This document shows positions 1-36,076 of a DNA stretch of 36,076 nt, piece by piece. The stretch is from Candidatus Magnetocorallium paracelense (GTDB lineage Bacteria > Nitrospirota > Thermodesulfovibrionia > Thermodesulfovibrionales > Magnetobacteriaceae): assembly GCA_029001845.1 (NCBI GenBank), contig JAREWP010000085.1, positions 1 to 36,076 on the forward strand. The letters run 5' to 3'. The translations under genes and the position numbers were made by a program. The notes beneath the pieces were generated by a model that worked only from the letters and a program-made list of their open reading frames with translations, did no database searches and was not told the DNA's origin. Within the stretch, counting starts at the first letter, position 1; the number at the start of each line of letters is the position of its first letter.

Positions 1-214
1 TTGTTTTCAGATATGGAAATCGAAGTGTTAAAAGCTTATGCGGGAAAAAAAACTCAGTCCACCTGATTCATTAGGTTTGGCAGTGACAATAGTGGCGAAG
101 ATGGGTGGATACCTTGGCCGTGCAAATGACCCTCCTCCGGGTCATCAGATAATATGGCGGGGTTATGCCACATTACAACTCTTGTGCGAAGGATACGCGC
201 TCAGGGGTGGGTAG
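1..214 (+). pseudogene. IS4/Tn5-like transposase, C-terminal fragment with frameshift
   Basis: Only the 3' end of the gene lies in the window. The first frame reads ...MEIEVLKAYAGKK and meets a stop just after an eight-A run at 45-52. Shifting one base at that run restores a continuous frame to the TAG at 212-214, including LGLAVTIVAKMGGYLGR and IIWRGYATLQLL, which resembles the C-terminal domain of IS4-family (Tn5-like) transposases. The frameshift means a decayed copy, or slippage on the A-run. The element points toward cas10 and appears to have removed or displaced its 5' half. The exact IS end is not identified; GGGCAgggctTGCCC at 242-256 is a candidate terminal structure. Family call is moderately sure. 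Confidence 0.6.
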
Positions 215-294
215 GCTACCGAGGAGTGATTTATGGGTAAAGGGCAGGGCTTGCCCATTCCGCCTGTGGAGCCGCGCTTATCGGCGCTCTCCGG

Positions 295-1179
295 ATGGAT
301 GTGGATAATTTGGGAAAGATATTTTCAGAAGGGATAAAGGATGAAGATTTTGATTTGCCTGCGTTGTCTCATCTCTCCCATATGTTAAATCTTTTTTTTA
401 AAGTCTATTTATACAAGATTTGCGCCGGTGATTTAGGTGAAGATGAAAATGGTGTGAGTATTGAGGCCAAAGACCTGACCAGGAAGAATTATAAGAAGAG
501 CAAAGGGAGAAATGTTTCCATTATTTACGCCGGTGGCGATGACCTGTTTATAGTAGGCGCCTGGAACGAGGTTGTTGAACTCTCCTATGACATTCAAAGG
601 TGCTTCAAACGTTTTTCCGGGCTGGGAATTTCCTGTGGTCTCACACTGCATAAACCCAAATATCCCCTTTACCAGATGGCAAGAATGAGCGGAGAGGCCG
701 AGAGTTTTGCAAAAGAGGATATCAGTCACAACAACGAGTATAGAGAGAAAAACCGGATGGCGCTCTTCTATGATACAAATAAAAGAGCAAGAAGGGAATC
801 GATAGACGCAAGCTTAAGGAACCTCGGTGTTGAAGAACGTGAAGATCGCTATAGATTAACAGTATTATGGGAAGAGATGGAAGAGTTTGTCATTCCCTTA
901 GTAGAAACTTTCATAGAACTTGGGGATATAAAAAATAATCATATTCAATTTCACGCAATGCCTTCTGCTTTCATAGAGAAATTATTTATGGTTGCAGAAG
1001 AGTGGCAAATAAAGGGGCATCTTTATATAGCCGTCATGTCAAGAGTACTCGATCAGGCAAGGAGGGAACTGATGCCCCGGGATTTTGAAAGTATGAAAAA
1101 TCTCTTATATGCCTTTAGTATGGATAATATCAAGAAATTACATATTCCTCTAACCTGGATTTCATATTTAAGGAGGTAA
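295..1179 (+). CDS. cas10: Cas10/Csm1, C-terminal part only (5' truncated)
   Basis: This is the second palm domain and C-terminal helical domain of the large subunit of the type III-A effector. Intact Cas10 makes cyclic oligoadenylates from ATP when the complex binds target RNA. MDVDNLGKIF at the start is the conserved DxDN-LG metal-binding segment of the palm, and YAGGDDLFIVG (about residues 79-89) carries the GGDD catalytic motif. The HD nuclease domain, first palm and zinc-binding region are missing, so the protein is less than half the usual length. The frame is open back to about 241, and the Cas10-like reading (ALIGALRMDVDN) begins around 268, immediately after IS-derived sequence. No convincing ribosome site precedes 295, so the residual frame may not be expressed as a functional protein. 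Identity is certain; activity is doubtful. Confidence 0.9.
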   Translation: MDVDNLGKIFSEGIKDEDFDLPALSHLSHMLNLFFKVYLYKICAGDLGEDENGVSIEAKDLTRKNYKKSKGRNVSIIYAGGDDLFIVGAWNEVVELSYDIQRCFKRFSGLGISCGLTLHKPKYPLYQMARMSGEAESFAKEDISHNNEYREKNRMALFYDTNKRARRESIDASLRNLGVEEREDRYRLTVLWEEMEEFVIPLVETFIELGDIKNNHIQFHAMPSAFIEKLFMVAEEWQIKGHLYIAVMSRVLDQARRELMPRDFESMKNLLYAFSMDNIKKLHIPLTWISYLRR

Positions 1180-1185
1180 TCGATT

Positions 1186-1674
1186 TTGAGTAAAGACTAT
1201 AATCAAAGTACATATAACTGTTTCAATAATGAGATTCAATCCATAAAGGGAAACAAAATTGATTATATAAAGGCGGAATTAAAAAAAGCGGATACCTTTT
1301 CCGAGTTCTCAATGACGTCGGAAAAGACAAAAAAGGTAACGGCTTATTCATTTATTGTCGCCGGAGAGATGGTAAAGGAAGGGTTGACCATAACGCAGCT
1401 AAGAAGATTCTACAACTATATCAAAAAGATGCAATATGAGATGCAAGGGGGAGAACATCAGGAGGTCCAAAAAGTAAAAGCAAAACTGACCCTGCTGCTT
1501 CCGAAACTGGCCGGCGCTGCTACTAAAAAAAAGGAAGTAAAGCCCTTATATGAGATTATCTCCGCCTGTATTGAGAAAGGAAATTTACCTGAGAAGAAAG
1601 ATATCCTCTTTTTTATCGAATTTCTCGAGGCTGTGCTCGATTATTTTGAAGCCCTCTCTAAAGAGCTGAAATAG
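1186..1674 (+). CDS. csm2: Csm2, small subunit of type III-A effector
   Basis: Small alpha-helical subunit (162 aa) that forms the inner filament of the Csm complex and contacts the crRNA-target duplex. The central LTITQLRRFYNYIKKM and LLLPKLAGAA segments match the conserved Csm2 core, followed by the C-terminal helix IEFLEAVLDYFEAL. A TTG start at 1186 is chosen because a perfect AAGGAGGT sits 8 nt upstream (1170-1177). The gene begins 6 nt after the cas10 stop and is part of the csm operon. The N-terminal ~40 residues are polar and variable, as is usual for the family. Confidence 0.9.
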   Translation: MSKDYNQSTYNCFNNEIQSIKGNKIDYIKAELKKADTFSEFSMTSEKTKKVTAYSFIVAGEMVKEGLTITQLRRFYNYIKKMQYEMQGGEHQEVQKVKAKLTLLLPKLAGAATKKKEVKPLYEIISACIEKGNLPEKKDILFFIEFLEAVLDYFEALSKELK

Positions 1675-1724
1675 ATATGAAGAGAAATGACTGTAACCTC
1701 TATCAATAAAAAAGGAGTTGGAAA

Positions 1725-2585
1725 ATGGCGTATCAAATAAACCTTTTAGGCTATATTACGATCAAAGGAGTTATCAGATGCATAACCGGAATTCATGTTG
1801 GGGGAAGCTCCGATTCTATTGACAAGGGAGGAATCGACAGTCCGGTTATTAAAAATCCGGTTACCAATCAACCCTATATTCCCGGGAGCTCACTGCGTGG
1901 CAGAATGCGCTGTATATTGGAAAAGGCGACAGGAAAGCATTTGGACAAACTGGTTTCCGGTATCTATATCCATAAAGGAGAACAGCATAATGAGGGTGAA
2001 TCCTGCGAGATATGTAGAAGCTTCGGAACGACCCATAAAAAGGTCACCATTCCCTCACCGCTGATTGTTCGGGATAGTTTGCTGACAAAAAGAGCTCAAA
2101 ATGAATATATGGATGGAAGGCTCCCTGTTACAGAGGTCAAGACAGAGACTGCCATCGACAGAATCACCTCGGCGGCTCACCCCAGGGTGATTGAGCGTGT
2201 ACCTGCCGGTGCGGAGTTTTCATTCGAGTTCACTTACAGAGTTCAGTCAAACGGGAATGGAAGTTTTACCACACAATCCAATCAAGAGGTGCGCGACGAT
2301 ATAAACAATATCTTATGGGCATTGGAAATAATAGAAAAACACGACGGCCTTGGCGGACATTCGGCAAGGGGATATGGGCAGGTAAAGTTTGTGATAACAG
2401 GCATGGAGTCAAAAAAGGTCGATTTAACAACCAACGCCTTTAGTGGAGGGAGTCATGGCTTTCAGTATACATTGACACATAAAGAGGATGAAGCGACTGA
2501 CTACGATACCATAAAAAAGAATTTTGTCAGTAAGATAGAGTTTCCCGAACATTCTGCATTAAAAGAAGAGAGTCCCGCTGAATAA
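1725..2585 (+). CDS. csm3: Csm3, backbone RNase subunit of type III-A effector
   Basis: Cas7-family RAMP protein that forms the backbone along the crRNA and cuts target RNA at 6-nt intervals. The N-terminal block GIHVGG...GGIDSPVIK contains the catalytic aspartate, here D38, aligned to D33 of the Streptococcus thermophilus protein. It is followed by YIPGSSLRGRMR, the glycine-rich thumb signature, and by TEVKTETAIDRIT and the C-terminal SARGYGQV loop. A Cys-rich insert (CEICRSFGT) near residues 85-93 is a likely zinc-binding element. The protein is 286 aa, longer than the ~220 aa Streptococcus form because of insertions. It starts 50 nt after csm2 behind AAAGGAGTTGG. Confidence 0.95.
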   Translation: MAYQINLLGYITIKGVIRCITGIHVGGSSDSIDKGGIDSPVIKNPVTNQPYIPGSSLRGRMRCILEKATGKHLDKLVSGIYIHKGEQHNEGESCEICRSFGTTHKKVTIPSPLIVRDSLLTKRAQNEYMDGRLPVTEVKTETAIDRITSAAHPRVIERVPAGAEFSFEFTYRVQSNGNGSFTTQSNQEVRDDINNILWALEIIEKHDGLGGHSARGYGQVKFVITGMESKKVDLTTNAFSGGSHGFQYTLTHKEDEATDYDTIKKNFVSKIEFPEHSALKEESPAE

Positions 2586-2607
2586 AGATCGCCGGAAACA
2601 GAAAAAT

Positions 2608-3630
2608 ATGGAACGATATATAATGAAATTTCGCTTTCACAACTCCCTTCACCTTGGCAGCGATATGCCAGGAGTGGGAGAGGAGGCGTCAAAAACAATC
2701 CTCCATTCCGATACGATTTTCAGCTCCATATGCAATGTGTGGGCGCAAATCGACCGGTATTTACAAAAGCAGAATTGTATCTCATTTCAGGAGATGTTAC
2801 AGCTTTTTGTAAATGGCGTTCCCCCTTTTAAATTCTCCTCCGGATTCCCGTTTTTTAATAATGACTACTATCTCCCCAAACCGATGCGAGACCCATCCAT
2901 GCTTTATGATGACTATATCACCAAAAGCATTTATGGTAAAAAAGTAAAGAGGTTACAATTTTTGAAAGCGCAATATTTCAGAGAGTGGATGACAGAGAAT
3001 AAACAAGAGAGCGGCATGGCTCATGATCTTTCAGATGAAAACAAGAATCGACCCTCCTTCGGGATAGAGTTGCTGCTACCCAAAACTCCAGTCAACCGCC
3101 TCAACAATGAGTCAAACATCTACCACACCAGCCAATTCTATTTTTACGACTACTGCGGACTTTACGTGATTGTGGAACTGAATGAAAATATTATCTCCAA
3201 AAGTCAATTCTGCACTCTCCTCGACCATCTTGGCAAATACGGCTTTGGGGGAAACAGAAGTACAGGGCAGGGGAGTATACAGGGCGACATTATATTTGAA
3301 AAGGCGCCTAAAGAGATAACACAACTCTTTACAATGAAATCAGAGATGGGTTACTGCCTGCTGTCACTCTATTACCCTTTTAATAATTCAATAGTCCGCA
3401 ATGCGACAGAGTATTCCCTTACACTGAGAAAAGGATGGATCGGCTCTTACTCCGCCAACAAATCATTAAAGAAAAAGACAGCTTATATGTTTAGCGAGGG
3501 ATCCCTCTTTTCAGACATCGATAAAGGCAGACTTGTAGATACCAAACCGGATAAGTTTACGGAACATGATATTTGGCAATATGGGTATGCCATGACCATG
3601 CCCTCTAAAAAGGAGATAGAAATTGTCTGA
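2608..3630 (+). CDS. csm4: Csm4, crRNA 5'-handle-binding subunit
   Basis: Cas5-group RAMP that caps the crRNA 5' tag and docks Cas10. MKFRFHNSLHLGS is the typical first beta-strand and glycine signature, SDTIFSSICNVW follows as in Csm4, and KYGFGGNRSTGQGSI is the C-terminal G-rich loop. An internal ATG at 2623 (five codons later) gives the more family-like N-terminus MKFRF and may be the true start; neither start has a strong ribosome site. The gene overlaps csm5 by 8 nt, implying translational coupling. Length (340 aa) is normal. Confidence 0.92.
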   Translation: MERYIMKFRFHNSLHLGSDMPGVGEEASKTILHSDTIFSSICNVWAQIDRYLQKQNCISFQEMLQLFVNGVPPFKFSSGFPFFNNDYYLPKPMRDPSMLYDDYITKSIYGKKVKRLQFLKAQYFREWMTENKQESGMAHDLSDENKNRPSFGIELLLPKTPVNRLNNESNIYHTSQFYFYDYCGLYVIVELNENIISKSQFCTLLDHLGKYGFGGNRSTGQGSIQGDIIFEKAPKEITQLFTMKSEMGYCLLSLYYPFNNSIVRNATEYSLTLRKGWIGSYSANKSLKKKTAYMFSEGSLFSDIDKGRLVDTKPDKFTEHDIWQYGYAMTMPSKKEIEIV

Positions 3631-5275
3631 ACCGTCTCATAAATATCAAACTTATGAAATCGAAGTGAACACTATTTCTCCAATACATATTCAAGGGAAA
3701 AAGATCGAATATGGAGAGGGAATGGTCAAATTGAATCGAAGAGATGATAAAAAGGGAAGAGATTACGCCTATCTGATAGATAATGACATATTATGTGAAT
3801 GGCTCTATGAACTGGACGAAAAGAATTTAACATGTGTAAACGCTTACGCAAAGTTCTTTTCCGAAGAGCAGGTAAAGAAATTTAATGATCTAAATAGAAG
3901 AAAACCTTATTTAGAAGATTTTCTTAAAGCATATAAAATTGGTAATAAAACATTACTCTCATTATTGGAGGCCCTGAGTCAGGATGATAAATATTTTAAA
4001 ATTTTTAAAGGACGCGCATTTATAGGAAACAAGAACAATTTCATTCAAAACCGAAAAGGGGAATATTACATACCCGGGAGTTCTTTGAAGGGGGCATTAA
4101 GAACTGCTGTGTTATATTCAATTATAAAAAGTATAAAAGATAAAGACCCTGCATGGTATTGCAAAAATGTAATCCTGCCTGTTCTTGGTAACGTAAGAAA
4201 ATTTATAAACGCTAAAAAAGACAAGAATAAATTGAAAGAGCACTTTGCTAAAGAGATAGAAAAGAAAATATTCAAAAACTTTGCTCCTTATGATGAGGAT
4301 ATGAAAGATACGCAAGGTAACCCAAATGATGAGCAGAGAGATTTGATGAGGATATTTAAGATAAGTGATATAAAAATCAGGAGAGATAGTTTACCTAAAG
4401 AAGAAGAGATAAAGGTAATTACATTAAAAGGTAACAATGAACCTTATGAAAAGTATAGAGCCCGGGTAGAATGTTATGAATCAAGTGAAACCTTGAAAGC
4501 CAGGATGTCGATAGACATCTATCTAATGGAAAGATTTTATAGGAATTATGAGAAGAGTAATTCTCCTTTGCATTTTCCTTTTGATTTGAAAAACCCGATT
4601 TCTTCAATAGAGAAGATGTTGAAAGAGTTTGCAGAAGATCAGTGGTACGAAGAGAGAAAATACTACAATAAAGATATGTTTCATTTGATTGATAATGAAC
4701 TAAACAGAAGTTATGTTTCAAAACCATACAACTGTCTGGAGTACGGCACGGTTAGCAATCCCAGGGGAGACCTTTTCTTTACCAATAAAAGTAGAAGAAA
4801 CGGAACATATATAAGAGACGATAGCTTAAAACTTTTCAAAGACAAGCAGGAAACATTGCATAAAGATAAACAGATTGTCAGAAAAGCAGGACAGAAAGTT
4901 CTCTACCAGATCGATAAAGAAAAAGATGGTAAAAAAACATTTGCATCTCAGATTTTTTCCTTTCAATACAACAAGAATTCTCAATTTTCAAGAGCAGATG
5001 TTCCCTTTGTCAAAAATTTAAACCCAATTAAAGAGTTTTATGACGATAGTAACATCCCCAATATCCGTCTTGGATGGGGGACTCAGTTGTTAGGTATGAC
5101 GATAGATCTACTGCTTGATCCAATATTAAGAAAGTTGATCAGGGATGAAGTATTATTGCAGAGCATACGAAATCTTCCCGCACCAAAATCGAGAAGAATC
5201 GTACTGAAAGAAAAGAGTCCATATAAACCTCTCGGCTGGTGTAATGTCGTATTTAAGGATACAAATAATAGCTGA
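3623..5275 (+). CDS. csm5: Csm5, crRNA 3'-end subunit of type III-A effector
   Basis: RAMP protein that caps the 3' end of the crRNA and is needed for its maturation. The N-terminal EVNTISPIHIQGKK and the YIPGSSLKGALRTAVLYS segment (about residues 150-167) are Csm5 signatures, and IRLGWGTQLLGMTIDLL near the C-terminus is the second glycine-rich motif. At 550 aa it is longer than common Csm5 proteins (350-450 aa), because of a Lys/Glu-rich middle. A TTG start at 3623 lies 8 nt inside csm4 with AGGAG at 3611, and is the only start compatible with the fold. The coding sequence is very AT-rich. Confidence 0.9.
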   Translation: MSEPSHKYQTYEIEVNTISPIHIQGKKIEYGEGMVKLNRRDDKKGRDYAYLIDNDILCEWLYELDEKNLTCVNAYAKFFSEEQVKKFNDLNRRKPYLEDFLKAYKIGNKTLLSLLEALSQDDKYFKIFKGRAFIGNKNNFIQNRKGEYYIPGSSLKGALRTAVLYSIIKSIKDKDPAWYCKNVILPVLGNVRKFINAKKDKNKLKEHFAKEIEKKIFKNFAPYDEDMKDTQGNPNDEQRDLMRIFKISDIKIRRDSLPKEEEIKVITLKGNNEPYEKYRARVECYESSETLKARMSIDIYLMERFYRNYEKSNSPLHFPFDLKNPISSIEKMLKEFAEDQWYEERKYYNKDMFHLIDNELNRSYVSKPYNCLEYGTVSNPRGDLFFTNKSRRNGTYIRDDSLKLFKDKQETLHKDKQIVRKAGQKVLYQIDKEKDGKKTFASQIFSFQYNKNSQFSRADVPFVKNLNPIKEFYDDSNIPNIRLGWGTQLLGMTIDLLLDPILRKLIRDEVLLQSIRNLPAPKSRRIVLKEKSPYKPLGWCNVVFKDTNNS

Positions 5276-5306
5276 AAACAATTAAGCGGTTACAGGAGGT
5301 ATTTTA

Positions 5307-6335
5307 GTGAAACAGCAAATAATCAATAAAAGAAACGAAATATATCGATTATTCGGGGTTCCCGGCGAGGAGTTAAAAAAATTGATCGGAAACGAGGAGT
5401 CTGAAGATAAAGGTGCTTTCAGCTATCATATTAAAAAGTTGCAAAACGATAATAATCTCAAAAGAGAAGTGAAAGGGAATGAAAAGCGTTATTGGGAGTA
5501 CTATTTTACAGAAATATTTCCGATTTCATTAAGGATATTTCAGGCAATGGCCCGGTATCAGCTCTCTGACGGAGCATTAAATGCCATATTTAACAATAAA
5601 GAATGGTACCTCCCTCGGATCATACCCGATTTTGTAACTAAAAGATATGATGTGCTTATATCCCTTGTAGGGTTCTCACCGGAACCAATTATGCACACAA
5701 TCTGCACTCTACAGCCGGTAGAAAAGATATATTTAATCTGCACTTCCGATTCAATTAATTTTTACGGTGCAAATTATGAAAAGTTTATCTCAAGCTTTGT
5801 CAATCAAAAGAGCTTAAAGCTGGATGTTTCTGATGATCCTGTTGAGTTAAGCGGAATCGATATGGACAAAATGAGAGTTAATGTGGAAACAAAGGAGATA
5901 GACTCCGTTTTTTCCGATCGGATTATAGAGGAGATAGGGGAAATCATAGAAAACGAGAAGGGAAAGAGGATTGCCATCGATATAACAGGAGGCAAGAAGA
6001 TCATGCTTGCCGGGGCATTTACGATTGCCTCTATACAATCCATTGGCGCCTTTTATGTTGATTTTCAAGAGTATGACACTAAGACAGGAAAACCTGTATA
6101 CGGCACCGAATTTCTGAATAAAGTAAAAAATCCGTTAGCCGGTTACATATTGAAGAAGAATGGTCTTTTTGAGTATTTCAAGAGGGGCATAATTGTGCAG
6201 GATGATGAAGATTATGATAAATTTCTAAAAGTCAGGAGTGAATTGAATGATGTTGAACAACAAGCGATAGATGATCTAGTGTATGGTCAACCGAACCCTG
6301 ACATCGAGCCCAGGAAAGATGCACGATCAAAGTAA
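5307..6335 (+). CDS. CARF-domain protein with winged-helix-like N-terminus
   Basis: Likely sensor of cyclic oligoadenylate made by Cas10. Residues 1-70 (GAFSYHIKKLQ..NLKREVKGNEKRYW) look like a winged helix of the ArsR/MarR type. Residues ~114-260 are a Rossmann-like CARF domain: DVLISLVGFSPEP as first strand and ligand loop, IYLICTSDS, then IAIDITGGKKIMLAGAF, the conserved DxTGGxKxM loop. No HEPN RxxxxH motif and no recognisable nuclease domain is present, so it is not a Csm6/Csx1 RNase. It may be a transcription regulator of the Csa3 type or the sensor for the membrane protein encoded next. A GTG start is set by AGGAGGT at 5294-5300. It begins 31 nt after csm5 and overlaps the next gene. 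Confidence 0.75.
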   Translation: MKQQIINKRNEIYRLFGVPGEELKKLIGNEESEDKGAFSYHIKKLQNDNNLKREVKGNEKRYWEYYFTEIFPISLRIFQAMARYQLSDGALNAIFNNKEWYLPRIIPDFVTKRYDVLISLVGFSPEPIMHTICTLQPVEKIYLICTSDSINFYGANYEKFISSFVNQKSLKLDVSDDPVELSGIDMDKMRVNVETKEIDSVFSDRIIEEIGEIIENEKGKRIAIDITGGKKIMLAGAFTIASIQSIGAFYVDFQEYDTKTGKPVYGTEFLNKVKNPLAGYILKKNGLFEYFKRGIIVQDDEDYDKFLKVRSELNDVEQQAIDDLVYGQPNPDIEPRKDARSK

Positions 6336-7650
6336 TAAACCTTTAGCATACTCCTATATTTGGAATTACTATAATAGATTTAAAGATGAAATAGAGCATA
6401 AGGGCAACTATCGCTATAAGCCTCTTCATTGTTATATCAGTGGCAGTTACAGCAGAAGTTGGGAGGATTTTGAAAAAGAGGTCGGCGAACCTGAGCGATA
6501 TGAGTGGGATGACGCCCTCTATTTCTATCACAAATCGAGATTAAAAATTGCGTCAACAATAGGTTTTAAAAGAACGGTTGAGAATAAAATTGATCATATT
6601 TGTTTCGATAATGTAAGAAAAAGCATAATTTGGCTTCTTGATTTTTATGAAGATCCGAATAAAGGGAACTCCTTTTTTGAATTTAACGGTCTTGATAAAG
6701 ACTCGGAAATAGAAAAAACGCTCTATTCTATTTTATCAGGAAAGAAATCCACAGATAATATCAGGGAAATAGAAGCAAGAATAACACGTAAAGAGCGTCA
6801 AATTACGGATTCATTTTCAAAGCTTCTTCTAAGGCGATACCATTTAGACTGTGTTAAGGATATAGAAATAAGCTTTATTCATAACAAATTCACCGGTTGG
6901 TTATTCAAATGGATTCCAACGGAGAGGAACTTATTAATAAATTTTTTAATTCTATTGGTTATAATTATCTTTTTCGTATCTACCCTGTCAAACTTTCCTG
7001 TGGAATGGGGAGCTCCAATACCTGGAAAAACCATATTCCCCCTTGCCTTTTCAGATGATTTTAGAGATGTGGACAGTCAGGGGAATAGTCTCACATTTGA
7101 GATTCGGAAGGACTCACTAGAAATCTATTTGGAGTGGACTGTTTTTATAATTTTTTTCCTAATTCTCTTTTTTCTGATTAAACATCAAAACACGATAAGG
7201 CTATGGATACCTCGTTTGTTTGGCAGTATTATTGTAGGCTATTTGCCTTTAATCGTAGGAGATGAGTTGTGGAAATTCGCTATTCTTGCGGACAGGTATA
7301 CGATTACGGCAATAGTATTCTTGTCCTTGTTTATCAGTTTTTTATATATTCTCCATGAGATTTCCAATATTGTTGGCTATGGTAAGGATGTTTTCAGAAG
7401 GTCAGTGAACATATTTTCAAACGGTGTTTTGTATTCCTTTTCCATAGGTATTATCTTATTGGATATTTTAAACGCTCATTTTGTTAGTAACATGAACGAT
7501 CCTCAGATATTTAGAAGTTCTCATTTACACAGTGGTATATTAGGAGTAATCGATCCTAAAGTTTTGCTCGTATTCTTTCCACTGGCTCTTCTTATAGGAA
7601 TATTTGTACAGATTATATGGGATGACAAACCGATTACCGAGCCTTTATAG
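6319..7650 (+). CDS. Unrecognised type III-associated membrane protein, six predicted helices
   Basis: I do not recognise this family. A soluble N-terminal region of ~200 residues, rich in Tyr/Trp and charged residues, precedes six hydrophobic segments. Numbered from an upstream ATG at 6283 they lie at about 217-236, 281-299, 308-327, 339-358, 380-398 and 425-446. A ~45-residue polar loop with SDDFRDVDSQGN lies between the first two. No CARF, HEPN, PIN or SAVED motif is visible. It overlaps the end of the CARF gene by 17 nt (ATG at 6319) or 53 nt (ATG at 6283), so the two are probably coupled. By analogy with membrane effectors of type III systems (Cam1, CorA-like) it may be a pore or membrane effector working with the CARF protein; this is inference from position only. 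A terminator follows directly. Confidence 0.6.
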   Translation: MHDQSNKPLAYSYIWNYYNRFKDEIEHKGNYRYKPLHCYISGSYSRSWEDFEKEVGEPERYEWDDALYFYHKSRLKIASTIGFKRTVENKIDHICFDNVRKSIIWLLDFYEDPNKGNSFFEFNGLDKDSEIEKTLYSILSGKKSTDNIREIEARITRKERQITDSFSKLLLRRYHLDCVKDIEISFIHNKFTGWLFKWIPTERNLLINFLILLVIIIFFVSTLSNFPVEWGAPIPGKTIFPLAFSDDFRDVDSQGNSLTFEIRKDSLEIYLEWTVFIIFFLILFFLIKHQNTIRLWIPRLFGSIIVGYLPLIVGDELWKFAILADRYTITAIVFLSLFISFLYILHEISNIVGYGKDVFRRSVNIFSNGVLYSFSIGIILLDILNAHFVSNMNDPQIFRSSHLHSGILGVIDPKVLLVFFPLALLIGIFVQIIWDDKPITEPL

Positions 7651-7658
7651 TGTCGGCC

Positions 7659-7684
7659 AAAGGGAGAAAAAACTCCCTTTTTTT
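7659..7684 (+). terminator. Rho-independent terminator of the csm operon
   Basis: AAAGGGAG (7659-7666) and CTCCCTTT (7673-7680) form an 8-bp stem with a six-A loop, followed by TTTT. It lies 9 nt after the membrane-protein stop. A related hairpin occupies the same place at the start of leader 2. Confidence 0.85.
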
Positions 7685-7704
7685 AATGCCCGAAACAGGC
7701 AAAT

Positions 7705-8084
7705 CGATTTGCGTACTTTTTAAAAATGCCTTAAAAAGTTTGTAAGTTGTTGAGATTTAAAGGAAAATTCCCTTTTATGGCCTTTTTGAGCCTTCATGAG
7801 GGGGCAGTAAAAAGTACGCAAATGCCGTTTTCGGGAGGTCTGAAAAATCGATTTGCGTACTTTTTAGAATTGCCTAAAAAACAGGCAGAAAAAATCCTTT
7901 AAAATCAAGGGGTTAGAAGTGACGAAAATTGTCATTTCCCGAAAAGTACGCAAATGCCGGGTTTTGAGGAAAGGGGCGATCGATTTGCGTACTTTTTTTC
8001 CCTGAAAAATCAATGACTTAGCTTAAAAAAGGGCAAAGTTCGCAAGGTTTTGAATATTAAAATGGATCGATTTGCGTACTTTTT
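7705..8084. repeat. Six interspersed copies of CGATTTGCGTACTTTTT in leader 1
   Basis: Forward copies lie at 7705-7721, 7849-7865, 7981-7997 and 8068-8084. Reverse-complement copies, conserved over the 15 bases AAAAAGTACGCAAAT, lie at 7809-7823 and (with one change) 7941-7955. Each reverse copy is followed by a forward copy starting exactly 40 bp later, so the pairs can form 15-bp stems with ~25-nt loops. I recognise no known motif in it; candidates are regulator or integration-cofactor sites, or transcript hairpins. Confidence 0.9.
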
Positions 8085-8112
8085 GTTAGAATTTGAAGGA
8101 ATTCAGTAATAT
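8083..8112 (+). promoter_or_regulatory. Candidate promoter of CRISPR array 1
   Basis: TTGTTA (8083-8088) and TAATAT (8107-8112), spaced by 18 bp, would start transcription about 65 nt before the first repeat. Both hexamers are unchanged in leader 2. The -35 hexamer overlaps the end of the last leader element (8068-8084), so a protein bound there would touch RNA polymerase. Sequence match is moderate. Confidence 0.45.
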
Positions 8113-8184
8113 CAAGGTGTTGCCGATTGTTTTTTGAGAAGACAAAAGTAGTTGGATTGCTGGGGATGCCCATGAAATATGGTC

Positions 8185-9023
8185 ATTTGAACCATTAGAC
8201 CCGTTGATAGGGGATTGAAACAACATTATTTTTTTCATTTTTAATCTCCTTTTTATAGAGCCACTTATTTGAACCATTAGACCCGTTGATAGGGGATTGA
8301 AACTTCCTGTGTCTCCCAGTTTAAGTCGCCAAGTAATCCTTTAACATTAAATTTGAACCATTAGACCCGTTGATAGGGGATTGAAACTCCCTGTCCCCTG
8401 TTCTACTTGAAAAATCTTCTCCTTATGTTGCTATTTGAACCATTAGACCCGTTGATAGGGGATTGAAACACTAGCGTAAATTTTTCCCACCTCACTTTCT
8501 TTAATGTATTTGAACCATTAGACCCGTTGATAGGGGATTGAAACACGCCCTCCTCATATAAATTTTTGTCTAAATTTTAATTTGAACCATTAGACCCGTT
8601 GATAGGGGATTGAAACGAATCCGGGCTAAGTAAAAGGGTCTTTGCTGTAAGTGCAGCTGCACTATTTGAACCATTAGACCCGTTGATAGGGGATTGAAAC
8701 AAGTTATTGCAATTTCAAAGATAATCTTATTGAGCCACATTATTTGAACCATTAGACCCGTTGATAGGGGATTGAAACTATTTGGTGAGCAATAGAATTA
8801 CCTGCTTCAATAATTAATTCATCATTTGAACCATTAGACCCGTTGATAGGGGATTGAAACGTGTTTCACCATAGTAACCTCCTTGGTGGTATATTTTATT
8901 GGTTTATTTGAACCATTAGACCCGTTGATAGGGGATTGAAACTGCAATAGTTGCATCATACTGAGTTTCTGTAGATTCCATTTTCAATTTGAACCATTAG
9001 ACCCGTTGATAGGGGATTATACT
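8185..9023 (+). CRISPR. CRISPR array 1: 11 repeats of 37 bp, 10 spacers
   Basis: The repeat begins ATTTGAACC and ends AGGGGATTGAAAC, giving the type III-like 8-nt crRNA handle ATTGAAAC. Repeats start at 8185, 8267, 8351, 8433, 8508, 8580, 8664, 8742, 8824, 8906 and 8987. Spacers are 45, 47, 45, 38, 35, 47, 41, 45, 45 and 44 nt. The first ten repeats are identical; the last loses its 3' end (GATTATAC instead of GATTGAAAC), marking the leader-distal end. Transcription is therefore on the plus strand from the leader at 7655-8184. Complements of several spacers contain ribosome sites and start codons of unknown genes. Confidence 0.98.
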
Positions 9024-9048
9024 AACCCTCCAATTTTCACTCTAATAC

Positions 9049-9077
9049 TTGATTTAAGTTTGTATAGTTGATATAAT
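9049..9077 (+). promoter_or_regulatory. Sigma70 promoter of the csx3/cyclase/RT-cas1 operon
   Basis: TTGATT (9049-9054), a 17-bp spacer, then a perfect TATAAT (9072-9077). It lies just past the degenerate last repeat and would give a ~75-nt leader before the csx3 ATG at 9158. It lets the accessory/adaptation operon be transcribed independently of array 1. Confidence 0.7.
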
Positions 9078-9157
9078 ATTCCTGTTCCTAACAAGCGAAT
9101 ACTTACTTCTATTTGTTACCCTCTCATATAGCGATAATTATCTCCAAACTATTTTTT

Positions 9158-9397
9158 ATGAAAATAATTGATCTGAGCACTCTATATAATGAGCGAGCTA
9201 AAATTTCCGAGCTTGATTTGTATATTAAAAAAGCTAAAAATTTAGCCGGAGAAGGTAATGATATTGTCTTAACAGGCCCCGCTCCTGTGTGGTTGTACAT
9301 GAAAACAGGTCATGCTCTTCATGGTATTGCAACGAAACTGTTTTACAGAAGCCCTGTTACCGGGGACATCGAAATTTTCAATCATACACCTTATTAA
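9158..9397 (+). CDS. csx3: Csx3 (Crn3-type ring nuclease), stand-alone
   Basis: A 79-residue protein consisting of one Csx3 domain. The start MKIIDLSTL and the core DIVLTGPAPVWLYMKTGHALHG followed by IEIFNHTPY resemble Csx3, a small protein shown in Archaeoglobus to degrade cyclic tetra-adenylate, which would switch off CARF effectors. The ATG at 9158 is preferred over an in-frame TTG at 9113 because it gives the family-like MKxxDL start. The usual GRGPxW motif reads GPAPVW here, so activity may differ from the neighbouring domain. It ends 2 nt before the cyclase-Csx3 gene, whose last ~85 residues are its clear relative. Confidence 0.78.
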   Translation: MKIIDLSTLYNERAKISELDLYIKKAKNLAGEGNDIVLTGPAPVWLYMKTGHALHGIATKLFYRSPVTGDIEIFNHTPY

Positions 9398-9399
9398 AT

Positions 9400-10260
9400 A
9401 TGAACTGGCTTGAACTGCACGAAAACGTAAAAATACCGGATGTTTTTATATTAAATCTGGATATAGCGGGATCAACGAAAATCTCTTCTGTTTCTCATCC
9501 TGCAGAGCATCAAAGTAGAATGAAGGAGTTGCATGGCAGGATAGACAATCTATTCGCTGAAGATAAGAGATTTTATTCAGATTCATGGACCGGTGATGGC
9601 CTTGTTGTACTGTTTAGTGATAATAATGATGTTGCCGATGATTTAATCGGAAAAGCTATTGAAATCCTCTTAATAGAAAAGCCGGAAAGTAACAAATCCT
9701 TTTTCCCGGAACCTGTCAGTATAAGAGTTGGAATTGCTATGGGGAATATTTATTTTTCCAGAGATATTGGTGATATCATATGCGAGCCAATGAATATAGC
9801 AGGAAAACTTCAAAAAGCATGTCCCGATGATGGAGGTGTATTGATAAACGAAAATGTAATGAATTACATAAAGGATAAAAAGCTTCTTAATGGATTTCAA
9901 TATAAGGAAGTTTTAATTAATAATAAGACCCATATATGTAATTTTCTTTCAATCGATGCTTCTAAAGTTTATCCAAAGAGATTAGGTCAACATAACAAAG
10001 TTGAAATTAACGTGCAAGAGCTTTATGGTAATTATCCCGATGCAAAGGCTGATGCGAAGAAAATAAATGAATATTTAAAAAAGGCGAAAATGATAGCCGG
10101 ACCTTTTCCTCCGAATACTAAAAAAGAGGTGGTTTTAACCGGTAGAGGGCCAATCTGGCTTTATTTGGTTTTGGCCAGAGAGTTTCATGGCGTGGCTGCA
10201 AAACTTGTTTATAGTTCTCCTAAAGAAGAAGATGTCGTCATCTATGATCATGTAAGTTAA
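9400..10260 (+). CDS. Class III nucleotidyl cyclase fused to a C-terminal Csx3 domain
   Basis: A 286-residue two-domain protein. Residues ~10-188 are a class III cyclase: NLDIAGST supplies metal ligand D21, DSWTGDGLVVLF supplies D66, and IRVGIAMGNI...EPMNIAGKLQKA is the helix with transition-state Asn (N132). The Arg expected four residues later is Lys (K136), and the Lys that selects ATP in adenylate cyclases is replaced by Ser (S62), so the substrate cannot be predicted. Residues ~200-286 are a Csx3 domain with TGRGPIWLYLVLAREFHG and YDHVS. The ATG at 9400 follows the csx3 stop by 2 nt. Plausibly it makes one cyclic nucleotide and removes another, or the ring-nuclease domain reads cyclic oligoadenylate and gates the cyclase. 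This fusion is unfamiliar to me. Confidence 0.82.
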   Translation: MNWLELHENVKIPDVFILNLDIAGSTKISSVSHPAEHQSRMKELHGRIDNLFAEDKRFYSDSWTGDGLVVLFSDNNDVADDLIGKAIEILLIEKPESNKSFFPEPVSIRVGIAMGNIYFSRDIGDIICEPMNIAGKLQKACPDDGGVLINENVMNYIKDKKLLNGFQYKEVLINNKTHICNFLSIDASKVYPKRLGQHNKVEINVQELYGNYPDAKADAKKINEYLKKAKMIAGPFPPNTKKEVVLTGRGPIWLYLVLAREFHGVAAKLVYSSPKEEDVVIYDHVS

Positions 10261-10277
10261 TTTATTCGTTCTGCAAT

Positions 10278-10778
10278 ATGGAAACATACATAACAATTGT
10301 ATCGTCAAAAACATTCGAGACTATCAACCCTTTCTGGGCGGCTCTGGAAAAGGAGTGGATTCGTCCCACATCCTGCACTCTTCTGTATGTACCGGAACAT
10401 AAAAAAGAGTGCAATATTATCGTAAAATGGTATGAGGAAATCGTCCGGGAGTATATGGGAGCTGAAGTAAAAACAGAGCTGCAAATATTTGACGATGAAA
10501 ATATTCCCCGGTTCATCGATCTTATAAAAGGGCTGATACTCAAGGATAGAAAAGCCAAGAGAAAGGTGATCATAGATGTAACCGCAGCGGAATGGAACTA
10601 TATCCCTGCCACGCTGATGCTGCTTGCCGATGAAAACAAAAAGGCAGTCCCATCGTTACTGTATCAGCAATACTCAAGCCCCCAATATAGCGAACTGCCG
10701 TATCCTCTGATACCTTATACGGAGCAGAAATTATACGACCTTCTCAATATGAAAGAGCTGGAAGGACTCTCTTTATGA
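10278..10778 (+). CDS. Small CARF-like (Rossmann) protein
   Basis: A 166-residue single-domain protein. ITIVSSKTF (residues 5-13) is a first beta-strand followed by a loop, SCTLLYVPEH is the second strand, and KVIIDVTAAEWNYIPATLML (about 105-124) has the position and shape of the CARF DxTGGxK loop and following helix, although the Gly-Gly-x-Lys is replaced by Ala-Ala-Glu-Trp. This suggests a divergent CARF domain whose ligand may differ from that of the CARF protein at 5307. It has no effector domain of its own, and its stop overlaps the start of the PIN gene (ATGA at 10775), so the two products probably act as a pair. CARF assignment is tentative. Confidence 0.55.
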   Translation: METYITIVSSKTFETINPFWAALEKEWIRPTSCTLLYVPEHKKECNIIVKWYEEIVREYMGAEVKTELQIFDDENIPRFIDLIKGLILKDRKAKRKVIIDVTAAEWNYIPATLMLLADENKKAVPSLLYQQYSSPQYSELPYPLIPYTEQKLYDLLNMKELEGLSL

Positions 10779-11884
10779 AGGAGTATACCCTTCCCTATTT
10801 AAATCTGGCTATATTTTTTAACCCTCTGTTACGTTCAGGTAATGATATTCATTTCGAGCTTGTTTTGCCTCTTCTCGATAACCTGGAGGTCTGTAACCTC
10901 ACAATTACGACAGAAGGGCCTGTAATTCAGAATTTCGTAACCTTTAACAGCTATAACAGGATATACAAGAAGATCGCACAGGCAGGGAGAAAATATATAT
11001 CGGATGAGCTGCCTGATTATAATCAATTACAGGATGCGCTGGTTTATAGTGCGATTGTGAAACCTTCCGGTCTTGATCTGCTCTTTGAATATATTCATGA
11101 AGCTTCAAAGCAGTCCGTCATAAGAGGGGGCGATGTATATTATATTGCCTTTGACACAAATATCCTTATGGACAGAATCTATACAAATTACCTCCGCGAT
11201 TATAGCGACGCACCGAATATCGATTTTATTTTATCGGAAACTGTGAGGTCTGAACTGACCAACAGGAAAAACAAGATCAACAAAAAGACGATCAATGATC
11301 TGGCGGAAGCCTTTGGGAAGAGTGCACGCTGTTTCTCCAATCAAAATGTGCTGGCCGACAGGCGAAGATATATCGGATTTCTGGAATTTAATAAAATTCG
11401 ACATGAAACGGACTGCGATCAACTCAAACCTTCGAGATCAATCGATGACAAAGATGAAGAGATCATTGAAACCTACGCGAAATTTGCAGTGCAAGGCTAT
11501 AATCGAAAAGTTCTCCTCATATCCAGAGATAATGAGTTTATCAGGATGAGTCCGAGCCTGCCTGATGTGATTCCCATTGTTATTGAAAACAGAGTCAGAG
11601 ACAGGAGCATAAAGCAAATGAGGTGCGGATATAATAAGCTGTTTTCTTTTATTTACCACCTGTCGGTTTTATATGGAGAAATTGTACTTCAATTAAAAGG
11701 TCACAATATCTATAAATGTTACGGAGTGTGGCCGCAAAAGAATGTGAGACAGTGGGAAAACAATCATATAAAGGTCTCAGCAAACAGTGAACTCCCTTAC
11801 ATCACATCATTGGATCATCATACCAATATTCTCAAAAAAATGAAATACAAAAGGGAATCGCGGCGTTTCCCGAAGACAGATTGA
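10775..11884 (+). CDS. PIN-domain nuclease, type III accessory
   Basis: A 369-residue protein with a PIN ribonuclease fold in its middle. YYIAFDTNILMDRI supplies the first acidic residue (D127), ILSETVRSELTNR supplies E155/E160, SIDDKDEEIIETYAK supplies D224-D225, and VLLISRDNEFIRM supplies D252; this is the complete set expected for an active PIN nuclease. The N-terminal ~115 and C-terminal ~95 residues match nothing I recognise. The first ~115 residues may bind the CARF-like partner, whose gene overlaps by 4 nt. It most likely cleaves RNA when the partner binds a nucleotide signal. RT-cas1 begins 12 nt downstream. Confidence 0.75.
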   Translation: MKEYTLPYLNLAIFFNPLLRSGNDIHFELVLPLLDNLEVCNLTITTEGPVIQNFVTFNSYNRIYKKIAQAGRKYISDELPDYNQLQDALVYSAIVKPSGLDLLFEYIHEASKQSVIRGGDVYYIAFDTNILMDRIYTNYLRDYSDAPNIDFILSETVRSELTNRKNKINKKTINDLAEAFGKSARCFSNQNVLADRRRYIGFLEFNKIRHETDCDQLKPSRSIDDKDEEIIETYAKFAVQGYNRKVLLISRDNEFIRMSPSLPDVIPIVIENRVRDRSIKQMRCGYNKLFSFIYHLSVLYGEIVLQLKGHNIYKCYGVWPQKNVRQWENNHIKVSANSELPYITSLDHHTNILKKMKYKRESRRFPKTD

Positions 11885-11896
11885 TTTTACTTTGGT

Positions 11897-14284
11897 ATGG
11901 CCTCCCTGTTTAAAACCATTCTTGAATTCGATACTCTTCATGCCGCCTGGCTGCAAGTAAAGAAAAAGGGATCCGCCGGAGGAGTGGACGGAAGGGATAT
12001 AGAATCATTCGATCTGAAGGCGGAAAAATATCTGTCTGACCTTAAAAGAGACCTTGAAAAAGGCGCCTACACACCGGAACCATACTACTCTGTCGATGTA
12101 TCCAAATCTCCCGGCTCTTCTGAAAAGAGAAATCTGGGACTTCCCACCATAAGAGATAAAATCGCTCAACAAGCCGTTAAAACAATTATAGAGCCTTTGT
12201 TTGAAAGAAGTTTTCTCGATGTAAGCTATGCATATCGTGCTTCTAAAGGGGCTGCCAGGGCAATCAGAAGAATTCGTCACTTAGTAAATCACGAAAAACG
12301 TACATGGGTGACAATCTGCGATATAGACAAGTTTTTTGACACCATAGATCATGAAATATTGTTCAATAAAGTGGAGGAAAAGATATGGGAGCCTGAGATA
12401 ATGGAACTGATTAAACTGTGGGTCAAAATCGGAAATGTAGACAGAGACGGCAAGTGGAGAGACAGGGTAAAGGGCGTAGCTCAGGGGGGAATTCTCAGTC
12501 CCTTGCTCAGTAATATCTATTTGGATTCATTCGATAAATTCATAACAGAGAAAGGGTACGGCTTGGTTCGTTATAGTGATGACTTCATAATCCTCAATGA
12601 GGATGAATCGACGGCGAAAAAGGCCCTTAATGACGTACTTGAGTATTTGACCAAAAGTCTTTCGCTGACTTTGAATCCCGGTTATACGGTAAGGAATATA
12701 GAAAGAGGCTTTACTTATATGGGCTTTTTCTTTCAGGGAGAAAATCTCAAAATTGACAATCAAAAATTCAAGAGAATAAAGACAAAAATAAAATATATCT
12801 GCATAAACAACATATATAAACCGATACATGAATTTATAAAAAAGATGAATCAGGAAATAGAAGGAGTGCTTAACTACTATAAACCTCTTGCGCCGACACA
12901 CCAGATAATGGCAATCGATGAATATATAAAACTTCAGATATCCATTTTTATGAGCAGAAAGAAGAACAGCGGGGAAGTCGGAACAAAAGACAAAGCACTG
13001 GAGATACTGAAGCAGCTAAAATATTTACAAAACAGATCGCACAGCGAGTCACTGGAATATATGAATGAAATTGTTGCCTTTGCCTGGAATAAAAGAGAAT
13101 CCTTCAATAACAGATCAGGTACTGAAAATAAAAGGGCTCAAAGTAAAGAACAGGAGAGTGATGAAAATGAAGAAACAGAGGAGAAATCGGCATCTTCCCG
13201 ACAAACCTCTCCTGAGCCGGAAAGTAAAGTAGAGAGGAAGAAAAAGGAGTATTATAAAAAGAGGATTCTAACCGGAAATTTGATTATTACGACGCCATTT
13301 TGTTTTATCGGGAAGAAAAAAGAAAGAATCGTTATCAGAAAGGGAAGACAGATTATTAAAGAGATCGCTGTTACAAAAATTGAGCATCTATCCATAAAGG
13401 CAAGGAGCGTATCTCTCTCATCCGATGTGATCGATCTCTGTTTAAGTCACAAAATACCCATTGATTTTTTTAATTTTAAGGGAGAGCCGACTGCAAAGAT
13501 TTATCTTCCCCTTATGCCGGATACTACAATCGGTATTGCCCAATTGAAGGCCTTTGCCAATGAAAAATGTTACTCCATCGCCTCCTCTATCGTTGAGTCA
13601 AAGATAAACAATCAGATAAACTTACTGAAGTATTTCCTTAAATATAGAAGAAAGATCGATCCGGTCTTTAGTGAGGAGACAGAAAGCAAGATCGAAAAAA
13701 TGGAAAAAAATATGGAGAGCGTTTCTGAAATAGAGAAGACGGATGATATGGACCTCTATCGAAACAGATTAATGGCAGCCGAAGGCCAGGCTTCGGCCCG
13801 TTACTGGGAGGTGATAAAGGAACTGCTTAAAGACGATGTGGAGTTTATAAAGAGAGAAAGGCAGGGCGCAAGGGATATTGTAAACTCATGCCTCAACTAT
13901 GGATACAGCATGCTCTATCCAAGGATATGGCAGGCTGTAATACAGGCGGGTCTCAATCCGATGATCAGTTATCTGCATAAAGAGCAACCCGGAAAGCCGA
14001 CTTTAACCTTTGATCTCATAGAGGAGTTCAGGCAGCAGGTAGTAGACAGAACGGTATTTTCGATGTTTACAAAGGGAACTGAAATAGAGCTTACTCAGGG
14101 AGAACTCTCTGCATCATCGAAAAAAGTGCTTGTGGAAAACATAATCGAGAGATTAAAGACAGAGACCGGGTTCAGAAAACAGAAAATGACCTTCGATGAG
14201 ATCATTCTCCATCAGGCAAAGGCTCTGGCTGAATATTTATTGGATAAAAAGAAGAGCTACAATCCCTTTTTAGGAAAGTATTAA
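11897..14284 (+). CDS. cas1: Reverse transcriptase-Cas1 fusion
   Basis: A 795-residue fusion that, with Cas2, inserts spacers and can acquire them from RNA. Residues 1-~300 are a group II intron-like reverse transcriptase: AGGVDG, GLPTIRDKIAQQA, CDIDKFFDTID (D142), GVAQGGILSPLLSN and RYSDDFI (D228, D229; YSDD in place of the common YADD). A maturase-like helical region continues to ~400. A charged linker (~401-450, rich in Glu/Ser/Lys) joins the Cas1 domain, where AAEGQASARYW (E629), YLHKEQPGK (H694) and TFDLIEEFR (D706) give the metal-binding triad. There is no N-terminal Cas6 domain, unlike some relatives. It is followed after 1 nt by cas2. Confidence 0.97.
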   Translation: MASLFKTILEFDTLHAAWLQVKKKGSAGGVDGRDIESFDLKAEKYLSDLKRDLEKGAYTPEPYYSVDVSKSPGSSEKRNLGLPTIRDKIAQQAVKTIIEPLFERSFLDVSYAYRASKGAARAIRRIRHLVNHEKRTWVTICDIDKFFDTIDHEILFNKVEEKIWEPEIMELIKLWVKIGNVDRDGKWRDRVKGVAQGGILSPLLSNIYLDSFDKFITEKGYGLVRYSDDFIILNEDESTAKKALNDVLEYLTKSLSLTLNPGYTVRNIERGFTYMGFFFQGENLKIDNQKFKRIKTKIKYICINNIYKPIHEFIKKMNQEIEGVLNYYKPLAPTHQIMAIDEYIKLQISIFMSRKKNSGEVGTKDKALEILKQLKYLQNRSHSESLEYMNEIVAFAWNKRESFNNRSGTENKRAQSKEQESDENEETEEKSASSRQTSPEPESKVERKKKEYYKKRILTGNLIITTPFCFIGKKKERIVIRKGRQIIKEIAVTKIEHLSIKARSVSLSSDVIDLCLSHKIPIDFFNFKGEPTAKIYLPLMPDTTIGIAQLKAFANEKCYSIASSIVESKINNQINLLKYFLKYRRKIDPVFSEETESKIEKMEKNMESVSEIEKTDDMDLYRNRLMAAEGQASARYWEVIKELLKDDVEFIKRERQGARDIVNSCLNYGYSMLYPRIWQAVIQAGLNPMISYLHKEQPGKPTLTFDLIEEFRQQVVDRTVFSMFTKGTEIELTQGELSASSKKVLVENIIERLKTETGFRKQKMTFDEIILHQAKALAEYLLDKKKSYNPFLGKY

Positions 14285-14285
14285 T

Positions 14286-14585
14286 TTGGCTAAAAACGCT
14301 TATTTTACAGTTGTCGCCTATGATATTAAAAACGATAAGCGAAGGACAAAGGTTATGAACAAATTGCTGGACTATGGCGGATTGAGGGTTAACTATTCGG
14401 TATTTGAGTGTTTGCTTTCTATGCAAAAGTTAAAAAAGATGAAGCAAGAGGTTAAAGAACTGATAGATAAAAGCAAAGACAACGTCAGGTACTATACGCT
14501 TTGCGAATCATGTATAAAACTGATGGAAAACCAGGGAGTAGAGCCGGTGTCCGCTACTGAGGGGCAGGAGACTCTTTTTGTATAG
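14286..14585 (+). CDS. cas2: Cas2, adaptation complex subunit
   Basis: A 99-residue ferredoxin-fold protein that bridges Cas1 dimers during spacer integration. FTVVAYDIKNDKRRTKV (D13 at the first strand end) and VNYSVFECLL are the conserved strands. The C-terminal tail VEPVSATEGQETLFV is extended and may contact the fused RT-Cas1. A TTG start at 14286, 1 nt after the RT-cas1 stop, gives the proper first strand, and expression is probably coupled. The terminator at 14589 closes the operon. Confidence 0.95.
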   Translation: MAKNAYFTVVAYDIKNDKRRTKVMNKLLDYGGLRVNYSVFECLLSMQKLKKMKQEVKELIDKSKDNVRYYTLCESCIKLMENQGVEPVSATEGQETLFV

Positions 14586-14588
14586 GAA

Positions 14589-14614
14589 AAAGGGAGCAGG
14601 AGCTCCCTTTTTTT
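14589..14614 (+). terminator. Rho-independent terminator of the RT-cas1/cas2 operon
   Basis: AAAGGGAGC (14589-14597) and GCTCCCTTT (14602-14610) form a perfect 9-bp stem with an AGGA loop and a seven-T run (14608-14614). It starts 4 nt after the cas2 stop and is the counterpart of 7659-7684. Stem and loop have diverged while the fold is kept. Confidence 0.9.
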
Positions 14615-14633
14615 ATGCCCGAAACGGGCAAAT

Positions 14634-15013
14634 CGATTTGCGTACTTTTTAAAAATGGCTTAAAAAGTTTGTAAATTGTTGTATTTAAAGGAAAATGCCC
14701 TTTTTATGGCATTTGGGAGCTTTGCCGAGGGGACTGTAAAAAGTACGCAAATGCCGTTTTCAGGAGGTCTGAAAAATCGATTTGCGTACTTTTTAGAATT
14801 GCCTAAAAATCAGGCAGAAAAAATCCTTTAAAATCAAGGGGTTAGAAGTGACGAAAATTGTCATTTTTAAAAAAGTACGCAAATGCCGAGTTTTGAGGAA
14901 AGGGGTGATCGATTTGCGTACTTTTTTTCCCTGAAAAATCAATGACTTAGCTTAAAAAAGGGCAAAGTTTGCAAGGTTTTGAAAGTAAAATTTGATCGAT
15001 TTGCGTACTTTTT
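14634..15013. repeat. Six interspersed copies of CGATTTGCGTACTTTTT in leader 2
   Basis: Forward copies lie at 14634-14650, 14778-14794, 14910-14926 and 14997-15013. Reverse-complement copies lie at 14738-14752 and 14870-14884. Order, orientation and 40-bp reverse-to-forward spacing match leader 1 exactly. The second reverse copy is perfect here while it carries one change in leader 1. Confidence 0.9.
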
Positions 15014-15041
15014 GTTAAAATTTGATCGAATTCAGTAATAT
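15012..15041 (+). promoter_or_regulatory. Candidate promoter of CRISPR array 2
   Basis: TTGTTA (15012-15017) and TAATAT (15036-15041) with an 18-bp spacer, the same as in leader 1, about 70 nt before the first repeat. The -35 hexamer again overlaps the last leader element. Confidence 0.45.
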
Positions 15042-15112
15042 CAAGGTGTTGCCGGTTGTTCTTTGAGAAGACAAAAGTAGTAGGATTGCAGGGGATGCCC
15101 ATGAAATATGGT

Positions 15113-15394
15113 ATTTGAACTATTAGACCCGTTGATAGGGGATTGAAACTTCGTTGCCTTTATCAAATGCAACTCATCAATCGCTTTTTATTTGAACTAT
15201 TAGACCCGTTGATAGGGGATTGAAACAGCTTTGCAGGTACTCTAAATTTTTTATTCGCCAACGGGTTATCCCCATATTTGAACTATTAGACCCGTTGATA
15301 GGGGATTGAAACAGTAATCACCATCCCCGTCCATCAAACGCCATCCCTCTACCGTTCATTTGAACCATTAGACCCGTTGATAGGGGATTGAAAC
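15113..15394 (+). CRISPR. CRISPR array 2: 4 repeats of 37 bp, 3 spacers
   Basis: Repeats start at 15113, 15190, 15276 and 15358; spacers are 40, 49 and 45 nt. The repeat is that of array 1, but the three leader-proximal copies carry T instead of C at position 9 (GAACTATTAG). The last copy has the array 1 sequence. Because new repeats are copied from the leader-proximal one, the change must have arisen there and spread with later acquisitions. The complement of spacer 2 begins exactly with ATG and reads open to its end. Confidence 0.98.
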
Positions 15395-15499
15395 GGCGTG
15401 CTATGCCTGAAGTGAATCAGATATTGGTGAGTTAATGATTTAGTCGCTTATAAGTAAAATTGTGCGCAAAAAAGCAACAATATTTGTAACTGTTCACCG

Positions 15500-15512
15500 T
15501 GATCTGAGATCA
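15500..15512. repeat. Short palindrome upstream of the HicB-like gene
   Basis: TGATCT-G-AGATCA is a perfect 6-bp inverted repeat, 51 bp before the ATG of the ribbon-helix-helix antitoxin. It is a candidate operator for autoregulation, judged only on position and symmetry. Confidence 0.3.
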
Positions 15513-15563
15513 GAGGTCAGTTGAAAGTAAAAGGGACTTTTTATATAGAGCGGGGGTAACTCC

Positions 15564-15899
15564 ATGAATACACTTAGCTATAAAGGATATGCAGCCAAAA
15601 TTGAATTTACCCCGGAGGATAACATTCTGTTCGGCAACATTATAAGCATTCAAGACACGGTCGGCTTTCATGGCGAGTCAGTTAGTGAACTGAAAGAAGC
15701 TTTTAAAGAAGCAGTTGATTTTTACCTTGAGAGCTGTGAAAAGGCCGGAAGGGAGCCTAATAAACCTTTTTCAGGTAAATTCGAGGTGCAGATAGACTCC
15801 TCGCTGCACGGAGAAATTGCTGTAGCCGCCATTCATGCCGGAAAAAGTCTTAACAAATGGGTGGCAGACATACTTGAGCAGGCTATCCAAACACATTGA
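15564..15899 (+). CDS. hicB: HicB-family antitoxin, orphan
   Basis: A 111-residue protein. The N-terminal half (YKGYAAKIEFTPEDNILFGNI...VGFHGESVSELKEAFKEAVDFYLE) is the degenerate RNase H-like HicB domain that normally blocks the HicA mRNA interferase. The C-terminal SGKFEVQIDSSLHGEIAVAA and KSLNKWVADILEQA form an Arc-like ribbon-helix-helix DNA-binding domain. No hicA-like frame is seen within several hundred bases on either side, so this is an unpaired copy. It sits 170 nt after array 2, at the boundary between the CRISPR island and decayed integrase sequence. Confidence 0.85.
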   Translation: MNTLSYKGYAAKIEFTPEDNILFGNIISIQDTVGFHGESVSELKEAFKEAVDFYLESCEKAGREPNKPFSGKFEVQIDSSLHGEIAVAAIHAGKSLNKWVADILEQAIQTH

Positions 15900-16349
15900 A
15901 ATCCGTCAGTCAACTTGACCGCATCAGCAGAAGGGGCTTACAGGGCCAACAAGAGGGGGGAAAAGAGGGTGTTGATAAATTTTATAAAAAATGATAGGAA
16001 TTTGCTTTTTACAAACACAAAAGAAAAATAGCAAAAAGAGAAGTAAAAGTCAACAAATTTTTGCATTTGAGCTGTTTATCCATCCAAATAGTACGGCTGT
16101 GATTGAGAAAAACTGGAAAAGAGAAGATATTTTAGAGAGAAATGATAATATTAACCGGGAAACAAGACAGAAAATCGCTATCGCTGTGATAAGAGTAAAA
16201 AAATCACAGAGAGGTTAAATTATTGAGATGGATGGTTCATTATAACCGTACCGGCCGTCATCAAAGGGCTCTCTGACAACGGAGTCAATCTTCAGGCTTA
16301 ATAAAACTACGTTCCTTTAATCCTCCTTCCGGGGGGGGGTAAAAAATTT
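15900..16349. other. Gene-poor stretch between hicB and integrase remnant
   Basis: One open frame of 75 codons (15991-16218) has low-complexity Lys/Arg/Asn composition and no family resemblance; I do not call it a gene. From 16221 the reading LRWMVHYNRTGRHQRA faintly resembles the N-terminus of tyrosine recombinases, so the integrase remnant may begin there. A nine-G run at 16331-16339 is notable in this AT-rich setting. Confidence 0.4.
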
Positions 16350-16760
16350 ATCCTTCTTGGCCGTACTAAAAACGGGGAAAGAAGAGAAATCTCTGTAAAT
16401 GGAACCCTAAAAGTTACTCTACTACGTATTCCAAGACGACTCGACGTTCAGTATGTGTTTTATGATCCAACAACCGGCAAACCCTATGGAGATGTCAAGA
16501 GATCATTCAAAACAGCCTGCCGGAGAGCTGGAATACTGAACTTTCATTTTCATGATATGACATACCTATGCCGGTCACCTCGTGATGGCCGGAGTCGATC
16601 TGACAACAGTTAAGGAGTGCTTGGCCATAAAACTTTAGCAATGACTCTCAGGTACTCTCACTTGGCCCCGGAACATAAGGCTAAGGCAGTCGATTTATTG
16701 GACAGCGTTTTCAGCGAAAAGTCAACTATACAAAAACTATACAATGAGGCGGGAAGATAA
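16350..16760 (+). pseudogene. Tyrosine recombinase (phage/island integrase) remnant
   Basis: The catalytic domain can be read in pieces: LLGRTKNGERREISVNG, then YVFYDPTTGKPYGDVKRSF and CRRAGILNFHFHDM in one frame. A damaged stretch retains AGHLVMAGVDLTTVKE in another frame, followed by GHKTLAMTLRYSHLAPEHKA and a final LYNEAGR stop at 16758-16760. The FHDLRHT box reads FHDMTYL, so the first catalytic Arg is lost, and at least one frameshift lies near 16560-16625. It ends 33 nt before the 3' end of tRNA-Gly, the classic arrangement of an island integrase at its attachment site. Confidence 0.8.
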
Positions 16761-16792
16761 TTGGAAAAGATTTCGGAAACCCTTGAAAATAT

Positions 16793-16868
16793 TGGAGCGG
16801 GCGACGAGATTCGAACTCGCGACCCCAACCTTGGCAAGGTTGTGCTCTACCAGCTGAGCTACGCCCGC
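16793..16868 (-). tRNA. tRNA-Gly (GCC)
   Basis: On the minus strand the gene reads GCGGGCGTAGCTCAGCTGG..., with acceptor stem GCGGGCG/CGCCCGC, anticodon stem CAACC/GGTTG around a TTGCCAA loop (anticodon GCC), T-loop GTTCGAATC, and an encoded CCA at its 3' end. An integrase remnant abuts that 3' end, so it was probably used as an attachment site. Confidence 0.97.
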
Positions 16869-16980
16869 ATGTGATGTGATATTTTTTTCTGTTCAGACTT
16901 GCCTGTTAATAGGACTTAAATGTATTATATATGCCTCATTAAAATAATGATTGTATCGTAAATAAATTCTTTTTGTCAAT

Positions 16981-18453
16981 ATGTATTCCCCGGATTTTAA
17001 AAAATTTGAAAAATTAACCGCGCAGGGAAATCTGATACCTGTGTACAGAGACATTCTTGCAGATACTGATACGCCGGTGTCTGCATATATGAAAATAGAG
17101 AGAGACAACTCCTTTCTCTTTGAGAGCGTTCTTGGAGGAGAGAAGTGGGCAAGATATTCCTTTATCGGAGTATCTCCTTCAAAGATAATCAAATCCGGGG
17201 GAGACAGAGTGGAGATAATTGAAAACGGTGAGATATCGGTCAGGAACGTCGATACTCCGATGGACGTGTTGCGCGACGAGCTTTTGGCTATCGTGCCTGT
17301 TGAAATTCCCGGACTCCCTCGCTTTTACGGCGGCCTGGTAGGGTTTATTGGCTATGAAAGTGTTCGTTTCTTTGAAAGAGTTCCTGTCAGTGACAAACCG
17401 TCTCTAAATCTGCCTGATCTTTGTTTTATGGTAATGGATACAATCCTGGTTTTCGATAACCTTAAACAGGTTATAAAAATAATATCAAATGTCCACATGT
17501 CAGGCAGATCAGCGAGAGAAGCATATGACGAAGCAGTTAGCAAGATAGACAGCCTTGCCGATCTGCTGAGAAAGCCAAAGGAGCTCAGAAAAATTTCATT
17601 TGGGGGAGAGCAGCAGGAAACTACGTATGTCTCTTCTTTTAAGAAACAAGAGGAGTTTATAAAGGCTGTTGACAAATCGATAGAGTATATAAAAGCAGGC
17701 GATATCTTCCAGGTTGTATTATCACAGAGGCTGGAAGCCGAAAACAGGGCTAACCCCTTCGACATCTACCGTGCCCTGAGGATGATAAATCCCTCTCCAT
17801 ACATGTTTTATTTGAACACGGAAAATGTAAAAATGATAGGCTCTTCACCTGAAATTCTGGTTAGGCTGGAGGGAGATAAGGTAACACTGAGACCTATTGC
17901 AGGCACCAGAAAAAGAGGGGAAACAGAAGAGAAAGACGCCGAAATGGAGGCGGAGCTCCGGGCTGACAAAAAGGAGAACGCAGAACATATTATGCTTGTC
18001 GATTTAGGTCGTAACGATGTAGGCAGAGTGGCGGAGATGGGAAGCATAGAGGTCACCGACTTTATGATAGTAGAGAAATACAGCCATGTCATGCATTTGG
18101 TTTCAAATGTGGAAGGACTTTTAAAAGAAGGTCTCGATGCATTCGATGTTTTAAAAGCATGCTTCCCTGCCGGCACCGTTACGGGTGCTCCCAAAGTCAG
18201 GGCGATGGAGATAATAGACGAATTGGAACCTGTGGGCAGAGGTCCTTACGCCGGAGCGGTCGGCTATTTCGGTTACTCCGGCAATATGGATGTGTGTATT
18301 ACAATCAGAACAATAATAGTGAAAGACGATAAAGTGTATGTGCAGGCAGGCGCCGGTATCGTAGCCGATTCCATACCTGAAATGGAATTCAAAGAAACTA
18401 TGAACAAAGCAAGAGGAATGCTGAAAGCCCTGGAAATGGCAGGGAAGGTATAG
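16981..18453 (+). CDS. trpE: Anthranilate synthase component I
   Basis: A 490-residue chorismate-using enzyme that, with TrpG, makes anthranilate, the first committed step to tryptophan. MYSPDFKKFEKL..GNLIPVYRDILAD is the standard TrpE start. FESVLGGEKWARYSFIG carries the Ser of the tryptophan feedback site. The catalytic half includes AGDIFQVVLSQR, RPIAGTRKRG, HIMLVDLGRNDVGRVAE, and FPAGTVTGAPKVRAMEIID. The presence of the feedback motif favours TrpE over PabB. No strong ribosome site precedes the ATG. trpG follows after 172 bp holding a palindromic element. Confidence 0.96.
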   Translation: MYSPDFKKFEKLTAQGNLIPVYRDILADTDTPVSAYMKIERDNSFLFESVLGGEKWARYSFIGVSPSKIIKSGGDRVEIIENGEISVRNVDTPMDVLRDELLAIVPVEIPGLPRFYGGLVGFIGYESVRFFERVPVSDKPSLNLPDLCFMVMDTILVFDNLKQVIKIISNVHMSGRSAREAYDEAVSKIDSLADLLRKPKELRKISFGGEQQETTYVSSFKKQEEFIKAVDKSIEYIKAGDIFQVVLSQRLEAENRANPFDIYRALRMINPSPYMFYLNTENVKMIGSSPEILVRLEGDKVTLRPIAGTRKRGETEEKDAEMEAELRADKKENAEHIMLVDLGRNDVGRVAEMGSIEVTDFMIVEKYSHVMHLVSNVEGLLKEGLDAFDVLKACFPAGTVTGAPKVRAMEIIDELEPVGRGPYAGAVGYFGYSGNMDVCITIRTIIVKDDKVYVQAGAGIVADSIPEMEFKETMNKARGMLKALEMAGKV

Positions 18454-18478
18454 AATATTAGAAATAGTAAGGCAATAC

Positions 18479-18600
18479 CATTAACTTAAGGGGTGAAGGA
18501 CCTTCCGACGTAAGCGGGTCATGTTTGAGAAGGCGCAGCGAAGCGGAGCCTTCGAGTTTCGCCGCTGAAGGCGGAAGGTGCTTTGCTCCTTAAGTTAATG
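18479..18600. repeat. 122-bp palindromic MITE-like element between trpE and trpG
   Basis: Perfect 13-bp terminal inverted repeats (CATTAACTTAAGG at 18479-18491, CCTTAAGTTAATG at 18588-18600) bound a GC-richer core with nested hairpins, including AAGGC...GCCTT and CGCC...GGCG. A 10-bp direct repeat AATAGTAAGG lies 6 bp outside each end (18463-18472 and 18607-18616). It could be an inserted non-autonomous element, a REP-like sequence, or a structured mRNA segment affecting trpG expression. It has no coding capacity. Confidence 0.7.
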
Positions 18601-18625
18601 ACAGTGAATAGTAAGGTAGAAGACA

Positions 18626-19192
18626 ATGCTTTTAATGATAGATAACTATGACTCCTTTACTTATAATCTTGTACAGTATCTCGGTGAACTGGGAGAGGAG
18701 ATACTGGTTTACAGAAATGACAGAATAACAATTAAAGAGATCGAAGAGATGAATCCTGACAGGATCGTTATCTCACCCGGGCCATGCACGCCCAATGAAG
18801 CCGGCATTTCGATCGAGGTTGTAAAAAAATTTTCCCGCAGGAAACCGATTTTAGGGGTCTGCCTCGGGCATCAGTCAATAGGCGCGGCATACGGTTCTAA
18901 AATCGTGAGAGCACAAAGACTGATGCACGGGAAGACCTCTATGATCCACCACGACGGGAAAACGATTTTCAGCGGGATTGGCAATCCCTTTGAAGCAACG
19001 AGATATCACTCTCTCATGATTGAGAAAGATACCTTATCCGAGGATTTCGAGATTACAGCCTGGACCGATGAGGGAGAGATTATGGGGATCAGACATAAAG
19101 AGCTTACTGTGGAAGGCGTTCAGTTCCATCCCGAATCGATTCTTACCAGAGAGGGGAAAGATATTTTAAGAAATTTCATATCCCTGCGTTAA
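18626..19192 (+). CDS. trpG: Anthranilate synthase component II (glutamine amidotransferase)
   Basis: A 188-residue class I amidotransferase that releases ammonia from glutamine for TrpE. The start MLLMIDNYDSFTYNLVQYLG, the oxyanion segment SPGPCTPNEAG, the nucleophile elbow GVCLGHQSIG (C79) and GVQFHPESIL (H168, E170) are all present. It may also serve aminodeoxychorismate synthase, as in many bacteria with one copy. Its stop overlaps the stop of the convergent TauE/SafE-like gene. Confidence 0.95.
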   Translation: MLLMIDNYDSFTYNLVQYLGELGEEILVYRNDRITIKEIEEMNPDRIVISPGPCTPNEAGISIEVVKKFSRRKPILGVCLGHQSIGAAYGSKIVRAQRLMHGKTSMIHHDGKTIFSGIGNPFEATRYHSLMIEKDTLSEDFEITAWTDEGEIMGIRHKELTVEGVQFHPESILTREGKDILRNFISLR

Positions 19193-19890
19193 TGCATTCC
19201 ATGAGAGCCGTGATGCATTGCTCCATGCAGAATATTCAATCCCCTTAGAATGGACACCACCCCGAGATAACATATAATCAGACCGGCCACCTTTACAAAA
19301 CCGCTCCTCAACCATATATTTCCCCTGTAGAGGAGAAACCTGCCCAGAAAAAGCATTGCCGGAAGCGTACCCAGCCCCATAAAAAGCATAACTGTAAAGC
19401 CCTGAATTGGATCCATTGTTGATGCTGCCTGCATCATAAAGCCATATACAAGAGGGCATGGCAGGAAGCCGTTAAAAAGGCCAATAAAAAGAGGTGCCCA
19501 ATGAGACGGTCTTTTCGCCGTTGCTGCGATAAAATCAGACATAAGCTCGTGAAAGGGCTGTAAAAAAGGAAGCCCTTTGGTTTTGATTCTGAAGATCATC
19601 TCGATCGATATGATTATCATTATAACTCCGAAAACAACAGATATCAGTTTAGGAAAAAACTTAAACCTGTCAAAAACCTCCATAAATCTGTGCCCGATCC
19701 ATCCGGACATAAATCCCAAAAAGGAGTAACTGAATATCCTTCCGAAATTATAGAGAAGGGCGCTCCTAAATTCATCGAGTTTCCTGTTCACAAGCATCAT
19801 GATAATAGGACTGCACATACCGATGCAGTGGAAGGAACCAAAAAGTCCCGCCGAAAATATCAGAAGAAAATTATACCAATTATCGAACAT
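19189..19890 (-). CDS. TauE/SafE-like (UreH-domain) integral membrane protein
   Basis: A 233-residue polytopic protein with about six hydrophobic segments. The first one contains GSFHCIGMCSPIIMMLV, whose CxxxC pair in a membrane helix is typical of the sulfite exporter TauE/SafE and DsbD-like group linked to metal or thiol transport and cytochrome oxidase assembly. GLFNGFLPCPLVYGFMM forms the second pseudo-repeat. The tail is His-rich (GAMHHGSHGMH), suggesting metal binding. It is divergent from the stress-protein gene at 19989 and convergent with trpG. Confidence 0.8.
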   Translation of the reverse strand: MFDNWYNFLLIFSAGLFGSFHCIGMCSPIIMMLVNRKLDEFRSALLYNFGRIFSYSFLGFMSGWIGHRFMEVFDRFKFFPKLISVVFGVIMIIISIEMIFRIKTKGLPFLQPFHELMSDFIAATAKRPSHWAPLFIGLFNGFLPCPLVYGFMMQAASTMDPIQGFTVMLFMGLGTLPAMLFLGRFLLYRGNIWLRSGFVKVAGLIICYLGVVSILRGLNILHGAMHHGSHGMH

Positions 19891-19907
19891 TATGAATTAA
19901 CCTGAAA

Positions 19908-19937
19908 TTGACAAAGCCCCATTGGAAAAAATATATG
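19908..19937 (+). promoter_or_regulatory. Possible promoter of the universal stress protein gene
   Basis: A perfect TTGACA (19908-19913) is followed after 18 bp by TATATG (19932-19937). A better -10, TATAAT at 19939-19944, is 25 bp away and too far. The start would be ~45 nt before the ATG at 19989. Confidence 0.35.
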
Positions 19938-19988
19938 ATATAATAATAAAAAAGTGGCATTAAAAGCTCGTTTTTTTGGGAGGTGCTT

Positions 19989-20435
19989 ATGAGTATTAAA
20001 TCGATTTTATTTCCAACGGATTTTTTGGCGGGTTCTCAAAAGGCATTGCCCTATGCCGTTGATATGGCGAAAATGTATGGTGTTAAGCTCTATGTGGTCC
20101 ATATCATACAAGACCTCAGCCACCTGACCGGCTGGAGTCCGATTAATATCTCCCATGATGAGGTGTACAGAGAGATAGAGGACTCTGCATTAGAGGAGAT
20201 AGACGCGATTTTCGAAGGGATCACGGATTTCCATAATTTCGAGCGAGTCGTTATCAAAGGCGACCCTGCAGAGGAAATTCTGAATTTCGCCAAAGAAAAA
20301 AAGGCATGTATGATTGTCATGGGCACCCACGGAAAGGAGGGGCTTAACAGATTGATATTCGGAAGCACGACCGATAAAATCGTAAGGCACGCTGAATGTC
20401 CTGTACTAACGGTGAGGTCTCATGTCGGGAATTAA
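19989..20435 (+). CDS. Universal stress protein (UspA family)
   Basis: A 148-residue single Usp domain. MSIKSILFPTDFLAGSQKALPYAVDMAKMYG is the standard first strand and helix. The C-terminal CMIVMGTHGKEGLNRLIFGSTTDKIVRHAECPVLTVR contains the GxxG-9x-G(S/T) ATP-binding signature. Proteins of this type help survival under starvation or respiratory stress. The start at 19989 is chosen because GGGAGGTG lies at the right distance (19978-19985). It ends 1 nt before the convergent uvrC stop. Confidence 0.95.
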   Translation: MSIKSILFPTDFLAGSQKALPYAVDMAKMYGVKLYVVHIIQDLSHLTGWSPINISHDEVYREIEDSALEEIDAIFEGITDFHNFERVVIKGDPAEEILNFAKEKKACMIVMGTHGKEGLNRLIFGSTTDKIVRHAECPVLTVRSHVGN

Positions 20436-20436
20436 A

Positions 20437-22224
20437 CTAACGCTTCAATTCAGCCAGTACTCTTTCGGCCAGCCCTCTGGTGAATCCTTTAATCGAAGCA
20501 ACCTCCTCTACAGAAGCGTCTCTTATACCGTCGAGGCTCCCGAAACGCCTGAGAAGTTCTATTCTTCGTCTTACGGAAATCCCCCTTATCTTTTCCAAGG
20601 GGGATTCGGTGAGTCTTTTATCTCTTACTTTCCTGTGGTAAGAAATTGCAAAACGATGAACTTCGTCTCTGATTTTTTTCAGTAAAAAAGAAGAAGGCTG
20701 ACCATCTTCAATATCTATTGCATCCTTTACACCTGGCAGATACACTCTGTCAGGTCTTTTCGCCACAGAGATCAACATCGCTCCGTCCATATCGCCTGCC
20801 GAATCCTTAAAGGAGCGTAAGGCGGCATCAAGCTGCCCCTTTCCTCCATCTATTACAATCAGATCGGGCAGATCATCATTCAAATTGTTTACAACCCGTG
20901 AAACTGCCTCTTCCATCATTGCATAATCGTCTATACCGGAGACTGTCTTTATTTTGATACGCCTGTAAAATTCCTTGATAAACTTACCTTCCTTCCAGTA
21001 AATAAAAGCTCCCACAGACTCACTCCCTGAAAGCGTCGATATATCAAAGGCGCCTATACTCCTTGGCAATACTTTTAGCGACAATTTAGTTTTTAACTCC
21101 TTAATGATATCGATATCAGATATGTTCTTCTTTAAATTGTAAGCGGTCCTTGCATTGTCCTCTGCCATGAGCAATATGTCTTGCTCTATAGAATCTCGGG
21201 GAATTATTACTTTTAATGCAGTTTTATGCTTCAATCGGAACCACTTCTTTAACAACGCAAGATTCGCCGGTCTCTCTCTTACAATAATCTCGGCAGGAGG
21301 CATGAGTTCTTTATTATAAAAGAGTTCTATGAAATTAGAGAGGATTTCTTTATAGGGCAGCTCTTTTTTATCTTTTATGAAAAAGTCCTTAACCCCTGTC
21401 ATGATGCCGTTTCTAATAAAAAAGAGATTAAAGACCCCCTCTGAACCTGATGTGTAAAATCCTATTACATCAATGTCCCCAAGTTCAGGGGAAACGACTT
21501 TTTGCATCTCAAGGGCTCTGTTAATGGCTCCGATTCTGTTACGTACCTTAATGGCTTCCTCGAACATGAGGCTGTCCGACAGGGATTGCATCTTTATGGT
21601 CAGTCTTTGCAGCAAGTCCCTGTTTCGACCGCTTAAAAAATCGAGAACCTCATTTACTGAGGACATATAATCCTCTCTCCTAACAAGGCCGACACATGGA
21701 GCGCCGCAATTTCCTATCTGGTATTGAAGGCAGGGTCTCGTTATATAATTTAAATTGTATTTACAAGTACGCACGGAAAAGTGTTTTCGTACGAAATCCA
21801 GTGTTTCCCGCATGTTTCGTGACGAAACATAGGGGCCGAAATATACAGCTCCGTCATTGCTGAACTTTCTTACGATCTCTATCAGCGGCCACTCTTCCTG
21901 TACCGTGATTCGCAGGTAGGGGTAGTTCTTATCGTCTCGCAGGACTATATTAAAGCGCGGTTTATATTGCTTAATAAAATTCGATTCCAGGGCAAGAGCC
22001 TCTACTTCATTGTCAGTCACTACAAAGGAGAAGTCGTCCGCCATATTTACCATGGAAGACTTTCTCACATCCAGGGAACTCTGCCCGTGGAAGTAGCTCT
22101 TTAACCTCCTTTTCAGGCTTTTCGCCTTGCCGACGTAGAGGATTTTTTCTTTCGAAGTTTTAAAAAAATAGACACCAGGCAGATCAGGGACAGTGGAGAG
22201 CTTTTTAATGACGTCATCTTTCAT
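20437..22224 (-). CDS. uvrC: UvrABC system protein C
   Basis: Excinuclease subunit (595 aa) that cuts both sides of a DNA lesion in nucleotide excision repair. The GIY-YIG domain is at the N-terminus (PGVYFFKTSKEKILYVGKAKSLKRRLKSYF). A Cys-rich segment around PCLQYQIGNCGAPCVG, the UVR motif near SLMFEEAIKVRNRI, the RNase H-like nuclease domain (IGAFDISTLSGSESVGAF, DLIVIDGGKGQLDAA), and tandem C-terminal helix-hairpin-helix motifs (GISVRRRIELLRRFGS, IKGFTRGLAERVL) follow. It lies 26 nt after thpR, with which it probably forms an operon. Confidence 0.97.
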   Translation of the reverse strand: MKDDVIKKLSTVPDLPGVYFFKTSKEKILYVGKAKSLKRRLKSYFHGQSSLDVRKSSMVNMADDFSFVVTDNEVEALALESNFIKQYKPRFNIVLRDDKNYPYLRITVQEEWPLIEIVRKFSNDGAVYFGPYVSSRNMRETLDFVRKHFSVRTCKYNLNYITRPCLQYQIGNCGAPCVGLVRREDYMSSVNEVLDFLSGRNRDLLQRLTIKMQSLSDSLMFEEAIKVRNRIGAINRALEMQKVVSPELGDIDVIGFYTSGSEGVFNLFFIRNGIMTGVKDFFIKDKKELPYKEILSNFIELFYNKELMPPAEIIVRERPANLALLKKWFRLKHKTALKVIIPRDSIEQDILLMAEDNARTAYNLKKNISDIDIIKELKTKLSLKVLPRSIGAFDISTLSGSESVGAFIYWKEGKFIKEFYRRIKIKTVSGIDDYAMMEEAVSRVVNNLNDDLPDLIVIDGGKGQLDAALRSFKDSAGDMDGAMLISVAKRPDRVYLPGVKDAIDIEDGQPSSFLLKKIRDEVHRFAISYHRKVRDKRLTESPLEKIRGISVRRRIELLRRFGSLDGIRDASVEEVASIKGFTRGLAERVLAELKR

Positions 22225-22250
22225 GTTTAAAAGCTGATCCTTTGCAGAGA

Positions 22251-22820
22251 TCAGGGATCACTGTCAAACTCCGCGATGACAGAATACCTGGCTCCTTCCT
22301 TTAAAAGCTCGCTTTTCATCAATGAAATCTTATTTACACGCATCGCTCCGAACTTCTTGTCTCTAAAAGGCGTCATAATGTCTGTAAGTACTTGGAGTCT
22401 CTTGGTGCTATTGAATCTTCCCAAAGTCAAATGAGGTGAAAAACTTCGTTTTTCTTTGTCTATACCAAGCGGAAAGAGAGCATTTTCAACATCGCGGTAG
22501 ATATTTTGCAAATCCGGTGCTGCTTTGATTCCTATCCAGATCACTCTCGGTTTCCTGAAATTTGGAAAACAACCGATTCCTTCAAAGGATATGTCGAAAG
22601 AAGTGTTGCCTGAAAGGGCGTTTTTAAGTCCAGTTTTAATCGCTTCAAGCTTTTGGATTTCTACGTTTCCGAGAAATTTAAGTGTCAGGTGGAGGTTTTC
22701 CGGTCTGACCCACTTCATATCGGATCCGCTTTTTTTCAAAACAGAGATGATTTCCGAGAATTCGGCTCTCAGCGTTTCCGTAATGTTTATGGCTATAAAC
22801 GATCTGATTGTCATACTCAT
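22251..22820 (-). CDS. thpR: RNA 2',3'-cyclic phosphodiesterase (LigT/ThpR)
   Basis: A 189-residue 2H phosphoesterase. The two HxTx motifs are HLTLKFLG and HLTLGRF, placed in the two pseudo-symmetric lobes as expected. The protein opens 2',3'-cyclic phosphates on RNA and has reversible 2'-5' ligase activity in vitro. The N-terminus RSFIAINI matches the family; either ATG at 22820 or the one two codons later fits. It precedes uvrC in the same orientation. Confidence 0.93.
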   Translation of the reverse strand: MSMTIRSFIAINITETLRAEFSEIISVLKKSGSDMKWVRPENLHLTLKFLGNVEIQKLEAIKTGLKNALSGNTSFDISFEGIGCFPNFRKPRVIWIGIKAAPDLQNIYRDVENALFPLGIDKEKRSFSPHLTLGRFNSTKRLQVLTDIMTPFRDKKFGAMRVNKISLMKSELLKEGARYSVIAEFDSDP

Positions 22821-22891
22821 TTTATATCATTGAATCTCAGAATCACCACAAAGCATGAAAATGTATCCAGATGGAAAAAAAGATATTTTTT

Positions 22892-22945
22892 AACCACGAA
22901 GGTCGAAAAAGCACAAAGTGAAAAAAAATCTCTTTCTTCGTGGTT
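22892..22945. repeat. Short CCACGAAG-type inverted repeat
   Basis: AACCACGAAG (22892-22901) and CTTCGTGGTT (22936-22945) form a perfect 10-bp inverted repeat. The same arms bound the longer element at 34209-34286, so this is a small member of a dispersed family. It lies upstream of thpR and may also end transcription. Confidence 0.75.
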
Positions 22946-23288
22946 TTTGCTGAATGGTCGTCGGGTACAGTCGATTTCATCTGCTCTCTTTTTAGTATTT
23001 TCTTAATTCTAAACATTTTAAGCACTTTTTGTATATATTAGTGGTGTTGAAATTTCCAGCCTAAATCTTGATTGCGCCTCAGTGCTTAGAGTATTCATTT
23101 ACTTCAGAAAATAAACAGGAATGTTTTAAAGACTGTTATAGCAAAACACAAAAGATTCCGGACACTTGAGAAAAATCGTTGTGTTTTTCTTTATTGATGT
23201 GCTAAATTTATCACTATTAATTTATTACATCCGTAACAATGAGCAATTCTATAATACAAACCGGTCAAAAGGGGGATAATAATTCACA
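22946..23288. other. Intergenic region before the aminotransferase gene
   Basis: No gene is visible. The stretch is AT-rich and lies between divergent thpR and the aminotransferase, so it probably holds the promoters of both, but I find no hexamer pair strong enough to call. GGGGGATAAT just before the ATG at 23289 is a weak ribosome site. Confidence 0.4.
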
Positions 23289-24542
23289 ATGACAACCGAG
23301 AACAATGCAAAAAATAAAGAGTATAATTTATTAAGAGGAATTAGTCATCAGGGAACGATAGCCACAGTTCAAAAAATACTTCGCAAGGGCGAAGCAATGG
23401 CTGATTTGGAGTTCGGCGAAGGCATTACCAATTACTCCAATACCTACGCTAAGTTTCCGGGAATAACTCCATTCGTCGACTATCTTGCCGAGAGGCATGG
23501 AACAACGAGCGACAGGATTTATATTCTCGACGGCGGAATGCAGGCCAATACAATGGTATTTAATGCTCTGGGAACGAAAAAACCGATCTTAGTGGATGAA
23601 TTTCTTTATGATCGATGCCTGGAAACGCTGGTATTGCTTGGCTTCACCGTTATCGGCGTACCTATGAATGATAACGGGACCGATACAAAGGCGCTTGAAA
23701 GGCTTATTAATGAATATCAGCCTTCCTGTTTTTGGAGAAATATCAGATATAACAACCCTACGGGATTGAGAATTAAAATGAGTAATCTTTATGAAACCGC
23801 GGAAATATGCAGTGCAAAAGGAGTCGTTCTTCATTTGGACGATGCCTACGAAAACTGCGGTGCAGGTATAAAAGGCGCAGAAGACGAGGGTCCTGTAAAT
23901 CTTTCCCATCCTTCTTTGAAAAAGGCAGTTCTTGTGAGAATGACAACAAAAGAGTTCAGCCCGTCGGAAAAAATATCCTGGATTGCCTGCGGTCCCGAAT
24001 CGGAAATATCGAAGAGGGTTATGAATTTTGCTGTCTGCTCACGGCTAAACAGCCATTACAGACTTCAATCGGCCTTTTACATGTCTATGATCAACGGCGA
24101 TTATCAAAAACACCTCTCCTGGGTTAACAACGCCTTTTACGCGCCCAGAGGCACTTCTCTTAACAAAGGGCTGGAAGAGTTTTTTTCAGGATTTACATTT
24201 CAGAAAATGGTGGACGGATCATTTTTTACTACCCTGTGGCTTAAAAACGCAAATATCGAGTCAGGCAGGGAAATTGTAGCCGCTGCCGATAGTATGGGCG
24301 TAAAAGTTACAGCCGGAATATCTTCTATTGCGCCTGTAAACGCAGAGGATCAACCGGAAACAGTTAATGTCAACGGCTATGCAGTCGGTATATCGCCAAC
24401 ATCTAAACACTCCCTCTCTGTTTTGGAAAAAATGAACGGCTATCCCGTAAGACTTGCGCCAAATGCATGCCCCGCCGAGAGTGACCCTTATGAAGCATTG
24501 AAGGTGCTGCATAAGGCATATAACAGTGTAATGTCCAAATAG
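23289..24542 (+). CDS. PLP-dependent aminotransferase, class I/II (fold type I)
   Basis: A 417-residue enzyme of the aspartate aminotransferase fold. Cofactor-binding landmarks are DGGMQANTMVFNAL, the YNNPTG loop (N155), HLDDAYENCG (D184/D185 and Y187) and the Schiff-base segment RMTTKEFSPSEKISW (K221). The usual SPGxRxGW motif reads SPSEKISW, so the phosphate-contact Arg is Lys, and the substrate is not predictable. C-terminal ACPAESDPYEALKVL is typical of the MocR/AAT-like group without its regulator domain. It is monocistronic and ends at a bidirectional terminator. Confidence 0.88.
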   Translation: MTTENNAKNKEYNLLRGISHQGTIATVQKILRKGEAMADLEFGEGITNYSNTYAKFPGITPFVDYLAERHGTTSDRIYILDGGMQANTMVFNALGTKKPILVDEFLYDRCLETLVLLGFTVIGVPMNDNGTDTKALERLINEYQPSCFWRNIRYNNPTGLRIKMSNLYETAEICSAKGVVLHLDDAYENCGAGIKGAEDEGPVNLSHPSLKKAVLVRMTTKEFSPSEKISWIACGPESEISKRVMNFAVCSRLNSHYRLQSAFYMSMINGDYQKHLSWVNNAFYAPRGTSLNKGLEEFFSGFTFQKMVDGSFFTTLWLKNANIESGREIVAAADSMGVKVTAGISSIAPVNAEDQPETVNVNGYAVGISPTSKHSLSVLEKMNGYPVRLAPNACPAESDPYEALKVLHKAYNSVMSK

Positions 24543-24578
24543 TCATTTTTAAAATTGAAACACTATCTATAGCCTTTC

Positions 24579-24626
24579 TCAGGAGTCAGAATAAAAAGCT
24601 TTATTAATAAGAAGTCTGACTCCTGA
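24579..24626. terminator. Bidirectional hairpin terminator
   Basis: TCAGGAGTCAGA (24579-24590) and TCTGACTCCTGA (24615-24626) make a perfect 12-bp stem with a 24-nt AT-rich loop, lying between the convergent aminotransferase and glycosyltransferase genes. The T-run after the stem is short (ATTTTG). Confidence 0.65.
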
Positions 24627-24653
24627 ATTTTGAATAGTTACGAATTTTTTGAA

Positions 24654-25448
24654 TCATATCACATCGTGTTGTTTTGCATAGAATCTGGCATACGATTTAA
24701 AATGGTTAAAAAGTAATTTTATCCCTGTTTTACTAAACAATCTTCTCTTGCGTGTAAGTCCCTGAACATAGTGTCTGATTTCGAACTGCGGATAGTAAAC
24801 AACTTTATATCCACTCTTCTTTATTCTGGCGCAAAAATCCGAATCCTCGAATCCGTAAAACATTTTTTCATCCAACAACCCGACGCTTTCGAAAACATCT
24901 CTTTTTATTAATTGAAAGGCGCCAATAACATAATCAACCTGGACAGGACTATCGGAGTTAATAAATGACAAGTGGTGATCCTTAATAATTTTGCTTTGTT
25001 TGATAAAAGAGAAAAAAGAGAGTCTTCTCATAACAATGTGCTTAACCCCGGGAAATGTTCTGGCTGCCGGGTAGAATCGATTGTCGGCAGTTAACTGTTT
25101 AACGCCGACAAGAGCAACGTCGGGTTGGGAATCCATATATTCTATAAGATCGGGAAAATCTTCCGATATCAGTTCAGTATCGGCATCGAGTAATAATATG
25201 TATTTGCCTCCGGAAATTTTAATCGACTGATTTCTCGAAGGTGCAACACCTCTGTTAAGACTGTTTTTTACGACAATAACTTCAGGAAAATGATCACGCA
25301 ACATTTCAGCAGTGCCGTCGGTAGATGCGTTGTCGACCACAATAATCTCTAATTTCAGCCCCTCGATTTTGCGTAATATTGAATCAAGGCAAAGACGCAA
25401 AAAATTGATGTTATTATATGTACTGATATTAACTGATAGATCGATCAT
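24654..25448 (-). CDS. Family 2 glycosyltransferase
   Basis: A 264-residue GT-A fold enzyme. VNISTYNNINFLRLCLDSIL and EIIVVDNASTDGTAEML form the nucleotide-binding start, ILLLDADTEL carries the metal-binding DxD, and YGFEDSDFCARIKKSGYKVVYYP is the acceptor/catalytic ED motif seen in rhamnosyltransferase-like members. It probably adds a sugar to a cell-surface polysaccharide. The gene follows mltD after 3 nt and may be transcribed with it. Confidence 0.92.
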   Translation of the reverse strand: MIDLSVNISTYNNINFLRLCLDSILRKIEGLKLEIIVVDNASTDGTAEMLRDHFPEVIVVKNSLNRGVAPSRNQSIKISGGKYILLLDADTELISEDFPDLIEYMDSQPDVALVGVKQLTADNRFYPAARTFPGVKHIVMRRLSFFSFIKQSKIIKDHHLSFINSDSPVQVDYVIGAFQLIKRDVFESVGLLDEKMFYGFEDSDFCARIKKSGYKVVYYPQFEIRHYVQGLTRKRRLFSKTGIKLLFNHFKSYARFYAKQHDVI

Positions 25449-25451
25449 GTT

Positions 25452-27482
25452 TCATGCACTTTTTGCCACTATAGGAACAAAAATTTTCTGTGAAGGAGTC
25501 AGGGAGTTGAAATCGACCTCTGTATTGTAGCGTCTTAAAAGCCATAGAGGAATTTCGAACTTTTTATTTGTAAGTGTCCAGATGTTGTCGCCCCTGCGGA
25601 TTTTATATATCTTTACTCTTTCTATACGATAGTTGGCAAAAAAGTCTTCGCTAAGTTCCTTATGAAATTCATACCGTCTTTCCTCGAATACCTCCTTATC
25701 CACTATGTGGAGAGGTACTTTTATTATTTGATTTAGTCGAATAAATCGAGAAGATTTCAATCTGTTCAGTCTCATTATATCGACAGGAGAAACATTCAGC
25801 CATTCTGCATAGTGGCCTAAAGTCTCTTCAACCTCCACTTTAATAATTCCCACGGCCCTGTTGTTATGGTAAGCAATGTTGGAGACTGACAAATTGCCTT
25901 CTACAATTTCAGGATTCGATGCGTATTTTAAAGACCCCAATGGTTCCTTTTTTACTACAGGCGCAGAATCGACCTTAGCAACAATCGTCTTTTTTTCTTC
26001 TACCTGTGAATGTTTCACGGGAATATTAGCTTTTCTATTATCTTTTAACTCCTGCTTTACCCTAAGGGCAGGGGTTCTCTTCACTTGGGGAATTCGCAGA
26101 TTTTGATTTACATATACCGTTGCACGTCTGTCAAGATTATTGGCTACGATTAAATCTTTGAGGCGTACGCGCAGTTTCCGGGCAATTTTACCTGCTGTAT
26201 CTCCTTTTTTCACTCTGTAAAATCGGCTTCTCTTTTGCTCCTCTCTGTAAATATCTGCTGAAGAAGCTGTAATTAGTATTTCCCACTCATTGGCTTTGTC
26301 AGCAGGCACCCTTAACATAAATCCTTTTGGTATATATTTCTGCCCGGTCAATACAGGCTTTCTAAGTGAGGGATTGAACAGATGAAGAGTATTTATATCC
26401 ATATTCAACCCTCGTGCAAGTTCTCTAAAAGAGACGTAGTTGTTTAATGAAACCGAATGTGTTTTAACAGGAACATCCATTTTAATTTCTCCGAAATAAA
26501 AGCTGTAATTTTTAGCCACATTCATGGCAGCCAGAAATTCCGAATAGAAATTCCTTGATGCAAACCCAAAAAGCCTGCTCTTGTATTCTTTAAAGATTCT
26601 CTCATACTGTCCCTTTGAGCGCAGAGCTCTTTTCATACCGTTTGCTCCGTGATTGTAAGCAGTAATCGCTATAGGCCAGCTTTTGAATGTTTCATAATTT
26701 TCTTTGAGAAGCCTTGCAGCGGCATTTGTTGAAATAATCGGATCCAGCCTCTCATCTATGGTATAACTGATTTTCATAAACCGCTTTCCCGTGGATCTTG
26801 TAAATTGCCACATACCGGCTGCGCCGAATTTGCTGTAAGCTTTATAATTAAAGGAAGACTCCACATGAGGGAGGTAAGCCAGCTCCTCAGGTAAATTATA
26901 TTGAGCAAAGATTCTTTTAATCTCTTCCATATAAGCTCCGGATCTGATTAAACCTTCACGAAATCTCTCCCTCTGTCCTATCTGGCACCTGAGATTTTTT
27001 GTGGCTTGCTTATAAACCGTTGCACCTGCAGACGCTCCAAAAAGGGCTGCAACTCTTTGCTCTTCGGAAGAGACGGGTTTTCCGCCCTTCCCAAGTTTTG
27101 TTAAAATCTTTTTAAAAGTGGCTTTTCCGTTTTTAATAAGTCTCTTATTTTTTTTACTGCTTCCAGGAGAGTAAAGGGGTTTGATTTTAATGGTACCATA
27201 TATGACCGCAAGGTTTTTTTTATCATGGATCACACATTGGTCTGTGGAATATTCAGAGAAAACTTTTTCCCAGAAGGCTACATTTGATTCTAAATAGGGG
27301 TGTACTTCAAATGTATCGGCTCCGGCTTCACAGGGCGACATCCGGGCAAAAGTCAGAGCAAAGAAAAAAAGAGCGAAAAAAAAGATGTTCTTGTATAACT
27401 TGCAGTAACTTAATCGGCTGTTTTTCGGTACTCTATCTTTCATTACATAACACTCAATCCTTCTGTAAGGCATAATATTCAT
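25452..27482 (-). CDS. mltD: Membrane-bound lytic transglycosylase D-like, with LysM repeats
   Basis: A 676-residue exported peptidoglycan hydrolase. A hydrophobic signal segment (IFFFALFFFALTFARM) ends before CEAGADTF. The SLT catalytic domain has YLPHVESSFNYKAYSKFGAAGMWQF, with the Glu of VES as the acid catalyst, and ITAYNHGANGMKRAL. LysM modules follow: YRVKKGDTAGKIARKL, a second weak one, and YKIRRGDNIWTLTNKKF near the C-terminus. The chosen ATG has AGGT upstream; an ATG 13 codons later (27443) would give a more usual signal peptide. The cysteine after the signal could be a lipidation site, though the preceding residues are not a clean lipobox. Confidence 0.92.
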   Translation of the reverse strand: MNIMPYRRIECYVMKDRVPKNSRLSYCKLYKNIFFFALFFFALTFARMSPCEAGADTFEVHPYLESNVAFWEKVFSEYSTDQCVIHDKKNLAVIYGTIKIKPLYSPGSSKKNKRLIKNGKATFKKILTKLGKGGKPVSSEEQRVAALFGASAGATVYKQATKNLRCQIGQRERFREGLIRSGAYMEEIKRIFAQYNLPEELAYLPHVESSFNYKAYSKFGAAGMWQFTRSTGKRFMKISYTIDERLDPIISTNAAARLLKENYETFKSWPIAITAYNHGANGMKRALRSKGQYERIFKEYKSRLFGFASRNFYSEFLAAMNVAKNYSFYFGEIKMDVPVKTHSVSLNNYVSFRELARGLNMDINTLHLFNPSLRKPVLTGQKYIPKGFMLRVPADKANEWEILITASSADIYREEQKRSRFYRVKKGDTAGKIARKLRVRLKDLIVANNLDRRATVYVNQNLRIPQVKRTPALRVKQELKDNRKANIPVKHSQVEEKKTIVAKVDSAPVVKKEPLGSLKYASNPEIVEGNLSVSNIAYHNNRAVGIIKVEVEETLGHYAEWLNVSPVDIMRLNRLKSSRFIRLNQIIKVPLHIVDKEVFEERRYEFHKELSEDFFANYRIERVKIYKIRRGDNIWTLTNKKFEIPLWLLRRYNTEVDFNSLTPSQKIFVPIVAKSA

Positions 27483-27751
27483 AAAATACCTGAATAAATT
27501 CCAATGAGCAAATAAACGACAGACAGAACGTCAAGATTCAGGAACATTAATATAAGTATTAGAAGCAAGCAAAACGAATATTATGTAATGAGTGAAGTTG
27601 AGCGGTTGCCTGTACCTTTAGAAACTGTAATCGATTATATTATAAACATAATGCGTTATATAATAAAAGGTGTAAAAGGACAATAAATGCCTTCTTCCTA
27701 TCTTCTCCATAGATGGTTATGAAAAAAATTTCAATGCCTCTTTATCAGGCA
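27483..27751. other. Intergenic region between mltD and tRNA-Glu
   Basis: AT-rich, without a recognised gene. A 32-codon frame (27588-27686; MSEVERLPVPLETVIDYI...) could encode a small amphipathic peptide but has no good ribosome site, so I leave it uncalled. ATGCCTctttatcAGGCAT near 27735-27752 is a small inverted repeat just before the tRNA promoter. Confidence 0.35.
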
Positions 27752-27782
27752 TTGACTAAATAAAACACTGTCGTGTTATAAT
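27752..27782 (+). promoter_or_regulatory. Probable tRNA-Glu promoter
   Basis: TTGACT (27752-27757) and a perfect TATAAT (27777-27782), spaced by 19 bp, lie ~60 bp before the mature tRNA 5' end. The spacer is slightly long. Confidence 0.5.
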
Positions 27783-27845
27783 ACTAAGTTCTTAATACAT
27801 ATACAAGAACAACAACTCAACTAATTTGCAACGTAATTACAACCC

Positions 27846-27923
27846 GTCCCCATCGTCTAGCCAGGCCTAGGACATCGGCCTTTCACGCCGGTAACACGGG
27901 TTCGAATCCCGTTGGGGACGCCA
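27846..27923 (+). tRNA. tRNA-Glu (TTC)
   Basis: Acceptor stem GTCCCCA/TGGGGAC, anticodon stem CGGCC-TTTCA-CGCCG region with anticodon TTC, T-arm CGGGTTCGAATCCCG and encoded CCA (27921-27923). Prophage remnants begin directly downstream, marking it as an integration site. Confidence 0.97.
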
Positions 27924-28017
27924 AATTTCCCTTTAAAATCAATAGCTTACAGCCTTGTAGAGATTGCTGCTTTCTCTATTTTCATCAGATTGTACCAGAA
28001 TTCTACCAGTTCCCTAC

Positions 28018-28172
28018 TGCTCAAGAACCTTCACCGAGTCTCTTACATCCTCTGTTTGACTGACTTTACCTTTTGAATATGGCTTCCCATGGTCATCTGT
28101 AAAGACATAAGAACTAACAACCCTTCTGCTTTTTATTATTCCTTTAATCGTATCTCTGACAATCGAAGTCAT
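28018..28172 (-). pseudogene. Possible integrase fragment next to tRNA-Glu
   Basis: A short minus-strand frame reads ...SSYVFTDDHGKPYSKGKV..., resembling the segment before the catalytic HxLRH box of phage tyrosine recombinases, then stops. No other integrase motif is left. Its position next to the tRNA 3' end supports the reading, but the evidence is thin. Confidence 0.3.
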
Positions 28173-28738
28173 AGGAATACAGAGAGGTTCGCCGTTTTTT
28201 GTTTTTCCCAGACCAATAACTCACAATCAAGATAATGATTGGCCTTCTGCGTCTTTATCCACACAAGCTTCCCACTCGGTTTTCTTGTCAGTTGCTCGGA
28301 AACCACCTGCTGACAATAATCCTCGGTCACATCCCGTGATATATGCCAACCACCCGGATCACCCTCCGGTCTCCTGATTCTCCCGTGCACCCATGACTTA
28401 AAATACCCGTCATCTATATGCCAGAGAATATAAAACTTACCCTTATGATCTATCGTTGAATTACTCAACGGCCTGTTTCTCTCTTTATGCCCCTTAGCAG
28501 GATAAGTCCCCGGATGCCTCTGACAAAAAGGATAAACCATCTCAGGCCGATAACCTGAATCTATGAACGTCAAGGCAATAAGGAACCTCTCACCACTAAA
28601 TTTAGAAAAAGACATCTTTAAAATATCCTCCAGATCAAGAAGCTGGTTATTGCTGACGCTTATTCCATGAATGTGCAGAATCTGAGGCCGAAAGAGGAAA
28701 ATGTGAATCAACAACTTAAGACCCGGCGTGTGAGGCAC
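28169..28738 (-). pseudogene. Phage terminase large subunit (GpA-like), C-terminal fragment
   Basis: The frame contains FIDSGYRPEMVYPFC (nuclease-domain Asp), a Lys/Arg stretch, GKFYILWHIDDGYFKSWVHG, GDPGGWHISRDVTEDYCQQVVSEQ and a closing WIKTQKANHYLDCELL, which follow the order seen in the nuclease half of lambda-like terminases. The ATPase half is absent and the first ~45 residues do not fit, so the gene is a 5'-truncated remnant. It is oriented opposite to the portal and protease genes downstream, indicating rearrangement. Confidence 0.65.
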
Positions 28739-28768
28739 CCCGGTGTGGTTATATAAGAGGAGGTTTGT

Positions 28769-28960
28769 ATGTATAACAAGGAAATCTTGGTAGGCTGGAA
28801 AGCTATCAGTAATTATCTGAATGTTTCCGTTACTACCTGTAAGAACTGGGTTAAGAAGTATAAGATGCCGATTAGTAAGACGGGGAAGAGGAGCGGGACA
28901 GTGATGACTACGGTGAGGGCGTTGAATGAGTGGGTGGAGATTAGGAATGTTGGGAAATAA
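28769..28960 (+). CDS. Small helix-turn-helix protein, excisionase/MerR-like
   Basis: A 63-residue protein: VGWKAISNYLNVSVTTCKNWVKKYKMPISKTG is a MerR/excisionase-type HTH with a short wing, ending TTVRALNEWVEI. Such proteins occur as phage excisionases or terminase small subunits (Nu1-like). A strong GAGGAGG ribosome site lies 7 nt before the ATG. It is adjacent to the terminase fragment and divergent from it. Confidence 0.65.
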   Translation: MYNKEILVGWKAISNYLNVSVTTCKNWVKKYKMPISKTGKRSGTVMTTVRALNEWVEIRNVGK

Positions 28961-29070
28961 ACCTCTTTCTTTTTAAAGACTAAATTCTAACGATTCCTAA
29001 ATTAAAGTGAGGCAATTTGATTAATTTGACATGCGAATTTTTTCCACTAAATTACTTAGTTGGTGCTTTT

Positions 29071-30192
29071 CTAAATAAGTCCGGGATATAATAGTGCCTT
29101 AATAAATTTTGTATGAGTATTATCAGGTTCGATGTCATTCATGATTTTATAAATCGTTTTGGCAGACTCTTTTTTACCTATCCCAATGTAATATCTGGCC
29201 ATAACAGATTGAAATCCTATAAATTCAGAAATATGAAAAGAATCCCTCTCCGGGAAATGCATTGACAATTCAAATTTATTGTCAAATAATCCTGGAATAG
29301 CCTCGAATTTATATTCGGTCATAAGTTCATGTGCTAAATTAAATTTCAAAAATAGGTAATCCGGAAATTTATCAATCGAAGCTCTGAGTAGCTCTAAAGA
29401 TTCTTCACGCTTACCGTTAGCACTTAAAGCAACATAAAGATAATTATAAAACTGCGGTATATCATCATATTGTTCTTTTAATTCATAAATACGTTCGAGT
29501 GCTCCTTTAGTGTTAAACTTATTTTCCGAAAGCTTGGAAACTTCATCTTTTATTCTGTTCGGAAGAGTGTCAAACTCATCGTTTGGGATAGAGTCCCATG
29601 TAATATTATAAGTAACTGTCTTTAGTTTATTATTTTTCCATTCTTCAAAATCCTCATTCCTCTCAGAATCAGATATAGCCAGAAATTTAAAGTTATCAGG
29701 TCCAAGCTTTTGCTTCAGTTTATTTATTATACTCATCTTCCGTTTTTCATTATCGTGAGGACCGGGAATATACAAAGGTTTTCCTTCTTTTCCATATTCA
29801 AAAGAAGAAGGACATGCATCAGGATCAATTTTACCAAAAATCATTTTTGAAAATTTATAGTTTTTATGAGGTTTAAAACCAAAACCTTTTGCATAGTTAA
29901 GAGCGCCTTCAATAATTTTTCTCGCACAAGTAGGATGAATATTTTTAAATTCATTTGGATTTTTTGAAAGAAAGATTTGATATTTCTCTTCCGTAATGAT
30001 GTTGTAAAACGAATCTTTTACTCCGAGACAAAAAATATCAAGAAGGAATACTCCTAATGCAATTTCACCATTTGGGAGAATTCTTGTGATAAAAACATTC
30101 CCCAATCCCTGGTCAAAAATATTTTTATCAATCTTGCATTCATGAATTGGAGACTTTACAGCTAAAGCCCATTCCTTTTTCCAGTTTTTCAT
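29071..30192 (-). CDS. TPR-containing cytoplasmic protein of unknown function
   Basis: About 373 residues from the ATG at 30192 (MKNWKKEWALAVKSP); the frame remains open further upstream but without family-like sequence. The N-terminal part (GLGNVFITRILPNGEIALGVFLLD..., IHPTCARKIIEGALNYAKGFGFKP) resembles an uncharacterised domain found in SEC-C-associated bacterial proteins. The last ~150 residues (ERIYELKEQYDDIPQFYNYLYVAL, SLELLRASIDKFPDY, SAKTIYKIMNDIEPDN) form tetratricopeptide-like helical pairs. It lies inside decayed prophage, opposite to the structural genes, and is probably cargo. Function is unknown. Confidence 0.7.
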   Translation of the reverse strand: MKNWKKEWALAVKSPIHECKIDKNIFDQGLGNVFITRILPNGEIALGVFLLDIFCLGVKDSFYNIITEEKYQIFLSKNPNEFKNIHPTCARKIIEGALNYAKGFGFKPHKNYKFSKMIFGKIDPDACPSSFEYGKEGKPLYIPGPHDNEKRKMSIINKLKQKLGPDNFKFLAISDSERNEDFEEWKNNKLKTVTYNITWDSIPNDEFDTLPNRIKDEVSKLSENKFNTKGALERIYELKEQYDDIPQFYNYLYVALSANGKREESLELLRASIDKFPDYLFLKFNLAHELMTEYKFEAIPGLFDNKFELSMHFPERDSFHISEFIGFQSVMARYYIGIGKKESAKTIYKIMNDIEPDNTHTKFIKALLYPGLI

Positions 30193-30474
30193 TAGCCGGT
30201 TGCTTTTGTTGATATATGCCAAAGCGAAGTAAAAATTAACGATATACGAATTAATCCGTACAAAAAGGCACTCTAAAACCAATACCTGCCGGATAACAGG
30301 CGACATCTTCTACTTCACATGGAAAGAATCAGTTTGTTAATCTCGTGGCTTTCCCAATCTGGCAGTAATTTAAGCATATTTTACAGTCTTTTTACAACTA
30401 TTTGTCTTTAACTATACCCTATTCACCCCTCTATTTCATGACATCCTCATCCCCACCCTCAGTACAATAAATAC

Positions 30475-30741
30475 ATGAACTACAACAAATCACTTCCTAC
30501 AACCAATTCAGAACCAATCAGATATTTACTTTCAGCTATCTTCACCCAAACACTCACAGACCTGAACCACAAAAACCCGCGCATCAAAGAAGACGCCATG
30601 AAGTGGTTCAGAGAAAAACAATATCTCATTCTCTTTGAAAACCTCGGCTTCTCACCCAAATCTCTTAACAAACTCAAATCAATGACACTCACGGATTTCC
30701 AACAAATAGCCGGACAAAAGGAATTCGGAAGCTATGCCTAA
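30475..30741 (+). CDS. Small prophage protein of unknown function
   Basis: An 88-residue acidic/basic mixed protein. RYLLSAIFTQTLTDL...EDAMKWFREKQYLILFENLGFSP recalls short phage proteins, encoded next to packaging genes, that share an alternating helix pattern ending in a W...LG segment. It overlaps the next gene by 8 nt and reads toward the portal. No defined function. Confidence 0.5.
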   Translation: MNYNKSLPTTNSEPIRYLLSAIFTQTLTDLNHKNPRIKEDAMKWFREKQYLILFENLGFSPKSLNKLKSMTLTDFQQIAGQKEFGSYA

Positions 30742-30937
30742 GACCTATCAGAAACAACTTAATGACATAGAGCTACACACAGACAAAGCATCTCAGGCAG
30801 AGGAATATCAAATCGGAGACAGAAGAGTCAAAAGAAACCTCAAGCCATTATTAGCAGAAAAGGAAAGACTCGAAAACATCATAATCAAACAAAAAAGAAA
30901 AAAGATCAAAACAAGAGGCATTGTACTACTTGACTAA
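30734..30937 (+). CDS. Small phage head-tail connector-like protein (gpW-like)
   Basis: A 67-residue Lys-rich helical protein: YQIGDRRVKRNLKPLLAEKERLENIIIKQK. Its size and place directly before the portal gene correspond to gpW or other small connector proteins of lambda-like phages. The gene overlaps its upstream neighbour by 8 nt, and the portal ATG is 7 nt downstream. Confidence 0.5.
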   Translation: MPKTYQKQLNDIELHTDKASQAEEYQIGDRRVKRNLKPLLAEKERLENIIIKQKRKKIKTRGIVLLD

Positions 30938-30943
30938 ATTTAC

Positions 30944-31614
30944 ATGCTGAATCCTGTAGACAAAGCAGTAGAAATATTCGATCCTATAGGAGCCTTAAAA
31001 AGGGCGCAATCCCGAATAGCCCTCAAAGCCCTTGATACAGCCTACAGAGGAGCAAGCAGAATTACCCGCACACTGGGCACTTGGCTCCCTGACTTACTCC
31101 CTGCAAACACAGACCTCGACACCGCAACCAGACAAGACCTCATCTCAAGATCAAGAGACGCTTTCAGAAACCAGCCTGCCGCAAGAGCTGCAATCAACAG
31201 AACATCCGACAACGCCGTAGGCACCGGACTTGACCTGCAGGTATCCATTCCATAGCATGGAAGGTTTATCTGTTAAGAAGAAAATGGCTTGCCGACATGC
31301 TCTGTCAGCCTGTGTATGAACTCTGGTTTGACGAAGCCGTAGCAAGGGGAAGGATAGAGGTTATCGGATATGACGATCCTCTCTTACAAAAAGCATGGAC
31401 AAGGGCGAAGTGGATAGGCCCTGCCAGAGGTGCGGTTGATGAACTCAAGGAAATACAGGCTGCAAAGGAGAGGATTAAATCAGGGATATCTACTATAGAA
31501 ATAGAAGCCGCCTAGATGAAGGGTGCTGTATGGTCAGACATCCACGATCAGCGAGTCACCGAGAGACAGAAAAGAGTGGCCGGAGACCTTGAATCAAAGG
31601 AGGTAACAGCATAA
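30944..31614 (+). pseudogene. Phage portal protein (lambda gpB-like), internally deleted
   Basis: The first ~100 codons encode a portal N-terminus (AYRGASRITRTLGTWLPD, SRSRDAFRNQPAARAAINRTSDNAVGTGLDLQ). Near 31250 the reading jumps to another frame that encodes a portal C-terminus: AWKVYLLRRKWLADMLCQPVYELWFDEAVARG, KWIGPARGAVDELKEIQAAKERI. The middle, normally some 250 residues, is missing. An in-frame TAG at 31513-31515 interrupts the C-terminal part before MKGAVWSDIHDQRVTERQKR, which is also portal-like. The gene cannot make a working portal. Confidence 0.8.
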
Positions 31615-32012
31615 TGAAGGCATTGACTTTAAAGAGAGTGTCCGTAACGGAACACGGTGTATTTGGTGTAATTCTTATAAATAACATACCCCTTGTACTG
31701 ACCCTTGAGCTCCCGTGGCGTGACAATCAGCGAAACATCTCCTGTATTCCTGCCGGTAGTTACACATGCAGACAGAGAATATCCAACAGATAGGGAGATA
31801 CATTTGAGGTTGGAGACGTACCGGACAGGAGCGATATTCTTTTTCATTGGGGCAACACAAAAGAAGATACAGAAGGCTGTATCATCGTTGGGGAAAGATT
31901 TGGAGAGCTGAAGACTCTGCCGGCAGTGCTGTCTGGCAAAAAGGCATTCAGGAAATTCAGAGAGACATTAAAGAGAGATGAGGAATTCTTGTTGAAAATA
32001 CTCTATGTATGA
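31614..32012 (+). pseudogene. DUF5675-family gene with one in-frame amber codon
   Basis: Read through one TAG, the frame gives a full-length ~132-residue DUF5675 protein: LKRVSVTEHGVFGVILINNIPLVLTLE, CIPAGSYTC, then ILFHWGNTKEDTEGCIIVG, the family's signature. The TAG falls after RISNR (31791-31793). There is no frameshift, so the sole lesion is the stop. Members occur in prophages and near lysis or contractile-system genes. Its ATG overlaps the portal stop (TAATG). Confidence 0.75.
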
Positions 32013-32025
32013 AGATGAGAGATGG

Positions 32026-32370
32026 TTATTTAATGGTAACGCCAATCAGTTTGGCAATCAGGTCAATGGCCTTTGGATTCAACAGGATCATGGTAAATAG
32101 AAGTATTAGAAAATATAAACGCTGTCTGGAAGTAATTTCAACATTAGACGTCTTGATCTCTTCTCTTACAAGTTTAATTTCCCCTTCAAGTTCTTTCTTA
32201 ACAGTATCGATTTTACCGCTAAGTTCACTCTTGACGGTATCTATTTTACCGTCAAGTCTTGTAATGTCTTCCCGTAATACACCTTTTACAATCTCAAGAT
32301 CAAGTTTAGTGGCGAATTCAGTTATAGGCTCTTCTCTGACAGCTACAGCTTCCATGTATGTATTATACAT
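32026..32370 (-). CDS. Coiled-coil protein with C-terminal membrane anchor
   Basis: A 114-residue protein. Residues ~15-80 form a heptad-rich coil with repeated DGKIDTVKSEL/SGKIDTVKKEL units, like the DUF1640/CCDC90-type bacterial proteins, followed by a single hydrophobic segment YFLILLFTMILLNPKAIDLIAKLIG. The opposite-strand frame here is an echo of this repeat and not a gene. It is inverted relative to the phage genes and was probably inserted among them. A second ATG at 32355 is an equally good start. Confidence 0.65.
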   Translation of the reverse strand: MYNTYMEAVAVREEPITEFATKLDLEIVKGVLREDITRLDGKIDTVKSELSGKIDTVKKELEGEIKLVREEIKTSNVEITSRQRLYFLILLFTMILLNPKAIDLIAKLIGVTIK

Positions 32371-32396
32371 TTTTCATTTTTCTTTGGCAAACAGGT

Positions 32397-33299
32397 ATGG
32401 AAAATAAAAAAGAAACCATCCAATATCACCACATAATACAGGCTGTTTACGATACAGCATGGATCATAACAAGAGCCAAGATGACCGATATCATTACTTT
32501 TCTCGATAAAAAGATTACCGGACTTAACACTCAATCGGATTTCAGTTTACAAGCCAAACCAACATACCAAATCCAAAACGGCATCGCCCTGATCCCTGTT
32601 TTCGGAGTTATATCGCAGAGAGTAAACCTGATACAGCAGTTTTCGGGCGGCACATCCACAGAGCTGCTGAAACTGGATATCAGAGCTGCCATGGAAGACG
32701 ATGAAGTTATTGCCGTTATTCTGGACACTGACAGCCCCGGCGGATCGGTGGACGATATTGCCAATGTATCGGATTTGATATACAACTTCAGAAGTAGAAA
32801 ACCGATCATTGCCATATCGAACTCCTTAATGGCATCGGCAGCCTACTGGATCGGCTCCGCCGCTGATCGGGTAATCATGGGATCGCCCACTGCAGAGTCC
32901 GGATCAATCGGCGTGGTTGCCGTACACAGAGACATATCGAAAATGGAAGAGCTTGAGGGTGTAAAAACCACGGAGATTTACTCAGGCAAATACAAACGCA
33001 TTACATCTCAGTATGCGCCTCTTACCAAAGAGGGAGAAGAAACGATCCGTGAAAAAGTCGATTACATATACAGCCTGTTTATAGAAGCAGTAGCTCGAAA
33101 TCGCGGAGTATCCGCCGGGGAAGTATCGGAAAAGATGGCCGATGGCAGACTCTTTACAGGACAACTGGCAGTGGATGCCGGGCTTGCAGACAGTATGGAA
33201 GACATTGATTCGCTGATAAAAAGATTAACAACAAAAAGTAAACCTTCAACAACCATCGGGACAAGGAGGGAGATTAACATGGGTGAAGACACCTTGTAA
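32397..33299 (+). CDS. S49-family phage head maturation protease (gpC-like)
   Basis: About 300 residues of SppA/ClpP fold. IALIPVFGVISQR, VIAVILDTDSPGGSVDDIANV, the catalytic Ser in ISNSLMASAAYWIGSAADRV, SPTAESGSIGVVAVHRD and the catalytic Lys in TEIYSGKYKRI are all intact, with GVSAGEVSEKMADGRLFTGQLAVDAGLAD closing the domain. It normally trims the portal and scaffold of lambda-like capsids. The ATG at 32397 follows ACAGGT. The C-terminal scaffold extension found in many relatives is absent. It is the only structural gene of this prophage that looks whole. Confidence 0.88.
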   Translation: MENKKETIQYHHIIQAVYDTAWIITRAKMTDIITFLDKKITGLNTQSDFSLQAKPTYQIQNGIALIPVFGVISQRVNLIQQFSGGTSTELLKLDIRAAMEDDEVIAVILDTDSPGGSVDDIANVSDLIYNFRSRKPIIAISNSLMASAAYWIGSAADRVIMGSPTAESGSIGVVAVHRDISKMEELEGVKTTEIYSGKYKRITSQYAPLTKEGEETIREKVDYIYSLFIEAVARNRGVSAGEVSEKMADGRLFTGQLAVDAGLADSMEDIDSLIKRLTTKSKPSTTIGTRREINMGEDTL

Positions 33300-33332
33300 T
33301 AGACTATACTTGTCAGACCAAGTATAGTCTAT
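33299..33332. terminator. Perfect 14-bp inverted repeat, possible bidirectional terminator
   Basis: ATAGACTATACTTG (33299-33312) and CAAGTATAGTCTAT (33319-33332) pair perfectly around a 6-nt loop. It lies between the protease stop and the stop of the convergent toxin fragment. There is no T-run, so it could instead be a protein-binding site or recombination scar. Confidence 0.5.
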
Positions 33333-33397
33333 CACACCTCATTTCTGAGAAAATCAACGATCTGTTTGTCAACACTTTCATCCGCAAGGAAACTCAA
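33332..33397 (-). pseudogene. DUF5615 (PIN-like) toxin, 21-codon N-terminal stub
   Basis: The reading LSFLADESVDKQIVDFLRNEV then stop matches the first strand and helix of DUF5615 PIN-like proteins, which start xxFLADExVD. Its TTG start overlaps the DUF433 stop, the arrangement seen in DUF433/DUF5615 pairs. The remainder of the toxin, about 90 residues, is gone; the stub ends at the perfect inverted repeat. Confidence 0.6.
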
Positions 33398-33630
33398 ATC
33401 ACAGCCTCTTCTGTAGGATATACAACATCGGCCTTTAATGCTGTTGCGGCAAATGATAGTGCTTCTTTTATTGAATCATGTGTCAACCTGGGATGAGCCT
33501 CAACAATCTGGTCAAATGTTTCACCGGCGGATAATTTTTCAAGGATTAGTTCTACTGTAATACGTGTTCCTGCAATAACAGGCTTACCCATCATTATCGA
33601 CGGATCGGATATTATTGATTTCATTTGCAT
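33394..33630 (-). CDS. DUF433-family antitoxin
   Basis: A 78-residue protein: SIISDPSIMMGKPVIAGTRITVELILEKLSAGETFDQIVEAHPRLT is the canonical DUF433 winged-helix sequence. The family pairs with DUF5615 PIN-like toxins. Its start lies inside the tail of a truncated vapC reading frame, with GAGGT upstream, so two toxin-antitoxin operons have been joined here. Confidence 0.9.
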   Translation of the reverse strand: MQMKSIISDPSIMMGKPVIAGTRITVELILEKLSAGETFDQIVEAHPRLTHDSIKEALSFAATALKADVVYPTEEAVI

Positions 33631-33722
33631 TTAACCTCTTTAGAATTATATGAAAGATTAATCGATCGTTCATCCTCTGTTATGTACCAAAGAAAAATAT
33701 GGGTATCCAATAAAAGTTTCAT
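33621..33722 (-). pseudogene. VapC-type PIN toxin, 33-codon N-terminal stub
   Basis: MKLLLDTHIFLWYITEDERS is the standard start of VapC PIN toxins, with the first catalytic Asp. The reading is lost after about 20 residues and stops at 33621. The ATG overlaps the upstream antitoxin stop by four bases (ATGA), as in intact operons. The toxin must be inactive. Confidence 0.75.
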
Positions 33723-33958
33723 TTTCCCTCGAATTGTTGAATGACGTCTTCGGGCAAAGGAGAATCAAAATCGTCAGGTACTATAAATTCCCCTCTGCAC
33801 AGTCCTATCGGTCTCAGCCCTGTGGTGTCAGATCGGAGCGGTACAATTTCAGCCATGGGTTTATTGGATTTTAGAATAATCACCTTTTCGCCTGCTTCCA
33901 CCTTTTGGAGCCGGCCAAGAAAATCCTGTTGAATTTCATCTACACTAACTGTTGTCAT
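33719..33958 (-). CDS. Phd/YefM-family antitoxin
   Basis: A 79-residue antitoxin. VSVDEIQQDFLGRLQKVEAGEKVIILKSNKPMAEIVPL is the Phd DNA-binding domain; RPIGLCRGEFIVPDDFDSPLPEDVIQQFEG is the toxin-neutralising tail typical of partners of VapC toxins. Its toxin is truncated just downstream. GAGAGCA precedes the ATG as a weak ribosome site. Confidence 0.9.
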   Translation of the reverse strand: MTTVSVDEIQQDFLGRLQKVEAGEKVIILKSNKPMAEIVPLRSDTTGLRPIGLCRGEFIVPDDFDSPLPEDVIQQFEGK

Positions 33959-34171
33959 ATTGCTCTCCTGTCTGAAGATATATATAAAAGAATAAATATT
34001 TGAATGGATTATTATATCATATTTGGATTTACGGGGTGAGTTAAGTCAGAGATATCCCAAAATCTTCTGCTCAATTTCCTGTTATGAGGGAAATGTCAGT
34101 ACATTTCAAAGGACTGCTGGTGCCCCAAATAAAGTCCAGGACTCAGTAAATCCGGCTAAAACTGAAAAAAC
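33959..34171. other. Intergenic region upstream of the antitoxin operon
   Basis: No gene is visible. AT-rich sequence around 33975-34020 probably holds the antitoxin promoter on the minus strand. The rest, together with 34303-34475, has stop codons in all frames and only short fragments, such as LKEFYNYLEED at ~34385-34420, that may be gene debris. Confidence 0.35.
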
Positions 34172-34302
34172 AATCGCAAATCAAAAGTACTCAAAAAAAT
34201 AATTTTCTAACCACGAAGATCACGAAGGGCACGAAGAAATAAGAAAAAAATTTTAAAACTTCGTGAACTTCGTGGCCTTCGTGGTTAATTTAACTTGCGA
34301 TT
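34172..34302. repeat. CACGAAG-type palindromic element
   Basis: Three tandem CACGAAG units (34211-34236) and three CTTCGTG units (34259-34284) form a long imperfect stem bounded by AACCACGAAG/CTTCGTGGTT. An outer AATCGCAA (34172-34179)/TTGCGATT (34295-34302) pair extends the symmetry to 131 bp. The motif is known as a dispersed intergenic palindrome in several environmental bacterial lineages; a smaller copy lies at 22892-22945. Confidence 0.85.
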
Positions 34303-34475
34303 ATTTTAGCTATTTTGTGCCAAATTACTGAGTTCTGAAGACAGGAGAAGCAGTCTGAACCTCGACAAAACTAAAAAGAGGACAACTCAAAGAGTTCTAT
34401 AACTATCTGGAAGAGGATTAAAAAGAAGTCAGGCTTAGAGTTGACAGGCGGGTGAGTGATATGATTTTTTGAAGT

Positions 34476-34510
34476 CAATAAAAAAGGGTCGCTCATGTAA
34501 GCGACCCTTT
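34476..34510 (-). terminator. Rho-independent terminator of the LamG gene
   Basis: AAAGGGTCGCT (34483-34493) and AGCGACCCTTT (34500-34510) make a perfect 11-bp stem with a six-base loop. On the minus strand the stem runs into TTTTTATT, the correct side for the LamG gene that ends at 34542. Confidence 0.92.
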
Positions 34511-34541
34511 GAATTTCTCGACGGTAAGAGAAAACGTTGTA

Positions 34542-35420
34542 TTAATGTGGTGAAACATTAACTATAGTAAAATCAGATACCGTAGCTTCCCACATCATAC
34601 TATTATAGTCAACGCACGGTACATACAACTCTCTGGTTACTGGATTATATGATGCAATACAGGGCTCATTATAGTCTCCACCGCCTGTGTCAGGACAGGT
34701 TTCTTCTCCTGCAAATAATACCTGAATCTCATCATCAGAAAGTGAACGATTATAAATTCTGATATCATCTATGACGCCAGTAAAATGTCTGTCGTTACCA
34801 GACATTGAAGTATCCCAGCCTATTCTTAACTTAAAATCATTTTCACCTATTCCCTGTGTGTAATCGCTGCTGTTTTCAGCTTCAAAGACACCATCAATAT
34901 ATATTCTTGCTCTAACTCCGTCATAAACTGCTGCGATATGATGCCACTCACCATCTTCTACAGGAGTAGTAGACATTACACCAGTTCCTATGCCGTTTTC
35001 CCATTCATAGTTAATATCAAAGTCAGCAAAAGAGTCACCTCTAATATTTATATTATATCCATTTCTATCATAGTGACCGCTTTCAAATTTACTGATAACA
35101 CCTGAATTAGTACTTGTTCCGCTGGTTTTTATCCAAACAGATAAAGTAATAGGACCTGTTATATCAAGACTATCAGAGTCTTCTATACTTATATCATCAT
35201 CTGAACCATCAAATGAATAAGCACTATTTGGGTTACCGAACCTGTCATCTGTTAAAGTAGCACCGTTTACAGTTCCATCATTTCCGTGACCACTCTCGTC
35301 AAAAGCATTACCGTTGAAAGGATAGTGAGCAACCAAACCTGAATTCAGATCAGCCTGAGCCAACCCACTAAAAAATAATGTAATACTTAAAACCATCAGT
35401 ACTAAAAGTAATTTCTTCAT
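34542..35420 (-). CDS. Secreted LamG-domain protein
   Basis: A 292-residue protein with a clear Sec signal (KKLLLVLMVLSITLFFSGLAQA) followed by a LamG/concanavalin A-like beta-sandwich: LVAHYPFNGNAFDESGHGNDG, the jelly-roll strands ITLSVWIKTSG and WHHIAAVYDGVRARIYIDG, and FTGVIDDIRIYNRSLSDDEI. The tail has cysteines (CPDTGGGDYNEPC, VPCVDY) and no anchor or sorting motif. It probably binds carbohydrate outside the cell or forms part of a surface structure. GAGGAGG precedes the ATG, and the gene is monocistronic with its own terminator. Confidence 0.9.
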   Translation of the reverse strand: MKKLLLVLMVLSITLFFSGLAQADLNSGLVAHYPFNGNAFDESGHGNDGTVNGATLTDDRFGNPNSAYSFDGSDDDISIEDSDSLDITGPITLSVWIKTSGTSTNSGVISKFESGHYDRNGYNINIRGDSFADFDINYEWENGIGTGVMSTTPVEDGEWHHIAAVYDGVRARIYIDGVFEAENSSDYTQGIGENDFKLRIGWDTSMSGNDRHFTGVIDDIRIYNRSLSDDEIQVLFAGEETCPDTGGGDYNEPCIASYNPVTRELYVPCVDYNSMMWEATVSDFTIVNVSPH

Positions 35421-36017
35421 AAAAACCTCCTCATTAAGAAATAATTATTATGATTGTGGAGTAAAACTCCGGGATATCCCTCTGTCGTTTATTAAAATAA
35501 AGGCAGTGTTTGAAATGATTGGAATAGATTTGAAGAAACTGTGCAGTAAAAAAACAGAAAGCGTTTAAGCTTGATTTGTTAGTAAAGTAGAAGCTCTTTC
35601 TTTGGAGATTGTATATTAAAAAAAAGTAAAGATTTAGGAAGCAGGCACGTTTAGATGTATATGATTTGATTTCTTCTTTAAGGCTGGATAGTCTGTCTGT
35701 CTGTCTGTCTGTCTGTGCAAGTTCTTTGCCATCGATACGTCCCCTTTATAAAAGAAAAATAGTAACCGCTAATGGTTGCCGGATTCGCAGTTACTAATCA
35801 GCGCAATCATATGTTATAGGCAATGTACAATTTTTGTCAAGCAAGAAATTTCAATAAAATGGAGGAAAATGGAGAAGAAAGTTAAAAATGAAGGAGTAAT
35901 AACATGTCATTGAAATCTTAATGGAATAGAAAACCTGACTGTCTACCCCTTTAGTGTCATTCGTACAGCTGTCAAAAGCTCCCTCCCAGCCGATTTCTTT
36001 AGTAACATTCTTTATTT
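35421..36017. other. Long non-coding region upstream of the LamG gene
   Basis: No gene is visible. It contains a tetranucleotide repeat (35691-35716) and a short inverted repeat AGTAAC (35761-35766)/GTTACT (35790-35795) enclosing a GC-richer segment with GGTTGCCGG. The length is unusual for a promoter region, so a structured leader RNA or decayed gene is possible; I cannot match either to a known family. Confidence 0.4.
35691..35716. repeat. Tetranucleotide repeat (GTCT)6
   Basis: Six perfect GTCT units plus a partial one lie ~270 bp upstream of the LamG start. Such tracts slip during replication and can vary expression of surface proteins, but the distance makes a direct promoter effect uncertain. 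Confidence 0.9.
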
Positions 36018-36076
36018 TTAATCATATTCTTCCGATTTATTGTCCATTTTCTCAATGTTATCAACTGAAATCCTCA
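36018..36076 (-). CDS. Possible C-terminus of a gene entering from the right
   Basis: On the minus strand the window edge reads RISVDNIEKMDNKSEEYD and stops at 36018. The composition looks protein-like, but with only 18 codons no family can be named and it may be chance. Confidence 0.25.
   Translation of the reverse strand, partial: RISVDNIEKMDNKSEEYD

Follow-up and report, generated by a model that had tools for sequence, protein, structure and literature searches.

An uninterrupted open reading frame in the window (the whole 36,076-nucleotide stretch of DNA analysed) joins a class III nucleotidyl cyclase domain to a Csx3 domain within a type III CRISPR operon. The two domains, the operon, an orthologue in a second genome and the residues kept or lost in the two active sites are directly established. 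The reading favoured here, with a probability of roughly 40%, is that a Csx3-derived sensor of cyclic oligoadenylate controls a divergent, metal-dependent class III cyclase, the protein acting as a relay. Its fuller form is put forward more tentatively: the Csx3 domain would have changed from an eraser into a reader of the messenger and would switch on the cyclase, relaying the alarm into a cyclic mononucleotide read by the many cNMP receptors of the host.

Architecture and genomic setting of the fusion

Both halves of the encoded protein are recognised by Pfam above the respective cut-offs, residues 12-119 by PF00211 (28.4 bits, cut-off 21.9) and residues 238-285 by PF09620, Cas_csx3 (32.5 bits, cut-off 21). 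This agrees with the first-pass annotation of this DNA, which had read residues 200-286 as Csx3 and the part before them as a class III cyclase, and which had placed the motifs NLDIAGST and WTGDG and the Asn-helix correctly. In PADLOC the top Csx3 model is PDLC01844 (E 6e-21), with a weaker match to PycC, and a sequence match (E 5e-5) links the Csx3 half to the solved Csx3/AF_1864 entries 3wzi and 6vjg. Against TIGR02579, the NCBIfam equivalog for Crn3/Csx3, the protein scores 32.7 bits, far below the cut-off of 55.4 bits. Modelled by AlphaFold2 with an alignment of Csx3 relatives, the Csx3 half has a pLDDT of about 90, and when ordinary cyclases supply the alignment most of the cyclase half lies at 80-90; these models are monomers in which the relative placement of the two halves is unreliable. 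In a fold search the cyclase half resembles guanylyl and adenylyl cyclases (best-quoted match 3et6, Z 20.9, 2.5 A, 175 residues), and the modelled cyclase fold is near-complete. Among the fold matches listed no Csx3 structure was found, because the cyclase half fills the list with cyclases.

Table 1. Features of the locus, with positions in the window
Feature	Position	Strand	Details
3' part of cas10/csm1 with GGDD	250..1179	+	TIGR02578 E 3.6e-58, profile 499-753
csm2, csm3, csm4, csm5-like RAMP genes (III-A)	1186..5275	+	
CARF protein, CARF1 class	5307..6335	+	PADLOC PDLC01818 E 6.8e-37
Membrane protein, 455 aa	6283..7650	+	weak PADLOC Mem_01 match PDLC01155 E 1.5e-7; no Pfam family
CRISPR array 1	8185..9023	+	11 repeats, about 37 nt, last degenerate at its end
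Stand-alone Csx3-like gene	9158..9397	+	79 aa; PADLOC PDLC01844 E 1.7e-31, PDLC01040 E 1.6e-13
Cyclase-Csx3 fusion gene	9400..10260	+	286 aa; PF00211 and PF09620, orthologue, AlphaFold2, fold search
N-terminal class III nucleotidyl cyclase domain	9400..9957	+	about residues 1-186
C-terminal Csx3 domain	9994..10257	+	about residues 199-286
CARF-domain protein (CARF_m1 class)	10278..10778	+	PADLOC PDLC01972 E 8.5e-18
PIN-domain nuclease, CARF_PIN-like	10775..11884	+	PF13638 E 4e-6; PDLC01973 E 3.9e-31
Reverse transcriptase-Cas1 fusion	11897..14284	+	PF00078 and PF01867
Cas2	14286..14585	+	PF09827 E 1.3e-22
CRISPR array 2	15112..15402	+	4 repeats, type as in array 1

The genes from the stand-alone csx3-like gene through the fusion, CARF, PIN and RT-cas1 to cas2 follow one another without large gaps (Table 1), the stop codon of the csx3-like gene lying 2 nt before the start of the fusion. 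Two arrays of one repeat type flank this tight operon and the csm genes lie upstream. As the operon includes RT-Cas1 and Cas2 and is enclosed by arrays, the Csx3 genes sit among adaptation genes. The stand-alone Csx3-like protein scores 19.3 bits against Pfam Csx3, slightly below the cut-off. Of the upstream genes, csm2 and csm4 are named by PADLOC and 3623-5275 is a RAMP gene by Pfam (PF03787), while the names csm3 and csm5 are inferred from gene order and phmmer matches to other loci. The type III context recognised earlier is borne out by csm2, csm4, the GGDD piece of cas10, the two arrays, RT-cas1 and cas2; that reading had the type III linkage right but missed the stand-alone Csx3-like gene and the interruption of cas10. 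The identified neighbours of the fusion are CARF, PIN and cas genes, with no recognised PycTM or PycTIR among them, and no dedicated receptor for a cyclic mononucleotide is recognised in the operon by Pfam, NCBIfam or PADLOC.

Some further features of the locus were observed. Near-identical leader-like modules at 7701-8100 and 14630-15028 precede the two arrays, one each, and every module carries four copies of CGATTTGCGTACTTTTT at spacings equal in both (144, 132, 87). The CARF1 gene overlaps the membrane-protein gene (5307-7650), and the two may form a two-gene effector. CARF_m1 and PIN (10278-11884) are encoded by separate, overlapping genes; the PADLOC model CARF_PIN describes one fused protein. 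A promoter-like site at 9049-9077 is only a candidate, as such sites are no more numerous in the region than expected by chance.

The window begins within a multi-copy repeat that is present in five near-identical copies in the genome. Cas10 homology starts right behind the repeat, at about position 250 and at position 499 of the 753 in the profile, and the frames in front of this piece carry stops. The local cas10 thus keeps its GGDD palm and its front part is missing, a state seen at the edge of a contig. The interrupting repeat is apparently an insertion sequence, to judge from its repetition and a transposase-like reading frame. The HD part and the first palm part of Cas10 were not convincingly found elsewhere in the genome by profile. 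With the local cas10 interrupted, cyclic oligoadenylate would have to come from a second type III system on another contig; such a III-D-like locus, with a GGDD Cas10 and, upstream, a protein that is weakly CARF-PDDEXK-like, is found on contig C101 (28000-45850, L132). No further Csx3 above the cut-off was found in the source genome. The same genome has about 20 class III cyclases and 49 matches to cNMP-binding domains. Receptors for a cyclic mononucleotide therefore exist in it, and this repertoire makes a readable product plausible.

Active sites of the two halves

The two halves were aligned separately, the cyclase half in a set that adds both fusions to 17 ordinary cyclases of the order. 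The metal-binding D21 and D66 and the catalytic N132 are invariant in this set (19/19), which suggests that metal-NTP chemistry is still used. Binding of metal and NTP by the cyclase half is likely, cyclisation uncertain. The transition-state Arg, present in all 17 ordinary cyclases, is replaced by K136 in the fusion and by His in the orthologue; where the ATP-selecting Lys would stand, the two proteins have S62 and Glu, respectively, and at the second base-selecting position D125 and Arg. The alignment confirms the replacements of Arg by Lys and of the ATP-selecting Lys by Ser noted in the first-pass annotation. Two residues before the first metal Asp both fusions have Asn, where ordinary cyclases have Phe, Met or Ser, and the beta-hairpin arm preceding N132 is shortened. 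The base of the product is not callable from sequence.

A product of the Pycsar type, a cyclic pyrimidine nucleotide, had been raised as one prospect for this cyclase. The fusion domain matches PycC models at 4.8e-6 (PDLC02369 E 2e-6 in the PADLOC run) and the orthologue does not match them, whereas for five ordinary cyclases of the order, serving as controls, the best PycC match ranges from E 2e-19 to 6e-36. Membership in Pycsar was rejected as unspecific on these grounds, and the proposed pyrimidine product is left with no specific support.

A hallmark of Crn3/Csx3 ring nucleases is Mn-dependent cleavage of cA4. In Csx3 of A. fulgidus, the mutants D69A and H60A have no activity left and R71A has very little; H80 is important and H57 is conserved (PMC7371418). 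The protein sandwiches cA4 between dimers, in a site built from two faces of different dimers (PMC7371418). In the fusion, H60 and H80 correspond to H263 and H284, both invariant in 29/29 sequences, and T247, G248, R249, I252, H263, K275 and H284 are kept or similar. They include the positions that contact cA4 (T247, G248, R249, I252 and H284), with the contact loop reading T-G-R-G-P-I. R46 is also kept and R71 is represented by K275. The equivalent of D69 is Ser (Ser or Ala across both fusions) and that of H57 is Arg in both fusions. Given the absence of D69 and H57, the fusion is unlikely to be a canonical Crn3 ring nuclease, and degradation of cA4 by this half, as suggested in the first-pass annotation, is weakened accordingly. 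With the contacts kept and the catalytic D69 and conserved H57 lost, the Csx3 half is more in keeping with a sensor than with a fast nuclease; its residues fit a sensor that binds the messenger and cuts it slowly or not at all. A nearly invariant D278, in the same loop as the D69 position, could substitute for that residue.

The 27 stand-alone Csx3 copies all have H57, H60 and H80, and none of them has D69, R46 or R71. Judged by these residues the fusion and the stand-alone protein are in part complementary, the fusion having the contact face and the stand-alone protein the histidine face. As the site of A. fulgidus Csx3 uses faces of different dimers, a mixed site of fusion and stand-alone protein is a testable idea, and is taken only as such.

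Distribution and descent

A full-length orthologue is present in a Nitrospiraceae MAG (G182, JAAYUK010000246.1, L036:747-1592), and the family of this genome is the second family of the order to keep the fusion. The two proteins are 40% identical along 281 aa, and as the independent orthologue has both halves, their union is no chance juxtaposition. A GTG start at 9289 for the fusion was rejected, since the alignment with the orthologue begins at the ATG at 9400. By Pfam the Csx3 half of the orthologue scores 27.1 bits, above the cut-off, and its cyclase half 12.7 bits, below it. The gene stands at the head of a III-D locus, which encodes a GGDD Cas10d, several CARF proteins and a CARF-PDDEXK protein. 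The locus also contains a stand-alone Csx3 (L036:13657-13932) as well as a Cas6-like protein, RT, Cas1 and Cas2, these four named by resemblance. Common to the two fusion loci, III-A versus III-D, are the fusion, the stand-alone Csx3, RT, Cas1 and Cas2.

Linkage of the fusion to type III loci elsewhere, set as a check in the first-pass annotation, was found in just a single further genome, making two cases. Among 396 sampled genomes of the phylum, 39 have matches to the protein (the source included), nearly all to Csx3 alone, and a single genome beyond the source has the full fusion. A cyclase-only profile run over 230 genomes of the class returned the same two fusions and no third, and a scan of genome contigs with narrow peptide patterns returned only the Nitrospiraceae orthologue. 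Spread on phages or plasmids was considered and rejected: neither the phage nor the plasmid collection holds a match to the full protein, and IMG/VR holds Csx3 alone, without the cyclase, and no relative of the full fusion.

A clade of stand-alone Csx3 proteins of about 80 aa is common at type III loci of the phylum. Other CRISPR genes accompany stand-alone Csx3 in 17 of 20 neighbourhoods compared (L063-L082), with a GGDD Cas10 within the fetched stretch in 11, and in none of the 20 does an unfused cyclase lie beside Csx3. From this survey, stand-alone Csx3 is an ordinary companion of type III systems in the phylum and the fusion a rare form. In the Csx3 tree the 27 stand-alone proteins form a clade that excludes the domains of both fusions, with support 92/90; the tree is one of short sequences, its bootstrap had not settled, and the domain of the orthologue forms a long branch in it. 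Lying outside that clade, the fusion domain is unlike a recent copy of its neighbour, and an origin by recent duplication of the neighbouring Csx3 is unsupported by the tree.

A possible relay and its alternatives

In the proposed mechanism, Cas10 would synthesise cyclic oligoadenylate upon recognition of target RNA and the Csx3 half would bind it, the ligand possibly being sandwiched against a second Csx3 face, belonging either to the fusion itself or to the stand-alone neighbour. Binding would pair two cyclase halves head to tail, and the paired cyclase would make a 3',5'-cyclic mononucleotide. Class III cyclases need such a head-to-tail arrangement. Ligand-driven pairing would be a natural switch, as these enzymes function as dimers (PMC11224242) and ligand binding makes Csx3 oligomerise (PMC7371418). 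Messenger relays also have a precedent, since a catalogue of CRISPR loci links CARF proteins with RelA and with CYTH (adenylyl cyclase/thiamine triphosphatase) (PMC10910872). We infer the ligand binding, the oligomer-driven activation, the catalysis and the nature of the product. Counting against the relay are the loss of the transition-state Arg and the base-selecting residues that differ between the two fusions, as expected if cyclisation is no longer selected; the short hairpin, the cyclase half of the orthologue under the Pfam cut-off, the lack of a recognised receptor in the operon, the interrupted local cas10 and the finding of only two natural examples also weigh against it. The relay is nevertheless weakly favoured over a timer and over a reused binding fold.

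The main rival to the relay is that the cyclase fold does not cyclise and instead binds NTP and metal, either regulating the Csx3 half or reporting the energy state, so that the protein would be an NTP-gated sink or timer for cyclic oligoadenylate. This is possible, if rather doubtful. Both fusions have lost the transition-state Arg and their base-selecting residues vary freely while the metal Asp and the Asn are kept, a pattern that fits such a regulator, as do the shortened hairpin and the weak Pfam score of the cyclase half in the orthologue. An NTP-binding partner for Csx3 has precedent as well, since fusions of Csx3 to an AAA-ATPase of unknown function are already known (PMC12409355). However, the three residues on which metal-NTP chemistry depends most are all kept at an identity of 40% between the two proteins, and the positive charge of the missing Arg could still come from Lys or His.

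A ring nuclease of altered chemistry is unlikely. Here K275 and D278, replacing R71 and D69, would cut the cyclic oligoadenylate together with H60 and H80, and the cyclase half would tune or scaffold the site; in a possible variant the site would be composite, the stand-alone Csx3 supplying the H57-H60-H80 face. The invariance of H263 and H284, the conservative change of R71 to K275 and the position of D278 in the same loop are consistent with this, and for a composite site so are the reciprocal residues (H57 without R46 and R71 in the stand-alone protein, the reverse in the fusion, with R46 kept and R71 as Lys) and the presence of both genes at both fusion-bearing loci. Yet D69 and H57 are missing, the A. 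fulgidus mutants D69A, H60A and R71A show how far activity depends on such residues (PMC7371418), and the score for TIGR02579 does not reach its cut-off. Against the composite site, stand-alone copies occur in most loci without any fusion and therefore do not need it. Least probable of all is that the gene is decaying in a broken locus, as a remnant devoid of present function. The multi-copy repeat that interrupts the local cas10 would agree with decay, but the frame of the fusion is intact, its active-site residues are conserved and properly spaced and the rest of the operon is open; moreover, the genome has a second GGDD Cas10 and the orthologue adjoins an intact Cas10.

In descriptions of type III systems, nucleases, proteases and membrane proteins make up most of the outputs. 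CARF and SAVED domains account for nearly all of the sensors described (PMC12669027). If the relay is true, a Csx3-type sensor with a nucleotide cyclase as its output would add a sensor class to type III systems, and one immune messenger would be rewritten into a housekeeping one. Even should the relay fail, the catalytically altered Csx3 clade, which lacks D69 and has H57-H60-H80 fixed, occurs at many type III loci of the phylum and may consist of messenger-handling proteins.

No account of a cyclase-Csx3 fusion was found in a library of open-access papers. Its closest counterparts are known in parts. Like Crn3/Csx3 of A. fulgidus (AF_1864), the C-terminal half is Csx3 by Pfam and sequence and keeps the equivalents of H60, H80, G45, I49 and R46; unlike it, the fusion lacks D69 and H57, has Lys for R71, misses the equivalog cut-off and carries a cyclase fold. 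The Csx3-AAA fusions likewise combine Csx3 with an NTP-using domain in a type III context (PMC12409355), but here the partner is N-terminal and has a class III cyclase fold, not that of an AAA ATPase. Of the profiles, the C-terminal Csx3 of CARF-HEPN-Csx3 proteins (PADLOC PDLC01844) comes closest to both Csx3 domains of this locus, although the fusion has neither the CARF nor the HEPN part. With PycC of Pycsar (PDLC02369) it shares a class III cyclase fold, in PycC one used in anti-phage defence; among PycC cyclases the base-recognition residues differ from clade to clade and the two metal Asp do not change, and the specificity residues of the fusion differ from those reported (PMC11224242). 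The proposed relay shares with the CARF-linked RelA and CYTH systems of CRISPR loci the concept that a cyclic oligoadenylate signal feeds a second nucleotide messenger (PMC10910872); there the sensor is CARF or SAVED and the output RelA or CYTH, whereas here the sensor would be Csx3 and the output a class III cyclase.
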